Shown: piece by piece, positions 1-64,000 of the stretch
Layout: every line of letters begins with the position of its first letter
Position numbering within the stretch: position 1 is the first letter of the stretch
Assembly: GCA_015654535.1 (NCBI GenBank)
Contig: JAATGU010000014.1
Coordinates: forward strand, 1-64,000
Source: Bacteroidales bacterium
GTDB lineage: Bacteria; Bacteroidota; Bacteroidia; Bacteroidales; Bacteroidaceae
Reading direction: 5' to 3'
Length of the DNA stretch: 64,000 nucleotides
Translations under genes and position numbers: made by a program
Notes under the pieces: generated by a model
Databases searched by the model: none
Told to the model about the DNA's origin: nothing
Seen by the model: only the letters and a program-made list of their open reading frames with translations

Positions 1-1119
1 ACGCCCATGACTTTCATCTTCTTCCTCCAGAGTTAGTTGCGCCAACTGAATAAGGGTTAGTTCCACCAAAAAGCGTTTGTTTTTACTAACCCGATAATTC
101 AAATCACATTCGTTGCAAAGTTTCATGGCCCGATATAGAAATTTAGGCTGGCATTTGGTGGCTTGCTCTTTGTACCGTTCGCGGATACTTGCCCCTACTT
201 CCAGTAATTGAAGCGTAGAGGGGTCTGTGCTCACCAGTAGATCCCTGAAATGAGACGCAAGTCCGGTGATGAAATGGCTGCCATCAAATCCTTTATTTAG
301 AATATCATTGAAAATCAGTAAAGAATCGCTTACATTATTCTCAATCAACTTTTCGGTCAGACGGAAATAATACTCATAATCCAGCACATTGAGATTTTCA
401 ATCACACTTTTATATTCCACATTTCCAGCAGTGAAACTCACTACCTGATCAAAGATGGACAAAGCGTCCCGCATTCCTCCGTCAGCTTTTTGTGCAATGA
501 TATTTAACGCTTCCGGCTCGGCTTTGATGCCTTCCTTTTCCGCCACATAAGTAAGATGCGCTACCGTGTCTTGTACGCTGATCCGATTAAAATCATAAAT
601 CTGACAGCGGGAAAGAATGGTTGGCAGAATCTTGTGTTTCTCCGTGGTGGCAAGGATAAATATGGCATGCTTAGGCGGCTCTTCAAGTGTTTTAAGAAAA
701 GCATTGAATGCAGCCGTAGAAAGCATATGGACCTCATCAATAATATAGACCTTGTACTTGCCAATCTGAGGGGTAATACGTACTTGTTCAATGAGTAGTT
801 TTATATCGTCAATGCTATTGTTTGAGGCGGCATCCAGTTCATGAATATTGTAGGATCTTTGTTCGTTGAAAGCTTTGCACGATTCGCATTCATTGCAGGC
901 TTCGCCATCAGCGCTTAGATTCATACAATTAATCGTCTTTGCAAAGATGCGGGCGCAAGTAGTCTTTCCTACTCCCCGGGGTCCGCAAAAGAGGTAAGCA
1001 TGCGCCAGCTTCTGAGAGAGAATCGCGTTCTTTAGTGTTGTTGTCAAAGACTTCTGCCCAATCACCGATTCAAAGGTGGCTGGACGGTATTTTCGGGCGG
1101 ATACAATATAATTTTCCAT
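1..1119 (-). CDS. dnaX: DNA polymerase III subunit gamma/tau, N-terminal part (runs off window)
   Basis: Clamp-loader ATPase that loads the beta sliding clamp at the replication fork. The first 373 residues are visible, starting MENYIVSARKYRP. They hold a Walker A motif GPRGVGKT at residues 46-53, a four-cysteine zinc module (C65, C75, C78, C81), a Walker B stretch ending DEVHML near residue 125, and the sensor region TTEKHKILPTILSRCQ. The frame stays open to base 1, so the 3' end lies outside the window and I cannot tell whether a tau-like extension follows. The ATG at 1119 is chosen because the conserved N-terminus begins there and a TAnnTTTG promoter element sits about 33 bp upstream. It is divergent from the divIC-like gene. 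Confidence 0.97.
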   Translation of the reverse strand, partial: MENYIVSARKYRPATFESVIGQKSLTTTLKNAILSQKLAHAYLFCGPRGVGKTTCARIFAKTINCMNLSADGEACNECESCKAFNEQRSYNIHELDAASNNSIDDIKLLIEQVRITPQIGKYKVYIIDEVHMLSTAAFNAFLKTLEEPPKHAIFILATTEKHKILPTILSRCQIYDFNRISVQDTVAHLTYVAEKEGIKAEPEALNIIAQKADGGMRDALSIFDQVVSFTAGNVEYKSVIENLNVLDYEYYFRLTEKLIENNVSDSLLIFNDILNKGFDGSHFITGLASHFRDLLVSTDPSTLQLLEVGASIRERYKEQATKCQPKFLYRAMKLCNECDLNYRVSKNKRFLVELTLIQLAQLTLEEEDESHGR

Positions 1120-1151
1120 ATTTCCTGGATACTTTCTTTTTTCAATTTGTG

Positions 1152-1159
1152 CAAATGTA
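1152..1159 (-). promoter_or_regulatory. Predicted -7 element of dnaX promoter
   Basis: Minus-strand TACATTTG matches the Bacteroides TAnnTTTG -7 consensus, 33 bp before the dnaX start. No clear -33 TTTG is seen at the right spacing, so this rests on one element and its position. Confidence 0.5.
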
Positions 1160-1201
1160 CATAAATTCTCGATTATTAAAACGTAGATTCCGAAATATTT
1201 C

Positions 1202-1209
1202 TATCTTTG
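1202..1209 (+). promoter_or_regulatory. Predicted -7 element of divIC-like gene promoter
   Basis: TATCTTTG matches TAnnTTTG, 25 bp before the chosen ATG at 1234. Together with the dnaX element it makes the 115-bp gap a divergent promoter region. No convincing -33 box. Confidence 0.5.
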
Positions 1210-1233
1210 TACCCATATACAACTCGATGTAAT

Positions 1234-1557
1234 ATGATTAAACTTCTTACTATCTGGAATTTTATCCGAAGGCATAAATACGGAATTACCGTATTTGTTT
1301 TTGTGATTATCATTGGTTTCCTTGATGAGAACAGTATGGTACACCGCATTTCGAATATCCGGAGAATAAATAAACTTCACGAGAGTATAAGAGAATATCA
1401 GTCCGAGTATGATAAAAGTACTGCTCTTTTAAACGAACTGACTATCAATCCCCGTGCTATGGAAAAAGTTGCCCGTGAAAAGTATCTGATGAAGAAACCC
1501 GATGAAGACATTTATGTCATCCAAGATGAAAGTACCGAAAAAGATTCTGAAAAATGA
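1234..1557 (+). CDS. Septum formation initiator, FtsB/DivIC family
   Basis: Small bitopic cell-division protein of 107 residues. It has a short cytoplasmic N-terminus, one membrane helix (GITVFVFVIIIGFL, about residues 16-30), then a charged heptad-like coiled coil (HRISNIRRINKLHESIREYQ) and a C-terminal segment ending ARxKYLMKKPDEDIY, which is typical of the FtsB/DivIC family. Members bridge FtsL and FtsQ in the divisome. The ATG at 1234 is preferred over an in-frame ATG at 1207, because the latter overlaps the predicted promoter element and would add nine unrelated residues. Its last codons overlap the next gene (ATGA), so the two are probably co-translated. Confidence 0.85.
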   Translation: MIKLLTIWNFIRRHKYGITVFVFVIIIGFLDENSMVHRISNIRRINKLHESIREYQSEYDKSTALLNELTINPRAMEKVAREKYLMKKPDEDIYVIQDESTEKDSEK

Positions 1558-1892
1558 AAAAATATCAATCTGTTATATTTGTAATAGGAGCAGCGCTTGT
1601 ACTGATTGGCGCAGTATCATACATTACCCGCTGGACTTACTCTCCTTATATATATAGTGTAGGAGCTGTGTCTGTGGCGATTATTCAATTTTTATCTCCT
1701 TATGAGGGAAAAGATGTGATCATGAAACGTCTTCGTCGCCAGCAAATATTTGGCGCCCTTTTCCTGATGGTCGCGGGAGTATTGATGTTTACTCTCCCTC
1801 GGGGGAATGAGTGGATGCTTGCTCTTACTGTTGCGGCTTTACTAGAATTATATACGGCTTTTCGTATGCCTCAGGCGGAAGAGAAGAAGTAA
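1554..1892 (+). CDS. Small four-helix membrane protein, function unknown
   Basis: A 112-residue protein made almost wholly of four hydrophobic segments (about residues 6-24, 30-46, 63-80 and 85-102) with a basic loop MKRLRRQQ between helices 2 and 3 and a charged tail. The start overlaps the stop of the divIC-like gene by 4 bp, so it is in one operon with it and probably with the M16 peptidase 15 bp downstream. I recognise it only as a conserved Bacteroidales-type hypothetical. A link to cell-envelope assembly is inference from the neighbour. Confidence 0.75.
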   Translation: MKKYQSVIFVIGAALVLIGAVSYITRWTYSPYIYSVGAVSVAIIQFLSPYEGKDVIMKRLRRQQIFGALFLMVAGVLMFTLPRGNEWMLALTVAALLELYTAFRMPQAEEKK

Positions 1893-1907
1893 AAATGCAT
1901 ATCTACG

Positions 1908-4793
1908 ATGAAAAGAACAGTCTTATCAACAATTTTTTGTGTTTTGTTGAGCGGGGTTTTGCATGCTCAACTTTCTAATTCATTAAACGTGAAAGAGTAT
2001 AAATTAAGTAATGGTCTCACCGTTTGGTTAAACGAGGATCATTCTCAGCCTAAAGTTTATGGCGCGGTTGTGGTAAAAGCCGGGTCAAAAGATTGTCCCA
2101 ATACTGGTATTGCACACTATTTTGAGCACATGATGTTTAAGGGAACAGATAAAATAGGCACTACGAATTATAAGGTGGAAAAAATATTACTGGACTCTAT
2201 TGCCTTGAAATATGACCAACTTGCCGGGACAAAAGATAAAGTAAAACGTGAACAAATTCAGAAAGAGATTAATGCGTTGAGTATCCGATCGGCAGAATAT
2301 GCGATTCCTAACGAGTTCGACCGCCTGGTATCGAGATATGGCGGCAGTAAACTCAATGCCGGTACTTCCTATGACTGTACCGTCTACCATAATGTTTTTT
2401 CTCCTCAGTATATTAACCAATGGGCAGAGATTAATAGTGAACGCTTAATTGATCCGGTTTTTCGTTTGTTCCAAAGTGAGCTGGAAACAGTTTACGAAGA
2501 GAAGAATATGTATAATGACATGATGGGTTATCAGGCTTTTGAAAAAGTTATTGAACGATTCTTTGCTCCTCATCCATATGCTTACCCCATTGTAGGCAGT
2601 ACGGAGAATCTTAAAAATCCTCAGCTTTCCCAGATGAGAACCTTCTTTGATCAGTATTATGTAGCAGGTAACATGGGATTAATTTTGAGCGGGGATTTCA
2701 GTGCAAATGAGATTCTTCCTGTTCTGGAGAAGACCTTTGCACGCATACGTAAAGGAGATGCTCCGAAAAAAACAATCACTCAACCAGCCCCATTTAATGG
2801 GAAAGAAGAATTTAAAGTGAAGTTTCCTATCCCTGTTATTAAAATAATGCTTTTAGCGTGGCGTGGTGTCCCTGCCAATGATAAGGACGAGGTAGCGCTT
2901 CGTATTGTTCTTGGTCTTTTAAATAATGATAATGGTACAGGGTATCTGGATAAACTAACGGTTGACGGGAAAGTGATGCAAACCATGGCAATGAGCGAAA
3001 GTATGAACGAGGCCGGAGTAATAGGAGTACTGACCGTTCCTAAACTTTTATTTCAATCTTATGGCAAAGCTAAAAAGATTGTGATGCACGAAGTGAATCG
3101 GGTAAAGGACGGAGACTTCTCGGAGGATGCTTTCTATAATTTAAAACTGGAGCAAAAGAGGAATTACGAAAAAGCACTGGAGAATATTGATTCTCGGGCT
3201 GAGAAGATGTTGTCTCTCTTTTCTAAAGGAAAATCTTGGGATGACTATCTTAATGAAATAAAAGAGATTGATGCTCTCACCAAAGAAGATGTGGTGAAGG
3301 TTGCGAATAAATATTTTACGGAGAATTATCTTCAGGTAACTAAGAAGACAGGTCATTATCCGAAGAATGAGCTTACCAAACCCAATTTTGCACCGATCAT
3401 TCCTAAGAATACAGAAGCAAAATCTGTTTATGCCAAGAACCTGGAACAAATGAAGACATTAGAAGCTCATCCTCGTTTCCTTGATTTTAATAATGATGCC
3501 AAAGTTATCCAGCTTGCACCGAAAGCGATTCTTTATGCTACAGCTAACCCGGTGAACGACATTTTCACTTTAAATTTGGAATATGGCAAAGGAACTTTTG
3601 AGTCGAAATTGATTTCGCCGATGAGCACCTATCTCGATCTTTTGGGAACAGATTCTCTTTCGTTCAATCAATTCAGAGATAAATTACAAACGTTGGGAAG
3701 TACACTTACTTTTGTAGCCAATCCGGATAAGTTCATTGTTCAGATATCGGGCTTTGATAAGAATTTCAATACAACAGTCTCTTTAGTTGGCAATTTTATG
3801 AAACATGTAAAGGCCGATCAAAAAAAGATAAAGCAACTCATTGACGAAGTCAAATTAAAGAATAAAGCCATCAAGCAGTCACCGGATGATTTGGCAAAAG
3901 CGTTACTTAACAAGGTCCGTTATGGGGATCAATCAGAATATCTGAATCGTTTATCACTCGCTGAAATCAAAAATATGAAAGGAGAGGTCTTTATCGATGA
4001 GTTCAATGCCCTCATGAAGGTAGAGTGCAATATCCATTATTGTGGTAGTTTGCCTGCAGGAGCAGTTGCTGCCCAACTAATGAAGAACGTTGATGTGGAA
4101 AAAATAACCGTAGCTTCCCAATCTCCTATTTATAGAGAATTGCAGACGTATAGCGAGCCAACGGTTTATTTTATGGATTTTCCTAAATCTTCTCAAACAA
4201 TTGTGGGAGGATATATATTGGGAGAAGTAAATCCAGATTCCTCTTCTCGTTATGCTTGTGCTTTGTTCAATAATTATTTCGGTGGAAGTATGAGTTCGCT
4301 TGCTTTTCAACAGATCAGGGAATTCCGTTCTTTGGCATACCGTGTTCAGGCAGACTACATACTATCTCCTTATAAATTCAAAGACAAAAAAGGCGAACTG
4401 ATTGCGATACTTTCTACTCAGAGTGATAAAACGACAGACGCAATGGGCGTACTCGATACTTTGATAAAGCAAATGCCGGTAAAGGCGGAACGGATAGAGA
4501 CTGCCAAACAAGATGTGGTGAACGAAGCCAACAATGAATATCCCTCATTGCGTGAGCGTTCTTCCAAAATAGTATCTTTAAAGAAGGACGGATTTGTATC
4601 TGATCCAAACAAAGACCTGATCGCAGGTGTTACTAATATGGATATAAAAAATGTTGTGGATTTTTATAATCAGAATATAAAAGGGCGAACCATCTCTTAT
4701 GTAGTGGTAGGCAATTCAAAGAAAATAAACATGCAGAAGCTTGCCACCTTTGGTAAGGTTATAAAGGTTAAGCCTGGCGAAGTATACAAGTAA
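1908..4793 (+). CDS. M16 family zinc peptidase (insulinase/pitrilysin-like), secreted
   Basis: Periplasmic or outer-membrane-associated metallopeptidase of 961 residues with a signal peptide ending near HAQ21. The inverted zinc motif HxxEH is present as HYFEH at residues 70-74, inside the usual context GIAHYFEHMMFKGT. The length fits a two-lobe M16 protein: active M16 N-domain, M16_C domain, then a second inactive pair that retains no HxxEH but has the typical GGSMSSLAFQQIRE segment. Such peptidases degrade peptides inside a closed chamber. No specific substrate can be read from the context. It follows the small membrane protein by 15 bp. Confidence 0.93.
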   Translation: MKRTVLSTIFCVLLSGVLHAQLSNSLNVKEYKLSNGLTVWLNEDHSQPKVYGAVVVKAGSKDCPNTGIAHYFEHMMFKGTDKIGTTNYKVEKILLDSIALKYDQLAGTKDKVKREQIQKEINALSIRSAEYAIPNEFDRLVSRYGGSKLNAGTSYDCTVYHNVFSPQYINQWAEINSERLIDPVFRLFQSELETVYEEKNMYNDMMGYQAFEKVIERFFAPHPYAYPIVGSTENLKNPQLSQMRTFFDQYYVAGNMGLILSGDFSANEILPVLEKTFARIRKGDAPKKTITQPAPFNGKEEFKVKFPIPVIKIMLLAWRGVPANDKDEVALRIVLGLLNNDNGTGYLDKLTVDGKVMQTMAMSESMNEAGVIGVLTVPKLLFQSYGKAKKIVMHEVNRVKDGDFSEDAFYNLKLEQKRNYEKALENIDSRAEKMLSLFSKGKSWDDYLNEIKEIDALTKEDVVKVANKYFTENYLQVTKKTGHYPKNELTKPNFAPIIPKNTEAKSVYAKNLEQMKTLEAHPRFLDFNNDAKVIQLAPKAILYATANPVNDIFTLNLEYGKGTFESKLISPMSTYLDLLGTDSLSFNQFRDKLQTLGSTLTFVANPDKFIVQISGFDKNFNTTVSLVGNFMKHVKADQKKIKQLIDEVKLKNKAIKQSPDDLAKALLNKVRYGDQSEYLNRLSLAEIKNMKGEVFIDEFNALMKVECNIHYCGSLPAGAVAAQLMKNVDVEKITVASQSPIYRELQTYSEPTVYFMDFPKSSQTIVGGYILGEVNPDSSSRYACALFNNYFGGSMSSLAFQQIREFRSLAYRVQADYILSPYKFKDKKGELIAILSTQSDKTTDAMGVLDTLIKQMPVKAERIETAKQDVVNEANNEYPSLRERSSKIVSLKKDGFVSDPNKDLIAGVTNMDIKNVVDFYNQNIKGRTISYVVVGNSKKINMQKLATFGKVIKVKPGEVYK

Positions 4794-4824
4794 AAGCAAT
4801 ATTGTAAATATTAAAATAGCGCTT

Positions 4825-5901
4825 ATGGATATAAATACGATTCTTCATGGAGAAACATCACATATATTGATAAGCACTGTTCTGTTTATAATATCTATCA
4901 TTGTGACTATTCTGCTTTATAAATTTATTATAAGCAGGCTGAAGAGAAAGGCCAGGAAGCGTGAAAAAAAGATAGATAATTTTGTAATAGATCTGCTCAA
5001 AGTTCCTCTATTATGGCTTATGTTCTGGATTTTATTAAAGATATTCAGTTCTTACTCATTCCTTTCTCAGATGGCTTTTTTTGATACTTTGACCAGAGTG
5101 AATAATATTTTGCTCATACTTACCATCGGATGGATTCTTATAAAAATAGTCAGAATAACCTTTTATTATCTCCAGAATAAGTTAGATATAAAAGCTTCAG
5201 ACAATCTTAAAGCCCGTAAAGGCCTTACCAGAATAAAGATCTTTGAAGGCATGATTGTTGCTATTATCTCTGTTGTTATTATTGCAGTTTGCCTGATGAC
5301 CTTTGATGAAGTAAGAACAATAGGAGTCAGTTTGCTAACATCTGCCGGCATTGCTGGTGTTATTGTCGGATTCTCGGCCCAAAAGAGTATTGCTGCTATA
5401 TTGGCCGGGATTCAAATAGCAATAACCCAGCCCATACGCTTGGACGATGTGGTTATTGTAGAAGGAGAATGGGGACGGATTGACGAAATTACATTAACCT
5501 ATGTTGTTGTGAAAATATGGGATGAACGGAGGTTGATTCTTCCTATAACCTATTTTCTTGAAAAACCATTCCAGAATTGGACGAGAAACACCTCAAACAT
5601 TCTGGGAACAATCTTTTTATATGTAGATTATAGCTTACCCGTTGATGCATTGAGAAAGCAACTTTTTGTGTTGCTTGATGATCATCCTAAATGGAACAAG
5701 CAAGTCGCCAATATTCAGGTTACAGATACGAAAGAAAACTATAAAGAATTAAGAATTTTACTCAGTAGCAATGATGCCTCCCTAGGCTGGGATTTACGAG
5801 TTGATATCAGAGAAAAAATGATAGATTACATTAATAAAGAATATCCCGATTGCTTCGTTAAGACAAGAATATTGGGATCTATTCAAAACGAAAATCAATG
5901 A
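4825..5901 (+). CDS. MscS family mechanosensitive ion channel
   Basis: Inner-membrane channel of 358 residues that would release solutes under hypo-osmotic shock. Four hydrophobic segments lie in the first 180 residues. They are followed by the MscS signature: the pore helix GIAGVIVGFSAQKSIAAILA, then ITQPIRLDDVVIVEGEWGRIDEI and the beta-domain sequence LPITYFLEKPFQNWTR. The C-terminal alpha-beta domain is complete. The extra helix before the canonical three places it among the slightly larger MscS relatives. It starts 32 bp after the M16 peptidase and may be the last gene of that unit. The next gene is convergent. Confidence 0.93.
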   Translation: MDINTILHGETSHILISTVLFIISIIVTILLYKFIISRLKRKARKREKKIDNFVIDLLKVPLLWLMFWILLKIFSSYSFLSQMAFFDTLTRVNNILLILTIGWILIKIVRITFYYLQNKLDIKASDNLKARKGLTRIKIFEGMIVAIISVVIIAVCLMTFDEVRTIGVSLLTSAGIAGVIVGFSAQKSIAAILAGIQIAITQPIRLDDVVIVEGEWGRIDEITLTYVVVKIWDERRLILPITYFLEKPFQNWTRNTSNILGTIFLYVDYSLPVDALRKQLFVLLDDHPKWNKQVANIQVTDTKENYKELRILLSSNDASLGWDLRVDIREKMIDYINKEYPDCFVKTRILGSIQNENQ

Positions 5902-5948
5902 CTTCAATCCATCCTTATGCCCCGACTGATTTATAATAGTTTTTCAAA

Positions 5949-6587
5949 TTACAGTAATTGTAATTTCACTCCGAATGAAAGATGAAGGTAGTCCTTAGGC
6001 TTCAGATAACTGTTTCCAAAGGCACTGGCAATATAAAGATCATTAGAGCTGATCTCGTAAAAGACTGTGACAGCCCTTGTCCAGTATCGTTTATCCGAAT
6101 TAATGTGGTAAGTGAACCGTTGCCCCACATAAACATTCGTACGAATTTTTGTGGAAAAATTATAATATCCATGTGGATAGCGGTCCGGCTCTTTTACCCA
6201 AAAATCTTCGTCCATAACAGTATTTAAATAAATTCCGCAAGCCAATGGCTCCATAGAAAAGTTCTTTCCTAAATCCACGTTCCAGGGCATGTAGTTCTGT
6301 TTGATTGTGAAAGTAACTTTGGCGCTGGAAGAGTAGTGAGGAATGAAACCGATTAGTACATCTGTCTCCCACTGGTTGCGCTTGCCATAATCCCATCCCA
6401 CACCGGCAGAAAGTAAACCCATTGAACCTGCGAACTGTAACTTTGCATGAGTCGGGATAAGCTTTTCCCAAGTTGTTCGATAACGTTGAGCTCGCTCTTC
6501 ATCCTTATTTTCGGCATGCGTAAAATAAGGCATTAGCAGGAGTAACACTCCCATGTATATTGTTTTTTTAATAGTATACAACTTCAT
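5949..6587 (-). CDS. Predicted outer-membrane beta-barrel protein, unknown function
   Basis: A 212-residue secreted protein with a signal peptide ending YFTHA. The mature part alternates polar and aromatic residues (LQFAGSMGLLSAGVGWDYG, KVTFTIKQNYMPW, NVYVGQRFTYHI) and ends in a hydrophobic Leu (LHLSFGVKLQLL), as expected of a small beta-barrel. It overlaps the end of the metallophosphoesterase gene by about 20 bp, so the two are one transcription unit. Of two in-frame ATGs, the second (6587, MKLYT) gives the more usual signal peptide. No known family is claimed. Confidence 0.75.
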   Translation of the reverse strand: MKLYTIKKTIYMGVLLLLMPYFTHAENKDEERAQRYRTTWEKLIPTHAKLQFAGSMGLLSAGVGWDYGKRNQWETDVLIGFIPHYSSSAKVTFTIKQNYMPWNVDLGKNFSMEPLACGIYLNTVMDEDFWVKEPDRYPHGYYNFSTKIRTNVYVGQRFTYHINSDKRYWTRAVTVFYEISSNDLYIASAFGNSYLKPKDYLHLSFGVKLQLL

Positions 6588-7371
6588 AATCATATCCGTC
6601 GGGGGTTAAAGTAAAGAGTAAATAATTCCGGTCTTTCATGCTGCTGCTACCATAATATGTAATTCCATCATTAAAGAGGTCATCTACTTCAAGATTATGG
6701 TCATGGGCATTTAAACAAAACTGAAGTTTGGGAAATTGGTTGATATAATACTCAAAGACCTTAGCCACATTGTTGTTAAATTGTTCCCTGTAAGGTCTAA
6801 CGTGCATAGCAAAGATTGTTTTCTCCTGAGCAGGCTTTTTATCAGCTAATTCTTCTTCAATAAAATTAAAGTCAGGTACGGGATGTGAATAGTCATATTC
6901 AAGAGCGTTGGTATTAAGGCATACGAATTTGGTGTTTCCTGCCATAAAAGAGAAATTCTCTTTCCCGAATATTTTTTCATAAATTTCCTCACCATTCCCT
7001 AAACAATCATGATTGCCGATTAATGCCACATAAGGAACATTTAATCCGTTCATGATGTCCCGCATCCATATAAACTCTTTTGTTACGCCAAAGTCGGAGA
7101 GATCGCCACCATGAATTACAAAATCTATATCTGTACGCTTGTTGAGATGCTTTACGAAAGCTTCCGTCTCATCATACCATCGTTGGGAATCGCCCATCAT
7201 CACAAAGCGAATAGTACTTTTGCCATTAGTGTTTTGCTCAATGCGTTCTATGTTCTTAGCATTAATTCCCGTTTCTCCGCTTATGCGGCCATCATAAGGA
7301 TGATATTCCACTAAATCGCAAGCGCTTAAAAATAAAGTAAATAATAGTAAGAATGTACTTCTTTTTTCCAT
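6568..7371 (-). CDS. Calcineurin-like metallophosphoesterase, lipoprotein
   Basis: Predicted periplasm-facing or surface lipoprotein of 267 residues with lipobox LFLSAC. The five blocks of a binuclear metal phosphoesterase are all present: MGDSQ, GGDLSD, GNHD, AMH and NAHDH. The first block reads GDSQ where GDxH is usual, a known variation in this superfamily. Substrate is not predictable. The start at 7371 (MEKRST) is as good as the upstream ATG at 7377. Upstream lies a TAnnTTTG element; downstream it overlaps the outer-membrane protein gene, with which it probably works. Confidence 0.9.
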   Translation of the reverse strand: MEKRSTFLLLFTLFLSACDLVEYHPYDGRISGETGINAKNIERIEQNTNGKSTIRFVMMGDSQRWYDETEAFVKHLNKRTDIDFVIHGGDLSDFGVTKEFIWMRDIMNGLNVPYVALIGNHDCLGNGEEIYEKIFGKENFSFMAGNTKFVCLNTNALEYDYSHPVPDFNFIEEELADKKPAQEKTIFAMHVRPYREQFNNNVAKVFEYYINQFPKLQFCLNAHDHNLEVDDLFNDGITYYGSSSMKDRNYLLFTLTPDGYDYEVVYY

Positions 7372-7389
7372 ATCCATCTAATTAAGTGA

Positions 7390-7397
7390 CAAAAGTA
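7390..7397 (-). promoter_or_regulatory. Predicted -7 element for phosphoesterase operon
   Basis: Minus-strand TACTTTTG, matching TAnnTTTG, 19 bp before the phosphoesterase start. Confidence 0.45.
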
Positions 7398-7501
7398 CTC
7401 TTTTACTTTTTACTCCAAAGGTCTATATTGGTTCAATTATGTCCTAAAAGGTGGATAGCAGATTAAATTTGAAGTTACTGGTAGCAGTATAAAAAAGTCG
7501 A

Positions 7502-7559
7502 TAATAAATACAAAAAGCCGTGAACCTGATATCAGGTTCACGGCTTTTTGTATTTATTA
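7502..7559. terminator. Perfect 58-bp palindrome, bidirectional-looking terminator
   Basis: Each base from 7502 to 7530 pairs with its partner from 7559 down to 7531, with no loop and no mismatch. The core is GTGAACCTGATATCAGGTTC, flanked by AAAAAGCC and GGCTTTTT, so either strand gives a GC-rich stem followed by a T-run. It lies 14 bp after the stop of the OmpH-like gene and would end that transcript before the phosphoesterase promoter. Confidence 0.85.
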
Positions 7560-7572
7560 ATGAAAATATTTT

Positions 7573-8181
7573 TTATTTCTTTTTCTGTGAAGGAGCATAT
7601 CTCTCATTCAAACCGTCGATAATGTCTTTGGTAATATTATAAGCTTTGTCGGCATAAAGTAGATTATCAAATCCGGTATTGCTGAAAATCATGTTATATC
7701 CATGTTTCTTATTATAAACTTTCAGGAAAGAGTTGATAGAATCACGCAACTGAATGCTGTTCTTTTGATTCTCTGCCTGTAATTCATTGGTCAGTCTGGT
7801 TTGCAGTTCTTGCAAATCTTGTTGTTTCTTCACTAAACGGGCATTTTCTTGTTCCGCCCTTTCACGGCTTACGAATGCATTATTCTGTACCTTACGCTGG
7901 AATTCTTTTCCTTCTGCATCCAGTTCACGAGCCTTTTGGTTGAGCGTAGCACGAATATTTTCTTCTTTCTTCATCATCATTTCATTCAGATCATTCCAGA
8001 AGTTATATTTAGTGAGCAGTGTATCGATTTCCACATAAGCAACTTTGAGACCGCCTGGCATCACTTTAGCAGTTGTTTCTACGGTTTCGGCAGTCTCTGC
8101 TTTCTTCCCGTTGCATTGTGCAAACATAACAATCATAGCTGCGGCTAAGATTCCTTTTACAAGGTAATTGATTCTCTTCAT
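7573..8181 (-). CDS. OmpH/Skp-family periplasmic chaperone-like lipoprotein
   Basis: A 202-residue protein with a lipobox (MFAQC, C23), a short linker, a beta strand LKVAYVEIDTLLTKY, then a long charged coiled coil (about residues 60-150) and a C-terminal strand region YNMIFSNTG. This is the layout of Skp/OmpH: a small trimerisation body with helical tentacles that hold unfolded outer-membrane proteins. Lipidation is unusual against classical soluble Skp but common in Bacteroidales relatives. It ends just before a perfect palindromic terminator. Confidence 0.88.
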   Translation of the reverse strand: MKRINYLVKGILAAAMIVMFAQCNGKKAETAETVETTAKVMPGGLKVAYVEIDTLLTKYNFWNDLNEMMMKKEENIRATLNQKARELDAEGKEFQRKVQNNAFVSRERAEQENARLVKKQQDLQELQTRLTNELQAENQKNSIQLRDSINSFLKVYNKKHGYNMIFSNTGFDNLLYADKAYNITKDIIDGLNERYAPSQKKK

Positions 8182-8201
8182 AATTCGTTTGAATATAGTT
8201 T

Positions 8202-8294
8202 CTAAATATTTAATAATCTCTTTTGGGCCTTAATGCTTAATAATGTTATACAAATAGCAACAATTAACAGTGTTATAAGGATAGTGTCAAGCAT
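8202..8294 (-). CDS. Tiny single-helix membrane protein (30 aa), candidate
   Basis: An ORF of 30 codons beginning MLDTILITLLIVAICITLLS and ending KRLLNI, i.e. one membrane helix with a short basic tail. A TAnnTTTG element lies 20 bp before its ATG and the OmpH-like gene follows 20 bp after its stop, so it would be the first gene of that transcript. Short hydrophobic proteins of this kind are common in Bacteroidales, but I cannot name a family. Translation is inferred. Confidence 0.5.
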   Translation of the reverse strand: MLDTILITLLIVAICITLLSIKAQKRLLNI

Positions 8295-8313
8295 TTCTAT
8301 TATTTTTGTGCTG

Positions 8314-8321
8314 CAAATATA
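8314..8321 (-). promoter_or_regulatory. Predicted -7 element for small ORF / ompH-like gene
   Basis: Minus-strand TATATTTG, a good TAnnTTTG match, followed by a short leader to the 30-aa ORF and then the OmpH-like gene. Confidence 0.5.
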
Positions 8322-8449
8322 GACTTTTGAAAGGATTATGTACTCTCTTTTATCATAAAAAGTAAGTACCGTGTTCGGATAAAGTAATCAATTTAACCAT
8401 ATTTAGTAAATTCGTGATAAAAATGGTTCGTATAAATAGATAAAAACGT

Positions 8450-9910
8450 ATGGAAAAAGTAGAATTAAAACCGGCACGGGTATTTCATTTCTTCAATGAA
8501 ATTTGCCAGGTGCCACGTCCTTCTAAAAAGGAAGAACAAATAATTGAGTATTTAAAAACATTTGGCAAGAAACATCAGTTAGATACTAAAGTAGATGAAG
8601 TGGGAAATGTGTTGATCAAGAAACCTGCTACAAAAGGAAAAGAACATCTTCAAACAGTAGTGCTTCAGTCTCATATTGATATGGTCTGTGAAAAGAATAG
8701 TGACGTGGAGCATAATTTCCTTACCGATCCCATTCAAACAGAAGTTGACGGGGAATGGTTGAGAGCTAAAGGTACAACTCTGGGAGCCGACAATGGAATA
8801 GGAGTTGCAACTGAATTGGCTATTCTTGATTCCGAGGATATAGAACACGGACCTATTGAATGCTTATTTACTGTGGATGAAGAAACAGGACTGACCGGGG
8901 CTTTTGCTTTGAAAAAGGGTTTTATGAATGCCGATATTCTGATCAATCTTGACTCGGAAGATGAAGGTGAACTGTTTATTGGTTGTGCTGGTGGAGCAAA
9001 TACGATGGCTGAATTTAGTTATCAACCGATTCCTGTTCCTCAGGATTATTTCTTTTTCCGTGTAGAGGTAAAGGGATTGACGGGTGGTCATTCCGGTGAT
9101 GATATTAATAAAAATAGAGCGAATGCCAATAAATTGCTCACTCGCTTCTTGTCTCAATTGGCTGAAAAGTATGATTTTTATCTTTGTGAGATAAAGGGAG
9201 GAAATCTCCACAATGCGATACCTCGGGAAGCTTATGCGGTTGGTGCCATTCCTTTTGCAGATAAAGAATCGGTTCGGATCGATTTAAATGTATTTTCCTC
9301 TGAAGTGGAAGCGGAATTCTCCGTGACTGAACCGAATATGAAATGGGTGCTTCAATCTGAACCAGTGGCTTCTACTGCTATTGATCGTGATACAACGGCC
9401 CGTCTGATAAAATCATTGTATAGTGTTTTTCACGGAGTCTTTGCCATGAGTCAGGAAATACCTGGATTTGTAGAGACTTCTTCTAATTTGGCTTCTATAA
9501 AAATGACGGGAGAAAACAGTGTTCTTGTGGGAACCAGTCAGCGCAGTTCTACTTTTTCTTCGCGTAAAGATGTATCTGCCGCTGTGAAAGCTGCCTTTGA
9601 ACTCGGCGGTGCTAAAGTTTCCGTGGGAGATGGCTATCCGGGATGGAAACCTAATCCGGCATCACCTATCCTGAAAGTAGCGGAAGAAGCTTATGTTCGC
9701 TTGTTCGGAATAGAACCGAAGGTGAAAGCCATCCACGCCGGTTTGGAATGTGGATTGTTTTTAGAAAAATATCCTTCATTGGATATGGTTTCATTTGGTC
9801 CCACACTTCGAGGAGTTCATTCACCCGATGAACGGATGTTGATTCCTACAGTAGATAAATTCTGGAGACATTTGTTGGAAGTCTTGGTAAATATTCCCGC
9901 TAAGAAATAA
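8450..9910 (+). CDS. pepD: Aminoacyl-histidine dipeptidase, M20 family
   Basis: Cytosolic zinc dipeptidase of 486 residues, the usual length for PepD. Metal ligands and catalytic residues are visible in order: H75-x-D77 in QSHIDMVCEKN, D114 in GADNGIGVA, and the E144-E145 pair in DEETGLTGA. The lid-domain segment GLTGGHSGDDI and the C-terminal histidine region HAGLECGLF are also present. It releases amino acids from dipeptides such as Xaa-His. No signal peptide is seen. It stands alone, with 155 bp free upstream and a candidate hairpin terminator downstream. Confidence 0.95.
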   Translation: MEKVELKPARVFHFFNEICQVPRPSKKEEQIIEYLKTFGKKHQLDTKVDEVGNVLIKKPATKGKEHLQTVVLQSHIDMVCEKNSDVEHNFLTDPIQTEVDGEWLRAKGTTLGADNGIGVATELAILDSEDIEHGPIECLFTVDEETGLTGAFALKKGFMNADILINLDSEDEGELFIGCAGGANTMAEFSYQPIPVPQDYFFFRVEVKGLTGGHSGDDINKNRANANKLLTRFLSQLAEKYDFYLCEIKGGNLHNAIPREAYAVGAIPFADKESVRIDLNVFSSEVEAEFSVTEPNMKWVLQSEPVASTAIDRDTTARLIKSLYSVFHGVFAMSQEIPGFVETSSNLASIKMTGENSVLVGTSQRSSTFSSRKDVSAAVKAAFELGGAKVSVGDGYPGWKPNPASPILKVAEEAYVRLFGIEPKVKAIHAGLECGLFLEKYPSLDMVSFGPTLRGVHSPDERMLIPTVDKFWRHLLEVLVNIPAKK

Positions 9911-9941
9911 TATTTATGCACTTTCTGCGTTTTCTTTTATG

Positions 9942-9966
9942 GGGGTAACTAATAGGTTGCCCCTCT
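9942..9966 (+). terminator. Candidate hairpin terminator after pepD
   Basis: GGGGTAAC at 9942-9949 can pair with GTTGCCCC at 9956-9963 (one G-U wobble, six-base loop), followed by a T-rich stretch. The stem is good but the T-run is interrupted. Confidence 0.4.
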
Positions 9967-9982
9967 ATTTATCTGTAAACTC

Positions 9983-11413
9983 ATGAAGAAGATTCTGATT
10001 GTTTGTTTTTTTTGCTCCGTATTAGTAGGAATAAGTAGCCTTTTCTCTTCGTGTAATGATGAAGAGAGTTTTTCCACAGATCCTTCCCATCTTCTTACTT
10101 TTTCGCAGGATACCCTTTCGTTTGATACCGTTTTTACCTCTATAGGCTCTTCTACAGCATTAATTAAAGTCTATAATCCCAATAAAGAAGCTCTCAAAAT
10201 ATCGTCTATTGTTTTAGCGGATGCTTCACATTCTGGCTTCAAAGTGAACGTAGATGGACAAAAAGGAACTAGCTTTTCGGATGTAGAAATACAAGGCGAA
10301 GATAGTATGCATATTTTTGTGGAAGTAAAGATTGATCCTCAGAACAGAGATAATCCTATATTGATAAAAGATTCCTTGGTTTTTATAACCAACGGTGTTC
10401 AGCAAGATATCAAGCTTTTGGCTTATGGTCAGGATGTACTTATTTTGAAAGGAAAGACGATTAAGAAAGACACGGTGTTTACTTCCGGCAGGCCCATACT
10501 TATTTATGATAGTCTGAGGATTGATGAAGGTGCTAAGTTGCAGTGTGAGGCAGGAACTCGTCTTTATTTCCATAGCAAGGCCAGCGTTTTGGTGCACGGT
10601 ATCATAGAAGCACAAGGTACTCTTGGTGCTCCGGTGGTATTTCGCGGAGACCGGTTAGATAATATGTTTACTGATCTTCCTTATGATCGAGTTCCGGGGC
10701 AATGGGGAGGAATCCATCTTTTTTCTTCCAGTTATCAGAATCGTTTCGATTATGTAGATATACATAGTGGTGAATATAGTATTTTATGTGATTCATCGGC
10801 GGTGGATAAAGAAAAGCTTTGGCTCACAAATTCTGTGTTGCATAACACGAAGGGAGATGCACTGAGTATGACTTCGTGTAAGGCTGAAATTGCCAACAGT
10901 AAGATAACCAATGCCGGAAAGAATTGTGTAAATCTTTTAGGGGGTGATTATTCTTTTACCCACTGCACACTGGCTAACTTTTTTTCTTGGGATATCCGTT
11001 CCGGCGTTGCTTTGGCTTATTCCAACTATCAGGGGAAGATAGATTATCCTCTAAAAACGTCTTTTTATAATTGCATAATCACAGGTTCCTCGTCGGATGA
11101 GGTCGGAGGAAGTCAATCGACTAATGGGGATATAGCTTTTGATTATTATTTTTCTCATTCACTCATTAATACGAATGAAGAAGCGGCAAGTGATCGCTTA
11201 GTGGATATAACCTGGGAAAAAGAAAAAAACTTTTTATATATCGGTAAAGAAGATTATAAATATGATTTTCGGCCCGATTCTCTTTGCAAAGGGAAAGATA
11301 TAGGAGATATAGCGATTGCCCGGCAATATCCGTTCGATATGAATGGACGCGATCGTTTGCAGGATGGTAAGCCGGATGCCGGATGTTATGAGTGGATGCC
11401 GGGTGATAAATAA
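9983..11413 (+). CDS. Lipoprotein with predicted right-handed beta-helix
   Basis: A 476-residue lipoprotein (lipobox LFSSC, C24). Residues 35-150 look like an immunoglobulin-like strand domain with the phrase DTLSFDTVFTSIGSSTA. The rest has the repeated short-strand pattern of a pectate-lyase-like beta-helix (APVVFRGDRLDN, GGIHLFSSS, AEIANSKITNAG, SFTHCTLAN) and ends DAGCYEWMPG, as often found in such surface proteins. No catalytic residues are identified. The stop overlaps the start of the next gene by one base (TAATG), so both form an operon. Confidence 0.8.
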   Translation: MKKILIVCFFCSVLVGISSLFSSCNDEESFSTDPSHLLTFSQDTLSFDTVFTSIGSSTALIKVYNPNKEALKISSIVLADASHSGFKVNVDGQKGTSFSDVEIQGEDSMHIFVEVKIDPQNRDNPILIKDSLVFITNGVQQDIKLLAYGQDVLILKGKTIKKDTVFTSGRPILIYDSLRIDEGAKLQCEAGTRLYFHSKASVLVHGIIEAQGTLGAPVVFRGDRLDNMFTDLPYDRVPGQWGGIHLFSSSYQNRFDYVDIHSGEYSILCDSSAVDKEKLWLTNSVLHNTKGDALSMTSCKAEIANSKITNAGKNCVNLLGGDYSFTHCTLANFFSWDIRSGVALAYSNYQGKIDYPLKTSFYNCIITGSSSDEVGGSQSTNGDIAFDYYFSHSLINTNEEAASDRLVDITWEKEKNFLYIGKEDYKYDFRPDSLCKGKDIGDIAIARQYPFDMNGRDRLQDGKPDAGCYEWMPGDK

Positions 11414-12471
11414 TGATGGATAGAATGTCTCGTACCCATAATCTACTTGCTGTAAGTTTATTCCTATTCATTGCTATCTTCTGTGATCAACAGGCTTTAT
11501 CTCAGAATCCTTTTCGGGTAATGTTCTATAATGTGGAGAACCTTTTTGACTGCCAGCACGACACACTGAAGAATGATTATGAATTTCTACCAAACTCTAT
11601 GCGAGCTTGGCATTACGGAAGATACAAACAAAAGATCGCTAATATTAGTAAGGTCATTACTTCGGTGGGAGAGTGGACACCTCCGGTATTAGTGGGACTT
11701 TGTGAAGTAGAAAATGATCATGTAATCACTGATCTGGTAAAATATTCTCCTTTGAAAGAATTGGACTACCGATATGTAATGACTCATTCCCGTGATGATC
11801 GAGGCATTGATGTGGCTTTGTTGTATCAGCGAGGCAGTTTCCGTTTGCTTGCTCATGATTCTATTCGGATCATTTTTCCTGATAAAGATAGAAGACCTAC
11901 TCGGGATATTCTTCATGTTACCGGATTGATTGCTACTGGAGACACACTTGATGTATTTGTTTGCCACATGCCTTCACGTTCTGGTGGTGAAAAAGAAAGT
12001 GAACAGGGCCGAATTTTTGCAGCCACTTGTTTGAAACACTATACAGATAGCCTTTTTATGATCCGTATTCGTCCTAATTTATTGATAATGGGAGACTTCA
12101 ATGATTATCCTCACAACAAAGCAATAGCAGAAATACTTGGAGCAAAGGCTCCTCTTAGTAATCCATGCAACAATAAATTATATAATCTCCTGGCAGAAAA
12201 AGAGAACGATCACTCCTTTGGGAGCTATAAATATCAAGGAGAATGGAATATTCTTGATCAGCTCATTGTCTCCGGTTTTTTATTGACTCATCAAAACGGA
12301 CTTTCTACTTCAGTGGACAAAGCAGACATTTGTAGGCAGCCGTTCTTACTGGAAAAGGATGAGAAATATTCCGGAATTAAGCCTTTTCGCACCTATTACG
12401 GAATGAAGTATCAAGGAGGGTACAGCGATCATTTACCGGTTTATGTGGATTTCAGAATCCCTGCTGAGTGA
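11413..12471 (+). CDS. Endonuclease/exonuclease/phosphatase family protein, secreted
   Basis: A 352-residue EEP-superfamily hydrolase with an N-terminal signal peptide (LFLFIAIFCDQQALSQ). The fold's key motifs appear in order: N in FYNVENLFD, E in GLCEVEND, the catalytic D-x-N in MGDFNDYP, and the terminal SDHLPV. Members cleave phosphodiester bonds in nucleic acids or lipids. Export argues for a substrate outside the cytoplasm. Either of two adjacent ATGs (11413 or 11416) can start it, and the first overlaps the upstream stop codon. The next gene, rlmH, is convergent 14 bp away. Confidence 0.9.
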   Translation: MMDRMSRTHNLLAVSLFLFIAIFCDQQALSQNPFRVMFYNVENLFDCQHDTLKNDYEFLPNSMRAWHYGRYKQKIANISKVITSVGEWTPPVLVGLCEVENDHVITDLVKYSPLKELDYRYVMTHSRDDRGIDVALLYQRGSFRLLAHDSIRIIFPDKDRRPTRDILHVTGLIATGDTLDVFVCHMPSRSGGEKESEQGRIFAATCLKHYTDSLFMIRIRPNLLIMGDFNDYPHNKAIAEILGAKAPLSNPCNNKLYNLLAEKENDHSFGSYKYQGEWNILDQLIVSGFLLTHQNGLSTSVDKADICRQPFLLEKDEKYSGIKPFRTYYGMKYQGGYSDHLPVYVDFRIPAE

Positions 12472-12485
12472 AATTTTGTTTTTAA

Positions 12486-12959
12486 TTATTCGTGATGATA
12501 AGGTCCGTTGTTGAGGATTGTCATTGATCGGTATAGTTGTTCCACAAAGATGAGTCGAACCATTTGATGTGAGAAAGTCATTTTTGAGAGAGAAATTTTT
12601 TCGTGTGCAGCCTGATACACCTTTTGAGAAAAACCATAAGGGCCGCCAATAACAAAGACCAACCGCTTATTTATATTCGCCATCTTCTTTTCCAGCCAGT
12701 AAGCAAAGTCCAATGAACGATATTCTTTGCCATATTCATCGAGTAAAACAATCACATCACCAGGTAGAAAAGCTTTCATTATTAGCTCACCTTCTTTATC
12801 CTTTTGCTGATCCATCGTCAGATTTTTGGTGTTTTTTAATTCCGTGATTACTTCCATGTCGAAAGAGATAAAATGTTTTGTACGTTCAATATAGTCATTG
12901 ATCGCAGTGATATAATGTTTTTCAACCGTTCTTCCCACGACAATAAGTGTTACTTTCAT
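12486..12959 (-). CDS. rlmH: 23S rRNA (pseudouridine(1915)-N(3))-methyltransferase
   Basis: SPOUT-class methyltransferase of 157 residues that methylates pseudouridine 1915 in helix 69 of 23S rRNA. Sequence signs are the N-terminal KVTLIVVGRT, the cofactor-knot motif FVIGGPYGFS and the conserved C-terminus SKMTFSHQMVRLIFVEQLYR ending in the aromatic/His tail GPYHHE. Length is that of the family. It has its own promoter-like element upstream and is convergent with the EEP gene. Confidence 0.97.
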   Translation of the reverse strand: MKVTLIVVGRTVEKHYITAINDYIERTKHFISFDMEVITELKNTKNLTMDQQKDKEGELIMKAFLPGDVIVLLDEYGKEYRSLDFAYWLEKKMANINKRLVFVIGGPYGFSQKVYQAAHEKISLSKMTFSHQMVRLIFVEQLYRSMTILNNGPYHHE

Positions 12960-12993
12960 TTGACTTTTTTCTATTTGAAAGATTAGTAAAGTG

Positions 12994-13001
12994 CAAAAAT
13001 A
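12994..13001 (-). promoter_or_regulatory. Predicted -7 element of rlmH
   Basis: Minus-strand TATTTTTG matches TAnnTTTG, 35 bp before the rlmH start. Confidence 0.45.
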
Positions 13002-13054
13002 CTACTTTTTATTTTGAAATAGGGAAAAAAGCATGGATTTCCGGGAATAATCTA

Positions 13055-13062
13055 TACCTTTG
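13055..13062 (+). promoter_or_regulatory. Predicted -7 element of DUF4783-nadC operon
   Basis: TACCTTTG matches TAnnTTTG and lies 22 bp before the preferred ATG at 13085. Confidence 0.5.
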
Positions 13063-13084
13063 TATTGCATAAATGCTCAGTAAT

Positions 13085-13480
13085 ATGAAAAAAACATTCC
13101 TTTTAATGATTACGGCTATCATGTTCTGTGTAGCTTCTGCCCAAACGCAGAATATGACTCCCGGACTTGTAAATGCCTTTAAAAAAGGTAATGCGCAGGA
13201 TTTGAGTTTTTATTTGGGCAATCAAGTGGAAATAATTATCCAAAACCGTTCGCAATATTGTAATAAAGCCAGTGCACAGAAGGCTATGGCAAATTTTTTT
13301 GCTACCAATAGGGTAATCGGATTCACAGTAAACCATCAGGGAGAACGAAATGAATCGGGATTTGTAATTGGTACATTAAACACAGCCAGCGGATCATTTA
13401 GGGTGAATTGTTTTTTTAAAAAGAACGGCAATAATCCATCGTTAATACATCAAATAAGAATAGATAAAACCAATGAATGA
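13085..13480 (+). CDS. DUF4783 domain protein, secreted, unknown function
   Basis: A 131-residue exported protein (signal peptide MKKTFLLMITAIMFCVASAQ). The mature part looks like a compact NTF2/SnoaL-like fold: a helix GLVNAFKKGNAQDLSFYLG, strands EIIIQNR, a Q-rich helix KASAQKAMANFFATN and strands ending FKKNGNNPSLIHQIRID. I place it in DUF4783 from memory of the same gene order before nadC in other Bacteroides. It overlaps nadC by 8 bp, so the two are translationally coupled. The upstream ATG at 13073 would spoil the signal peptide. Confidence 0.8.
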   Translation: MKKTFLLMITAIMFCVASAQTQNMTPGLVNAFKKGNAQDLSFYLGNQVEIIIQNRSQYCNKASAQKAMANFFATNRVIGFTVNHQGERNESGFVIGTLNTASGSFRVNCFFKKNGNNPSLIHQIRIDKTNE

Positions 13481-14312
13481 TTTAATTGACAAACTTATAG
13501 ATCTTGCTTTTGCCGAAGATATCGGTGATGGAGATCATACTACTCTTTCCTGTATTCCGGCTTCGGCTATGGGAAAATCCAAATTACTGATTAAAGAGCA
13601 GGGAGTGCTTGCCGGCGTGGAAATAGCTAAAGAAATTTTTCATCGCTTTGATCCTGAAATGAAAGTGGAGGTCTTTATTAATGACGGTGCAGAAGTAAAA
13701 CCGGGCGACGTGGCAATGCTTGTGAAAGGGAAAGTGCAATCTTTGTTGCAGACTGAGCGATTGATGCTCAACGTGATGCAGCGGATGAGTGGTATCGCTA
13801 CCATGACGCGTAAATATGTGAAGCAACTGGAAGGGACTAAAACTCGAGTGTTGGATACTCGTAAAACAACTCCTGGTATGCGGATGTTGGAGAAACAAGC
13901 GGTAAAAATAGGCGGAGGAGTAAACCATCGTATCGGGCTCTTTGATATGATTCTACTAAAAGATAATCATGTGGATTTTGCCGGTGGAATAGATAAAGCT
14001 ATTAGTCGTGCTAAAGACTATTGCAAAGAAAAAGGCAAAGATTTGAAGATTGAGATTGAAGTACGTAACTTTGAAGAACTCAGTCAGGTTCTTGCTCTTG
14101 GTGGAGTAGACCGTATTATGCTCGATAACTTTACTCCCGAAAATACTAGGGAAGCGGTGAAAATGATTGCAGGAAAGTATGAAACTGAATCTTCGGGTGG
14201 CATTACTTTCGATACGCTTCGCGATTATGCTGAATGTGGAGTGGATTTTATATCCGTAGGTGCACTTACTCATTCGGTTAAAGGTCTTGATATGAGTTTC
14301 AAGGCTTGCTGA
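13473..14312 (+). CDS. nadC: Nicotinate-nucleotide pyrophosphorylase (carboxylating)
   Basis: Quinolinate phosphoribosyltransferase of 279 residues, which makes nicotinate mononucleotide from quinolinate and PRPP in de novo NAD synthesis. Typical segments are EDIGDGDHTT at the N-terminus, LNVMQRMSGIAT, the substrate-binding DTRKTTPGMR, KxGGGVNHRIGLFD, LKDNH, the acidic barrel strand IEIEVRN, and MLDNF. The C-terminal SVGALTHS closes the barrel. It is complete and of normal length. nadA and nadB are not in the window. Confidence 0.97.
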   Translation: MNDLIDKLIDLAFAEDIGDGDHTTLSCIPASAMGKSKLLIKEQGVLAGVEIAKEIFHRFDPEMKVEVFINDGAEVKPGDVAMLVKGKVQSLLQTERLMLNVMQRMSGIATMTRKYVKQLEGTKTRVLDTRKTTPGMRMLEKQAVKIGGGVNHRIGLFDMILLKDNHVDFAGGIDKAISRAKDYCKEKGKDLKIEIEVRNFEELSQVLALGGVDRIMLDNFTPENTREAVKMIAGKYETESSGGITFDTLRDYAECGVDFISVGALTHSVKGLDMSFKAC

Positions 14313-14360
14313 TTTTTTTTCTTTTCTCATGCAGCATTTATAAATTATCAGAGTTATACT

Positions 14361-14386
14361 TATAGACAACGCAAGATACGTCTATA
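14361..14386. repeat. Short inverted repeat before sigma-factor gene
   Basis: TATAGAC at 14361-14367 and GTCTATA at 14380-14386 are exact inverted copies 12 bp apart, ending 16 bp before the sigma-factor start. It could be an operator or a leader hairpin. Only the symmetry is seen. Confidence 0.5.
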
Positions 14387-14402
14387 CAAAACGAAAGTAA
14401 AA

Positions 14403-14960
14403 TTGGAAGATGAAATAGAATTGGTTGAAGGATGCCGGGCAGGTGATAATGTTGCTCGGAAGATGCTTTACACTCTTTATTCCAAACGTTTACTTGCCGT
14501 TTGCTATCGCTATACCGGCGATTTGGATGTAGCTCACGATCTCCTTCACGATGGGTTTATTAAGATATATAAATCGATCTCAAAGTTTACTTATCGTGGA
14601 GATGGCTCTTTGGAATTATGGATGAATAGGTTAGTGGCTAATCTTTCACTGGATTACTTGCGAGAAAGAAAAAAAATGCAAGAAGTCTTTGTTCAGGAAG
14701 AAGAACTGCCGGATGTACCCGAACTTCCCGAAAAAGAACTGTATGAAGGCATTTCTAATGCGCAGTTAATGCTTTTTGTTACAGAGCTTCCCACGGGATA
14801 TCGCACGGTATTCAATTTATATGTGTTCGAAGAAAAAACACATAAAGAGATTGCCGCCTTGCTTCACATCAATGAACATTCATCCACATCACAATTTTAC
14901 AGAGCCAAATGTATGTTAGCAAAGAGAATTAAAGAATATATCCGCAATGAAGAAAAATGA
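14403..14960 (+). CDS. RNA polymerase sigma-70 family (ECF-type) sigma factor
   Basis: Alternative sigma factor of 185 residues. Region 2 is LYSKRLLAVCYRYTGDLDVAHDLLHDGFIKIYKSI and region 4 is a helix-turn-helix (HKEIAALLHINEHSSTSQFYRA). The frame has no ATG before residue 21, so the TTG at 14403 (MEDEIELVEGCRAG) is the likely start; it restores the conserved helix before region 2. Its end overlaps the next gene by 14 bp. That neighbour has the size, topology and position of an anti-sigma partner, so this pair probably answers an envelope signal. Confidence 0.92.
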   Translation: MEDEIELVEGCRAGDNVARKMLYTLYSKRLLAVCYRYTGDLDVAHDLLHDGFIKIYKSISKFTYRGDGSLELWMNRLVANLSLDYLRERKKMQEVFVQEEELPDVPELPEKELYEGISNAQLMLFVTELPTGYRTVFNLYVFEEKTHKEIAALLHINEHSSTSQFYRAKCMLAKRIKEYIRNEEK

Positions 14961-16035
14961 AGATGAAATAACCGACCTGTTCCGCTCGCGACTCAATCAA
15001 TATGAGATTCCGTTGCAGGAGGATATGTGGGAAGACTTGGAGCGTGAATTATCTAATCCGCCTTCCAGAAAACTATATTCTGCCGCTTTTGTAGCTATTG
15101 CGGCCCTTTTTCTACTATTAGTTGCCTGCTCGGCTGCCGTTTGGATGTTTACTCCACATAAAGAGATGTCACCCTCATTGAGTAAAGTGTCTGTTCCTGT
15201 AGTAGAAAGACATACTGCTATTGCCAGAACAGAAGATAAAAATCTCAATGAACTTCCTATCGAACAGCCGGCCGAACCGAAAGTGACTGTGAAAAAAAAA
15301 CTTGCTAATAGCTATTCCGTGAAATTGCAACCACGTGACTCTGTTATGCATCAGACGCCATCGGTTGATAACAAAGAAAGTAATCCTGTTCTGGCTACAG
15401 AAAGTCAATCTACTGAAGTTTTGGCTGACAATCAATTTGTAAATGAAGCTGAAGATGAAAGAAGCTGGACTCTTGGATTAGTCGCTTCTATAGAAGGAGG
15501 AAAGTCTCTTTCTTCTATGATGGGAGATCAGCAAACAATGGAGATCCGGCATAAGGCTCCGATATCTTTTGGAATATCTGTAGGGAAAAAAATAACGGAT
15601 AATATAACTTTTGAAACCGGATTATACTATACACTTTTAAATTCTGAACTGAAACCAGCGAATGAACTCGTTGATAATCAAAAAATCCATTACCTTGGTA
15701 TCCCTCTTAAAGTGAACTGGATATTCATGAATAAAAATAAGCTGAACCTTTATCTGTCGGCTGGTGGAATGCTGGAACAATGCGTGTCCGGCAAAATTCA
15801 AAAAGATTATTCGGGAGGTGGTAGTCAGGGTGATGAAGCCACTTTCTCTATTAACCGTATGCAATGTTCGTTAACTTCATCGCTTGGGCTTCAGTATAAT
15901 ACCAGTGCACATGTAGCTCTGTTTGCAGAACCTGGTCTTGCATATTACTTTGATGATCAAACGCTGGCTTCTACTATAAGAAAAGATCGGCAACTAAATT
16001 TTAATCTTCGGTGCGGAGTGAAAGTAATGTACTGA
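14947..16035 (+). CDS. Membrane-anchored protein with anti-sigma-like N-terminus and outer-membrane beta-barrel-like C-terminus
   Basis: A 362-residue protein with a cytoplasmic acidic N-terminus (MKKNEDEITDLFRSRLNQYE, then DMWEDLERELSNPP), one membrane helix at about 45-67 (AAFVAIAALFLLLVACSAAVWMF), a Pro/Lys-rich linker, and a C-terminal 190 residues in the amphipathic strand pattern of PorT/OmpA-like barrels (TLGLVASIEGGKSL, FETGLYYTLLNSE, LNFNLRCGVKVMY). The N-terminus and operon position suggest it controls the preceding sigma factor; the barrel-like end suggests sensing. That the two parts work together is inference. Confidence 0.78.
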   Translation: MKKNEDEITDLFRSRLNQYEIPLQEDMWEDLERELSNPPSRKLYSAAFVAIAALFLLLVACSAAVWMFTPHKEMSPSLSKVSVPVVERHTAIARTEDKNLNELPIEQPAEPKVTVKKKLANSYSVKLQPRDSVMHQTPSVDNKESNPVLATESQSTEVLADNQFVNEAEDERSWTLGLVASIEGGKSLSSMMGDQQTMEIRHKAPISFGISVGKKITDNITFETGLYYTLLNSELKPANELVDNQKIHYLGIPLKVNWIFMNKNKLNLYLSAGGMLEQCVSGKIQKDYSGGGSQGDEATFSINRMQCSLTSSLGLQYNTSAHVALFAEPGLAYYFDDQTLASTIRKDRQLNFNLRCGVKVMY

Positions 16036-16069
16036 TGTAATTGATCAAAATACTAAAAATCTGTTTTCT

Positions 16070-16594
16070 ATGAAAAAACTATTATGGTCATTACTAATGG
16101 GATTTTTACTTTTCACAAGCTGTAATGGTGAAGATGTTGATTTTAATAATCCTGATGCAAAAACCTTTGTGAAGCAGATAAAGGCAGGAACTTATAAAAC
16201 TAAAAGTCCTTATGGATTTGTGGAAGTTCCTATTTTTGCTAAAAAAGATATTCCTGAACTGATAAAACATGTGAAGGACTTATCGTCCGTCTCTTTTTTC
16301 CCAGCTAATCCAATCTCTTCTTATGGGCCTAACGCCAAGTATCGTTTGGGGGAATGTATAATGTGGACTATTGAATATATACGAGTGGGTAAATATGCAT
16401 CTTTAGGTTGTAAATTGGTACATAAAAATGTAAATGAGCATTTGCAGTACGCTTTTCTTTCAGATAAGGAAGTGTTGGAGGTAGCAGATCTATATATTAA
16501 ATGGTGGAATAAGGTGATGAATCAGCCAGAATATGACTTAAAGGACCCTTTTACGGAAGATCCTTTAGAAGGTACTGATTATCGTTGGAACTAA
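16070..16594 (+). CDS. Small lipoprotein, possible DUF4943 family
   Basis: A 174-residue lipoprotein (lipobox LFTSC). The mature part contains a conserved-looking stretch DAKTFVKQIKAGTYKT, a helix DIPELIKHVKDLSS, and an aromatic C-terminus YIKWWNKVMNQPEYD. I associate it with DUF4943 from memory and cannot confirm it. It sits 34 bp after the anti-sigma-like gene and 4 bp before the next, so it belongs to the sigma-factor operon and may be a target or an accessory. Confidence 0.65.
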   Translation: MKKLLWSLLMGFLLFTSCNGEDVDFNNPDAKTFVKQIKAGTYKTKSPYGFVEVPIFAKKDIPELIKHVKDLSSVSFFPANPISSYGPNAKYRLGECIMWTIEYIRVGKYASLGCKLVHKNVNEHLQYAFLSDKEVLEVADLYIKWWNKVMNQPEYDLKDPFTEDPLEGTDYRWN

Positions 16595-16598
16595 TTAA

Positions 16599-17576
16599 AT
16601 GATAAAAAAAACAAGTCTATCTATAATACTCTTTGTGACTGGCTTTATGATAGGTTATGCCCAACAACGGCAAGACACATTGAAACGGCATTCTGCCACT
16701 TCTCTGGGAGAAATTTCTAAAGATAAAGAATTGAAAATTAATCCTGATGTACTTAAATTAATTAATTTAGGTTCGCCTCGTGTGTCTTCTTCTTCTTCGT
16801 TTATGAATCCTACAAGTGTAAAGGATTTAACGAACGATATTTTAGGAAAAACCCCTATCCGGAAAGATACTGTTCAAGGAAGAATTATGTTGGGCATGTC
16901 TTGCTTTTCGGGTTTTTATCAAAATCCCAAGCATGGGAAAGTGCTCAAGGTAGATCCCATGGGATTTGCTCCTCTTAAGATGCCGCCTAAAGGTGGAATG
17001 GTGATTAGAGCTTCTGCTCCCAGTTATCGGGCATCGGATAGAGTTTCATCAATGTATGGCCCCTCTTCCAATCCTCTTTTTAGTTTTGGTGTGGAGGATT
17101 TATTGGAGTCTATTTTTTGGAGAAAACCTCCCGATCGATGGACACATTATGGCGATCTGCCAACTCTCAGTCTTGAAACGGAATTGCCTGATAGTTTGGT
17201 AAGAATCCGTCAGGCTAGTGTGGCAATGATGGACTCTTTGGTCAGGCATTCTCAGAAGAAATATAAAATAGTTTATCTATTTTGTGATGATGCCGATTAT
17301 TCAAAGGCAAATTTCCCTGAAGTACTTAAATACATTAACAGCAGAAAGGATGAATTCGATTTATTTCCTGTTTCTTCGGGAAAAGATAAAAATGATCTTT
17401 CCTGTATTGCTAAATATCTCAAAACAATTGCTTACTTTAGCCCCGTGTACGTGATGAGCGGGAGACACAAGGACAGCTTGATTTTGATGCTCGATCAGAA
17501 TAATCAAGCCATCTCTTTACTTGCCTGCGATACGAGCATGGCTAAGAAATTGGATGATTTAAAGCGATTGCCATAA
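16599..17576 (+). CDS. Secreted protein of unknown function
   Basis: A 325-residue protein with a signal peptide (SIILFVTGFMIGYAQQ). The first half is low in recognisable structure, rich in Ser, Pro and Lys (SPRVSSSSSFMNP, KMPPKGGMVIRAS). The second half looks globular, with alternating strands and helices (YKIVYLFCDDADYSKANFPEVLKYI, PVYVMSGRHKDSLILMLD, AISLLACD). No catalytic motif is recognised. It lies 4 bp after the small lipoprotein and 18 bp before the oxidoreductase gene, so probably in the same operon as the ECF sigma factor. Confidence 0.65.
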   Translation: MIKKTSLSIILFVTGFMIGYAQQRQDTLKRHSATSLGEISKDKELKINPDVLKLINLGSPRVSSSSSFMNPTSVKDLTNDILGKTPIRKDTVQGRIMLGMSCFSGFYQNPKHGKVLKVDPMGFAPLKMPPKGGMVIRASAPSYRASDRVSSMYGPSSNPLFSFGVEDLLESIFWRKPPDRWTHYGDLPTLSLETELPDSLVRIRQASVAMMDSLVRHSQKKYKIVYLFCDDADYSKANFPEVLKYINSRKDEFDLFPVSSGKDKNDLSCIAKYLKTIAYFSPVYVMSGRHKDSLILMLDQNNQAISLLACDTSMAKKLDDLKRLP

Positions 17577-17594
17577 ATTTAAAATTAGAAGTCT

Positions 17595-18542
17595 ATGAAT
17601 AGAATATGTGAGCTTTTTGGAATTCAGTATCCTATTATTCAAGCAGGAATGGTGTGGTGTAGTGGATGGCGTTTAGCCTCTGCAGTAAGTAATGCCGGCG
17701 GATTAGGTTTGATTGGAGCAGGTTCTATGCATCCAGATGTTTTGCGGGAGCACATTCAAAAATGCAGAGCGGCAACAGATAAACCTTTTGGAGTTAATAT
17801 TCCACTGATGTATCCTCAAATTGAGGAGATTATGAAGATTGTGGTTGAAGAGCGGGTAAAGATTGTCTTTACTTCAGCAGGAAATCCTAAAGCTTGGACT
17901 ACTTATTTAAAGCAACACGAAGTGACCGTGACGCATGTGGTTTCCAGTGCTAAGTTTGCCGAAAAGTGTGAAGCAGCGGGAGTGGATGCCATTGTGGCAG
18001 AGGGTTTTGAAGCAGGCGGGCACAATGGAAGAGAAGAAACCACTACCTTTTGTCTTATTCCTTCCGTCCGAAAAGCAACGACTCTTCCTTTGATCTCTGC
18101 GGGCGGTATTGCTACTGGCGCAGGAATGCTTGCGGCAATTACTTTGGGAGCGGAAGGTGTTCAGATGGGCACACGTTTTGCATTGACAAATGAAAGCTCG
18201 GCACATCAATATTTTAAAGATTTTTGCCTAAGTCTCAATGAAGGTGACACTAAACTGCTATTAAAGAAACTGGCTCCAGCTCGTCTGGCTAAAGGTAAAT
18301 TTTTCTCTGAAGTAGAAGAAGCTGAGGCTCGGGGTGCATCTGTGGAAGAGATGCGTGAACTGCTAGGCAAAGGTCGTGCAAAGAAAGGAATTTTTGAAGG
18401 AAACTTAGAAGAAGGAGAACTGGAAATAGGTCAAGTAACCTCCCTGCTTCATGAGTTAAAGTCGGCTGCGGAAGTAGTAAAAGAGGTGATCGATGAATAT
18501 AATGCCTCTAAACAGGCTATTTCTGAACTTACTTCTTTTTAG
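17595..18542 (+). CDS. Nitronate monooxygenase / FabK-like FMN oxidoreductase
   Basis: FMN-binding TIM-barrel protein of 315 residues in the 2-nitropropane dioxygenase family. Visible are the N-terminal YPIIQAGMVW, SNAGGLGLIGAGS, the middle AIVAEGFEAGGHNGRE carrying the catalytic-position His, the phosphate-binding PLISAGGIATGAGMLAAI, and GVQMGTRFALTNES. The family spans nitronate detoxification and enoyl-ACP reduction (FabK); the sequence alone does not separate these. It is probably the last gene of the unit; a 22-bp repeat array starts 70 bp downstream. Confidence 0.9.
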   Translation: MNRICELFGIQYPIIQAGMVWCSGWRLASAVSNAGGLGLIGAGSMHPDVLREHIQKCRAATDKPFGVNIPLMYPQIEEIMKIVVEERVKIVFTSAGNPKAWTTYLKQHEVTVTHVVSSAKFAEKCEAAGVDAIVAEGFEAGGHNGREETTTFCLIPSVRKATTLPLISAGGIATGAGMLAAITLGAEGVQMGTRFALTNESSAHQYFKDFCLSLNEGDTKLLLKKLAPARLAKGKFFSEVEEAEARGASVEEMRELLGKGRAKKGIFEGNLEEGELEIGQVTSLLHELKSAAEVVKEVIDEYNASKQAISELTSF

Positions 18543-18612
18543 GAATCTACGGATCTTGATCTCTTAAACGATTAATCTCTTAATGTAATCTGATATTAAA
18601 TATTCATCTAAT

Positions 18613-18700
18613 TCTGTACAAAAGAATACATTGTTTTGTACAAGATAAAAGTATCTTTTGTACAAAAGAAAATAATATTTTGTACAAAATGAATTGATTA
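18613..18700. repeat. 22-bp tandem repeat array A (four GTAC-core units)
   Basis: Four GTAC cores start at 18616, 18638, 18660 and 18682, exactly 22 bp apart. The units read TYTGTACAAAA at the left with an AT-rich, less conserved right part. Most cores extend to the palindrome TTTTGTACAAAA. No fifth unit is seen on either side. The regular two-helical-turn spacing would put all cores on one face of the DNA. The core matches the array at 42644-42731. Confidence 0.9.
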
Positions 18701-19105
18701 TATACTGACGATCTTTACGTACTTTTTAGCCTAAGGGCTATTCTTTGGTTTATAAAATCAGACTGCTAAGTAATGTATTTTAATAAATGATTCCTTTTAA
18801 AGGTTGATTTATAGTGAAATAATTATAAATTAAGTAGCTGGTTCTACTAATAATGCTCGATAAAGGTGATAGATGAACCCCCAAAACGCCTTTTTTGTGA
18901 CGGATAAGTGATGAATGAATATGCATTTAATAAAAATAAGTTCTGTAAGTCAATGCGTTAAGTTGGGATCGTGATAGGTGACGACTGGAGTTGGATAAAA
19001 TGTTTCCGATAGCAGGTAGAGAGTTGTGCTCTAGATTTAATTTTTTTATATCGGCGCATATAAACACAGATAATTGTTGCCCTATATGAGGCTGGTGAAA
19101 ATAGA

Positions 19106-19150
19106 AAGAGCAACCAAGAGGATGAAAAATGATCTTGATTGTTCTTTTTA
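19106..19150. terminator. Bidirectional terminator between array A region and ald
   Basis: AAGAGCAACCAAGAGGAT (19106-19123) pairs with 19129-19146 with one C-A mismatch and wobbles; T-rich tracts follow on both strands. It lies 14 bp after the ald stop. Confidence 0.7.
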
Positions 19151-19159
19151 TATTAGGTG

Positions 19160-20266
19160 TTATAAACTCATTGCCTCATATTTTAATCCAAAAGTATGCG
19201 CAACGGCTGGATAGGTAACTTTTCCATTTACTATGTTGAGACCTAGAGCCAGACTGCTGTCTTCTTTGCAGGCTTGCTTCCATCCTTTGTTGGCCAACAT
19301 CACAACGTAAGGAAAAGTTGCGTTGGTCAACGCTAAGGTAGAGGTATAAGGTACTGCTCCGGGAATGTTTGCTACGCAGTAGTGCACAATTCCATCTACT
19401 GTATATTGTGGTTCCGTATGTGTGGTGGGGTGAGAAGTCTCAAAGCATCCACCCTGATCGATGGCAACATCTACCATTAAGGTTCCTTTTCTGAGTAGCT
19501 TTAGCATATCGCGGGTAATTAAGTGAGGGGCTTTGGCTCCGGGGATGAGTACTGCTCCGATCACTAAATCACAAGTAGGCAGTTCTTCTTCGATGTTGTG
19601 AGTGGAAGAATAAAGTGTTTTCACATTGAGTGGCATCACTTCACTTAGATAGCGCATACGTGGAAGAGAAATATCTGCTATTGTGACGTCGGCTCCCATT
19701 CCTGCGGCTACAATTGCTGCGTTGGAACCCACTACGCCTCCTCCAAGTATAAGTACTTTCGCTGGTTTTACACCTGGAACGCCTCCCATGAGAAGTCCTT
19801 TCCCTCCTTGGGGTTTTTCAAGAAAACGGGTACCTTCCTGTACCGCCATTTTTCCCGCCACTTCGGACATAGGAATCAGCAAAGGTAAAGATCGATCTGG
19901 TTTTTCTACTGTTTCATAAGCAATACAGATTGCTCCACTTTCAAGCATGGCAAAAGTTAGTTCTTTTTCTGATGCAAAGTGGAAATAGGTAAATAAAAGC
20001 TGATTTGGCTTAATGAGTTTATATTCGGCCTCAATCGGTTCTTTTACTTTAACAATCATTTAGGCTATCGCATAAATCTCTTCAATAGTGGACAACATGT
20101 GTGCTCCTGCCGCTATATAGGCATCATCCGGAAATCCACTGTTAATACCTGCCGCCTGCTGTACGTATACTGTGTGGCCTTCTTTTATTAATTCTTTTGC
20201 TCCGCCAGGGGTAAGCGCTACCCGGCTCTCATTGTTTTTAATTTCTTTAGGAATACCGATAATCAT
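19160..20266 (-). pseudogene. ald: Alanine dehydrogenase interrupted by one in-frame stop
   Basis: L-alanine:NAD oxidoreductase gene of normal overall length (368 codons plus one internal stop). The first 68 codons (20266-20063) encode the family N-terminus MIIGIPKEIKNNESRVALTP with the substrate-binding Arg. A TAA at 20062-20060 then interrupts the frame. The same frame continues with ATG at 20059 for 299 codons, with VKVKEP (catalytic Lys), MSEVAG, LEKPQGGKG, the NAD fold GGGVVGSNAA, the D-containing AIDQGG and NIPGAVP. Homologues carry a Glu or Asp at the stop position, so a single G-to-T change of GAA explains it. Because TAA is directly followed by ATG, two polypeptides made by restart remain possible. 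A sequencing error is the other alternative. Confidence 0.85.
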
Positions 20267-20720
20267 ATTGATAGAATATTAAGTTAAACATGCCGAAAGT
20301 TACATCTTTTTTATTATAAAAATAGATTAATATCTTTTTTTATTATCCCTTACCTGTAATATACTTTTGTTTCCATAGTCAAAGATACTTTTTATTTGCT
20401 ATTTATTATTTCTAAATGCTTATTTGTTTTTGTTTATAATAATAGAATGCATTATTAATCTGCAATAAAGTTACTTAGAGATTTGACAGTAGAGAGTATA
20501 AGAGTACACTAAAAAGCTGTTACAATATATCGTATTAGCTTTATTATTAAGATCATATTGATATTGTTATTTAAAATATAGAAATAAAATGAGAATTTAT
20601 TTGGATATATAGTATCAAAAAGATTATATTTGCACCGTGATTGGTTACACTTGTTTTTTATTGACGTAGATTTAGCCGGTCTGAAATCTTTTTATATAAG
20701 TTAATTAAAAATAAATTAGT
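20267..20720. other. 454-bp AT-rich intergenic region, divergent ald / P-II
   Basis: No ORF or RNA gene recognised. It holds runs of A and T and, near the right end, a well-formed promoter for the P-II/amtB operon. The ald promoter should lie at the left end, but no clear TAnnTTTG was found there. Confidence 0.6.
20600..20632 (+). promoter_or_regulatory. Predicted promoter of P-II/amtB operon
   Basis: TTTG at 20600-20603 and TATATTTG at 20625-20632 are separated by 21 bp and fit the Bacteroides -33/-7 consensus. This is one of the two promoters in the window with both elements well placed. It implies an 80-nt leader before the P-II gene. Confidence 0.7.
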
Positions 20721-21074
20721 ATGAAGAAAGTTGAAGCTATTATCCGTAAATCAAAGTTCAGTGAGGTTCGCAAAGCTTTGCATGAGGCTGATATTGAATT
20801 TTTATCGTGGTGGGATGTGAAAGGTCAGGGTACTGCCCGTCAAGGTCTTATATTCAGAGGAATAGCATATGATGTAAATGCTATAGACCGCATTTATATT
20901 TCTTTTGTGGTTAGATCTATCAATGTGGAAAAGTCAATAGATGCAATCTTGAAGTCCGCATATACCGGAGAAAGTGGAGATGGAAGAATTTTTGTTTCAA
21001 GTATCGAACAGTCTATACGTATACGGACAGGAGATAGAGGGGATGAATCCTTATATGATAAAGATGAAAAATAA
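20721..21074 (+). CDS. P-II family nitrogen regulatory protein
   Basis: Trimeric signalling protein of 117 residues that binds ATP/ADP and 2-oxoglutarate and usually plugs the AmtB channel. The N-terminus KKVEAIIRKSKFSEVRKAL, the T-loop region around GQGTARQGLIFRGIAYDVN, the B-loop TGESGDGRIFV and the C-loop IRIRTGDRGDE are clear. Tyr50 matches the usual T-loop Tyr51, but the following PK element (the Lys that salt-bridges 2-oxoglutarate) reads DR. The gene is 36 bp before amtB, the classic glnK-amtB pairing. Confidence 0.93.
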   Translation: MKKVEAIIRKSKFSEVRKALHEADIEFLSWWDVKGQGTARQGLIFRGIAYDVNAIDRIYISFVVRSINVEKSIDAILKSAYTGESGDGRIFVSSIEQSIRIRTGDRGDESLYDKDEK

Positions 21075-21110
21075 GAAAAATAGGTATTAAAACACAATAA
21101 ACATAAAATT

Positions 21111-22538
21111 ATGAAACGAGAATTATTTAAAAATATCGCAATATTCCTCTTCATGTTTTTAGCTGTCCATACAGTGGCAATTGCGCAAGATTCAACAGCT
21201 ACGACAGCAGATAAAATTAGCACGACGGAAGTAGCAGCAGCTGTGGCATCACCTGCCGCGGCTGTTACTGAAAAAGCTGCGGTGTTGGACTCGGGAAATA
21301 CAGCATGGATCATTGTTGCAACCATTTTTGTCTTGTTAATGACAATTCCGGGATTGGCTCTTTTCTATGGTGGGCTGGTACGTAAAAAGAATGTTATCAG
21401 CATCCTTATGCAGTGCCTTATTATCACAGGGGTGGTAAGTATTATCTGGATTTCATTCGGATATAGCTGGGTATTTGGAACCAGTTTTATGAAGTCGGGA
21501 AACCCATTAGGTTTTATCATCGGAGGATTTGATAAAGTGTTTTTAAAGGGTATAACTCTGAGTACACTGACAACCGGGAATATTCCTGAATTATTATTTG
21601 CTTTGTTTCAGTGTATGTTTGCTGTAATTACTCCGGCTTTAATTATTGGCGCCTTTGCTGAAAGAATTAAATTCTCCGGCTTTTTAGTTTTTGTTATTCT
21701 TTGGTCTATCATCGTTTACAATCCTATGGCTCACTGGGTATGGGGCGGTGGATGGTTGCAAAAAATAGGTGCCATTGATTTTGCTGGAGGAACGGTGGTA
21801 CATATCAATGCTGGTATTTCGGCCCTTGTTATGGCGGTGATGTTAGGCCGCAGAAAAGAATACAATGCAAACGGACATCTTTTAACTCCTCACAATACTC
21901 CGTTGGTATTTATTGGCACGGCTCTTCTATGGCTGGGCTGGATCGGATTTAATGCTGGAAGTGGATTAGCCGCTGATGGCTTGGCTGCCAATGCTTTTCT
22001 TGTAACACATTTTGCTGCTTCAGTTTCTGCTGTTGCTTGGATGGCGTTGGAGTGGATCATAAATAAGAAACCGACAGCTGTTGGCTTTTGCACAGGTGCT
22101 GTGGCAGGTTTGGTAGCTATTACTCCTGCGGCGGGGACAGTTGACGTACTCGGATCGTTTTTCATTGGGTTGGCTTCCGGCGTAATATGCTTCAGTATGG
22201 TTGCGTATGTTAAACCGAAACTAAAATATGACGATACTCTCGATGCTTTCGGTGTACATGGTATCGGAGGTATTGTCGGCTCTATTCTTACAGGAGTATT
22301 TGCTACTCGGTTTATTACTGGTGAGAGTGGAGCACAAGGTGCTTTGTACGGAGATTGGCACCAATTAGGGATACAAATTGTAGCCACTCTTGTTTCAATC
22401 GTTTATAGTGGAGTTCTCACTTTTATACTATTTTTGATTGTTAATAAGACTATAGGTCTCAGAATAAGTGAGGAAGATGAATCTGTAGGTCTTGATATTT
22501 CTCAACATGGAGAAATTGCTTATGGAGAAGATGACTAA
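21111..22538 (+). CDS. amtB: Ammonium transporter, Amt/AmtB family
   Basis: Trimeric ammonium channel of 475 residues with eleven expected membrane helices. Family marks include PGLALFYGGLVRKKNV, the phenylalanine-gate region, HWVWGGGWL, the first pore His in GGTVVHINAG and the second in FGVHGIGGIVGS. Ahead of the first channel helix is a signal peptide (LFMFLAVHTVAIAQ) plus an Ala/Thr-rich segment of about 40 residues. This fits proteins whose N-terminus is cleaved to reach the periplasm, but the extension is longer than usual. Regulation by the preceding P-II protein is expected. Confidence 0.96.
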   Translation: MKRELFKNIAIFLFMFLAVHTVAIAQDSTATTADKISTTEVAAAVASPAAAVTEKAAVLDSGNTAWIIVATIFVLLMTIPGLALFYGGLVRKKNVISILMQCLIITGVVSIIWISFGYSWVFGTSFMKSGNPLGFIIGGFDKVFLKGITLSTLTTGNIPELLFALFQCMFAVITPALIIGAFAERIKFSGFLVFVILWSIIVYNPMAHWVWGGGWLQKIGAIDFAGGTVVHINAGISALVMAVMLGRRKEYNANGHLLTPHNTPLVFIGTALLWLGWIGFNAGSGLAADGLAANAFLVTHFAASVSAVAWMALEWIINKKPTAVGFCTGAVAGLVAITPAAGTVDVLGSFFIGLASGVICFSMVAYVKPKLKYDDTLDAFGVHGIGGIVGSILTGVFATRFITGESGAQGALYGDWHQLGIQIVATLVSIVYSGVLTFILFLIVNKTIGLRISEEDESVGLDISQHGEIAYGEDD

Positions 22539-22568
22539 TTACGCAATACTTATAATAATTAGCTAGTA

Positions 22569-22602
22569 AAAAAACGGGGACCTTTTGATCCTCGTTTTTT
22601 TT
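22569..22602. terminator. Intrinsic terminator after amtB
   Basis: ACGGGGA (22574-22580) pairs with TCCTCGT (22589-22595), with an eight-base loop, an A-run before and eight T after. It serves amtB and, read the other way, could serve the convergent epimerase. Confidence 0.85.
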
Positions 22603-22648
22603 GTGCTCTCAACAGAAGCTCATTGATCTAAGCATATTGAAAATTTTC

Positions 22649-23506
22649 TTATCGATATAAATCTGTTAATGCAGTTTTTAAATCAGGATATTGAAATAAA
22701 TATCCATACTTCAACATTTTATATGGAAATACTTTTTGCCCTTTGAGTATGATAACAGCTCTTTCCCCGTAAAGCAATTTAAATACAAAAGCAGGTATAT
22801 GAAAGAAGATAGGATGATGCATAATTTTTGCTAATGTATAGGTAAAGATGAGATTATCACACATTTGAGGAGCAGTGCAATGGATGACTCCTTTCACCTC
22901 TTTATGATTGATAGTCCACCAAAAAATAGCCAATAAGTCGTTGATGTGAATCCATGAAAAACCTTGGCTACCAGAAGCCAACCTTCCTCCTACAAAAAAA
23001 CGAAACGGAAGAATCATTTTGGGAAAAGCTCCTCCTTTTGTGCTTAGCACCACTCCGAGCCGAGGAATGACGAGACGTACTTCAGGAGAAATCTTTTGAG
23101 CTTCTGCTTCCCAATCCATACATACTTTAGATAGGAAATTTTTATCATAAACACCATCCTCTTCACTCCACGCTTCATCTTCTGTATAAATACCTACAGC
23201 CGATGTAGAGATAAAGACTTCCGGCTTTACTTCCAGTTCGTTGATTGCTTGTACTAAATAACGTGTGGTCTCAATCCTGCTATTTCTTATTTCTTGTTTG
23301 TACTCATCTGTCCACTCACTGTTTATAGGGGCTCCAGCCAGATTAATTACTGCATCACAACCTCTTAATAAAGAGATCAACTTTGGCTTTTGTCCCAAAA
23401 GGAAACAGTCTCTCCCCAAGGCGTGTACTTCCACTCCCTTTTTTATCAGATAAGAAGTGAGGTTCTTCCCGATAAATCCTGTACTTCCTGCTATTGCAAC
23501 CTTCAT
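22649..23506 (-). CDS. TIGR01777-type NAD-dependent epimerase (SulA-like YfcH family)
   Basis: Extended short-chain dehydrogenase of 285 residues. The Rossmann motif GSTGFIGKNL is at residues 7-16, followed by GCDAVINLAGAPI, STSAVGIYT, a variant active-site region (no clear YxxxK), and a DUF1731-like C-terminus (LKYGYLFQYPDLKTALTDLY). The family is often annotated as cell-division inhibitor SulA-like, but that function is not established for it. Length is slightly short of the usual 295-300 residues, without loss of a motif. Confidence 0.88.
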   Translation of the reverse strand: MKVAIAGSTGFIGKNLTSYLIKKGVEVHALGRDCFLLGQKPKLISLLRGCDAVINLAGAPINSEWTDEYKQEIRNSRIETTRYLVQAINELEVKPEVFISTSAVGIYTEDEAWSEEDGVYDKNFLSKVCMDWEAEAQKISPEVRLVIPRLGVVLSTKGGAFPKMILPFRFFVGGRLASGSQGFSWIHINDLLAIFWWTINHKEVKGVIHCTAPQMCDNLIFTYTLAKIMHHPIFFHIPAFVFKLLYGERAVIILKGQKVFPYKMLKYGYLFQYPDLKTALTDLYR

Positions 23507-23613
23507 AACTCTTTTTATTATCTATTCTTTATAGAACAACGTTTGATACGACCATTATGTTGAATCTATATGATTAATATTTCCAATGATTATGCACTTT
23601 AAATAAAAATCCG

Positions 23614-23621
23614 TAAGTTTG
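23614..23621 (+). promoter_or_regulatory. Predicted -7 element for M23 peptidase gene
   Basis: TAAGTTTG, a TAnnTTTG match, 27 bp before the ATG. No -33 box at the proper spacing. Confidence 0.4.
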
Positions 23622-23648
23622 CAGCTATTGAATATAGTATTAGTTTGA

Positions 23649-25292
23649 ATGAAAAGATATATTATTGCTCTGATGCTGCTTAGCGAAATATCGCTATCAG
23701 CCCAAGAGTCCAAAAAGGCGGAATTTGTTCCGCCGCTTAACTTTCCACTTGTATTAAGTGGCAATTTTGGTGAATTAAGAGCCAACCACTTTCACGGAGG
23801 GCTTGATTTTAAAACGCAAGGATTGACCGGTTTGCCCGTTCACAGTATTGCCGATGGATATGTTTCTAAGATTTACGTATCTTTAGGTTCCGGATATATG
23901 ATTCACGTAAGGCATCCCAATGGATATACTTCCATTTATCGTCATATGATTGGCTTTGTCCGCTCGCTGGCTGAGTATACAGAGAAATATCAATATGATC
24001 ATGAAGTGGATGATGTGGAAATAGATCTTCCCCCTGGTCAGTTCCCCGTAAAAGCCGGACAGCAGATAGGATGGAGCGGTAACGAAGGATACTCTTTCGG
24101 ACCTCATTTACATTTGGATCTTTTTGAAACAGAAACGGGTGACTTTGTAGATCCTCTACAGTTCTTTACTAATGTAGTCAAAGATACCAAAGCTCCGAGA
24201 GCGGAAGCATTTATGCTATTTCCGCAAAGAGGGACAGGAGTGGTGAATGGCAGACAAACCAATCAGTCTTTTTTGCCCAATACTAAGCGTGTTATTGAAG
24301 CTTGGGGAGAGATTGGAGCTGGAATAAAAGCGCACGATTATATGGATGGCACCTATAATCGTTATGGCGTTCGTACCATTACGTTATATGTGGATGGAAA
24401 AGAAGTCTGTAGCAGTACCATGGATCGCTATTCCCCTTATGAAAATAGAATGGTAAACTCTTGGGCTTATGCAGGATTTCTGAAATCGTTCCGTGATCCG
24501 GGAAATAAACTCAGAGTGTTACACACAGGTGAAGATCGTGGTATCATTACCATTAATGAAGAGCGGAATTATCATTTTTTATTTATGCTGAAAGATTTAT
24601 ATGGAAATGTTTCTCGTAGTACATTTACGGTGCATGGCCATAAGCAAGACATCCCGGAGTGGAATCCCAAAAGCAAATATGTATTGAAGTGGAATGAAAT
24701 GAACATTCTTAAAGAGCCTGGCGTTCAAATGATCATACCTGCTGGTATGGTTTATCAGGATGAACCCATTCACTTTGAAGTAAATGAATATCCGGGTGCT
24801 ATATCTTCTGAATGTCAGTTGGATAATGTTGCGTTACCACTCCATGCACCCTGTGAATTGCAATTGGGTATTCATCGGATGATAACGCCGGATACCACAA
24901 AATATTATATAGCCCAGAAAGTAGGAGGAAGATTTAAATCCGTTGGAGGGAAGTATGCCAATGGATTTATTTATGCAGATATAAAGGAACTAGGTACATA
25001 CACAGTAAAAGTTGATACAGTGTCTCCCAGAATATTTCCGGTGTTAAAAAGCTTCTGGGGAAAGACCGGAATTGCTTCTTTATCCATCTCTGATAATGAA
25101 ACCGGAATAAAAACATATAAAGGAAAAATAGACGGTAAGTTTGTTCTTTTCCATTTGAAAATGCTGAGTTCCCGGATAAGTTGCCAACTGGACGCCAAGA
25201 GGATACGTAAAGGAGGCCAACATAACTTAGAACTTCTTGTGACGGATAATTGTGGTAACTCTTCTGTTTACCGTGATTCATTTGTCTGGTAA
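23649..25292 (+). CDS. M23 family metallopeptidase (LytM-like), secreted
   Basis: A 547-residue exported protein (signal peptide ending LSAQ18). The zinc site of LytM peptidases is complete: H49-x3-D53 in HFHGGLDF and H153-x-H155 in GPHLHLDL. Active M23 enzymes cut peptide crosslinks of peptidoglycan. The domain is at the very N-terminus, unlike most M23 proteins, and is followed by about 380 residues of strand-rich sequence, perhaps Ig-like domains (VRTITLYVDGKEVCS, IASLSISDNETGIKTYKGKIDGK). It stands apart from other cell-wall genes; the C69 dipeptidase follows by 32 bp. Confidence 0.92.
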   Translation: MKRYIIALMLLSEISLSAQESKKAEFVPPLNFPLVLSGNFGELRANHFHGGLDFKTQGLTGLPVHSIADGYVSKIYVSLGSGYMIHVRHPNGYTSIYRHMIGFVRSLAEYTEKYQYDHEVDDVEIDLPPGQFPVKAGQQIGWSGNEGYSFGPHLHLDLFETETGDFVDPLQFFTNVVKDTKAPRAEAFMLFPQRGTGVVNGRQTNQSFLPNTKRVIEAWGEIGAGIKAHDYMDGTYNRYGVRTITLYVDGKEVCSSTMDRYSPYENRMVNSWAYAGFLKSFRDPGNKLRVLHTGEDRGIITINEERNYHFLFMLKDLYGNVSRSTFTVHGHKQDIPEWNPKSKYVLKWNEMNILKEPGVQMIIPAGMVYQDEPIHFEVNEYPGAISSECQLDNVALPLHAPCELQLGIHRMITPDTTKYYIAQKVGGRFKSVGGKYANGFIYADIKELGTYTVKVDTVSPRIFPVLKSFWGKTGIASLSISDNETGIKTYKGKIDGKFVLFHLKMLSSRISCQLDAKRIRKGGQHNLELLVTDNCGNSSVYRDSFVW

Positions 25293-25324
25293 CACAGAGT
25301 AAGTAACAATAAAAACAATAATAG

Positions 25325-26962
25325 ATGAATAAAAGACTTTCAACTTTTGCTTTCTTACTACTTGCAGTGATGGCGGAAACCTTTGCCTGCACTAATCTGA
25401 TTGTAGGAAAAAATGCTTCAACAGATGGTTCTACCATTATTTCTTATAATGCCGATTCGTATGGATTGTTTGGCTATTTATGTCATTATCCGGCTGGAAC
25501 TTATGCCAAAGGAATGAAGATGGACATACACGACTGGGATTCGGGCAAGTATCTGGGGCAAATAGAACAAGCCAAGAAAACCTATAATGTGATTGGAAAT
25601 ATGAATGAGTTTCAAGTGTCAATAGGGGAAACTACCTTTGGCGGTCGTCCAGAACTGGTAGACTCAACGGGCATTGTTGATTATGGTAGTTTAATGTATC
25701 TTGCACTTCAGCGTTCCCGCTCAGCTAGAGAAGCCATTCAAACAATGGATTATTTGGTTCAGGAATATGGCTATTGTAGTAGTGGTGAGTCTTTTACCAT
25801 TGCTGATCCTAACGAAGTCTGGATTATGGAAATGGTAGGTAGAGGCCCTGGTATTCGCGGAGCTGTATGGGTGGCTGTCCGCATTCCCGACGATTGTATT
25901 TCCGCTCATGCCAATCAATCTCGCATTCGGCACATGGACATGAATGATAAGGAAAATTATATGTACTCTTCCGATGTTATTTCTTTTGCTCGTGAGAAAG
26001 GATACTTTAACGGGGTAAACAAGGATTTTAGTTTTGCTGATGCTTATGCTCCGCTTGATTTTGAAGCACGTCGTTTTTGTGAAGCGCGGGTCTGGAGCTT
26101 CTTCCGTATGTTTAATCCAGAAATGGATGCATATTTAAGCTATATTCAGGGAACTACTACAGAACCGATGCCTCTTTTTGTTAAGCCGGCTAAGAAACTA
26201 TCCGTACAGGATGTTAAGAATGCCATGCGTGATCATTATGAAGGAACTCCGCTCGACATGACAAAAGATATGGGAGCTGGTCCCTATAAATCCCCTTATC
26301 GTCTTTCTCCGCTGACTTTCAAGGTGGGTGATCAGGAATATTTCAATGAACGCCCTATTTCCACGCAGCAAACGGGCTTTACTTTTGTGTCACAAATGAG
26401 AGCGGATAAACCCGATGCTATTGGAGGAGTCCTTTGGTTTGGTTTGGATGATTCGAACATGACCGTTTACACACCCGTATATTGTTGCACGGATAAAGTT
26501 CCTGACTGCTATGCTGAAGGAAAAGGCGACTACATTACCTTTTCTTGGGATTCTTCTTTCTGGATCTTTAACTGGGTAGCCAATATGGTTTATCCTCGTT
26601 ACAGCTTGATGATTGATGATGTTCGCGGTACTCAAAAAGAATTGGAAACCGGATTTAATCAGTCACAGGAAGCCATCGAAGCTACTGCTGCAAAGATGTA
26701 CGCTACAGATCCTGCTAAAGCAAAAGCTTTCTTAACAAATTATACTAATATGACTGCTCAGTCAACTTTTGATACTTGGAAACATCTGGGAGAATTCCTT
26801 ATCGTGAAATATAATGATGGAGTGGTTAAACGTATGAAAGACGGGAAGTTTGAGCGCAACGCCATTGGCCAACCAGCTCCAGTGGTGCGTCCCGGATATC
26901 CTAAAGAATTTCTGGAAGAGTTGGTAAAAGCCACTGGAGATCGTTATAAAATAACAAAATAA
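25325..26962 (+). CDS. C69 family dipeptidase (Ntn-hydrolase), secreted
   Basis: A 545-residue peptidase of the PepD/U34 type. After a signal peptide comes C22 in ETFACTNLIVGKNASTDGS, the expected N-terminal nucleophile after processing, followed by SYNADSYG. Downstream blocks typical of the family include GETTFGGRPEL, the GESFTIADPNEVWIMEMVG segment and AHANQSRI. Members hydrolyse dipeptides with broad specificity. Only 32 bp separate it from the M23 gene, so the two exported peptidases are likely co-transcribed and may share murein or dietary peptides as substrate. Confidence 0.92.
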   Translation: MNKRLSTFAFLLLAVMAETFACTNLIVGKNASTDGSTIISYNADSYGLFGYLCHYPAGTYAKGMKMDIHDWDSGKYLGQIEQAKKTYNVIGNMNEFQVSIGETTFGGRPELVDSTGIVDYGSLMYLALQRSRSAREAIQTMDYLVQEYGYCSSGESFTIADPNEVWIMEMVGRGPGIRGAVWVAVRIPDDCISAHANQSRIRHMDMNDKENYMYSSDVISFAREKGYFNGVNKDFSFADAYAPLDFEARRFCEARVWSFFRMFNPEMDAYLSYIQGTTTEPMPLFVKPAKKLSVQDVKNAMRDHYEGTPLDMTKDMGAGPYKSPYRLSPLTFKVGDQEYFNERPISTQQTGFTFVSQMRADKPDAIGGVLWFGLDDSNMTVYTPVYCCTDKVPDCYAEGKGDYITFSWDSSFWIFNWVANMVYPRYSLMIDDVRGTQKELETGFNQSQEAIEATAAKMYATDPAKAKAFLTNYTNMTAQSTFDTWKHLGEFLIVKYNDGVVKRMKDGKFERNAIGQPAPVVRPGYPKEFLEELVKATGDRYKITK

Positions 26963-27020
26963 CTCTTTGCTGAAACCAAAAATTAATCTGATTAAGGTAG
27001 GAATTGTAAGTAAAAGAAGT

Positions 27021-27028
27021 TACATTTG
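27021..27028 (+). promoter_or_regulatory. Predicted -7 element for phosphohexomutase gene
   Basis: TACATTTG, a TAnnTTTG match, about 50 bp before the ATG at 27080. No clear -33 partner. Confidence 0.4.
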
Positions 27029-27079
27029 TCTCAGTATTATGATAGATAATCCATTTACAATCTAATAAAAAACAAGCGT

Positions 27080-28828
27080 ATGGAAAATGAAGAATTAATA
27101 AAACTCGTAACCGATAAAGCAAACAAATGGCTTACTCCGGCTTATGATGTGGAAACTCAAGCCGAAGTAAAGAAATTGCTCGGTAATGAAGATAAAACTG
27201 AACTGATTGAATCATTTTACAAAGATCTGGAATTCGGTACTGGTGGCTTGCGTGGTATAATGGGAGCAGGTAGCAATCGTATGAATATTTATACCGTTGG
27301 CGCCGCAACTCAAGGATTATCCAACTACTTGAATCAATCTTTTAAAGGATTAAAGCAAATTTCTGTGGTGATAGGACATGACTGCCGTAATAACAGCCGT
27401 AAATTTGCTGAAATATCCGCCAATATATTTTCGGCCAACGGAATAAAGGTGTATCTGTTCGATAGTCTTCGTCCCACTCCTGAGGTTTCTTTTGCTATTC
27501 GTCACTTGGGCTGTCAGAGTGGCATTAACTTAACTGCTTCTCATAACCCGAAAGAGTATAACGGATACAAAGCATATTGGGATGATGGTGCCCAAGTACT
27601 TGCGCCTCATGATGCAGGCATTATTGACGAAGTGAACAAGATAGCTTCTGCTACTGATATTAAATTTGAAGGCAACCCTGCTTTGATTGAGATCATCGGT
27701 GAAGAGGTTGATAAAGTATTTCTTGACAAAGTGAAGACTGTGTCTATTGATCCAGAAGTAATTGCACGCCATCATGATTTAAAGATTGTGTATACTCCTA
27801 TTCACGGTACCGGAGTGCACATAATTCCACGCTCACTGAAATTGTGGGGTTTTACAAATATCATCCCTGTACCTGAACAGAATGTGATCAGTGGTGATTT
27901 TCCTACGGTAAAGTCTCCAAATCCTGAAGAACCTGCTGCCATGTCTATGGCTATTGCAAAAGCGAAAGAAAAGAACGCTGACTTGGTGATGGCTTCCGAT
28001 CCGGATGCTGATCGTGTGGGGATCTCTTGCAAAGACGATAAAGGAGAATGGGTGCTGATTAACGGTAACCAAACTTGCTTGATGTATCTTTATTACATCA
28101 TTACTCAATATAAAGGGTTGAACAAACTCAAAGGCGATGAATACGTGGTGAAAACCATTGTTACGACTGAATTAATCAAGACCATTGCCGACCGCAACAA
28201 GATTGAAATGCTTGATTGCTACACTGGATTTAAATGGATTGCCCGTGAAATCCGCTTGCTCGAAGGTAAAAAGACCTACATTGGTGGTGGAGAAGAAAGT
28301 TACGGATTCCTAGCTGAAGATTTCTGCCGGGACAAAGATGCTGTTTCCGCTTGTTGCTTAATAGCTGAGGTTGCTGCCTGGGCAAAGGATAATGGTAAAA
28401 CATTGTATCAGTTGTTGCAGGATATCTATGTGGAATACGGATTTTCCAAAGAAAAAGGAATTTCAGTGGTGAAGAAAGGTAAGAGTGGTGCGGAAGAAAT
28501 AAAGCAGATGATGACTGATTTCCGTAATAATCCTCCTAAGGAAATGGCAGGTTCCAAAATTGTTCTTTTTAAGGACTTCGGAACATTGCAGCAGACTGAA
28601 GCTGTAACGGGAGTAAAGTCGGCTTTGGATATGCCCGAATCTTCTAACGTGCTACAATATTTCACCGAAGATGGAAGTAAAGTTTCGATTCGTCCATCGG
28701 GTACTGAACCCAAGATTAAATTCTATATTGAAGTGAAGGGCGAAATGAAATCACGCGCGGATTATGATGAAGCAACTGCTGACGCGGATGAAAAGATTAA
28801 ATCTGTGATGACTTCTCTTGGAATCTGA
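27080..28828 (+). CDS. Phospho-sugar mutase (phosphoglucomutase/phosphomannomutase)
   Basis: Alpha-D-phosphohexomutase of 582 residues that moves phosphate between C1 and C6 of hexoses. Four family blocks are present: the phosphoserine loop TASHNPKEYNGYK (S154), the metal loop DPDADRVG, the sugar-binding GGGEESYGF, and the phosphate-binding RPSGTEPKIKFY. The length is that of the PgmA/ManB2 type common in Bacteroides. Glucose or mannose preference cannot be read from the sequence. It is a single gene with its own promoter and a strong terminator. Confidence 0.95.
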   Translation: MENEELIKLVTDKANKWLTPAYDVETQAEVKKLLGNEDKTELIESFYKDLEFGTGGLRGIMGAGSNRMNIYTVGAATQGLSNYLNQSFKGLKQISVVIGHDCRNNSRKFAEISANIFSANGIKVYLFDSLRPTPEVSFAIRHLGCQSGINLTASHNPKEYNGYKAYWDDGAQVLAPHDAGIIDEVNKIASATDIKFEGNPALIEIIGEEVDKVFLDKVKTVSIDPEVIARHHDLKIVYTPIHGTGVHIIPRSLKLWGFTNIIPVPEQNVISGDFPTVKSPNPEEPAAMSMAIAKAKEKNADLVMASDPDADRVGISCKDDKGEWVLINGNQTCLMYLYYIITQYKGLNKLKGDEYVVKTIVTTELIKTIADRNKIEMLDCYTGFKWIAREIRLLEGKKTYIGGGEESYGFLAEDFCRDKDAVSACCLIAEVAAWAKDNGKTLYQLLQDIYVEYGFSKEKGISVVKKGKSGAEEIKQMMTDFRNNPPKEMAGSKIVLFKDFGTLQQTEAVTGVKSALDMPESSNVLQYFTEDGSKVSIRPSGTEPKIKFYIEVKGEMKSRADYDEATADADEKIKSVMTSLGI

Positions 28829-28851
28829 AAATAACCTATTGCTATATAAAT

Positions 28852-28892
28852 AAAGAGAGGGGTTGCGTTAAAAGGACAGCCTTTCTCTTTGT
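28852..28892 (+). terminator. Intrinsic terminator after phosphohexomutase gene
   Basis: A 14-bp stem with wobbles, arms 28852-28865 (AAAGAGAGGGGTTG) and 28877-28890, and an 11-base loop. The T-rich right arm ends the structure. It lies between two convergent genes. Confidence 0.75.
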
Positions 28893-28935
28893 ATATAACT
28901 AGCAATAAATCCATTCATGCGAATGAATGAATGGA

Positions 28936-29415
28936 TTATTCCATGGCCGAGGCATCAAAAGACAGCGGAAGCAGATCACTGATTCCCTCTACCAGATAGA
29001 TACAGCTTTTCCCGTAAAGCAAAATGCGGATGGAATTTCCAAAACGCTTCTCTGTTTCCAGAATTACCTGGCGACAAGCTCCGCAGGGAGGAATGGGCGT
29101 ATTAATAAAATCGCGTTCCGTCCGGGCGGCAATGGCAAGTGTTTTCACAGCCGAATGCGGATATTGGGAATTTGCGTAGAATAAGGTAGTACGCTCAGCA
29201 CAAAGTCCGGAGGGATAAGCAGCGTTCTCCTGATTAGTTCCCGTTACCGTTACGCCATTATCGAGCAAAGCGGCAGCTCCCACCGAAAATTTAGAATAAG
29301 GAGCATAGCTTCGCCTGGTTGCTTCTATGGATTCATCAATTAATCTTTTATCTTCATTTGAAAGTTCATCGTATTGGCATACTTTAATGATGGATTTAAT
29401 CGTCAGATCTTTCAT
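28936..29415 (-). CDS. cdd: Cytidine deaminase
   Basis: Zinc-dependent deaminase of 159 residues that converts (deoxy)cytidine to (deoxy)uridine in pyrimidine salvage. The active site is complete: C72-A-E74 in GLCAERTTLF and C111-x2-C114 in PPCGACRQV, with the substrate loop FSVGAAAL and NQENAAYPSG. It is a homotetramer-type cytidine deaminase with an N-terminal extension of about 25 residues. The gene is monocistronic. Confidence 0.96.
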   Translation of the reverse strand: MKDLTIKSIIKVCQYDELSNEDKRLIDESIEATRRSYAPYSKFSVGAAALLDNGVTVTGTNQENAAYPSGLCAERTTLFYANSQYPHSAVKTLAIAARTERDFINTPIPPCGACRQVILETEKRFGNSIRILLYGKSCIYLVEGISDLLPLSFDASAME

Positions 29416-29443
29416 AATAGCCCTATTTTTTATATTTGGATGA

Positions 29444-29451
29444 CAAAGTTA
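29444..29451 (-). promoter_or_regulatory. Predicted -7 element of cdd
   Basis: Minus-strand TAACTTTG, matching TAnnTTTG, 28 bp before the cdd start. Confidence 0.45.
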
Positions 29452-29519
29452 GCAAAAGAGATTGGTAAATTCGATTATTTTTATGACTTTTGTGATGTGA
29501 ACAGTTTAATAAGCAAAGT

Positions 29520-30428
29520 ATGAAATATATCCGACTGATTTTTATTTGTCTGTTGTTACTGGTTTGCTCACAAGTAACCCAGGCTCAATACAGAAACCAG
29601 CGTTATGTGGAATATGTTAATAAGTACTGTGAATTGGCTGTGGAACAGATGAAGGAACACAAGATACCTGCCAGCATTACTTTGGCTCAAGGACTTCTGG
29701 AATCCGGGGCCGGACAAAGCTCCCTTGCCCTAGAGTCGAACAATCACTTTGGTATTAAATGCGGAGGTCGATGGAACGGACGGACTGTGCTTCACGATGA
29801 TGATACTCAGGGTGAATGTTTCCGTGCTTATAGTCACCCAAGTGAATCTTATGAAGATCATTCCCTGTTTCTTCTTTCCGGTTCCCGGTATGCTTTCCTT
29901 TTTCGTCTGGATATGACTGATTATAAAGGATGGGCGAGAGGATTGAAACAGGCTGGTTACGCCACAGATCCTTCTTATGCCAACCGTTTGATCACAGTCA
30001 TTGAAGATTACGAACTTTATAAGTATGATAAGGAAGCGGTTCGTGAAAAGAAGAACCTTCGTAAAGAAAAAAAACAATCGCCTCTCATTTCTCATCAAGT
30101 GTATATCTCTAATGATCTGCTTTATGTTATTGCTCGCCGTGGAGATACTTTTAAAGATATTTCCAAAGAATTTGATATCGCTGCCTGGAAACTGATCAAA
30201 TATAATGATGTTAACAAGGATTATTCTTTAGCGGAAGGAGATATTGTCTATCTTCATGCCAAGAAAAAAACTGCTTCTGCCAAATATACAGTTCATGTGG
30301 TGCGTGAGAACGATTCCATGCACAGCATCTCTCAGCGTTATGGCATTAAGTTGAAGAATCTTTATAAGCTTAATGTGAAGCCGGGAGAATATGTTCCTCA
30401 GGTAGGTGACCTTATCTGGTTAAGATGA
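29520..30428 (+). CDS. Glucosaminidase-domain protein with two LysM repeats, secreted
   Basis: Peptidoglycan hydrolase of 302 residues with a signal peptide (LLLVCSQVTQAQ). Residues 30-165 form a FlgJ/AcmA-like glucosaminidase domain with the catalytic Glu in TLAQGLLESGAGQSSLA and the motifs NHFGIKCG, CFRAYSHPSESYEDHS and YATDPSYA. After a basic linker come two LysM repeats (about 195-245 and 255-302), which anchor the enzyme on glycan strands. It likely cuts GlcNAc-MurNAc links during wall remodelling. It is followed by a hairpin before the efflux operon. Confidence 0.93.
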   Translation: MKYIRLIFICLLLLVCSQVTQAQYRNQRYVEYVNKYCELAVEQMKEHKIPASITLAQGLLESGAGQSSLALESNNHFGIKCGGRWNGRTVLHDDDTQGECFRAYSHPSESYEDHSLFLLSGSRYAFLFRLDMTDYKGWARGLKQAGYATDPSYANRLITVIEDYELYKYDKEAVREKKNLRKEKKQSPLISHQVYISNDLLYVIARRGDTFKDISKEFDIAAWKLIKYNDVNKDYSLAEGDIVYLHAKKKTASAKYTVHVVRENDSMHSISQRYGIKLKNLYKLNVKPGEYVPQVGDLIWLR

Positions 30429-30467
30429 TTTTTTAAAAAATAAAGCTTGCTCTTCCTACGGAAACGG

Positions 30468-30500
30468 ACAAAGTGTTCAGTATCGGACACTTTGTTTTTG
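30468..30500 (+). terminator. Hairpin after glucosaminidase gene; may also be an enhancer palindrome
   Basis: ACAAAGTGTTC (30468-30478) pairs with GGACACTTTGT (30485-30495), six-base loop, then TTTTTGTTTT. As RNA it is a good intrinsic terminator. As DNA, AGTGTTC-N6-GGACACT is the kind of dyad bound by NtrC-type activators and sits about 40-65 bp before the sigma-54-like promoter. Both roles are possible. Confidence 0.75.
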
Positions 30501-30532
30501 TTTTATATACACATTATCAGCTATTTACATTC

Positions 30533-30549
30533 TTGGCACATACTTTGAT
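30533..30549 (+). promoter_or_regulatory. Sigma-54-like (-24/-12) promoter of the efflux operon
   Basis: TTGGCACATACTTTGAT resembles the TGGCAC-N5-TTGC consensus: GG at 30535-30536, ten bases, then GA at 30547-30548 where GC is usual. Transcription would start near 30560, 24 bp before the adaptor ATG. The operon ends with an NtrC-type activator, which would need such a promoter. Confidence 0.6.
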
Positions 30550-30583
30550 TATTCTGTTCGTAGAAAATAAAATAAACGAATAT

Positions 30584-31828
30584 ATGGACAGAGAAATTCC
30601 AAAAGAGGTGCAACTTAAGGAGCGCAGAAAGCAACTAATAAAGATCTCCCTTATCGGGCTGATTGCCATTAGTCTGATTGTTGGGTTAATCTCCTTCATG
30701 CGTACAGGCATCCAACGAAAAGAGTTAGTTTTTTCCATGGTAGATAAGGGGACAATTGAAGTTTCCGTGAGCGCTTCGGGCAAAGTGGCCCCCGCGTTTG
30801 AGGAGATTATCAATTCCCCTATCAATTCTCGCATTCTGGAAGTGTATAGAAAAGGTGGAGATTCAGTTAATGTGGGGACTCCCATTCTCAAGCTTGATCT
30901 TCAAAGTGCAGAGACTGATTACAAAAAACTACTGGATGAAGAACAGATGCGTAAGTATAAGCTGGAGCAGTTGAAAGTGAACAACAAGACGAAACTCAGT
31001 GATATGAGTATGCAGATAAAAGTCTCCGCTATGAAGTTGAGCCGGATGAAAGTGGAATTACGCAATGAACATTATCTGGATAGTCTGGGAGCAGGAACCA
31101 CGGACAAAGTACGGCAAGCTGAATTGAGCTATAATGTTGCCAGACTGGAGTATGAACAACTCAAGCAGCAATATAACAATGAGCGGCAGATAGCCGCCGC
31201 AGAATTAAAAGTTCAGGAGTTGGATTTCAATATCTTCCGCAAATCACTTTCTGAAACAAAGCGTACTCTCGATGATGCGCGGATACGTTCTCCCCGAAAA
31301 GCTATTCTTACTTTTATCAACAATCAGGTTGGAGCGCAGGTTCCCCAAGGTGGACAAGTGGCGATTATCTCAGATCTTTCTCACTTCAAAGTGGAAGGCG
31401 AAATAGCCGACACGTATAGTGATCGGATCAGCGCGGGTAGTAAAGCGATTATCAAAATAGGTAGTGAGAAGCTCGAAGGAATGGTGAGCAGTGTGACTCC
31501 TCTTTCCAAAAACGGAGTTATATCTTTTACCGTACAATTAAAGAATGATCATAATCCCCGCTTACGTTCGGGACTGAAAACGGATGTTTACATCATGAAT
31601 GCCGTCAAAGAAAATGTACTACGAATAGCCAATGGCTCCTATTATGCAGGGGCCGGAGAGTATGATCTCTTTATTCAGCGCGGCAACGAAATAGTAAAAC
31701 GAAAAGTCCGGCTGGGCGATAGTAATTTTGAATACGTGGAAGTTTCTTCAGGATTAAAGTCCGGCGATCAAGTGGTGGTGAGTGACATGACCAATTACAA
31801 AAATAAATCCAAACTGAAGATTAAATAA
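30584..31828 (+). CDS. Periplasmic adaptor protein, HlyD/MacA-type
   Basis: Membrane-fusion protein of 414 residues that would join the inner-membrane permeases to the TolC-like channel. One N-terminal membrane helix (ISLIGLIAISLIVGLISFM) is followed by a lipoyl/barrel-sandwich half (GTIEVSVSASGKVAPAFEE), a long helical hairpin (about residues 115-225), the second sandwich half (IRSPRKAILTFINNQVGAQVPQGG) and a beta-barrel plus membrane-proximal domain. The ATG at 30584 is chosen: an in-frame ATG at 30473 would lie inside the upstream hairpin and before the promoter. It is the first gene of the operon, 21 bp before the ATPase. Confidence 0.92.
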   Translation: MDREIPKEVQLKERRKQLIKISLIGLIAISLIVGLISFMRTGIQRKELVFSMVDKGTIEVSVSASGKVAPAFEEIINSPINSRILEVYRKGGDSVNVGTPILKLDLQSAETDYKKLLDEEQMRKYKLEQLKVNNKTKLSDMSMQIKVSAMKLSRMKVELRNEHYLDSLGAGTTDKVRQAELSYNVARLEYEQLKQQYNNERQIAAAELKVQELDFNIFRKSLSETKRTLDDARIRSPRKAILTFINNQVGAQVPQGGQVAIISDLSHFKVEGEIADTYSDRISAGSKAIIKIGSEKLEGMVSSVTPLSKNGVISFTVQLKNDHNPRLRSGLKTDVYIMNAVKENVLRIANGSYYAGAGEYDLFIQRGNEIVKRKVRLGDSNFEYVEVSSGLKSGDQVVVSDMTNYKNKSKLKIK

Positions 31829-31849
31829 AGAATTAAAATACTTACAATT

Positions 31850-32515
31850 ATGATTAAGCTTACCGAATTAAACAAGATTTATCGTACCAACGAGATTGAG
31901 ACAGTGGCTTTAGAAAATGTTAATTTAGAAGTGCAAAAAGGCGAGTTTTTTAGTATCATGGGCCCGTCCGGCTGCGGAAAGTCCACCTTACTTAATATTA
32001 TGGGGCTGCTTGATGCACCAACTTCGGGTACGATTGAGATTAATGGAATCAGAACCATTCAGATGAAAGACAAAGAACTTGCCCGATTCCGCAATCAGAA
32101 ATTAGGTTTCGTGTTCCAAAGTTTCCATTTGATCAACTCGCTCAATGTGCTCGATAATGTGGAACTACCTTTACTTTATCGCAAAGTATCCTCCTCCGAA
32201 AGAAGAAAGAAGGCCGAAGAGGTGTTGGAGAAAGTAGGATTGAGTCACCGTATGCGCCATTTCCCCACACAACTATCAGGAGGACAATGCCAACGTGTGG
32301 CTATTGCCCGTGCCATCATTGGTAATCCCGACATCATCCTGGCCGATGAACCAACTGGTAATCTAGACTCAAAGATGGGAGCGGAGGTAATGGATATCCT
32401 GCACAAACTGAATCAGGAAGACGGACGTACCATTGTGATGGTCACTCATGATGAACGCCAGGCAAAGCAAACCGCACGCACCATTAGATTCTTCGACGGA
32501 CGCCAAATACAATAA
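31850..32515 (+). CDS. ABC transporter ATP-binding protein, LolD/MacB type
   Basis: Stand-alone ATPase of 221 residues. Walker A is GPSGCGKST (residues 38-46), then the Q-loop FVFQSFHLI, signature LSGGQCQR (Cys where Gln is usual), Walker [10 protein letters not shown] and the H-loop VTHDE. The short RFRNQKLG and [17 protein letters not shown] elements fit the LolD/MacB branch, which powers FtsX-like permeases by mechanotransmission rather than transport through the membrane. It is the only ATPase in the operon and must serve all eight permease genes, or some of them. Confidence 0.95.
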
Positions 32516-32520
32516 CCGGA

Positions 32521-33783
32521 ATGGATCAGCTTCGTATACTTATAAAGATTCTTCTAAAAAGAAAGTTCCTTATGATCAGCTATATTTTGATTGTGGGAAT
32601 GACCTCTATGTGGATCACTCAGACAGAGGTGAGTCGTGAGAATAATGTTACGAATACTTCCACAGAACCTTTTGTGAAGCGAAGCCTTTTTTTGAGTGGA
32701 ATGACTGTTAAGTATGCTGATAAAACTGAGGAGGGTGTTTTCCCAGGTATTAAGGTCTGCGAACGAATGATACAAATGAAAACGCCACAATTAGTTTCCT
32801 TTTTTACTTGGACACGTTATAATGAGTTTTTTAAGAATGGGCGGACCTATTCCATTCCTTACCGTGCCACCGATCATCGCTACTGGCAACTTATGAAGTT
32901 TTCCTTTATTCAAGGAAAACCTTATTCACAGGAAGATGTGGAGAAAGCTCATCCTGTGATTGTTCTTTCTCAATCCATGCGTAATCAATACTTTGAGAGA
33001 AATGAAAATCCTTTGGGAAAACGGATAACATTGGATGGAAAAGATTATGTGGTGTGCGGAGTGGTGAAAGATGTACCTTCTTCGTCAGCTTATGCTTACG
33101 GCGAATATTGGATACCTTACACAGTATGGCAAGGAGCAAATTATTCCTCAGCTGATGGATTACTGGGACTTTATGTGGTACAAGTATTAGCAAAGTCTCC
33201 CCATGATTTTCATACGATTCATCAAGAATACACTTCTTTAATTCAGGAACTGAATAAAGAGAACAAACCTGCTTATGAAATAACCAGAGGAAGATTGGGC
33301 ACGAAAGAATATCTTTTATGGAGCAAGAATCACACTTCTCAACAGTGGGCACTTTCTCTATCAGACCAGCTGATGTATTATTTGGAAACACTTTGGTTTA
33401 TATTGATCCCTTTGTTGGCATTGATGTGTATCAATTTTGCCAGAACCAATGAACGAAGTTCGGAAATAGGTGTACGTATGGCTTTGGGAGCAGATAAGCA
33501 AATGATAAGAGCTCAATATATCAAAGAGAACGTGCTGATTATTCTTGCTGGAATGATTCCCGGGATAATTATTGGCTATGCATGTATTTATTTGTGGCCG
33601 GACGAATATCTGGATGGACTGGATGTACGCGAATTTACATCTGTGGAATTACCCTATACGTGGAAAGTTTTCTCCCATTTGCTTTTTGTGTTTCTGTTTT
33701 TTCTGGGTGCAAGTATTCTAATTCCCATATATAAACTGAAAAAACAAAGGATTGTAAATTTACTGAAAGGAGAAGACTTATGA
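32521..33783 (+). CDS. FtsX/MacB-type ABC permease 1 (divergent copy)
   Basis: A 420-residue permease: one N-terminal membrane helix (LMISYILIVGMTSMWI), a periplasmic domain of about 240 residues with the MacB-like phrase NPLGKRITLDGKDYVVCGVVKDVPS, then three C-terminal helices with the coupling region NERSSEIGVRMALGADKQMI. It is less like the other permeases of the operon than they are to each other, so it may be the founding first half. It overlaps the next gene by 4 bp (ATGA). Confidence 0.9.
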   Translation: MDQLRILIKILLKRKFLMISYILIVGMTSMWITQTEVSRENNVTNTSTEPFVKRSLFLSGMTVKYADKTEEGVFPGIKVCERMIQMKTPQLVSFFTWTRYNEFFKNGRTYSIPYRATDHRYWQLMKFSFIQGKPYSQEDVEKAHPVIVLSQSMRNQYFERNENPLGKRITLDGKDYVVCGVVKDVPSSSAYAYGEYWIPYTVWQGANYSSADGLLGLYVVQVLAKSPHDFHTIHQEYTSLIQELNKENKPAYEITRGRLGTKEYLLWSKNHTSQQWALSLSDQLMYYLETLWFILIPLLALMCINFARTNERSSEIGVRMALGADKQMIRAQYIKENVLIILAGMIPGIIIGYACIYLWPDEYLDGLDVREFTSVELPYTWKVFSHLLFVFLFFLGASILIPIYKLKKQRIVNLLKGEDL

Positions 33784-34931
33784 TCACACACTTGTTACAT
33801 TCGATTTGGGGGCATAAATTCTCTAATATGTTACTTTTTATATTGCTTACTGCCACAGCAATTGTGATGATGCAATCAGTAAGTGGAACGCTTGAGAAAA
33901 TATGGTACTATACTGCTCCCCGCGGTTATATTACAGAAAATGTAGGGGCGTTATATATAGAGTCAAAAGCTGAAAATCAGAAAGAAGATAGTATAATGAA
34001 CGCAAAGTTATTTCAAAATCTTCAAGTCAATCCTTACTTATCGGATATTTCTTTTGGAAACATGAAGCTGATATATGAAGGTAATGAAAAATATAACATG
34101 GTAGGTGCTCAGGGAAAAACTTTTGATGCTTATCACAGATATGCTGATGATCATACAGCCCCGGTTATGGGGATCAAAGTTTTATCGGGACGTTGGTTTA
34201 CTGAATCGGATGCTCATTCAAATGTTGTCATTGTTTCACCGGAAGCAGCAAAACAACTTTTTGGTGCGACTCAGGTAACCAATCGGACATTCAATTATCA
34301 GGAGAAAGAGTATCGGGTGATTGGTGTTTGCAATTCTATTCGTCAAAGTAAGAAAACACAAGCTACGCCGACTATCTTCTTCTATAACAGAGAACATTCA
34401 GGATTCCTGTTAAAGATAAAACCTGATCAGGAAGAAAACTTTGCCCGGTCTGTTGAGTCAATTGTCCGTTCTGTTTTTGGTACGAATAATTATATCATCA
34501 ACTATGAAACGCTTGATCAAGCGGATCATATAATGAATAGAGCAAATAATTCCAGGTTGCGTATATTCCTTAAGACGAAACTTTTTATGATTGTGGTAAC
34601 GGTCTTTTCACTGATAGCCGTCCTGTGGTATATGATTGATAAGAGAAGGGAAGAACTGGGTATTCGATTTGTTTTAGGACGCACTTTACCCCAGTTAATA
34701 GCTTATATTTTGTATGAAAACTATTTATTATTTATATCTTCTTTCTTGATTGCTTTGTTTGTAGTCTTTAATTTTCAGTATGCTGGAGTGGAACTATTGA
34801 GCAATGAACATATTGGAATCTCTATTTTGCTCTCATTCTTGTTCATGATCTTCTTAACAACCATAGGAGCATTGATTCCTTGTTTGAAAATTAGAAAGTT
34901 ACAGATTACAGAAATAATTAAAAACGAATAA
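33780..34931 (+). CDS. FtsX/MacB-type ABC permease 2 (divergent copy)
   Basis: A 383-residue permease with the same topology: N-terminal helix LLFILLTATAIVMMQSV, periplasmic domain with LFGATQVTNRTFNYQEKEYRVIGV, and three C-terminal helices with the coupling motif DKRREELGIRFVLGRTLPQL. It is shorter than the others and starts MITHLLHSIWGHKFSN, weakly like the MIKxIxKxIW start of the second members of the later pairs. It overlaps permease 1, which suggests that the two proteins pair as a heterodimer. Confidence 0.9.
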   Translation: MITHLLHSIWGHKFSNMLLFILLTATAIVMMQSVSGTLEKIWYYTAPRGYITENVGALYIESKAENQKEDSIMNAKLFQNLQVNPYLSDISFGNMKLIYEGNEKYNMVGAQGKTFDAYHRYADDHTAPVMGIKVLSGRWFTESDAHSNVVIVSPEAAKQLFGATQVTNRTFNYQEKEYRVIGVCNSIRQSKKTQATPTIFFYNREHSGFLLKIKPDQEENFARSVESIVRSVFGTNNYIINYETLDQADHIMNRANNSRLRIFLKTKLFMIVVTVFSLIAVLWYMIDKRREELGIRFVLGRTLPQLIAYILYENYLLFISSFLIALFVVFNFQYAGVELLSNEHIGISILLSFLFMIFLTTIGALIPCLKIRKLQITEIIKNE

Positions 34932-34958
34932 TAGAATGTACAAACAATATTTAAAACA
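34928..34958 (+). repeat. 31-bp direct repeat, copy 1 (start of permease 3)
   Basis: Bases 34928-34958 are identical to 37450-37480. The copy spans the leader and first codons (MYKQYLKQ) of a module-first permease gene. A third, diverged copy is at the start of permease 7. Identity beyond what the protein needs, including the non-coding bases, marks a fairly recent duplication or gene conversion. Confidence 0.9.
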
Positions 34959-36192
34959 GGCCTTGCAAATGCTAAAACAAAACAGATTCTTTAGCATTAT
35001 TTCAATTGTGGGAACTGCACTCACTATTGCATTTGTTATGGTTATATATATGGTATATGATATTCGTACGGCTAATGTTTCACCGGAAAACCTACGTGAT
35101 AGGATGATTTATTCGGGTGAAGGATATTCTTTTCTCACTAAAGATCACTCTCATAGTAACGCCGGCATGTCACTTACCGCGGCAAAAGCGGCATTCGAGC
35201 CCTTACCTCACGCGACATTGGTAGCTTATGAAAAGGAAAGTTTTGTTGCCTATACCGGTTCTTCTCAAGAGAATGGGTTGAAGCGGAAGGTAAAGCAGGT
35301 GGATCCTGCTACTTGGCAAATTTTTCACTACCAGTTTATTGCTGGTCGTCCGTTCAATAATGAAGAATTCAAAGCATTTCGTCCAGTGGCTGTGATTACA
35401 GAGAGTGTGGCTAAACAGGCATTTTACACCACCAATGTAGTTGGTAAAGATATTCTGGTAGATTTCCAGCCCTATCGTATAGTAGGAGTGGTTAAGGATG
35501 TCAGCTCTCTTTTCGATGCGGCCTTTGCTGAAGTGTGGATTCCATATGACTTAAACAATCCCGGCTGGAAAAATAATGAAAGAATGTATGGACGTTTTAC
35601 GGCTATTGTCTTGGCAAGGCACCCTAGTGATATTGATGAAGTGAAGAAGGAAATTGCCACTAACATCAGACGATTGAACAAGACTTTGGTGGATTACACT
35701 TTTGAAATGAAAAAGAACTATACACAAGTGGAACATTCCTTTTTGAAGGACTCGGATATGAACCCAGTTTGGATATTCTTTATTATGGCATTGGTGTTAC
35801 TCATTGTACCTGCCATAAATATCTCTGGTCTGCTATCCTCTCAAATGAGTAAAAGACTTCCGGAAATAGGTATTCGCAAAACCTATGGTGCCTATAAGCG
35901 TCAGGTGTTGATGCAGCTAATGATAGAGAATTTTATTTTGGCACTGATTGGAGGAATTATCGGATTTATACTTTCTTGCCTCACTCTATCTATCTTTAAA
36001 GTATGGCTTTTGGCAGGAGATACTGCTTTGAATGCCGCTCAGAACTTCGATGTTTCCATCTTCTTGTTTTTGCGCCCTTCTGTCTTTCTCAGTATTTTCT
36101 TAGTCTGTTTTTTATTTAATTTATTGTCTGTGTTTGTTCCTGCTTATCAGGCTACAAAGAGAAACATTATTGATACATTAAAAGGAGAATAA
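34936..36192 (+). CDS. FtsX/MacB-type ABC permease 3 (module 1, type A)
   Basis: A 418-residue permease beginning MYKQYLKQALQMLKQNRFFS with helix IISIVGTALTIAFVMVIYMVY. The periplasmic domain carries NVVGKDILVDFQPYRIVGVVKDVSS; the C-terminal half has LSSQMSKRLPEIGIRKTYGAYKRQV and three helices. It is type A: the first gene of a two-gene module repeated at 37458 and 40047. It is followed after 3 bp by its type B partner. Confidence 0.92.
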   Translation: MYKQYLKQALQMLKQNRFFSIISIVGTALTIAFVMVIYMVYDIRTANVSPENLRDRMIYSGEGYSFLTKDHSHSNAGMSLTAAKAAFEPLPHATLVAYEKESFVAYTGSSQENGLKRKVKQVDPATWQIFHYQFIAGRPFNNEEFKAFRPVAVITESVAKQAFYTTNVVGKDILVDFQPYRIVGVVKDVSSLFDAAFAEVWIPYDLNNPGWKNNERMYGRFTAIVLARHPSDIDEVKKEIATNIRRLNKTLVDYTFEMKKNYTQVEHSFLKDSDMNPVWIFFIMALVLLIVPAINISGLLSSQMSKRLPEIGIRKTYGAYKRQVLMQLMIENFILALIGGIIGFILSCLTLSIFKVWLLAGDTALNAAQNFDVSIFLFLRPSVFLSIFLVCFLFNLLSVFVPAYQATKRNIIDTLKGE

Positions 36193-36195
36193 ATA

Positions 36196-37434
36196 ATGAT
36201 AAAATCTATATTTAAACGAATCTGGAATCAACGTAGAGGAAATGCCTGGATCTTTTCAGAGCTTCTGATAGTATTTGTTCTACTATGGTATGCCACTGAT
36301 TTTCTTTTTGTCTATGCTCAGTCTGCTTCTGAACCCAAAGGATACAGCACTGAACATGTGTATCATGTTTCTATTTCTGCCAATCCAAACCTAACACCTA
36401 AGACCATGAATGATGATAGTCTCGAAGCTTTATGGATTGAACCGTATAATGAGGTTATTCGGCGTATTGGCAGTTATCCTGGAGTTGAGGCTGTTTGCTA
36501 TTATTTTGGTACGGAATCTTATACCGAAGGAGCCATGTATCAGGGTTATATGTCAGACAGTGCTCATGTGACCTCTGCTAATATTCGTTATGTGAGTTCC
36601 GATTACTATAAAGTATTCAGAGTAAACATGCTTCAGGGTGGGTTTACAGACTGGAATTTTAATGAGAAACCTCAACCGGCAGTACTTACTATTGATTTGG
36701 CTGATTCTCTTTTTAGTGAGAAATCTAAATTGGGGAAGCATTTTTCAGATTATTATGTGCCTACTAAGCATTATAAAGTAGTAGGAATCGCCCAAAGAAG
36801 CAAACAAGATGAGTACAGCAAATATGATAAATTTATCTATGTACCTTTGGAGGAATATATGATTCAGTATAATGTGCCTTGGACAGCTGTTCGTGTACGG
36901 GCCGAAGATGACCATCATTTTGCGGAAACTTTTATGCGTCAAATGAGAAAGCAACTGCAAGTAGGACCTTATTACTTATTTAATGTGCAATCTTATGATG
37001 ACAGTAAGCAGATTTACGATGCTTCGAAGGGGACAAGTAATTATATCAAAAGCTGTTCGGCACTCGTCCTGTTTTTCATCATCAATATCTTTTTAGGAGT
37101 GATGGGAACATTTTGGTTTCGCACGCAAAGCCGTTATTCGGAGATTGGATTGAGGATGGCGCTTGGCTCCACTAAACGAGAATTGCGGCGGTTAATGATT
37201 AGCGAAGGAGTAACCCTACTCAGTCTGGCAGCTATTCCTGCTATCCTTATTTGTATGAACATAGCACATGCCGATCTGACTGTAAATAAATTGATGGACT
37301 TTACCGTACTTCGTTTTTTCATTTGCACTATTATTACTTATCTACTGATGGTAATAATGGTAGTAACGGGTATTTGGTACCCGGCAAAGATAGCTTCGAG
37401 TATATTACCTGTGGATGCTTTGAGGAATGAATAA
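36196..37434 (+). CDS. FtsX/MacB-type ABC permease 4 (module 1, type B)
   Basis: A 412-residue permease beginning MIKSIFKRIWNQRRGNAW with one helix (LLIVFVLLWYATDFLFVYA), a periplasmic domain, and three C-terminal helices after the coupling sequence TQSRYSEIGLRMALGSTKREL. Type B proteins share GVMGTFWFRTQ(S/H)R and end YPAKIASSILPVDALRNE. It is the partner of permease 3. Genes at 38752 and 41335 are its paralogues. Confidence 0.92.
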   Translation: MIKSIFKRIWNQRRGNAWIFSELLIVFVLLWYATDFLFVYAQSASEPKGYSTEHVYHVSISANPNLTPKTMNDDSLEALWIEPYNEVIRRIGSYPGVEAVCYYFGTESYTEGAMYQGYMSDSAHVTSANIRYVSSDYYKVFRVNMLQGGFTDWNFNEKPQPAVLTIDLADSLFSEKSKLGKHFSDYYVPTKHYKVVGIAQRSKQDEYSKYDKFIYVPLEEYMIQYNVPWTAVRVRAEDDHHFAETFMRQMRKQLQVGPYYLFNVQSYDDSKQIYDASKGTSNYIKSCSALVLFFIINIFLGVMGTFWFRTQSRYSEIGLRMALGSTKRELRRLMISEGVTLLSLAAIPAILICMNIAHADLTVNKLMDFTVLRFFICTIITYLLMVIMVVTGIWYPAKIASSILPVDALRNE

Positions 37435-37449
37435 TAATAAAACTAACAG

Positions 37450-37480
37450 ATAATAGAATGTACAAACAATATTTAAAACA
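37450..37480 (+). repeat. 31-bp direct repeat, copy 2 (start of permease 5)
   Basis: Identical to 34928-34958. The two copies lie 2,522 bp apart, which is the length of one permease module. Confidence 0.9.
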
Positions 37481-38738
37481 AACGATCCGGATGCTGAAGG
37501 AGAATAAGCTTCTTAGTGTAATTTCCATTGTGGGAACAGCTTTGGCTATATGTCTTATTATGATGCTTGTTATTGTTCATCAGGTTTGGATAATGAATTA
37601 TGCTCCTGAGACTAATCGAAACAGAATGCTGTATGTAAAATGGTTAGGTGTGCAGGATAAAAAAACAGGCGACAACTGGGGCAATGCCTATCTTTCGCTT
37701 AAAACCGCAAAAGCATGTTTCCTTCCGCTAAAAACGCCGGAGAAAGTATCTGTAGTATCGCCTCTTCAATCTCGTTTGGCTGCCATACCTGGTGGAGCAA
37801 AACAACAGAAATGTCATGTCCTTTTTACGGATGATGCTTTTTGGAAAGTATTTGATTTTAATGTGACGGCAGGTAAGCCTTATACGAAAGAAGAATTTGA
37901 ATCCGGAACTCAGAAGATTGTTGTAACCGAAACCTTGGCCCGACAGTTGTTTGGATCTACAAATGTGGTTGGCAAAAGCATAGAATTGAGCTATATGCCT
38001 TATACCATTTGCGCTGTGGTCAAAGATGTATCTTCTTTACTTGAATCAACTTACGCTGAGGCATGGATACCTTATACCTCCACTAATATACGTAATTTTA
38101 ACTGGGCGGAAAATGTTACGGGTTTATACAAAGTTTATATATTGGCTAAATCATCGGGCGATTTTGATGCTATCCGTAAAGAGGTAGAGCAGCGGGTAAG
38201 TATTTATAATGCTTCTTTGTCGGACTATAAAATTACTCTGTACCGGCAACCGGACACAAAGTATACGGAGCGAATGCGTTTTGGTCCCGGTTATCCGGAT
38301 ATAAAAGGTAGTATCATTCAAAATATAATTTTAGTTTTAATTCTGCTTGCAGTTCCGGCTATTAATCTTTCGAGCATGACACTCTCGCGGATGAATAAAC
38401 GCATGTCGGAGATTGGTATCCGTAAAGCTTTTGGAGCTACTAAAAAAGGACTTCTTATGCAGATATTGTACGAGAATCTGGTTCTTACTTTTTTGGGCGG
38501 AGTTTTGGGATTGTTATTTTCTTATGCGTCGATAGCTCTATTTAAAGATTGGGCACTGAATACCACTGCATATTGGGGGATGCACATTGCACCGGACTTC
38601 TCGGTGAAGATATTTCTCAATCCGATGATATTTGTTTTTGCTTTGTTTTTTTGTCTTGTGCTTAATTTGATGAGTGCCGGAATTCCTGCTTACCGGGCTT
38701 CGTCTATGACCATTGTAAATGCGTTAAAAGAAAACTAA
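37458..38738 (+). CDS. FtsX/MacB-type ABC permease 5 (module 2, type A)
   Basis: A 426-residue type A permease: MYKQYLKQTIRMLKENKLLS, helix VISIVGTALAICLIMMLVIVH, periplasmic domain with NVVGKSIELSYMPYTICAVVKDVSS, coupling sequence LSRMNKRMSEIGIRKAFGATKKGL, and three helices. It is closer to permease 7 than to permease 3 over the periplasmic domain (RLAAIPGGAKQQKCHV against RLANIPGGTTELKCDV), so modules 2 and 3 are the nearest pair. Confidence 0.92.
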   Translation: MYKQYLKQTIRMLKENKLLSVISIVGTALAICLIMMLVIVHQVWIMNYAPETNRNRMLYVKWLGVQDKKTGDNWGNAYLSLKTAKACFLPLKTPEKVSVVSPLQSRLAAIPGGAKQQKCHVLFTDDAFWKVFDFNVTAGKPYTKEEFESGTQKIVVTETLARQLFGSTNVVGKSIELSYMPYTICAVVKDVSSLLESTYAEAWIPYTSTNIRNFNWAENVTGLYKVYILAKSSGDFDAIRKEVEQRVSIYNASLSDYKITLYRQPDTKYTERMRFGPGYPDIKGSIIQNIILVLILLAVPAINLSSMTLSRMNKRMSEIGIRKAFGATKKGLLMQILYENLVLTFLGGVLGLLFSYASIALFKDWALNTTAYWGMHIAPDFSVKIFLNPMIFVFALFFCLVLNLMSAGIPAYRASSMTIVNALKEN

Positions 38739-38751
38739 AGATAAGAACAAA

Positions 38752-39996
38752 ATGATAAAACATATTTTTAAACTTATATGGAATCAGCGTAAAAGTAATA
38801 TATGGCTTTTGACAGAGTTATTGCTGGTATCTGTCTGTCTGTGGTATGTGGTGGATTTTATGTATGTTCAGTTACGTATGTATACAGCTCCTCTCGGATT
38901 TAATATAGAACATACTTATCGGTTGGATTTGTCGGAACGAATCTCCGGAAGTAATGGCTATATTTCACCAGAGAAGAAAACAACGACTTCCGGGGAAGAT
39001 TTATTATTTATTTTGGAACGTATCCGTAAATATCCGGCAGTAGAAGCTGCTTCTATTTCGCATTCGTCACAACCCTATTGTGGCACTGATCAAAATGCTC
39101 AGTTATATAGCGATACTACCGGAACAACTGTTCAGCGTTACTATGTGAGTGAAGGCTTTTTCGATGTATTCCGGATTAAATCCAAACGGGGAAATACTCA
39201 CGAGCTAAAAGAAGCATTCAATGCTCAGTCGATTATTCTTTCTACTGATGCTGAAAGAGAACTCTTCAAAGGAAAGTCTGCTTTGGGGAAAACGGTAGGT
39301 TATAATAATCCTGAAAATAAAATTAAGATAAGTGCGATAAGTGCACCTGTCCGCTGGACGGAATTTCAGAAAAGTAATCCTTGTTTTTATACCTTTTTTT
39401 CGAATGCAGATATGGCAAAAATATCGCCGGAAGAGGTTCAGGCAATTGAAGTTTCAGTGCGTGTTAAACCAGATATGGACACTGATTTTGCTGAAACCTT
39501 TATAAAAGACATGGCTTCGCAATTGGTAACAGGTAATATATACCTGCTGGATGTGCGCCCGGTGTCGTATATGCGGGAGGAGGCGGTACAATTATACTTC
39601 AATAACATAAAAACGAGGGCTATCTTATTGGGCTTTTTTCTGATAAATATATTTCTAGGAGTTACAGGTACCTTTTGGTTTCGCTCTCAACATCGGAGAA
39701 ATGAGATGGGATTGCGTGTTGCTGTAGGTTCCACTCGTTCCGGTTTAAAATTTGTATTGATAGGTGAAGGCCTAATTTTGCTAACACTGGCAATTATTCC
39801 GGCTATAGTCATTTGCTTTAATATCGGTTTTTCAGAAGTAATAGATACGTCTTGGATGGATTTCACTTTAGCCCGTTTCTGGACAGGCATAGGCATTACT
39901 TATTGTTTAATGGCTTTGATGATTATTGCAGGAATTTGGTATCCTGCACATCAGATTGCCGCGATTGAACCAGCTGAAGCATTGCATTATGAATAA
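38752..39996 (+). CDS. FtsX/MacB-type ABC permease 6 (module 2, type B)
   Basis: A 414-residue type B permease: MIKHIFKLIWNQRKSNIWLL, one helix, a periplasmic domain with FNIEHTYRLDLSERISG and KKTTTSGEDLLFILERIRKYP (both shared with permease 8), the sequence LGVTGTFWFRSQHRRNEMGLRVAVGSTRSGL, and the end IAAIEPAEALHYE. It starts 13 bp after permease 5. Confidence 0.92.
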   Translation: MIKHIFKLIWNQRKSNIWLLTELLLVSVCLWYVVDFMYVQLRMYTAPLGFNIEHTYRLDLSERISGSNGYISPEKKTTTSGEDLLFILERIRKYPAVEAASISHSSQPYCGTDQNAQLYSDTTGTTVQRYYVSEGFFDVFRIKSKRGNTHELKEAFNAQSIILSTDAERELFKGKSALGKTVGYNNPENKIKISAISAPVRWTEFQKSNPCFYTFFSNADMAKISPEEVQAIEVSVRVKPDMDTDFAETFIKDMASQLVTGNIYLLDVRPVSYMREEAVQLYFNNIKTRAILLGFFLINIFLGVTGTFWFRSQHRRNEMGLRVAVGSTRSGLKFVLIGEGLILLTLAIIPAIVICFNIGFSEVIDTSWMDFTLARFWTGIGITYCLMALMIIAGIWYPAHQIAAIEPAEALHYE

Positions 39997-40046
39997 TTTA
40001 AAATAAATCAGTCAATAAACTTTTTGGCTAAAATAAGAGGAATAGT

Positions 40047-41333
40047 ATGTATAAACAATATCTAAACCAGGCACTGCATTTGCTGAAAGAGAACAAACTG
40101 CTCAGCATTATTTCTATTGTGGGAACGGCGCTTGCTATCTCTATGATTATGGTGATTGTGATAGTCTATGAAGTAAAGACGGCTAACTATGAACCGGAAA
40201 CTCACCGTGACAGAATGCTGTGGGTGAAGTGGGCCATTGCCACGAAAAGGGATAAACCTGATTGGAATTCCTGTTCCAGACCTTCTCTAAAAGTGATCAA
40301 GGAGTGCTTTTATCCGTTGAAGAGTGCGGAAGGCGTTACAGGTGTGTATTCTTTCCAACAAAGATTGGCAAATATTCCGGGAGGGACCACAGAACTGAAA
40401 TGTGATGTGAGTTACACGGATGCGGCTTTTTGGAAAGTCTTTGATTTTTCCTTTTTGAAAGGGAAACCTTATGTGCAGGAAGAGTTTGAGAGTGGGATAA
40501 AGAAAGCGGTGATTACTGAAAGCTTGGCGCGCCGATTGTATGGTAGCATAGATGTTGTAGGCAAACCTATCCGCCTTAGCTTTGTGGATTGTACTATTTC
40601 CGGTGTGGTGAAAGATGTGTCTATTTTAGCCGAAGCAGCTTATGCACAGGCATGGGTACCTTACACCACTGTAAAAATGGCTCTTTCTGACGTTTGGAAT
40701 GAAGGTTTGTTAGGAGAGTTCCGATGTTTCATCTTGGCCCGAAGCAGCTCGGATTTTGATGCGATTCGGCGTGAAGTAAATAGGAATGTGGCAATTCTGA
40801 ATGCAGGACAGAAGGAACAAATATTGGACTTGAATGGACAACCTGATACGCAGTTTACTCAAACAACCCGCCAATGGGCAAATCAAGAGGCAAAGGTGAC
40901 GGAAACAGTGGTTAAATATGTAATTGTTCTTGTGATTTTATTACTGGTTCCTGCCATTAATTTATCGGGAATGACTCTTTCAAGGATGAGAAAACGAATG
41001 GCTGAGATTGGCGTACGAAAAGCTTTTGGGGCTACACGGAAAGAATTGCTGGGGCAAGTTTTATATGAGAACTTTGTGCTGACTATTTTAGGAGGAGTAG
41101 TGGGACTTTTCTTTTCTTATATTTCAATTCTGACAATGAAAGAATGGCTATTAAGTACTCGCATGGATGGTTTTTTGAACGGTACCTCTTCGTTAAGTAT
41201 GGGGATGTTATTCCAGCCTTCCGTATTTCTTTACGCATTTTTGTTTTGTTTGCTCTTGAATTTGCTGAGTGCCGGAATTCCGGCTTGGAAGGCTTCACGA
41301 ACTAATATTGTTAATGCTTTAAACGATAAGTAA
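40047..41333 (+). CDS. FtsX/MacB-type ABC permease 7 (module 3, type A)
   Basis: A 428-residue type A permease: MYKQYLNQALHLLKENKLLS, helix IISIVGTALAISMIMVIVIVY, the periplasmic phrase DVVGKPIRLSFVDCTISGVVKDVS, coupling sequence LSRMRKRMAEIGVRKAFGATRKEL, then three helices. Its leader is a diverged copy of the 31-bp repeat before permeases 3 and 5. Only 1 bp lies between it and permease 8. Confidence 0.92.
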   Translation: MYKQYLNQALHLLKENKLLSIISIVGTALAISMIMVIVIVYEVKTANYEPETHRDRMLWVKWAIATKRDKPDWNSCSRPSLKVIKECFYPLKSAEGVTGVYSFQQRLANIPGGTTELKCDVSYTDAAFWKVFDFSFLKGKPYVQEEFESGIKKAVITESLARRLYGSIDVVGKPIRLSFVDCTISGVVKDVSILAEAAYAQAWVPYTTVKMALSDVWNEGLLGEFRCFILARSSSDFDAIRREVNRNVAILNAGQKEQILDLNGQPDTQFTQTTRQWANQEAKVTETVVKYVIVLVILLLVPAINLSGMTLSRMRKRMAEIGVRKAFGATRKELLGQVLYENFVLTILGGVVGLFFSYISILTMKEWLLSTRMDGFLNGTSSLSMGMLFQPSVFLYAFLFCLLLNLLSAGIPAWKASRTNIVNALNDK

Positions 41334-41334
41334 G

Positions 41335-42597
41335 ATGATTAAACATATTCTAAAACAGATTTGGGCGCAACGCTCTGCTAACGTGTGGTTATGGGTGGAG
41401 TTATTTTTGGTATCCGTATTTCTTTGGTTCATTGTGGATTCTCTTTACGTTACCGCAGGTGTTTATTTTACTCCTACGGGCTTTAACATTGAGCATACTT
41501 ATAAGTTGGCTCTGGATGAATTTTCCTCAGAAAGCGATGAATATATTCCTGCAGATCAAAAGAAAACAACGTCCGGTGAGGATTTATTGATGATCATCAA
41601 TCGTATCCGGGCTTATCCTGGAATAGAGGCTGTTAGTTTGTCTGGTTATGCATATCCTTATTGTGGATCAAATTCATATAATAATTATCAATATGACACC
41701 ACACAAGTGAATATGCAACGTCGTAAAGTAACACCCGAGTTCTTTCGTGTTTTTCGTATAATAACTCCCGATGGCAAGACTGAACCGCTTGTTTCTGCAC
41801 TTTCACAAGAGAGAAGTATTGTGATCTCCAAAGATGGAGAACGTGAGTTGATGGGTGAGGGACGATCTATTCTTGGAAGTGAAATAACTCAACCGGATAT
41901 TGATTCTGTTGGCATAAAGGTTACCGGAGTTACTTCTTCTATGCGTTACAGTGAATTTAGGAAAAAATATCCTTGTGTCTTTTTTGGAATAAAAGAGAGA
42001 GAAATAGTAAAAGAGAATGATGCTGACTTTGTGATAAGAGCGGAAATCTGCCTTCGTGTTTCACCAGAGGCTGATCACGATTTCATTACTCATTTTAGAA
42101 AAGACATGACTCACCAATTGAGAGTAGGCAATGTATTTCTACTCGATGTGCAATCTTTTGCCGACATTCGGGATGCTTATTTCATATCCACAGGAGACTT
42201 CAACGAACTAAAGACTCGTCTGGCTATTGTTGCTTTCTTACTGGTCAATATATTTCTCGGTATTATCGGAACCTTTTGGTTTCGCACCGCTTATCGACGT
42301 TCGGAGATGGGGTTGCGAATCGCTCTTGGTTCCACCCGTACCAGTTTGCGGGGGATGTTGATTGCCGAAGGATTGATTCTGCTTACGTTTGCCATTGTTC
42401 CGGCAGCGGTGGTTAGTTTTAATATTGGCCATGCAGAGTTGGTGGATGTCAACCGAATGGATTTTACCTTCATGCGTTTCTTTGTCGGAATTGTGATTAC
42501 CTATTTGCTGATGATTGGCATGATTATTCTTGGCATCTGGTATCCGGCTCGTCAGGCAATGAAGGTACAGCCAGCCGAGGTTTTGCATGAAGAATAA
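41335..42597 (+). CDS. FtsX/MacB-type ABC permease 8 (module 3, type B)
   Basis: A 420-residue type B permease: MIKHILKQIWAQRSANVWLW, a periplasmic domain with FNIEHTYKLALDEFSSES and QKKTTSGEDLLMIINRIRAYP, then GIIGTFWFRTAYRRSEMGLRIALGSTRTSL and the end MKVQPAEVLHEE. It is the last permease; 152 bp separate it from the TolC-like gene, the widest gap in the operon, and this gap holds repeat array B. Confidence 0.92.
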   Translation: MIKHILKQIWAQRSANVWLWVELFLVSVFLWFIVDSLYVTAGVYFTPTGFNIEHTYKLALDEFSSESDEYIPADQKKTTSGEDLLMIINRIRAYPGIEAVSLSGYAYPYCGSNSYNNYQYDTTQVNMQRRKVTPEFFRVFRIITPDGKTEPLVSALSQERSIVISKDGERELMGEGRSILGSEITQPDIDSVGIKVTGVTSSMRYSEFRKKYPCVFFGIKEREIVKENDADFVIRAEICLRVSPEADHDFITHFRKDMTHQLRVGNVFLLDVQSFADIRDAYFISTGDFNELKTRLAIVAFLLVNIFLGIIGTFWFRTAYRRSEMGLRIALGSTRTSLRGMLIAEGLILLTFAIVPAAVVSFNIGHAELVDVNRMDFTFMRFFVGIVITYLLMIGMIILGIWYPARQAMKVQPAEVLHEE

Positions 42598-42643
42598 GTA
42601 GCTGAAAAGAACTTTTAAATAGAGAAAGAGAAATTGTAAATTC

Positions 42644-42731
42644 CCTGTACAGAAGATTACTTTCTTCTGTACAAAACAAAACATACTTCCGTACAAAAGA
42701 ATGTAATCTTTTGTACAGAATTAAAATAAGA
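42644..42731. repeat. 22-bp tandem repeat array B (four GTAC-core units)
   Basis: GTAC cores start at 42647, 42669, 42691 and 42713, exactly 22 bp apart. Units read YYTGTACARAA on the left with an AT-rich right part; the second half of unit 3 and the start of unit 4 form TCTTTTGTACAGAA. Core, period and copy number are the same as array A, 24 kb away, while the spacers differ. It ends 17 bp before the tolC-like start. Confidence 0.9.
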
Positions 42732-42748
42732 TGTAAAGACTAAAACAG

Positions 42749-44224
42749 ATGTGTATGAGAAAGATTATAATATCTGCCCTGATAGTTGCTACCTTTAGTG
42801 CTGGAGTACAAGCGCAAAGGCAACTTTCCCTTCAGGAAACCATCGCATTGGCACGCATGCAGAGCGTGGATGCGGCAGTGGCACTCAATGAATTAAAGAC
42901 TGCTTACTGGGAATATCGGACTCATCTTGCGGATATGCTTCCAGAAGTGAGCTTCACGGGCAAACTGCCTTCCTACAATAAGAGTTACAGTTCTTATCAG
43001 TTGGACGATGGATCGTATACTTTTGTCCCCAATAATTATTTAGGGCTTTCGGGAGAATTCTCCGTGGATCAGAATATATGGCTGACGGGTGGCAAACTCT
43101 CTCTGACTTCGTCGCTCGATTATTTAAAGCAACTGAGTACGGGAGGCTCGCATCAGTTTATGAGTGTGCCGGTGGGATTGACGCTTACTCAGCCCATTTT
43201 CAACGTGAATAATATGAAGTGGAAACGGAAGATAGAACCGGCCCGTTATGCGGAGGCAAAAGCGTCGTACATAGAAAGCACGGAAAAGGTGACGATGAAG
43301 GCTATCACTTATTTTTTTGATCTTTTGCTGGCAAAGGAAAACCTGAACATTGCCCGTCAGAACCTTACGAACGCGGACCGTCTCTATGAGGTGGCGGGAG
43401 CAAAAAGAGAGATGGGGCAGATTTCCGAGAATGAAGTGCTGCAACTAAAGCTTGCGGCGCTCAAAGCAAAAGCGAGTGTGACGGAAATGCAAAGTAATCT
43501 GAACGCAAAGATGTTTCAACTTCGCTCTTTTCTGGGGTTGAGTGAGCAGGAGAACGTGGAACCGGATGTGCCCGCAGCGGTTCCTTTGCTACAAGTGGAC
43601 TATCAAACGGTGCTAAGTAAGGCGCATGAGAATAATTCCTTTGCGCAAAACATCCGTCGCCGACAGTTGGAATCGGACTATGATGTGGCTTCCGCCAAAG
43701 GTTCCCTGCGAAGCATCGATCTTTTTGCTTCAGTGGGTTTCACCGGAGAGGACAAAAATCTCAATTCCACGTACCGGAATCTGATGAACAATCAAATTGT
43801 AGAGGTTGGAGTAAAGGTACCTATCTTGGATTGGGGCAAGCGTCGTGGCAAGGTAAAGGTGGCGGAGAGCAATAGGGAAGTGGTGGCTTCCAAAATAAAA
43901 CAAGAACAGATGGACTTCAATCAGGATATTTTCCTCTTGGTGGAGCAGTTTAATAATCAGGCAATGCAGTTGAACATTGCTACAGAAGCCGATACTATTG
44001 CCCAACAACGGTACAAAACGTCCATCGAAACCTTTATGATGGGGAAAATAAATACGCTCGATCTCAATGATGCGCAGACCAATAAAGATGATGCCAAGCA
44101 AAAACATATTTCCGAACTGTATAAGTATTGGTACTATTTTTATCAGATCCGCAGCCTCACCCTGTATGATTTTCAAAAGAACACCACGCTCGACGCGGAA
44201 TTTGATGAGATTGTGAAGAAATAA
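42749..44224 (+). CDS. TolC family outer-membrane efflux protein
   Basis: Outer-membrane channel of 491 residues with a signal peptide ending GVQAQ. The mature part has the two long helical repeats of TolC: LSLQETIALARMQSVDAAVALNELKTAYWEYR at the first and QTVLSKAHENNSFAQNIRRRQLESDYDVASAKGSLR at the second, with a glycine/aromatic strand region LTLTQPIFN between helices and VEVGVKVPILDWGKRRGKVKVAE after. It should complete a tripartite system with the adaptor and permeases upstream. Start is at 42749 or two codons later (MRKIII). Confidence 0.93.
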   Translation: MCMRKIIISALIVATFSAGVQAQRQLSLQETIALARMQSVDAAVALNELKTAYWEYRTHLADMLPEVSFTGKLPSYNKSYSSYQLDDGSYTFVPNNYLGLSGEFSVDQNIWLTGGKLSLTSSLDYLKQLSTGGSHQFMSVPVGLTLTQPIFNVNNMKWKRKIEPARYAEAKASYIESTEKVTMKAITYFFDLLLAKENLNIARQNLTNADRLYEVAGAKREMGQISENEVLQLKLAALKAKASVTEMQSNLNAKMFQLRSFLGLSEQENVEPDVPAAVPLLQVDYQTVLSKAHENNSFAQNIRRRQLESDYDVASAKGSLRSIDLFASVGFTGEDKNLNSTYRNLMNNQIVEVGVKVPILDWGKRRGKVKVAESNREVVASKIKQEQMDFNQDIFLLVEQFNNQAMQLNIATEADTIAQQRYKTSIETFMMGKINTLDLNDAQTNKDDAKQKHISELYKYWYYFYQIRSLTLYDFQKNTTLDAEFDEIVKK

Positions 44225-44228
44225 TCAC

Positions 44229-44236
44229 TATATTTG
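44229..44236 (+). promoter_or_regulatory. Possible internal -7 element before response regulator
   Basis: TATATTTG follows the tolC stop and precedes the regulator ATG by 18 bp. It could give the two-component genes an independent, low-level start. No -33 box at the right distance. Confidence 0.35.
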
Positions 44237-44254
44237 CAGAAACTCTTAAAGCTA

Positions 44255-45610
44255 ATGATATTAATAATAGACGATGACCAAGCGGTGCGTTCCTCTCTGA
44301 CTTTTTTGCTCAAGCGAGTAGGTTACGAGGCTGAGGCGGTTTCCAATCCCAAAACAGCAATAGAAATGGTACGTTCCGTTGTTCCTCAGTTGATTCTGAT
44401 GGATATGAATTTTTCGCTTACCACATCGGGCGAAGAGGGGATCATCTTATTAAAGCAAGTCAAGATATTCTGCCCCGGTGTTCCTGTTATTTTAATGACC
44501 GCATGGGGCTCTATCGCCTTAGCTGTGCAAGGAATGCAGACGGGAGCCTTCGATTTTATCACCAAACCCTGGAATAATGAATTACTATTGAAGTCCATAC
44601 GAACGGCACTCGAACTTACCGCTCAGAAAATGGAAACCCCTCAGGTGCTGAATCGAAAAGAGGTGGACGGAAAGTTTCATTTCGATAAAATAGTAGGGAA
44701 GTCGCCTGTGCTGATGGAAGTGTTAAACACCGTGGGACGCATTGCCCGTACCAACGCATCCGTACTTATTACGGGGGAAAGCGGCACGGGAAAGGAACTC
44801 ATTGCTGAGGCTATCCATGCTAATAGTGGACGGATGAAAGAACCTTTTGTCAAAGTAAACTTAGGCGGAATCTCACAAAGTCTCTTCGAAAGCGAGATGT
44901 TTGGTCACAAGAAAGGCGCGTTTACCGATGCCTCTTCGGATAGAACGGGGCGGTTTGAGCTGGCAAACAGAGGAACTATCTTTTTGGATGAGATAGGTGA
45001 TTTGGATCTCTCCTGTCAGGTGAAGTTACTCCGTGTGCTTCAAGATCAGACCTTTGAAGTCTTGGGCGACAGTCGTCCGCGGAAAGTAGATGTCCGTGTG
45101 GTGAGTGCCACTAATTGTGATCTGCACACTATGGTCAATGAACGGACTTTTCGTGAAGACCTCTTCTATCGTATTAATCTCATCACCATCCATCTTCCTT
45201 CCCTTCGGGAAAGAAAAGACGATATTCCGCTGTTGGTAAGGCATTTTGCCAATCAACAAACGAAGCAAAATGAACTTCCACCTGTGAAGTTATTACCGGA
45301 TGCCCTTACTTTTTTACAGTCATTGCCTTACCCCGGCAACATCCGTGAACTGAAAAATCTGGTGGAACGAACCATCTTAGTCAGTGGAAAAGAAACCCTC
45401 GAAGTATCCGACTTTGAAAGTCAGTATCAGCGACGTGATGAATCTCTGTCTGCAATAAGATCCGGAATGACGCTCGACGAGATAGAACGGCAAACCATCC
45501 TTCAGACATTGGAAAGATATAGTGGCAACCTTTCACAGGTGGCCCTTTCATTGGGTATAAGCAGAGCGGCCCTTTACCGGAGATTGGAAAAATACGGAAT
45601 AAATTATTAA
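44255..45610 (+). CDS. Sigma-54-dependent response regulator, NtrC family
   Basis: A 451-residue regulator with three domains: receiver (IIDDDQAV acidic pocket, phosphorylation site D50 in ILMDMNF, K in TKPWNN), AAA+ sigma-54 activator (Walker A GESGTGKE, Walker B GTIFLDEIGD) and a Fis-type helix-turn-helix (NLSQVALSLGISRAALYRRLEKYG). The sigma-54 contact loop reads GAFTDA instead of GAFTGA. The ATG at 44255 starts directly at the receiver; a TTG at 44234 would add seven odd residues. It lies 7 bp before its kinase gene and at the end of the efflux operon, whose promoter looks sigma-54 dependent. Confidence 0.94.
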   Translation: MILIIDDDQAVRSSLTFLLKRVGYEAEAVSNPKTAIEMVRSVVPQLILMDMNFSLTTSGEEGIILLKQVKIFCPGVPVILMTAWGSIALAVQGMQTGAFDFITKPWNNELLLKSIRTALELTAQKMETPQVLNRKEVDGKFHFDKIVGKSPVLMEVLNTVGRIARTNASVLITGESGTGKELIAEAIHANSGRMKEPFVKVNLGGISQSLFESEMFGHKKGAFTDASSDRTGRFELANRGTIFLDEIGDLDLSCQVKLLRVLQDQTFEVLGDSRPRKVDVRVVSATNCDLHTMVNERTFREDLFYRINLITIHLPSLRERKDDIPLLVRHFANQQTKQNELPPVKLLPDALTFLQSLPYPGNIRELKNLVERTILVSGKETLEVSDFESQYQRRDESLSAIRSGMTLDEIERQTILQTLERYSGNLSQVALSLGISRAALYRRLEKYGINY

Positions 45611-45617
45611 CCGAATC

Positions 45618-46916
45618 ATGAAATTAAAAAAACTCTTCTGGATATTTACTTTCTTGTTATTGGTTATTCTTTCCATGCTGACTTATATTGTGATGCAGAA
45701 AAGTTCGTGGATGTTCTATCTGCTCGAAGGGCTTATTCTGGTTACTTTTCTGTTTCTGGTCATCTTTTACCGGAAAATAGTGAAGCCTCTTCATACCATT
45801 GGCAATGGAATGGAACTGCTCAAAGAGCAGGATTTCAGTTCGCGGCTTAGTCCGGTGGGACAGTATGAAGCAGACCGGGTGGTGAATGTTTTTAATCGCA
45901 TGATGGAGCAGTTGAAAAATGAACGTCTCCGCCTTCGGGAACAAAATACTTTTCTTGATTTACTGATCAATGCTTCGCCCATGGGGGTGATTATCCTCAA
46001 TCTAGATGAAAAGATAACCTCTCTCAATCCCTCGGCACTTAAAGTGCTTGGCATTCATTCCGTGGAGACGGTGGCAGGTAAAAAGCTCTCCGACATTGAT
46101 TCTCCTTTGGCGGAAGAGTTGAGCACTCTCTCTCTTCACGACACTCGGACGGTGCAACTCAATGATTCGAATATCTATCGGTGCGTGTACTCTTCTTTTG
46201 TGGACCAAGGATTTCAACATCCCTTTTTTTTAGTGGAGAGTTTGACCGATGAGGTGATGAAAGCCGAGAAAAAAGCTTATGAGAAAGTGATCCGTATGAT
46301 TGCGCACGAGGTGAATAATACAACGGCAGGCATCACTTCCACACTGGACACAGTGAGTTCAGCCTTATCCGAAGTAGAAAATACGGAAGACATCCGCGAG
46401 GTGATGCGGGTTTGCATTGAACGCTGCTTTACTATGGGCCGTTTTATCACCAACTTTGCCGATGTGGTAAAGATTCCCGATCCCGATTTACGCAAATTAA
46501 ATCTGAATGAGTTGGTTACTTCCTGCAAGCGATTCATGGAAACCATTTGTCAGAATCGAAATATCTCCATCACTCTTAATCTGTGTGAGGAGCTGGATGA
46601 AGTAAAAATAGATGCTTCCTTGTTCGAACAAGTTTTGGTGAATATCATAAAGAATGCTGCTGAAAGTATTGAGTCCAATGGACAAATCTACATTTACACC
46701 ACTACGAATCCCGTTTGCTTAGAAATAGCAGATACCGGAAAAGGCATCAGTAAAGAGGCCGCCACCAAACTTTTTAGTCCATTTTTCTCCACCAAACCAG
46801 GAGGGCAGGGGATAGGGCTGATCTTTATTCGTGAAGTCCTTTTAAAACATGGTTGCACCTTCTCCTTGCGCACCTATGCTGACGGACTTACGCGCTTCCA
46901 TATTTTCTTCAATTAG
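45618..46916 (+). CDS. Sensor histidine kinase
   Basis: A 432-residue membrane kinase. Two close helices (LFWIFTFLLLVILSMLTYIVM and FYLLEGLILVTFLFLVIFY) with almost no periplasmic loop are followed by a HAMP-like segment (VKPLHTIGNGMELLKEQDFSSRL), a PAS-like domain (about residues 105-215), the H-box IAHEVNN, N-box VLVNIIKNAAESI, and G-boxes ADTGKGIS and GGQGIGL. The lack of an outer loop suggests sensing in or at the membrane or in the PAS domain. It is the partner of the preceding NtrC-type regulator. Confidence 0.93.
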   Translation: MKLKKLFWIFTFLLLVILSMLTYIVMQKSSWMFYLLEGLILVTFLFLVIFYRKIVKPLHTIGNGMELLKEQDFSSRLSPVGQYEADRVVNVFNRMMEQLKNERLRLREQNTFLDLLINASPMGVIILNLDEKITSLNPSALKVLGIHSVETVAGKKLSDIDSPLAEELSTLSLHDTRTVQLNDSNIYRCVYSSFVDQGFQHPFFLVESLTDEVMKAEKKAYEKVIRMIAHEVNNTTAGITSTLDTVSSALSEVENTEDIREVMRVCIERCFTMGRFITNFADVVKIPDPDLRKLNLNELVTSCKRFMETICQNRNISITLNLCEELDEVKIDASLFEQVLVNIIKNAAESIESNGQIYIYTTTNPVCLEIADTGKGISKEAATKLFSPFFSTKPGGQGIGLIFIREVLLKHGCTFSLRTYADGLTRFHIFFN

Positions 46917-47004
46917 TTTTGCTCTATTTTGGCTATTGCGAGGAACGAGCTCTTTTTGTATCAATAGTTGTTTCTATTTCCTAAATTCAACTCCTATTTG
47001 TTTT

Positions 47005-47880
47005 TTAACTTTTTTGAAATTCTGTTGGAGTCATTCCTGTGTGTTGTTTAAAGTATTGGCTGAAAAAGGATGCATTTGGGAAATTCAGATCTTCTGAAAT
47101 TTGCCAGATGGACATATTACAAGCCTTAAGATGATATTGAGCTTCCATTATAATTGCTTTGCTAAGCCATTCTTTTACAGTTTTATTGCTTAATCTTTTA
47201 ATTACGGTAGATAAATATTTTGGTGTCAGATTTAACTTGTTAGCATAATATTCAACATTACGTTTTGTTTTATAATCTACTTTGACTAATTCTATGAAAC
47301 GTTTAAATATCAACTCATTATGCGAGGGCTTTAAATACTCTTTTGTTTTTTGTTTCTGATAAATTACGCATATTTCATAGTATAAGTTTGTTAGTAGATT
47401 TTGGGCTATTTCCTTACGATAAGGATGGTCTTCTCTTTTTACATATTTCCATAATAGAGAAAAAATATCGAATATTATTTCCTTTTCTTGCTTAGTTAAC
47501 GATAAAAGTGGATTTTCTTTTATTAAAAGTATTTGTGACATTGTGGCTTTAAGTTCACCCCCAGAAAGAAAACTGGGGGTAGCTGCAATTATATATCCCT
47601 GAAAATCAATACTCTTATTAGAGCTTTGTACGATAGAGTTAGGGACTATGTATAATAAATCGTCTGGCTTTATAGTGTAATTTATCAGATCTAGTGAAAT
47701 TTCACATTGTCCGTTTAAGCAAAGTACAACACCCCCTCCGTTTAATTTGCATGGATAGCAAAAGAAATCTGATGAATCGGGTATACCATCTACCATAAAG
47801 AAATAAGGAGTAATATAGTTTCCTTTTTTTATACCTTTAACTTGACTGATATTTATGGGTGAAAATAGTTTTTTGCTCAT
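47005..47880 (-). CDS. AraC family transcriptional regulator
   Basis: A 291-residue regulator. The first 180 residues are the ligand or cupin-like part (GGGVVLCLNGQCEISLDLINYTIKPDDLLYIVPNSIVQSS); the last 100 carry the two helix-turn-helix units of AraC proteins (NVEYYANKLNLTPKYLSTVIKRLSNKT and ISEDLNFPNASFFSQYFKQHTGMTPTEFQ). The ATG at 47880 (MSKKLFS) is preferred over a TTG at 47904 that overlaps the promoter element. It is divergent from the two ABC-2 permease genes, which it probably controls. Confidence 0.92.
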   Translation of the reverse strand: MSKKLFSPINISQVKGIKKGNYITPYFFMVDGIPDSSDFFCYPCKLNGGGVVLCLNGQCEISLDLINYTIKPDDLLYIVPNSIVQSSNKSIDFQGYIIAATPSFLSGGELKATMSQILLIKENPLLSLTKQEKEIIFDIFSLLWKYVKREDHPYRKEIAQNLLTNLYYEICVIYQKQKTKEYLKPSHNELIFKRFIELVKVDYKTKRNVEYYANKLNLTPKYLSTVIKRLSNKTVKEWLSKAIIMEAQYHLKACNMSIWQISEDLNFPNASFFSQYFKQHTGMTPTEFQKS

Positions 47881-47901
47881 ATTGATAAAGTATTTGAGAG
47901 C

Positions 47902-47909
47902 CAAATATA
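47902..47909 (-). promoter_or_regulatory. Predicted -7 element of araC-type gene
   Basis: Minus-strand TATATTTG, matching TAnnTTTG, 21 bp before the ATG. Confidence 0.5.
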
Positions 47910-48004
47910 ATAATTATAAGAATAAAATCATATTTATTTTTTTATAAAAGACTTTTAGAACATTTTTGGCGAAGAACTGATTTTTTTGAGGCCTTGAAAT
48001 CATT

Positions 48005-48012
48005 TAACTTTG
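48005..48012 (+). promoter_or_regulatory. Predicted -7 element for ABC-2 permease pair
   Basis: TAACTTTG, matching TAnnTTTG, 19 bp before the ATG. A TTTG lies at 47985-47988, 16 bp upstream, slightly closer than usual. Confidence 0.5.
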
Positions 48013-48031
48013 CAACTTCGAAAAGAAAATT

Positions 48032-49213
48032 ATGAGTTTTAAAAATCAAAATAAATATTGTATTCTACGAACAGCTAAGAGAGAATTATATAGACTATCG
48101 TCTGGACCGATTTATCTTTTTTGTATGATAATCGCACCAATATTTTGTATATGGTTCTATTCCTCACTTATGCAGAGCGGACTTCCAAAAGATATGCCCA
48201 TTGCGGTGGTTGATATGGATAATTCGACATCCTCACGTCAGTTAATTCGGACATTGGATGCATTCGAACAGACTCAGGTAAAAATGTGTTGTCAGTCTTT
48301 TCCCGAAGCCAGACAAGCGATGCAAAGGGGAAAAGTTTATGGTATATTTTATCTTCCGAGAAATTTTGCTGTTAAGGCTGCTTCCGGTAAGCAACCTCAA
48401 ATCTCTTTTTATATTAATGACTCTTATTTAATGGCCGGATCTTTGTTGTTTAAAGATATGGAGACAGTCTCGGTCTTGGCTTCGGCGTCTGTGTTTCAGG
48501 CCACTGGATATGCTAAAGGAATGACTGAAAAACAAATCTTAGGACAGATTCAACCTATTGTTTTAGATATTCATCCAGTGGGGAATCCTTGGCTCAATTA
48601 TCCTACGTATCTCAACACTGTGTTGTTGCCAGGTACATTGGAAATGTTTATCTTTCTTGTGACCGTGTTTAGTATAGGAAGTGAAATGAAGTTCAATACT
48701 TCATGTTTATGGCTGAGGATGAATAATAATTCTTTACCGAAAGCATTAATAGGAAAACTATTTCCACAAACAATCATATTTACTCTTGTTGGTTTTATGA
48801 TCTCTTCAGTGTTGTTTGGTTATAATTCTGTTCCGTTGCAGTGTGGTTGGTTACCTATGCTTATTGCTATGTTTTTCATGGTTATGGCCTCCCAATGCAT
48901 TGGAATTTTGATTATTAGTTTGGTCCCAACCCTGCGTTTGGCTCTTTGTGGATGTTGCTTGTTTGGCATACTTGCTTTTTCACTCACTGGGTTTACTTTC
49001 CCTGTTCAGTCTATGTATAGTATTTTTCGAGTATTGGCATATTCGTTCCCCTTAAGGTATTATTATCTTATCTATGTGGATCAGGCCTTGAATGGGCGGG
49101 CTATGATGTATAGCTGGAATTATTATATCTATTTGACATTTTTCTTTTTGATACCTTTTCTTGTTGGGAAAAAATTGAAATATTTGTTGTTGCATTTTAA
49201 ATATATACCCTAA
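48032..49213 (+). CDS. ABC-2 type permease 1
   Basis: A 393-residue membrane protein of the ABC-2/YhhJ type: an N-terminal helix (IYLFCMIIAPIFCIWFYSSL), a periplasmic domain (residues about 45-215) opening with the typical LPKDMPIAVVDMDNSTSSRQLIR, and five or six C-terminal helices with SLVPTLRLALCGCCLFGILAFSLTGFTFP. Such permeases usually need an ATPase and often a HlyD adaptor. Neither is beside it. It overlaps the next gene by one base (TAATG). Confidence 0.92.
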   Translation: MSFKNQNKYCILRTAKRELYRLSSGPIYLFCMIIAPIFCIWFYSSLMQSGLPKDMPIAVVDMDNSTSSRQLIRTLDAFEQTQVKMCCQSFPEARQAMQRGKVYGIFYLPRNFAVKAASGKQPQISFYINDSYLMAGSLLFKDMETVSVLASASVFQATGYAKGMTEKQILGQIQPIVLDIHPVGNPWLNYPTYLNTVLLPGTLEMFIFLVTVFSIGSEMKFNTSCLWLRMNNNSLPKALIGKLFPQTIIFTLVGFMISSVLFGYNSVPLQCGWLPMLIAMFFMVMASQCIGILIISLVPTLRLALCGCCLFGILAFSLTGFTFPVQSMYSIFRVLAYSFPLRYYYLIYVDQALNGRAMMYSWNYYIYLTFFFLIPFLVGKKLKYLLLHFKYIP

Positions 49214-50445
49214 TGAGAAAGACCAGTTTAACTACTATTTTGAAAGAAGGAATAGCCGATAGTTCATATATATGGAAAGAAGAACTTAAGAGTGTTTTTC
49301 ATGACCGAGGTGTGGAGATATTCTTCTTCTTTGTCCCTCTTTTCTATCCTGTGTTATATTCTCTTATTTATAACACCGAAGTAGTTCGTGATGTCCATTT
49401 GGCTGTTGTAGATCAAAGTAAAACTTTCTATAGTCGTGAATATATTCGTAGAGTAGATGCTGCTCAGGAAATCAGTGTTGTTGCTAATAGCAGTGATCTG
49501 GTTGAGGCTAAAAAATTGATGGATAGCAAAAAAGTATATGGAATACTGGTTATACCTTCCGAATTCAGTAAAGACTTGCATCAGAGTAATCAAACTCATG
49601 TGGCATTTTATTCTGATATGGGAAGTATGCTGAATTATAAAGCAATTTTGATGGGACTTAATAATGTTTCCCTACAATGTGGAAAAGATGTACAGATAAG
49701 TAATCATCCTCTATCAACCGATAAATTGAATCAAATCAATGTATCTCCAATATCCTATGAAGCAATAGATTTTTATAATCCTCAACTTGGATTTGCTACT
49801 TTTTTGGTTCCTGCTATTTTGATTTTAGTTATACATCAAACCTTAGTGCTGGGCATTTGCATGTTAGGAGGAACTGCTAGGGAAAAGAACAGATACAATT
49901 GTCTGGTGCCTTTGAACCGTCATTTTAACGGAACACTACGTATCGTATTTGGCAAAGGATTGGCTTATCTTATGATTTATATGGTGTTTTGTTTATGGGT
50001 TTTTATCGTTGTACCTAAGATTTTCAGTTTTCCACAATTAGGTAAACCAAGTACAATCATGATATTTATCTTACCATTCTTATTTGCCTGCATCTTTTTT
50101 TCTATGACATTGTCTGGCTTTATAGTAACTCGGGAATCCCCAATGATGGTTTTTGTTTCAGTTATTTTGTTATTCATGAGTGGAGTTACTTGGCCCATGT
50201 CTTCGATCCCTCATGGGTGGAGGCTCATAGCCTGCCTTTTTCCTTCAACGGGAGGGATACAAGGTTTTATCCGCATCAATACCATGGGTGCTTTGCTTGC
50301 TGATGTAGCTTTTGAATATAAAATGCTTTGGGTACAAGCTGGGATTTATTTTATAACCGCTTGTCTCGTTTATCGCTATCAAATTATTCATTGCCGCAAA
50401 GTGCTTCTCAGAGCATATAAACAAACAAAGCAAGTGCAGGAGTAA
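49213..50445 (+). CDS. ABC-2 type permease 2
   Basis: A 410-residue paralogue of the preceding permease: N-terminal helix VEIFFFFVPLFYPVLYSLIY, periplasmic domain with VRDVHLAVVDQSKTFYSREYIRRVD, and C-terminal helices including VILLFMSGVTWPMSSIPHGWR. The pair would make a heterodimer. There is no adjacent ATPase or adaptor, so partners must come from elsewhere, or the locus has lost them. Possible users are cell-envelope export or efflux; the substrate is unknown. Confidence 0.92.
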   Translation: MRKTSLTTILKEGIADSSYIWKEELKSVFHDRGVEIFFFFVPLFYPVLYSLIYNTEVVRDVHLAVVDQSKTFYSREYIRRVDAAQEISVVANSSDLVEAKKLMDSKKVYGILVIPSEFSKDLHQSNQTHVAFYSDMGSMLNYKAILMGLNNVSLQCGKDVQISNHPLSTDKLNQINVSPISYEAIDFYNPQLGFATFLVPAILILVIHQTLVLGICMLGGTAREKNRYNCLVPLNRHFNGTLRIVFGKGLAYLMIYMVFCLWVFIVVPKIFSFPQLGKPSTIMIFILPFLFACIFFSMTLSGFIVTRESPMMVFVSVILLFMSGVTWPMSSIPHGWRLIACLFPSTGGIQGFIRINTMGALLADVAFEYKMLWVQAGIYFITACLVYRYQIIHCRKVLLRAYKQTKQVQE

Positions 50446-50559
50446 AGCAATCTATTTTAGATTAATAATCACTTTTCACTATCACCTGCAGATGCTTAAT
50501 TTGAAAGACAGTGACCAACAATCTTTAGTTGTAATCATTGCATTGGAGAAATAAAAGAA

Positions 50560-50703
50560 TTATTTCTTCTTCTTTTCAAGAGCTACTACAGAATCAACAG
50601 AACTGCTTCTTGATTTTTCTTTTTGATATTCAGATTTTTCTTTGACAGCAGTTGTTTCTTTTTTCTCTTTCTTGTTCTCACGCATCTTGTCTTTACCTTT
50701 CAT
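50560..50703 (-). CDS. Small lysine-rich protein (47 aa), candidate
   Basis: A short ORF starting MKGKDKMRENKKEKKE and ending ALEKKKK, about one third Lys, with Ser and Glu. Such highly basic small proteins are often found in Bacteroides and can be abundant, but the function is unknown. An AT-rich leader precedes the ATG. It fills most of the gap between the ABC-2 pair and the GNAT gene. Composition could also mislead, since poly-Lys codons arise easily in AT-rich DNA. Confidence 0.55.
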   Translation of the reverse strand: MKGKDKMRENKKEKKETTAVKEKSEYQKEKSRSSSVDSVVALEKKKK

Positions 50704-50864
50704 TTTAATTATATTTAAAATTAAATTTCAGTAAAAGTACTCCTTTTTATTGGATAGCTGTGATTATATAGTTTAAATATGCTTTATAAGTATAAAATAT
50801 AGGGCAATTTATTGATTTATATTGTAATAGACAAAGATTCCCCCGCTTTAGAACGAGATATAAA

Positions 50865-51359
50865 TTACTGTTCTAACAGATCCTTCATCATAAAAACGGT
50901 GCAAGCACAATGCCCGGAGTTACCTAATGCATGAGGTATATACTTGAATCCTAACTGTTCATATATTGAGATGGCCCTTTCAAACTGAGGGAATGATTCA
51001 AGATAGAGTTGTTTGTATCCTGAGGAAGCAGCCCTTTCTATGGTTTTATTAAATAAAAGGGCACCAACACCTTTTCCCCTTGATGAAGGGGTAAGGTAAA
51101 ATTTTACCAACTCTGCACATTTTTCAGGGAGTTTCTCCGTTGGATAAAAGCCACACCCTCCTAGCAGTTTGCCATTGTACTCGGCCACCCAGTATTCGGC
51201 TCCTGGTTCTGAAAAATACTCAAATAAAGTATCGGTTGCAGGGTCACTATACACGGTACCCACTTTCTCTACCTTATATTCTTCAAAAATAGCACGTATC
51301 AAAGTGGCTAATTGTTTATTGTCTTTTGGGTCTATTGGGCGTATGATCACTTTATTCAT
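50865..51359 (-). CDS. GNAT family N-acetyltransferase
   Basis: A 164-residue acetyltransferase. The acetyl-CoA loop is SSRGKGVGALLF, with strands WVAEYNGKLLGGCGFYPTE and ELVKFYLTP before it and YLESFPQFERAISIYEQLGFKYI after it. The C-terminus HCACTVFMMKDL is complete. Acceptor unknown; the general shape fits small-molecule or protein N-terminal acetylation. It is monocistronic, 78 bp downstream of the RNase gene terminator. Confidence 0.92.
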   Translation of the reverse strand: MNKVIIRPIDPKDNKQLATLIRAIFEEYKVEKVGTVYSDPATDTLFEYFSEPGAEYWVAEYNGKLLGGCGFYPTEKLPEKCAELVKFYLTPSSRGKGVGALLFNKTIERAASSGYKQLYLESFPQFERAISIYEQLGFKYIPHALGNSGHCACTVFMMKDLLEQ

Positions 51360-51400
51360 TTTTTATTTTCGTTAATTTGAGGTAGAACTATTGATTAAGT

Positions 51401-51439
51401 AAAAAGAAAGGCTGCACATTACGGGCAGCCTTTCTTTTT
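51401..51439. terminator. Strong intrinsic terminator after RNase E/G gene
   Basis: A perfect 15-bp stem: AAAAAGAAAGGCTGC at 51401-51415 pairs with 51425-51439, with a nine-base loop. T-runs follow on both strands. The RNase stop codon (51440-51438) overlaps its outer end. Confidence 0.9.
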
Positions 51440-53012
51440 ATTTAATCTCGATTTCTTCTTTCATATCAATCTCTTCGCCATTGGAATCGTAAAATATGTA
51501 TTCCAGAAAAGCTAGTTTTTGATTTGGAATAATCTTAATACCAAATCCGTATTTCATTTGCCATTTACGCTTCAAAGAGAATACTCCTTGATTTACAAAG
51601 GCGGTAATGTACGGGTGGATGTGTAGTGTGAATCTCTTTACTTTTAGCTTATTTACTAAGTAATCAATTTTATTCTCTAATGTATCTGTAAACAGGATGG
51701 ATGGCTTGATGGTTCCTTTACCAAAGCAAGTAGGACAAGTTTCGAGCGTATTTACATCCATCGCCGGACGCACACGCTGACGGGTTATTTGCATCAACCC
51801 GAATTTGCTTAACGGTAAGATGTTATGCTTGGCTCTATCTAATTGCATATTCGCACACATTCTTTCGTAAAGCTTTTGTCTATTCTCGGCCTCGTTCATG
51901 TCTATAAAGTCAATAACAATGATCCCTCCCATGTCTCTGAGACGAAGTTGACGCGCTAACTCATCAGCAGCGCCTATATTGACATCAAAAGCATTTCCTT
52001 CTTGGCTGTTTGTCCCTTTAGCACGATTGCCGCTATTCACGTCGACCACATGCAAGGCTTCGGTATGTTCTATAATAAGATAAGCACCACTTTTATAGGA
52101 AATAGTTTTCCCGAATGAAGATTTTATTTGTTTGGTGATGCCAAAATTATCATAAATAGGTAGCTCTCCTTTATATAACTTAACAATGTCTCCTCTTTCA
52201 GGAGCAATGATAGTCACATAATCCTTTACTTCTTCATATACATCTTTATCATTAATATAAATGTTTTCAAAAGAAGGGTTAAACAGATCACGCAATAATG
52301 CAACTGTTCGGCTGGTTTCTTCATATACCAAGGTTGGAAATTTAGTTGCCTTCTGAACTTTTGTTATGCTTTCTTCCCAATGTTTTAAGAGAACTTTGAG
52401 CTCTCCATCAAGTTCCGCCACCCTTTTGTTTTCTGCTACTGTACGTACAATTACCCCGAAATTTTTGGGCTTTATGCTTTGTAAGAGTTGCTTTAACCGG
52501 GCACGTTCTTCACCTGATTTAATTTTTTGTGATACAGAAACCTTATCATTAAAGGGGATAAGTACTAAATATCTTCCAGCAAAAGAAATCTCCGCTGTCA
52601 ATCTTGGCCCTTTAGTTGAAATTGGTTCCTTTACAATCTGAACAATAACTTCCTGTCCTACTTTTAATGCATTTGAAATAGTTCCATCTTTTTCAATATC
52701 AGGAAGGAGTGTTGCTTTTGTAATGGGATTAAGCTTTTTTCTATCGCTTAGTGTTTGTTTTACATACTTTTGTAGAGAATTAAATTGAGGACCTAAATCT
52801 AAATAATGAAGAAAAGCATCTTTCTCGTAACCAACATCCACGAAGCAAGCATTTAAACCAGGCATTAATTTTTTAACACGGCCTAAATACATATTGCCCA
52901 CCGAAAAGTAAAGGCTTCTTCCTTCACTTTGAAGTTCCACTAAATTCTTATCCTCTAGTAAAGCTATGGAAATTTCTTTGGGCTGTACGTCTACTACTAG
53001 TTCGCTTGTCAC
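51438..53012 (-). CDS. rng: Ribonuclease E/G family endoribonuclease
   Basis: A 524-residue single-strand endonuclease for rRNA 5'-end processing and mRNA decay. An S1 domain with a family insert is at residues 35-130 (GNMYLGRVKKLMPGLNACFVDVGYEKDAFLH), then the 5'-sensor and RNase H-like parts, the magnesium site DVNSGN and IVIDFIDM, and the zinc-link CPTCFGKG. The length is that of RNase G or the catalytic half of RNase E, without a degradosome tail. The start at 53012 is preceded by 140 bp with two hairpins. The tiny AURKAIP1-type gene and HU lie upstream on the same strand. Confidence 0.95.
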   Translation of the reverse strand: MTSELVVDVQPKEISIALLEDKNLVELQSEGRSLYFSVGNMYLGRVKKLMPGLNACFVDVGYEKDAFLHYLDLGPQFNSLQKYVKQTLSDRKKLNPITKATLLPDIEKDGTISNALKVGQEVIVQIVKEPISTKGPRLTAEISFAGRYLVLIPFNDKVSVSQKIKSGEERARLKQLLQSIKPKNFGVIVRTVAENKRVAELDGELKVLLKHWEESITKVQKATKFPTLVYEETSRTVALLRDLFNPSFENIYINDKDVYEEVKDYVTIIAPERGDIVKLYKGELPIYDNFGITKQIKSSFGKTISYKSGAYLIIEHTEALHVVDVNSGNRAKGTNSQEGNAFDVNIGAADELARQLRLRDMGGIIVIDFIDMNEAENRQKLYERMCANMQLDRAKHNILPLSKFGLMQITRQRVRPAMDVNTLETCPTCFGKGTIKPSILFTDTLENKIDYLVNKLKVKRFTLHIHPYITAFVNQGVFSLKRKWQMKYGFGIKIIPNQKLAFLEYIFYDSNGEEIDMKEEIEIK

Positions 53013-53082
53013 TATATTTTTCTTTATTAATTTAAGTGATGAACAGTAAAACCAACTTTATTGTTCATTTAAGTTCCTCATT

Positions 53083-53135
53083 AAACAAAGAACAAACTTA
53101 AAAGACATTTGTCCCTGCAAGTTTGTTCTTTGTTT
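53083..53135. repeat. 17-bp perfect inverted repeat upstream of rng
   Basis: AAACAAAGAACAAACTT (53083-53099) and its exact reverse complement (53119-53135) flank a 19-base loop. On the minus strand it falls after the tiny COX24-type gene and before rng. The T-rich right arm could end the upstream transcript, or the structure may be in the rng leader. A second, shorter repeat ATGAACA/TGTTCAT lies at about 53038-53068. Confidence 0.8.
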
Positions 53136-53154
53136 CTGTCATTCAGACTAAAAA

Positions 53155-53247
53155 TTATTTTTTGGTTTTATGTCTGTTCTTTCTTAATCTCTTCTTACGC
53201 TTGTGAGTTGACATTTTATGTCCTTTTTTCTTCTTTCCGCTTGGCAT
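53155..53247 (-). CDS. AURKAIP1/COX24-domain tiny basic protein (30 aa)
   Basis: A 30-residue protein MPSGKKKKGHKMSTHKRKKR..., extremely basic. This is the sequence type annotated in Bacteroidetes as AURKAIP1/COX24 domain protein, whose mitochondrial relative (mS38) is a small-subunit ribosomal protein. A ribosomal role here is inferred from that family. It is too short for usual ORF cut-offs and lies between HU and RNase E/G on the same strand, 36 bp after HU. Confidence 0.85.
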   Translation of the reverse strand: MPSGKKKKGHKMSTHKRKKRLRKNRHKTKK

Positions 53248-53283
53248 AGCTTCAAAATTTTATGGGGTTAATACTCTTGTTTA

Positions 53284-53559
53284 TTATTTCTTTACTGCGA
53301 TAGTAAAAGTTTTTGCCGGCTTGAATGACGGAATGTTATGTTCTGGTATAATGATAGTTGTATTTTTTGAAATGTTACGAGCTGTTTTTTCCGCTCTTTT
53401 CTTTATTACAAAACTACCAAATCCACGTAGATAAACATTTTCATCCTTTGATAATGAATCTTTTACTGTATCCATAAATGCTTCTATTGTGGTAAGCACT
53501 GTTGTTTTATCAATACCGGTGTTTTTTGCAATCTCGTTTACAATATCTGCTTTTGTCAT
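53284..53559 (-). CDS. HU family DNA-binding protein
   Basis: Nucleoid protein of 91 residues, the normal HU length. It has the N-terminal TKADIVNEIAKNTGI helix pair, the core NVYLRGFGSFVIKKRAEKTARN, and the DNA-embracing arm with its IPEHNIPSFKPAKTF end; the Pro at the arm tip (IIPEHN) is in a slightly different context from E. coli HU. It dimerises and bends DNA. A TAnnTTTG promoter element is 47 bp upstream, and the gene may be co-transcribed with the tiny COX24-type protein. Confidence 0.95.
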   Translation of the reverse strand: MTKADIVNEIAKNTGIDKTTVLTTIEAFMDTVKDSLSKDENVYLRGFGSFVIKKRAEKTARNISKNTTIIIPEHNIPSFKPAKTFTIAVKK

Positions 53560-53605
53560 TTTATGAAAAAATAAATGTTATACGTACTTCTAATTTTTTG
53601 GAATG

Positions 53606-53613
53606 CAAATATA
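53606..53613 (-). promoter_or_regulatory. Predicted -7 element of HU gene
   Basis: Minus-strand TATATTTG, matching TAnnTTTG, 47 bp before the HU start. Confidence 0.5.
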
Positions 53614-53688
53614 TAGCTTTTTAGGTTCTGAAAAAAATATATTCTTAAGATTTTTATAAAAAAGTAAGTTGCTTCTCTTTTATTGCCT

Positions 53689-53696
53689 TACTTTTG
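53689..53696 (+). promoter_or_regulatory. Predicted -7 element of mutY
   Basis: TACTTTTG, matching TAnnTTTG, 29 bp before the mutY start, with TTG at 53669-53671 17 bp upstream. Confidence 0.5.
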
Positions 53697-53725
53697 CACT
53701 TAAAGTGATATTTTAAACAAAAACG

Positions 53726-54766
53726 ATGAGTGAATTTAGTAATAGGCTTATAGATTGGTACAAAGATAATAAGCGCGAATTGCCTTGGCGGGAAATCTCT
53801 GATCCCTATCTTATTTGGATTTCAGAGATTATATTGCAGCAGACGCGTGTGGCTCAAGGATATGATTATTTTGTTCGATTTACAAAGAGATTTCCAACCG
53901 TTCAACTTTTGGCGGCAGCTGAGGAAGATGAAGTGCTGAAATATTGGCAAGGGTTAGGCTATTATTCCCGGGCACGTAATTTGTATGCTGCGGCTAAAAG
54001 TATTTCGGGAGAATTTCCTACAACTTATAAGGAAGTGTTGTCCTTAAAAGGAGTAGGGGAGTATACAGCTGCGGCAATCTGTTCGTTTGCTTATAATTTG
54101 CCTTATGCGGTTGTGGATGGAAATGTTTATAGAGTATTATCTCGTTATTTGGGAATTCAAACTCCGATAGACTCTACTCAAGGGAAAAAAATGTTTGCTG
54201 CTTTGGCGAATGAATATTTAGATAAATCACATCCTGCCATTTATAATCAAGCAATTATGGATTTTGGTGCATTACAATGTACTCCTGCTTCTCCTAATTG
54301 TTCTTTATGTCCATTGGCGGAATCATGCGTGGCCTTAGCCGGACATTTAATTAACGCACTTCCAGTGAAGCAACATAAGACTAAAACATCCAATAGATAT
54401 TTTAATTATTTATATGTACGCACGGGCGCGTATACCTACTTAAATAAACGCAGTGAAAATGATATCTGGAAGAATCTTTTTGAACTGCCTCTCATTGAGA
54501 CTGATAGATTAATGAATGATGAAGAACTTTTTACTTCTGCTTCTTTTCAACAATTATTTGCCGCAGGTGAAGAACCTGAAATCCGCTGTTTATGTAGAAA
54601 TGTAAAGCATGTATTGTCTCATCGAGTGATCTATGCAAATTTTTATGAGGTCCTTTTACCAGAGAATTCCTTGTCTTTTTCTTCTTTTCGAAAGATTGCG
54701 ATCGAGGATGTAAGCCAATATGCAGTATCACGCCTGATACATGTTTTCTTTGAGAAATATTTATAA
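53726..54766 (+). CDS. mutY: A/G-specific adenine glycosylase
   Basis: Base-excision repair enzyme of 346 residues that removes adenine opposite 8-oxoguanine. The catalytic Glu is in SEIILQQTRV, the helix-hairpin-helix is LKGVGEYTAAAI with VVDGNVYRVLSR after it, and the iron-sulfur cluster site has the exact spacing C-x6-C-x2-C-x5-C (CTPASPNCSLCPLAESC). The C-terminal third is the MutT-like domain that recognises 8-oxoG, ending in VKHVLSHR. Complete and of usual length. It opens a plus-strand cluster with ssb, gldE and gldD, an order I know from other Bacteroides. Confidence 0.97.
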   Translation: MSEFSNRLIDWYKDNKRELPWREISDPYLIWISEIILQQTRVAQGYDYFVRFTKRFPTVQLLAAAEEDEVLKYWQGLGYYSRARNLYAAAKSISGEFPTTYKEVLSLKGVGEYTAAAICSFAYNLPYAVVDGNVYRVLSRYLGIQTPIDSTQGKKMFAALANEYLDKSHPAIYNQAIMDFGALQCTPASPNCSLCPLAESCVALAGHLINALPVKQHKTKTSNRYFNYLYVRTGAYTYLNKRSENDIWKNLFELPLIETDRLMNDEELFTSASFQQLFAAGEEPEIRCLCRNVKHVLSHRVIYANFYEVLLPENSLSFSSFRKIAIEDVSQYAVSRLIHVFFEKYL

Positions 54767-54783
54767 ATTTAAGCATTTATACT

Positions 54784-54813
54784 TGCTTAATGTTCTAATT
54801 CTGCTTAATTTTG
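54784..54813 (+). promoter_or_regulatory. Predicted promoter of ssb
   Basis: TAATTTTG at 54806-54813 matches TAnnTTTG; TTG within CTTG ends at 54785, 20 bp upstream. The ATG of ssb follows 40 bp later. Confidence 0.5.
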
Positions 54814-54852
54814 GCAGCGAAAGGTAACAATGTCTAATAAAAAATAAATGGT

Positions 54853-55302
54853 ATGTCTGTAAATAAAGTAATATTAATAGGGAATGTAGGCAAGGACCCT
54901 GATGTCAGATACTTGGATAGTGGAGTGGCAGTGGCAAATTTTACGTTGGCTACTTCGGACAGGGCATATACTTTGTCAAATGGTACTCAAGTACCCGAAA
55001 GAGCAGAATGGCATAACATTGTGTTATGGAGAGGATTAGCAGAGATTGCTGAAAAATATGTTCATAAAGGAGATAAATTATATATTGAAGGGAAAATAAG
55101 AACTCGTTCTTATGATGATTCTACCGGAGCAAAGCGATATATTACCGAAATCTTTGCTGATAATATGGAAATGCTTTCTCCCAAAGGAAATCAATCGGGA
55201 GCGGGGGTGTCTCAGCCACAGCAGCCAAACACTCAAGAACAAAGTCAACAGTCCACTGCTTCGGCTATTCAGAATGATCCGGCGGATGATTTGCCTTTTT
55301 AA
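54853..55302 (+). CDS. ssb: Single-stranded DNA-binding protein
   Basis: SSB of 149 residues with one OB fold (VNKVILIGNVGKDPDVRYLDSGVAVANFTLAT, WHNIVLWRGLAEIAEKYVHKGDKLYIEGKIRTRSY), a Gln-rich flexible linker (residues about 112-140) and the conserved acidic tip DDLPF that recruits replication and repair proteins. Complete. It lies between mutY and gldE. Confidence 0.97.
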   Translation: MSVNKVILIGNVGKDPDVRYLDSGVAVANFTLATSDRAYTLSNGTQVPERAEWHNIVLWRGLAEIAEKYVHKGDKLYIEGKIRTRSYDDSTGAKRYITEIFADNMEMLSPKGNQSGAGVSQPQQPNTQEQSQQSTASAIQNDPADDLPF

Positions 55303-55306
55303 TTTA

Positions 55307-55383
55307 TGAATTATGAATGATGGATTATGAATTAGATGGAATTACCTTTTAATTTATGATTCATAAAGTTCATTCATAATTCA
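55307..55383. repeat. Inverted and reiterated TTATGAAT-type repeat between ssb and gldE
   Basis: TGAATTATGAATGA at 55307-55320 and its exact reverse complement at 55370-55383 frame a stretch with further TTATGAAT words and an inner TTTATGA/TTCATAAA dyad. It can form a long AT-rich hairpin. Reiterated ATTATGAAT strings are frequent intergenic filler in Bacteroides as far as I recall. Confidence 0.65.
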
Positions 55384-55412
55384 ACTCAGATGTTTAACTA
55401 AAACAAAATTCT

Positions 55413-56753
55413 TTGGACCCAGATGCGTATTTATGCCAATTGGCAAATGTTTTTAATGATGTAACAGTCAATGTTCCTTCTTTAGTTGCAGATATTGCTA
55501 TCGTATTAGCTTTACTTTTGCTACTTGTTTCGGCCTTTGCCTCCGCTTCGGAGATCGCTTTTTTCTCTCTTTCACCAACCGATTTAAATGGTATTGCACA
55601 GCGTAACCATCCTTCTGATCAAAAGATTAGCTCTCTATTGGAGAAATCAGAGAGATTATTGGCTACGATACTTATAACCAATACCTTTGCAAACGTAACG
55701 ATTATTATGTTATGCAATTTTTTCTTTTTGGAGGTTTTTGATTTTGGAAATTCCAAAATAGCTGAATTTATTGTATTAACAGTGGTTTTGACTTTTATTT
55801 TATTGCTTTTTGGTGAAATTATGCCCAAGATTTTTTCTGCACAGCGGACGCTTCGTTTTTGTCGTTTCGCTGCACCAATGGTTACTGTGTTAGAAACGGT
55901 CTTTTCTCCATTTAGTTCTGTGTTGGTACATTCTACCACTTTTATTAATAAGCATTTTGCCAGAAAAAATCATAATCTATCTGTCAATGAACTTTCTCAT
56001 GCCTTAGAACTTACCGATAAAGATGAATTATCAGAAGAGAATACCATTCTTGAAGGAATTATCCGCTTTGGTGGAGAGACTGCTAAAGAGGTGATGACTT
56101 CCCGTTTGGATATGGTGGATTTGGATATAAAAGCATCTTATAAAGAGGTGATGCAATCCATTATTGAAAATGCTTATTCACGTATCCCTGTTTATTTAGA
56201 TTCGCGCGATAATATAAAAGGAATCCTATATATCAAAGATTTATTGCCTCACTTGAATAAAAGCGATAGCTTCCGTTGGCAATCATTGATACGTCCGGCA
56301 TTTTTTGTACCGGAAACAAAGATGATTGATGATTTGTTGAGAGACTTTCAGGCGAATAAGATTCATATCGCTATTGTTGTGGATGAGTTTGGTGGAACAT
56401 CAGGACTGATTACTATGGAGGACATTATAGAAGAAATCGTGGGCGAGATACATGATGAGTATGATGAAGAAGAGCGCACTTATGTAATGCTCAGTGATAA
56501 TAGTTATATTTTTGAAGCGAAAACATCCTTGAGTGATTTTTACAAAGTCACTAAAATTAATAGTGAGACCTTTGAACAGGTGGCAGGAGACGCAGATACT
56601 TTAGCTGGTTTGTTGCTTGAAATAAAAGGTGAGTTTCCAGCTTTGCATGAAGTGTTAAGCTATAATGATTATGACTTTGAAGTATTAAAGATGGATGATC
56701 GTCGTATTCTTAAAGTTAAATTTACCATCCATGAAAAGCCGGCTGACTTATAA
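55413..56753 (+). CDS. gldE: Gliding motility-associated protein GldE (CNNM/CBS, HlyC/CorC type)
   Basis: A 446-residue membrane protein: a CNNM/DUF21 domain with three or four helices (residues about 20-190), a CBS pair (VMTSRLDMVDLDI..., LLRDFQANKIHIAIVVDEFGGTSGLITMEDIIEEIVGEI) and a CorC_HlyC C-terminal domain. The frame lacks an ATG before residue 98, so TTG at 55413 (MDPDAYLCQL) is the start; the N-terminus MDPD is as in relatives. GldE supports GldD in gliding bacteria; in non-gliding Bacteroides its role is unknown, perhaps ion handling. It overlaps gldD by 23 bp. Confidence 0.9.
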   Translation: MDPDAYLCQLANVFNDVTVNVPSLVADIAIVLALLLLLVSAFASASEIAFFSLSPTDLNGIAQRNHPSDQKISSLLEKSERLLATILITNTFANVTIIMLCNFFFLEVFDFGNSKIAEFIVLTVVLTFILLLFGEIMPKIFSAQRTLRFCRFAAPMVTVLETVFSPFSSVLVHSTTFINKHFARKNHNLSVNELSHALELTDKDELSEENTILEGIIRFGGETAKEVMTSRLDMVDLDIKASYKEVMQSIIENAYSRIPVYLDSRDNIKGILYIKDLLPHLNKSDSFRWQSLIRPAFFVPETKMIDDLLRDFQANKIHIAIVVDEFGGTSGLITMEDIIEEIVGEIHDEYDEEERTYVMLSDNSYIFEAKTSLSDFYKVTKINSETFEQVAGDADTLAGLLLEIKGEFPALHEVLSYNDYDFEVLKMDDRRILKVKFTIHEKPADL

Positions 56754-57330
56754 TCTTTTCATTGGCGTGAATGCCTTCTTATTGTTGCTTTGGTCAATGA
56801 TGGCATGTACTGAGCCTTCTTCCCCTAAAAAGAAAGGTTATTATCGATTAGAGTTTCCTAAGGCTGATTATGTTTCTTCCACTGATTCTTTACCGTTTAC
56901 TTTTAGTCAATCCACTCAGGCAGTGCTGACATGGCAAAAAAACAAGCCGGGAGAATATTTTTGTGATGTGGATTATCCTTTAATTAAAGCTCGCCTTTAC
57001 TGCACTTATCATGTGATAACTCCTCGCGTCTTTCGTAATTTCGCAGAAGAAAGTCGTAAGATGGCCTATCAACACACGGCTGTGGCTACAGGAATTAAAG
57101 AAAAGGCTTATGCCAATGATCTTGCTCATGTGTATGGTATTTTGTATGACATTCAAGGTAATGTAGCTACCCCTTTGCAACTGGCTTTGACAGATAGCAC
57201 CCATTATTTCTTTAATGCTTCGCTTTACTTTAATACCGTACCCAATGCCGATTCTATAGCTCCGTCTTTAAATTATATTCGAAAAGACATTATTCGCTTG
57301 ATGGAAACATTCACTGTAAAATCCCGTTAA
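56731..57330 (+). CDS. gldD: Gliding motility lipoprotein GldD
   Basis: A 199-residue lipoprotein (lipobox WSMMAC) with the family phrase KKGYYRLEFPKADY near the N-terminus and a globular rest (CDVDYPLIKARLYCTYHVIT, YANDLAHVYGILYDIQGNVATPLQLALTDS, FFNASLYFNT). The ATG at 56731 lies inside the end of gldE; an earlier in-frame ATG at 56695 would put 12 residues before the signal peptide. Translational coupling with gldE and a 2-bp gap to the next gene show one operon. Confidence 0.9.
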   Translation: MKSRLTYNLFIGVNAFLLLLWSMMACTEPSSPKKKGYYRLEFPKADYVSSTDSLPFTFSQSTQAVLTWQKNKPGEYFCDVDYPLIKARLYCTYHVITPRVFRNFAEESRKMAYQHTAVATGIKEKAYANDLAHVYGILYDIQGNVATPLQLALTDSTHYFFNASLYFNTVPNADSIAPSLNYIRKDIIRLMETFTVKSR

Positions 57331-57332
57331 TC

Positions 57333-57956
57333 ATGGCACTTCTTGAAAAATATACTGAGGTAGATTGTCTTTGGGGAATATGGAAAATGGAAGAGAGTGT
57401 GGAAGATTTGCTCTTGTATTTTTCCGATCCGCGGAAGCAGGAGAGGGAAATGTGCCATTTAACTGCAGAGGGTCGGCGACTGGAATGGCTTTCTGTTCGT
57501 GCATTGTTAACTGAACTTTGTGGTGAAGAGAAACAGATTGAATATCTTCCCAGTGGTAGGCCTTTTTTATCAGATCGTTCTTATCATATCAGCATTTCTC
57601 ATACCAGGGGTTATGTGGCTGTTATCCTAAGTCCACAAAGAGAAGTAGGCATTGACATTGAACAATATGGCGAAAGGATTCTTAAACTGAGGTCTAAGTT
57701 TATGAGCAAGGAGGAGTTGCAAGTTGTTTCTGCCGATAGAGAAGTGTATCATTTACTACTACACTGGTCTGCTAAAGAGACGCTCTTCAAACTTATTAGC
57801 GAAGAGGAAGTCGATTTTAAAGAACACTTGCGTGTCTATCCATTCACACCGATAGAGATCGGCACTTTTGATGCTCAGGAATTCCGTACAGAGAAGCAAC
57901 AAAAGTACTTGGTTCACTATCAGATTCATCCTAATTTTGTGATTACCTGGAGTTAA
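57333..57956 (+). CDS. 4'-phosphopantetheinyl transferase superfamily protein
   Basis: A 207-residue Sfp-type enzyme that moves phosphopantetheine from coenzyme A to carrier proteins. Motifs: LPSGRPFLSDRSYHISISHTRGYVAV, the metal-binding GIDIEQYGERI and the catalytic WSAKETLFKLISEEEVDF. It starts 2 bp after gldD. The partner carrier protein is not in the window. Acyl-carrier-protein activation is the natural guess, although the operon link to gldD is unexplained. Confidence 0.92.
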   Translation: MALLEKYTEVDCLWGIWKMEESVEDLLLYFSDPRKQEREMCHLTAEGRRLEWLSVRALLTELCGEEKQIEYLPSGRPFLSDRSYHISISHTRGYVAVILSPQREVGIDIEQYGERILKLRSKFMSKEELQVVSADREVYHLLLHWSAKETLFKLISEEEVDFKEHLRVYPFTPIEIGTFDAQEFRTEKQQKYLVHYQIHPNFVITWS

Positions 57957-57965
57957 TTCCTAGTC

Positions 57966-59057
57966 TTATTGAATGATGATTTTATACCGTTCAACTCCTG
58001 TTTGAATAATGTATAATCCTTTTGCACCAGTAAGCGGAGTGCTTTGCGTTCCTCCTTCGTGACTCCATTGAGCAACGAGCATGCCTTGTGAATTATAAAC
58101 GGTTACTTTGCAAGGATCTTCTTTTTGGATAAATATTTCTCCGTTAACATAATAAACGGCCGAAGTCTTATTGACCGTACCTATCGCTGTTCCAATACCG
58201 GATTCTCCATTGAGCGTTGGATGAAGGTCCTCCACTCCAGCCACTTCTGTCGATATTTCTCCCACTCCGCCTGTAAGGCCTTGATTTACGGCTGTATAGA
58301 TTCGGATAAAGTCAACTCCTTTCACGGTTACTTTATTGCCATTTTTATCTACCGCCCAGTCTAACTTTAGTTTATTGCCATCCGAACTATTTGGCTGATT
58401 ATCGGCATACCCGTAAGCATAAGAAGTCATGACCCATTTACTTTGAACAGAATCGTATACTCCATTATCGGGAAGGCGGGAGCCTTTAAAGGTTATGGTT
58501 TCAGTATTCATCCATTGAGGATAATAAGACTGCTTATGGTAGGTGTTTAGCTCCACATACCCTTCTTTGTTTTGATTATCCGTCCAGCGAACTTTATCCG
58601 TAGCGTTAGTCGGTTTGTAGTAAGTAATTTCATAATCATGAATAGTTGCGGCATTATCATATTCCGAACCTTTCAGTTCATACCATTCATCATTGGGCAG
58701 ACCGTCTTTGTTTGTATCTGCGGATACAAGGATTATTCCTGGTTCGGCACTGCCTTCAAAAGCATTCCCAGATACGGCTAAATCATATTCCCCTTCCACG
58801 TGAGCGATGGTGTGATCAAATCCCACAGTGATATAACCGCCATACGCACCGAGTGAAACAACATAATCCTGATTAAAATAGTCCAGGCATTTGGCGCACA
58901 TGGCTGATGCATCGTCGCCGCTAACATAAACCGGGAGTGTGTTCACGAATTGCCCCGGAGCAGGAACGTATTCCAATACTTTGGTAATATATGATTTATT
59001 CTGTGCCTGCACCTGAATAGTGAGCAGAATGATGATACTTACTAAGATCTTTTTCAT
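57966..59057 (-). CDS. Secreted protein of the B12 locus with T9SS-like C-terminal tail
   Basis: A 363-residue exported protein (signal peptide ending QVQAQ). The main part is a strand-rich cell-surface domain (CAKCLDYFNQDYVVSLGAYGGYITVGFDHTI, ADTNKDGLPNDEWYELKGSEY), of the kind found beside BtuB/BtuG in other Bacteroides. The last 75 residues (CKVTVYNSQGMLVAQW... GAKGLYIIQTGVERYKIIIQ) look like a type A sorting domain of the type IX secretion system. It ends the minus-strand unit and lies 4 bp after btuG. Binding of cobalamin or a related ligand is inference from the locus. Confidence 0.78.
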   Translation of the reverse strand: MKKILVSIIILLTIQVQAQNKSYITKVLEYVPAPGQFVNTLPVYVSGDDASAMCAKCLDYFNQDYVVSLGAYGGYITVGFDHTIAHVEGEYDLAVSGNAFEGSAEPGIILVSADTNKDGLPNDEWYELKGSEYDNAATIHDYEITYYKPTNATDKVRWTDNQNKEGYVELNTYHKQSYYPQWMNTETITFKGSRLPDNGVYDSVQSKWVMTSYAYGYADNQPNSSDGNKLKLDWAVDKNGNKVTVKGVDFIRIYTAVNQGLTGGVGEISTEVAGVEDLHPTLNGESGIGTAIGTVNKTSAVYYVNGEIFIQKEDPCKVTVYNSQGMLVAQWSHEGGTQSTPLTGAKGLYIIQTGVERYKIIIQ

Positions 59058-59061
59058 CTTC

Positions 59062-60195
59062 TTATTTATTTATAAACAACACTGAATTCGGATTTATTCC
59101 TTTCGCATCAATGGTAAACTTATGTATCCCGTCTTTGGTGAAGCAAACAATGCTGCCATTGATCACGTAATTCTGAGCATCACAGATATATACGTCTCCA
59201 TTCACGGGATTTACATCAATATTATAAGTACGGGTAATCTTGGTTCCGTCTTTGATGAAATTATCATCGATAATCTCTCCCGTACGAGTGTCCATCACTT
59301 GAATGGCTTCTATGTTTGAATTATAGCTATACATATAAGCCCTGCTGCCGCTAATCGTAAAGCTTAGGATCGGACGTTCGTAGGTTTCAATTACTTTATC
59401 CGTTTGGCTATCAATTCGATGCAGCTTACAATTATAATCTCCAATGTCATAATTGTAAGTATCGCGGGACACTACGTACACATTTCCTGATGCATCGGAG
59501 AGAATGGTTCCTAAGTTGTTGCGGACTGTTATCTTTTTAATTTCCGTAAATGTTTCCGTATCAATCACAGAAACCGTATTATCGGGATTGCTTTCATCCA
59601 GTCCACCCGAATTGGCTACATAGACTTTTCCATTGGCCACACAAATACCATCGGGATTGCGTCCCACTTTCACTATCCCGTCCACTTCCAATGTGGTGGT
59701 GTCTATTCGTGCCACCGTTCCATCAAAGTTGCATACGTACGCTTTATCTTTATAAAAAGCAAAGTAGCGGGGTTGACGGGCAATACCTTCCTCATTAAAT
59801 AGAGGAATTTGTTTGAATGATACCCCCGTGGTGGCATTCATTATTTCTATCTGACTAGATACATTCACGGCACAGTAAAGTTTGGAGCCGTAAAGTTGGA
59901 GGTCGTTTGCGGTGTCACCCAACTTTCTTCCGTTCATCATCTTAAAATAATCGTAACTGGTTTTATCATCCCCTTTTTTGTCAGGATCCTGAAATGAACG
60001 CATCTCACCCTTTTCAAAGTCATAGTAAGAAAGGGTGCTGTTATTCATGTTGAATAATCCTTCGCAAAGAATATACATTCCATCGGTTTCCGTTTCCGTG
60101 GGGAGATCTCCCGTTTCCTGCCACACAATGGTGTCGTCACAGGCAGTGACCAGCAAGGAAAGAAGTAGGATTATAGATAAGAACTTGTTCTTCAT
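59062..60195 (-). CDS. btuG: Surface lipoprotein BtuG-like, beta-propeller vitamin B12 binder
   Basis: A 377-residue lipoprotein (lipobox LLVTAC) with seven-bladed-propeller repeats of the YncE type (GKVYVANSGGLDESNPDNTVSVIDTETFTEIKKI, GNVYVVSRDTYNYDIGDYNCKLHRIDSQTDKVIETY). In Bacteroides, BtuG captures cobalamin with very high affinity and forms a lid on BtuB. The assignment rests on fold, lipidation and position directly after a btuB-like receptor behind a cobalamin riboswitch. The ATG at 60195 (MKNKFLSII) gives a proper signal peptide; an upstream ATG at 60222 overlaps btuB. Confidence 0.85.
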   Translation of the reverse strand: MKNKFLSIILLLSLLVTACDDTIVWQETGDLPTETETDGMYILCEGLFNMNNSTLSYYDFEKGEMRSFQDPDKKGDDKTSYDYFKMMNGRKLGDTANDLQLYGSKLYCAVNVSSQIEIMNATTGVSFKQIPLFNEEGIARQPRYFAFYKDKAYVCNFDGTVARIDTTTLEVDGIVKVGRNPDGICVANGKVYVANSGGLDESNPDNTVSVIDTETFTEIKKITVRNNLGTILSDASGNVYVVSRDTYNYDIGDYNCKLHRIDSQTDKVIETYERPILSFTISGSRAYMYSYNSNIEAIQVMDTRTGEIIDDNFIKDGTKITRTYNIDVNPVNGDVYICDAQNYVINGSIVCFTKDGIHKFTIDAKGINPNSVLFINK

Positions 60196-60196
60196 A

Positions 60197-62209
60197 TTAA
60201 TAAGTAATGCGGATGCTTCCACGATATTGGCGTCCCGGCATCGGATAATTTTGTACTATTTCATATTCCTTATCGAGAAGATTGAGTACTTCTGCTTGTG
60301 CGGTCACACTAAACTTTTTTAATTTAAAGGCACGCCAAGCGGAAACGCTATGCTCCGTATACCCTTCCAATCGGTATTCTGGTGCGTTATACTGGTTGGA
60401 GAAACGTTCTCCCGAAGCAATCACAGTGTAGGAAAAATTGATCCATGGCATTTCTAAACCAAATCTTGCTGATCCCGAATGGCGGGGAGTATAAGGTATT
60501 TGATGATTATAGGTTACTTTATCGGGCATATTGTACTGATCCGTTTTATCCATTGCCCGTTGATAAGTATAATTTCCAGTAGTGGTCAGTTTTACTTTGC
60601 TGCTTAGACGGAAGCCTGTTTCCAGATTCGCCTCCATTCCCTTAATATCCACCCGTCCGATGTTACGCATACTCCACACAAACAGATTCTTTGTAGGTAT
60701 GGCCACAATCTTATTGCTTACCTTATTATAGAAGCCATCTACAGAGATGGAGATAAAAGGGATAACGTGATTGATATTCTTAGTCCAACTCATGCCGGCA
60801 TTATATTCGCTGGCTTGCTCTGGTTTAAGTGTTCGTGTACCAATCGTTCCGTAATATAAATCATTGAACGTGGGCAGACGGAAAATATCTTTGTAAAGTA
60901 GTCTCACTCGCAGGTCTTCTTTCTTAAATAGTTGATAGGAAAGGCTGGCAGACGGAGAGAGGCGGTGGTGATTGTCCGCGGCTGTACCCGTTTTGACCGA
61001 TTCGCGGGTTAAAGTAGAAAGTACATGGGCTGTGGCAGTGAAGCGACTATTCACATACTTGGCGGCGAGTGCATTGAGCAAACTAAATCGGGTAGGGTAG
61101 ACAAAACTTACCAGATCTGCTCTCATATGGTTGATGCTTCCATCGTTTGCCAATGAAAAAGAAAGATGAGAGGTGGGGCGATACATCATTGTGGCGGAAA
61201 GGTAATATTCATCCTGATAATAGTTGCTTTCAGTAGCGGCATCATACGCCGCATTATCGGGATTGCTATACTTATTATATGACCAATTGTACTTTCCATT
61301 CATCAAAAGACTCCAATGGTTGGAGAATGTATTTTCATAATTGCCCTGAACAAAGACATTATCATCTTTTAAACGTTCTTTTGCCCGTGGGTAATATAAT
61401 TTATTAGAAGGAAGACCTCTGTCCGAAAAATAGTAATACGCTTTCACGCTCGCTTTTTCATGTTTGTTGAAGTGTGCAAAAACATTGGCTTCTGTCTTTA
61501 CGGTCTCTATATCAGAGTTAATGCGATAGAGTTTTTCCGTGGCGGAGCCATTTTGTTGTGTGTAAGGATAATCACCGTCAGCACGCATATAGTCCACGTT
61601 GACGGAAGAAGAGAATATTTTGTTCCACTGATTCTCCAAGTGAAAACTGGGATTTGCGAAACCAAAGCTGCCTCCTTTAAAGGCAACACTGGTATTTGTC
61701 TTTTTCTGGTTGAGTGAAGGGGCCGGACTTTTTATATTCAGAATACTTGCTGCGGAAAAGAGACGTGCCGGTTGAAAGATGTTATCGTTCTGTCCGCTGT
61801 TGAGGCTGATTTCTTCCACATTATCCAGCGAAAGTTTTCCTAAATCAATTTGCCCTGTTTGCGCATCATTCAAGGTTATGCCATCATAAACCACCGCGGT
61901 ATGATTGGATCCGAGACTACGAACGGAGATTGTCTTCAATCCACCGATGCCTCCGTAATCTTTTACCACCACGCCACTGAAGAACTTCACCGCATCCGAC
62001 ACCAGCAGTGAGCCCGACTGTTTCAACTGATTAGCATCCAATACTTGAAGTGGGGTAGTGGAGCGAAGCTCTTTCCCCCTTTTAGTCTCCTTCACCACTA
62101 CTTCCCCCAGTGTATGCACGCGTGTGGAGTCTGCTTTCTGTGCCTGAACAAGCGGACAGGCACAGAAAGAAAGAAGTAAAGAGATAATAAGGCTTCTTAT
62201 GTCAGACAT
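60197..62209 (-). CDS. btuB: TonB-dependent vitamin B12 receptor, BtuB-like
   Basis: Outer-membrane transporter of 670 residues with signal peptide (ACPLVQAQ), a TonB-box-like start (HTLGEVVVKE), plug domain (LLVSDAVKFFSGVVVKDYGGIGG, ISVRSLGSNHTAVVYDGITLND) and a 22-strand barrel ending in an aromatic-Tyr C-terminus (GRQYRGSIRITY). It is smaller than SusC-type receptors and lacks their carboxypeptidase-like N-domain, as expected for BtuB. The riboswitch upstream and btuG downstream (1 bp gap) support cobalamin as the substrate. Confidence 0.92.
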   Translation of the reverse strand: MSDIRSLIISLLLSFCACPLVQAQKADSTRVHTLGEVVVKETKRGKELRSTTPLQVLDANQLKQSGSLLVSDAVKFFSGVVVKDYGGIGGLKTISVRSLGSNHTAVVYDGITLNDAQTGQIDLGKLSLDNVEEISLNSGQNDNIFQPARLFSAASILNIKSPAPSLNQKKTNTSVAFKGGSFGFANPSFHLENQWNKIFSSSVNVDYMRADGDYPYTQQNGSATEKLYRINSDIETVKTEANVFAHFNKHEKASVKAYYYFSDRGLPSNKLYYPRAKERLKDDNVFVQGNYENTFSNHWSLLMNGKYNWSYNKYSNPDNAAYDAATESNYYQDEYYLSATMMYRPTSHLSFSLANDGSINHMRADLVSFVYPTRFSLLNALAAKYVNSRFTATAHVLSTLTRESVKTGTAADNHHRLSPSASLSYQLFKKEDLRVRLLYKDIFRLPTFNDLYYGTIGTRTLKPEQASEYNAGMSWTKNINHVIPFISISVDGFYNKVSNKIVAIPTKNLFVWSMRNIGRVDIKGMEANLETGFRLSSKVKLTTTGNYTYQRAMDKTDQYNMPDKVTYNHQIPYTPRHSGSARFGLEMPWINFSYTVIASGERFSNQYNAPEYRLEGYTEHSVSAWRAFKLKKFSVTAQAEVLNLLDKEYEIVQNYPMPGRQYRGSIRITY

Positions 62210-62222
62210 TTTTGTATATTAC

Positions 62223-62957
62223 TTAAAGCTCGATTGTGATTCCATCTGCGCAGAAATAAGAAGGTGTATTCATGCCCCATTGTCCGTTATCACTGGATGT
62301 CATATCAAACTTAACTCCTGCAACCGTTCCTAAAGAAGAAAGATCGAACCAAGTCCATTGATTCAACATTACCGTTTTGCTATCACGGTAATCAGCCAGG
62401 TAGATTTCCGCTGTACTTATTGTGTTACCTGATTGATCTAAACCGGTAGCTGTTAGTTTAAGCCAGTCGCCGGATACGAACTTCTTGGCAATAGCATCTC
62501 CATTTTTCATGGATAGATATGCATAAGTACTATTTGTTACATACATTCCTTTAATAACATAAGAAGCATTTGATGCGAAATGAAACTTGGACGGACTATA
62601 AGAACTAGTGTTTGAAGTAAGGTAAGTTGTCCCATTTTTACCGGTTCCGGTGATAGCACTGATGTTAGTATAACCAGAAGTTGTTATATCTGTTTTATTG
62701 GTATATGTAAAACCTCCTCCGAAAGTTGAGTCTTCATTCATGTAATTATCAAAAATAAACAACCCCGTTTGGTCACTGAAGGTATTTTTATAATAATAAT
62801 TTCCATCTTCCATACCGGCATCTTTATTCCCGATGAATTCAGTGTTGGCCTTGGATAGCAAACCATTCAAATTGAGCACAGCGGTAGTCTCATCATTGTT
62901 GTCGCAACTGCTAAGTATAACTACAGTAAGCAGCAGTAAAGAATAAATCTTTTTCAT
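62223..62957 (-). CDS. DUF4465-type lipoprotein of the B12 locus
   Basis: A 244-residue lipoprotein (lipobox VILSSC) with a strand-rich jelly-roll-like body (GGGFTYTNKTDITTSGY, YVIKGMYVTNSTYAYLSMKNGD, WTWFDLSSLGTVAGVKFDMTSSDNGQWGMNTPSYFCADGI). The ending SSDNGxWGMNTPxYFCxD is what I know from DUF4465. In Bacteroides, such proteins follow cobalamin riboswitches, and a family of surface B12 binders called BtuH has been described; equating the two is a guess. First gene of the locus, 13 bp before btuB. Confidence 0.82.
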   Translation of the reverse strand: MKKIYSLLLLTVVILSSCDNNDETTAVLNLNGLLSKANTEFIGNKDAGMEDGNYYYKNTFSDQTGLFIFDNYMNEDSTFGGGFTYTNKTDITTSGYTNISAITGTGKNGTTYLTSNTSSYSPSKFHFASNASYVIKGMYVTNSTYAYLSMKNGDAIAKKFVSGDWLKLTATGLDQSGNTISTAEIYLADYRDSKTVMLNQWTWFDLSSLGTVAGVKFDMTSSDNGQWGMNTPSYFCADGITIEL

Positions 62958-63043
62958 TTTTTCTATGAAATTAAAATAAATAATAAAAATGTTTTTTTGT
63001 TTAGTGCTAAGCTTATTCCTCGTAAGACATTAGGCATGTAAAC

Positions 63044-63231
63044 ACATGGCAGGTCTTCTGACTCGTTTCCGTTGGTAAGCGCCTTCCCGAACAGCTTTGT
63101 TCAGTGGTTTTGAGTGGTTGCTTACAACGTTTTGTTGAAACTTACAGCAGCGGGACTGTACAGGATTTTCACCTGATTCCCTTTTAATCACCTCTCCGAA
63201 AAGGAGATATAGTGAACCAATGCAGTTGCAA
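63044..63231 (-). ncRNA. Cobalamin riboswitch
   Basis: On the minus strand the leader carries the B12 riboswitch core in order: GGGAATCAGGTGAAAATCCT, the adjoining ACAGTCCCGCTGCTGTAA, and the 3' B12-box-like GTCAGAAGACCTGCC (+ strand about 63049-63063). It controls the DUF4465-btuB-btuG unit 90 bp downstream. Bound cobalamin would be expected to block expression, probably by masking translation or ending transcription. Confidence 0.95.
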
Positions 63232-63258
63232 AGTTAGAAAGAAAATCCGAAGATGCAA
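63229..63258 (-). promoter_or_regulatory. Predicted promoter of B12 uptake operon
   Basis: Minus-strand TAACTTTG (63236-63229) matches TAnnTTTG and places the start of transcription just at the riboswitch 5' end; TTG at 63258-63256 lies 19 bp upstream. Confidence 0.6.
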
Positions 63259-63321
63259 TATATGTTGAGAATATCATGGATTTTTGTTTCACTTTTTGTT
63301 TGGATAATCAAGGGTAGTTAG

Positions 63322-63351
63322 TTGTTTATTCCTGAATAATTACTATTTTTG
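63322..63351 (+). promoter_or_regulatory. Predicted promoter of HU-like gene
   Basis: TTG at 63322-63324 and TATTTTTG at 63344-63351 are 19 bp apart and fit the Bacteroides consensus. Transcription would start near 63358, so array C would lie in the transcribed leader. Confidence 0.6.
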
Positions 63352-63371
63352 TCAGTAGTAATTATAATTAG

Positions 63372-63459
63372 AGTCGTGACTCTGGTTTCTTAAGGTCACG
63401 TCCCTAATAATATAGCCTCATGTCCCTATTATATCAAGGTCATGACCCTAATCTTAATT
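63372..63459. repeat. 22-bp tandem repeat array C (four TCATG-core units)
   Basis: Four units begin at 63372, 63394, 63416 and 63438, exactly 22 bp apart. Their left parts read AGTCGTGACTCT, GGTCACGTCCCT, CCTCATGTCCCT and GGTCATGACCCT, followed by AT-rich spacers. The last contains the perfect palindrome GGTCATGACC. Period and copy number equal those of arrays A and B, but the core is different. Confidence 0.88.
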
Positions 63460-63516
63460 AATCTGTAGTTCCGGACTAATATCCAAAGAGTAATCAGCTA
63501 CTTAATAAATAGAAAA

Positions 63517-63921
63517 ATGGCAATTCGTTACAGCATTCACACCTATACACTTAAAAATGGTGCGACGGGAGATGTGAAAAAATCCAATTGGGTGAGCGCA
63601 AAGAGTAAAAATAATTATCGGACAGAAGATCTGGCAGAAGAATTAAGTGGGGGCTCTCCTGCGAAGAAAGGGGAGATGCTGAGTGCCTTTACCAGGATAG
63701 CGGCCTGCATTGAGGCAAAACTAAAGGATGGTCATAGCGTTACCATTGATGGATACGGCACTTTTCAATTAACCGTGCAGATTAAAGATGGTCAGGAGGA
63801 TTCGAATTTTCGGGCGGAATCCGTGGAATTAAAGAACGTGGTGTTCAATGCCACTCGTCAGGCAAAGAAAAGAATTGATGCCGCCGGATTTGAACGCTAT
63901 AATGAAGATGTTCATCCTTAA
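63517..63921 (+). CDS. HU-like DNA-binding protein (TIGR01201/HU-related family)
   Basis: A 134-residue histone-like protein longer than HU. The start MAIRYSIHTYTLKNGATGDVKKSNWVSAK is the family's extra N-terminal segment; the HU-like core follows (LAEELSGGSPAKKGEMLSAFTRIAACIEAKLKDGHSVTIDGYGTFQLTVQ). The C-terminus VELKNVVFNATRQAKKRID replaces the standard HU arm. In Bacteroides these occur in many copies, often beside accessory loci. It is preceded by repeat array C in its leader. The window ends 79 bp after its stop, so its operon is not visible. Confidence 0.88.
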   Translation: MAIRYSIHTYTLKNGATGDVKKSNWVSAKSKNNYRTEDLAEELSGGSPAKKGEMLSAFTRIAACIEAKLKDGHSVTIDGYGTFQLTVQIKDGQEDSNFRAESVELKNVVFNATRQAKKRIDAAGFERYNEDVHP

Positions 63922-64000
63922 TCCATGTTGCAGCTATCCGCTCATAAAAGAATAATTTTCAACGACATCATTTTTTTGAGTCGGAGGTTTGCACACTACA

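What the first reader, a model, noticed from the sequence alone, without database searches (positions are those of the whole stretch)
18613..18700. Four-unit, exact 22-bp-period array with palindromic GTAC core (array A)
Cores at 18616, 18638, 18660 and 18682 are spaced by exactly 22 bp, close to two helical turns, so a protein could bind all four on one face, as with plasmid iterons or cooperative operators. Most cores extend to TTTTGTACAAAA. The array lies between convergent genes, with no obvious promoter target, and is matched by array B 24 kb away and in layout by array C. Conserved period and copy number with diverged spacers argue for selection on spacing. I know no named Bacteroides element of this kind.
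Basis: seen in the sequence. Interest (0 to 1): 0.78.

Follow-up and report, generated by a model that had tools for sequence, protein, structure and literature searches.

The report
Address arrays for HU-family proteins
The four evenly spaced mirror-symmetric DNA marks seen here are one of about fifty-four such arrays in this bacterium's chromosome, and are most likely landing sites for a histone-like protein whose own gene sits just behind one of the arrays; many of its sister proteins appear to have arrays of their own.

Summary
Array A (18616-18685) has four GTAC cores exactly 22 bp apart. The genome has 55 exact four-core arrays (reversed control 0), about 54 of array A's type. They are intergenic and spread over the chromosome. 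In a 360-kb stretch compared between two related species, 10 of 10 have a counterpart at the orthologous site (7 intact, none empty); GTAC cores stay identical while flanks decay.

The likely binder is HU-HIG (PF18291), a HU-fold protein. One array lies 66 bp upstream of an HU-HIG gene. Close orthologues (86-88% identical) were found only in the genomes with 52-61 such arrays. Many HU-HIG paralogues, including window 63517-63921, have their own 22/23-bp palindrome array with a private core upstream (19 of 28 in a second set, against 33 of 492 control genes). Protein similarity weakly predicts core similarity (Mantel p=0.007 below 60% identity).

Inferred: HU-HIG dimers bind the four palindromes on one DNA face, autoregulate their gene and build architectural complexes at dispersed arrays. 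There is no binding experiment; several array types have no adjacent HU-HIG gene; the role of the dispersed arrays is a guess.

The parts
18616..18685 (.). Array A: four GTAC-centred palindromes, period 22 bp; likely footprint about 18594-18707
   Evidence: flank signal at -18 and +87 in the 49-array profile
42647..42716 (.). Array B: same type, between two co-directional genes (permease-like, and TolC-family outer-membrane protein)
63373..63446 (.). Array C: four palindromes with GGTCATGACC-like core, period 22 bp, 71 bp upstream of the HU-HIG gene; its type also occurs at C11 and C69 of the genome
   Evidence: (p 0.010)
63517..63921 (+). HU-HIG protein gene (134 aa, PF18291), a paralogue of the proposed binder of arrays A and B
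   Evidence: (E 2.5e-17)
17595..18542 (+). Upstream neighbour of array A: FabK-like (TIGR03151, E 2.1e-92, below cut-off)
19160..20059 (-). Convergent neighbour of array A: alanine dehydrogenase (TIGR00518, above cut-off)

Best explanation
Array A is a chromosomal binding array for a sequence-specific HU-fold protein of the HU-HIG family, encoded at G000:C128:6761-7198, 66 bp downstream of another array of the same type. Shown by computation: the array family, its conservation, and the association of HU-HIG genes with such arrays. Inferred: HU-HIG homodimers bind the palindromes, one every two helical turns, so that four dimers sit on one DNA face; HU-type bending in phase would wrap or loop the 90-110 bp site. 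At the HU-HIG promoter this gives autoregulation. At the dispersed arrays it most likely builds fixed architectural complexes along the chromosome rather than controlling the adjacent gene. Paralogues such as the one at window 63517 do the same with their own array (array C).
For: (1) HU-HIG at C128 has an array of array A's type 66 bp upstream; the same layout (66-68 bp) in G003, G026 and B. luti. (2) Phylogenetic profile: close orthologues (87-88%) in 3 of 61 genomes, exactly those with 55, 61 and 52 arrays, plus B. luti (86%, 58 arrays). (3) Generality: 16 of 45 unique HU-HIG upstream regions in set 1 and 19 of 28 rows in set 2 have a 22/23-bp palindromic array, against 33 of 492 other genes (Fisher 2e-7 and 1e-14). 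(4) Cores are private to the paralogue, and protein similarity predicts core similarity: Mantel r 0.40, p 0.0002 for 33 arrays; r 0.22, p 0.007 for 26 representatives below 60% identity. (5) Selection: GTAC cores 64 of 64 and 112 of 112 identical in orthologous arrays, far flanks 0.43 and 0.72. (6) Mirror positions vary like protein half-sites, not base pairs. (7) HU fold of the C128 protein: Pfam, profile against PDB, AlphaFold2 pLDDT 85.9 with Foldseek and VIA matches to 4fmr and HU proteins. (8) Placement ignores gene orientation.
Against: No binding data. For the listed arrays of B. heparinolyticus (7 places), G015 (17), P. gordonii (4 of 6 matches listed) and G031 (10 places) no HU-HIG gene lies within 2 kb, and in G001 (9 listed places) two lie 1.3-1.7 kb away (compared by hand). 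HU-HIG proteins of the FRPGK-type and the Gly-rich clades of set 1 have no array. Three B. heparinolyticus paralogues 78-89% identical have quite different cores, which a simple protein-sets-the-core rule does not predict. In the own genome L250 has no array and L249 has none by the automatic test (p 0.109-0.208). Control genes also carry 22-bp arrays (33 of 492), mostly copies of dispersed types. The fold match says nothing about sequence specificity.
Confidence: 0.72

Rival explanations
1. The arrays are operators of a large regulon: the binder (HU-HIG or another factor) controls transcription of the genes next to each array.
For: Arrays at HU-HIG promoters lie 20-176 bp before the ATG; array B lies 33 bp before a TolC-type gene.
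Against: Contexts 38 co-directional, 17 divergent, 14 convergent against 41.1, 14.2 and 13.7 expected from available intergenic length; in co-directional gaps 28 arrays lie nearer the upstream stop and 10 nearer the downstream start (p 0.005).
Confidence: 0.15
2. The arrays are a mobile palindromic repeat (MITE- or REPIN-like) that has spread and now sits passively.
For: Several 70-bp arrays within G003 are identical; array A shares longer flanks with other own copies.
Against: 10 of 10 traced arrays have a counterpart at the orthologous place, none is an empty site; cores are 100% kept while flanks decay.
Confidence: 0.05
3. HU-HIG recognises a DNA shape (palindromes able to extrude as cruciforms or hairpins) rather than a sequence, and the core sequences merely drift.
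For: Cores differ even among paralogues 78-89% identical; HU-family proteins bind such structures (established).
Against: One core is kept in about 54 arrays per genome and is invariant between species; at spacer positions 7 and 12, 80 of 147 own spacers would be mismatched in a hairpin.
Confidence: 0.08
4. Nucleoid-occlusion or macrodomain sites like those of SlmA, Noc or MatP.
For: Similar copy number and dispersed palindromes (recalled).
Against: No exclusion from or restriction to the terminus in G003: about 15, 15, 18 and 11 arrays per quarter (counted by hand, last quarter by subtraction), with ter near 2.0-2.1 Mb by sampled GC skew.
Confidence: 0.03

Closest known systems
HU-HIG family (PF18291), expanded in Bacteroidota (Burroughs et al. 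2017, recalled; not in the library)
   Same: The protein partner belongs to it by Pfam score and by HU fold
   Different: As far as I recall no DNA sites were described for it; here its genes are tied to private tandem palindrome arrays
Plasmid iterons with Rep3 initiators
   Same: 22-bp tandem units just upstream of the gene of the presumed binder
   Different: Units here are palindromic, chromosomal and dispersed; no Rep3 gene beside arrays A-C
REP/BIME elements with RAYT (recalled; listing)
   Same: Intergenic palindromes dispersed in a genome, with a related copy beside the gene of the protein
   Different: Fixed four-unit 22-bp array, HU-fold protein, positions conserved
Dispersed nucleoid-protein sites: SlmA, Noc, MatP (recalled)
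   Same: Tens of palindromic sites over a chromosome
   Different: Four-site arrays; no terminus bias in G003
BrickBuilt MITE of Porphyromonas gingivalis (PMC4596501, passages read)
   Same: Tandem short units in a Bacteroidales genome
   Different: 23-nt direct repeats with terminal inverted repeats, 19 elements in one strain
P. gingivalis HU PG0121 at the capsule locus (PMC3969353, passages read)
   Same: A HU-family protein linked to a large palindromic region in Bacteroidales
   Different: Ordinary HU and one 77-bp inverted repeat; specificity left open there

Membership tests
HU-HIG (PF18291), for the C128 protein and window 63517-63921 | Profile score above the curated cut-off | tested here: met
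   98.7 and 63.5 bits against 26.2
HU-HIG (PF18291), for the C128 protein | HU/IHF fold | tested here: met
   profile hits to HU and IHF in PDB; model matches to 4fmr and HU chains
HU-HIG (PF18291) | Extra wHTH, Ig or Gly-rich part in the C128 protein | tested here: inconclusive
   Pfam showed only HU-type families; the tail is a basic SKPRGRKPIRRK, low confidence in the model
Plasmid iterons (Rep3) | Rep initiator gene beside the array | tested here: not met
   neighbours of arrays A, B and C annotated are not Rep; true cases elsewhere
MITE / REPIN | Presence-absence at orthologous sites (mobility) | tested here: not met
   10 of 10 counterparts in one 360-kb comparison; a RAYT partner was not sought
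RNA hairpins / terminators | Compensatory pairing in the spacers | tested here: not met
   mirror positions covary in the non-pairing sense
Nucleoid-occlusion or Ter-domain sites | Exclusion from, or restriction to, the terminus | tested here: not met
   G003 only
Sequence-specific binding sites of a HU-HIG protein | Direct binding | not testable with these tools
   needs EMSA or ChIP

The most novel reading that the evidence does not exclude
Bacteroidales have an address-code system: a repertoire of HU-fold proteins (42 PF18291 matches in Parabacteroides gordonii), many with a private tandem array of about four palindromes at 22-23 bp before the gene, whose specificity changes from paralogue to paralogue; in some lineages one address has been spread over the chromosome (about 54 sites here) and kept by selection, giving a sequence-addressed bacterial chromatin in which four bent dimers wrap each site.
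Probability: 0.42. Interest if true: 0.94.

Novelty: new variant of a known kind. Interest (0 to 1): 0.86.

Why it matters
HU-family proteins are the textbook example of DNA benders with little sequence specificity. This ties an expanded, little-understood branch of them to exact DNA addresses, which makes its function directly testable by binding assay and ChIP. It supplies a list of about 54 predicted sites per chromosome in a group of gut bacteria whose chromosome organisation is little known, and the natural series of paralogue plus private palindrome is a data set for learning how a HU fold might read sequence.

Tried and rejected
Set aside: chance; RNA hairpins; operators for neighbour genes and bidirectional terminators; recent mobility; nucleoid-occlusion or Ter sites; plasmid iterons for this genome. 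Shared neighbour genes between array types: at over 45% identity only one adjacent gene was shared between an own array and an array of another type (Colivivens L111), about what I would expect by chance (rough estimate). Viral contigs: 2 stretches matched the four-core TGTACA pattern; by eye they are other tandem repeats, and no HU-HIG-like ORF was found in the stretches fetched. A PDB search with four close orthologues gave 0 hits; the 43-row profile gave 35, all HU, IHF or TF1 type by name. A first palindrome scan was too strict and was repeated with lower thresholds. Literature; listings and passages only; nothing seen describes these arrays. Absence from print is known only for that library and those terms.

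Weak points in the counts. HU-HIG loci are the best-scoring matches only, at most 30 per search, and set 1 contains four orthologues of one lineage. Rows lacking the N-terminus or with under 200 bp upstream were dropped. In set 2 one row is a second, shorter ORF at L344, counted as a miss. The control set includes stretches chosen around arrays (G030, part of G003), which raises its rate; of its 27 printed rows at S>=1.3 and period 22/23, 16 are copies of the main GTAC type, 7 are other array types and 4 look like AT-rich noise (my reading). On the tree 17 of 18 array labels rest on p<=0.05 at 21-23 bp; L249 was labelled by eye. L239 and L265 were labelled as lacking arrays, yet pass the threshold weakly when only periods 21-23 are tried.

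Full report
OBSERVATION. Array A is as described: GTAC at 18616, 18638, 18660, 18682, with array B at 42647-42716. At periods 8-59 these are the only GTAC runs of three or more in the window, and 200 dinucleotide shuffles of the window give none.

GENOME SCALE. The own genome (4.13 Mb, 160 contigs) has 55 exact four-core arrays, reversed control 0, and 115 triples, control 1. At least one of the 55 (C66:13441) has another spacer type and was left out of the 49-array profile. Of 51 arrays looked at, 50 have exactly four cores and one has three. The unit consensus is about GTACARAASAATNNATTSTTYT, symmetric about the core and about the spacer centre; outer positions -18 (A in 40 of 49) and +87 (T in 43 of 49) suggest a footprint of about 110 bp. 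Mirror positions in the spacers vary in the non-pairing sense: at positions 7 and 12, 80 of 147 spacers would be mismatched in a hairpin, and both halves are off-consensus in only 1. That suits protein half-sites.

RELATIVES. The four-core pattern matched 17 of 61 genomes, all of one genus; 0 of 24 genomes of other families of the order. Counts in named genomes: B. luti 58, B. heparinolyticus 11, Parabacteroides goldsteinii 6, P. gordonii 6.

PLACEMENT. Over 69 arrays with two flanking genes (own, G003, B. luti) contexts are 38 co-directional, 17 divergent and 14 convergent, against 41.1, 14.2 and 13.7 expected from available intergenic length; five further own arrays had a contig edge (an earlier gene model gave 24, 10, 12, 3 edge and 2 inside doubtful ORFs for 51 own arrays). 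In co-directional gaps 28 lie nearer the upstream stop and 10 nearer the downstream start (p 0.005). On the near-complete chromosome of G003 the arrays number about 15, 15, 18 and 11 per quarter (my count; the last by subtraction because the listing stops at 3.16 Mb); sampled GC skew puts ori near 0 and ter near 2.0-2.1 Mb. G003's total of 61 includes two on contig C1 that look like a duplicate of part of C2.

EVOLUTION. Four of 14 B. luti array loci matched an own array at the orthologous place; the other ten found no counterpart among the own array loci, which does not show absence. In a 360-kb stretch of G003 syntenic with B. luti all 10 main-type arrays have a counterpart: seven intact, one minus exactly one 22-bp unit, one with a 1-bp deletion, one degenerate. 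A three-core array of another type in that stretch was not conserved. Identity by position, own against luti (4 pairs): cores 64 of 64, arms 0.91, spacer centres 0.48, far flanks 0.43; G003 against luti (7 intact pairs): cores 112 of 112, far flanks 0.72. Only pairs with intact cores entered these counts, so the 100% is partly by choice; the decay of the flanks is not.

THE PARTNER. A scan for tandem palindromes of any sequence peaks at period 22. Array C lies 71 bp upstream of window 63517-63921, an HU-HIG protein (PF18291). The own genome gives 13 PF18291 matches, 8 of them full-length HU-HIG. Six of these 8 have a significant array (p<=0.02) within 220 bp upstream; L249 has one by eye only (p 0.109-0.208), L250 none. 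The HU-HIG at C128:6761 has an array of array A's type 66 bp upstream. Orthologues of that protein (87-88%) occur in 3 of 61 genomes, exactly those with 55, 61 and 52 arrays, and in B. luti (86%) with 58, each with the array 66-68 bp upstream. The array types listed for G001, G007, G009, G015, G018, G030 and G031 differ; the types in G002, G012, G019, G025, G033, G034 and G035 were not seen. All four orthologues share an identical SKPRGRKPIRRK tail, which resembles an AT-hook (recalled motif).

GENERALITY. Set 1: 16 of 45 unique HU-HIG upstream regions reach S>=1.25 at period 22 or 23; control 33 of 492 other genes (Fisher 2e-7). Set 2, from six genomes: 19 of 28 rows (Fisher 1e-14). In the 37 arrays of both sets that pass when periods 21-23 are tried, the period is 22 in 28, 23 in 8 and 21 in 1; units number 3 in 14, 4 in 19, 5 in 2, 6 in 2. 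Cores are private, for example CCAAGG, CAGCTG, CACGTACGTG, CATGTACATG, AAATTAATTT, CCTAGG, CTATAG, GCATATGC. On a tree of 43 HU-HIG proteins the array label needs 3 changes against 14.1 on shuffling, 0 of 500 as low. Protein and core similarity correlate. The CACGTACGTG type in G030 and G001, a Prevotellaceae MAG (L070, 71 bp) and a Parabacteroides MAG (G070, 71 bp) repeat the pattern of a GTAC-cored array just upstream of an HU-HIG gene. Array C's type also occurs at two further places in the own genome.

AGAINST. No HU-HIG gene within 2 kb of the listed arrays of B. heparinolyticus (7 places), G015 (17), P. gordonii (4 listed) and G031 (10 listed); in G001 two of 9 listed places lie 1.3-1.7 kb from one. 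FRPGK-type HU-HIG proteins and most Gly-rich ones of set 1 lack arrays, whereas three Gly-rich ones of B. heparinolyticus have 23-bp arrays with different cores although the proteins are 78-89% identical. Nothing here is a binding experiment.

MECHANISM (inferred). HU dimers bend DNA (established). Palindromes suit a homodimer; 22 bp places successive dimers on one face; four in-phase bends would wrap or loop about 90 bp. Close to its promoter this should regulate the HU-HIG gene; in the C128 case a Bacteroides-type -7 element (recalled consensus) follows the array in all four orthologues, while in others such an element precedes it. At the dispersed sites, whose positions ignore gene orientation and stand back from starts, an architectural role is the better guess.

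KNOWN OR NEW. The layout recalls iterons and REP/RAYT, and dispersed nucleoid-protein sites are a known kind. I know of no HU-superfamily protein with private tandem palindromic arrays, and ten searches of an open-licence library showed none.

Noticed in passing
window 18590-18800: Array A is part of a longer dispersed repeat: its right flank is shared with L039 for at least about 110 bp, and shorter flanks with L018, L049 and L061.
   Followed up: partly
L236:4204 (G003), L214:9848 (B. luti), L231:9320 and L202 near 1726 (G003): Further 22-bp palindromic arrays with other cores (CTCCGGAG-like, CCATGG, GCGC-like) not next to an HU-HIG gene in the stretches held.
   Followed up: partly
L205:4753 and L247:16901 (G003): CATGTACATG arrays upstream of genes other than HU-HIG; the same type precedes HU-HIG genes in the own genome (L254) and, similarly, in G070.
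   Followed up: no
L260 (G000:C114:12318-12515): A broken HU-HIG copy that still has a CATGTACATG array before it.
   Followed up: no
L341, L347, L335 (B. heparinolyticus): Three HU-HIG paralogues 78-89% identical with three different palindromic cores at 23 bp: a natural specificity switch, or a sign that the protein does not set the core.
   Followed up: partly
L069, L073, L077, L116, L137: 22-bp units beside Rep3 initiator genes: ordinary plasmid iterons caught by the same pattern.
   Followed up: yes
L084, L109, L112, L119: In Algoriphagus, Cyclobacteriaceae and a Spirosoma-labelled MAG a GTAC array precedes an AAA_14/DUF4143 gene, with a GidB-type gene on the other side in the one locus annotated.
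   Followed up: no
G003 contig C1: C1 seems to duplicate part of C2 (same two arrays and same HU-HIG gene), perhaps an assembly artefact.
   Followed up: no
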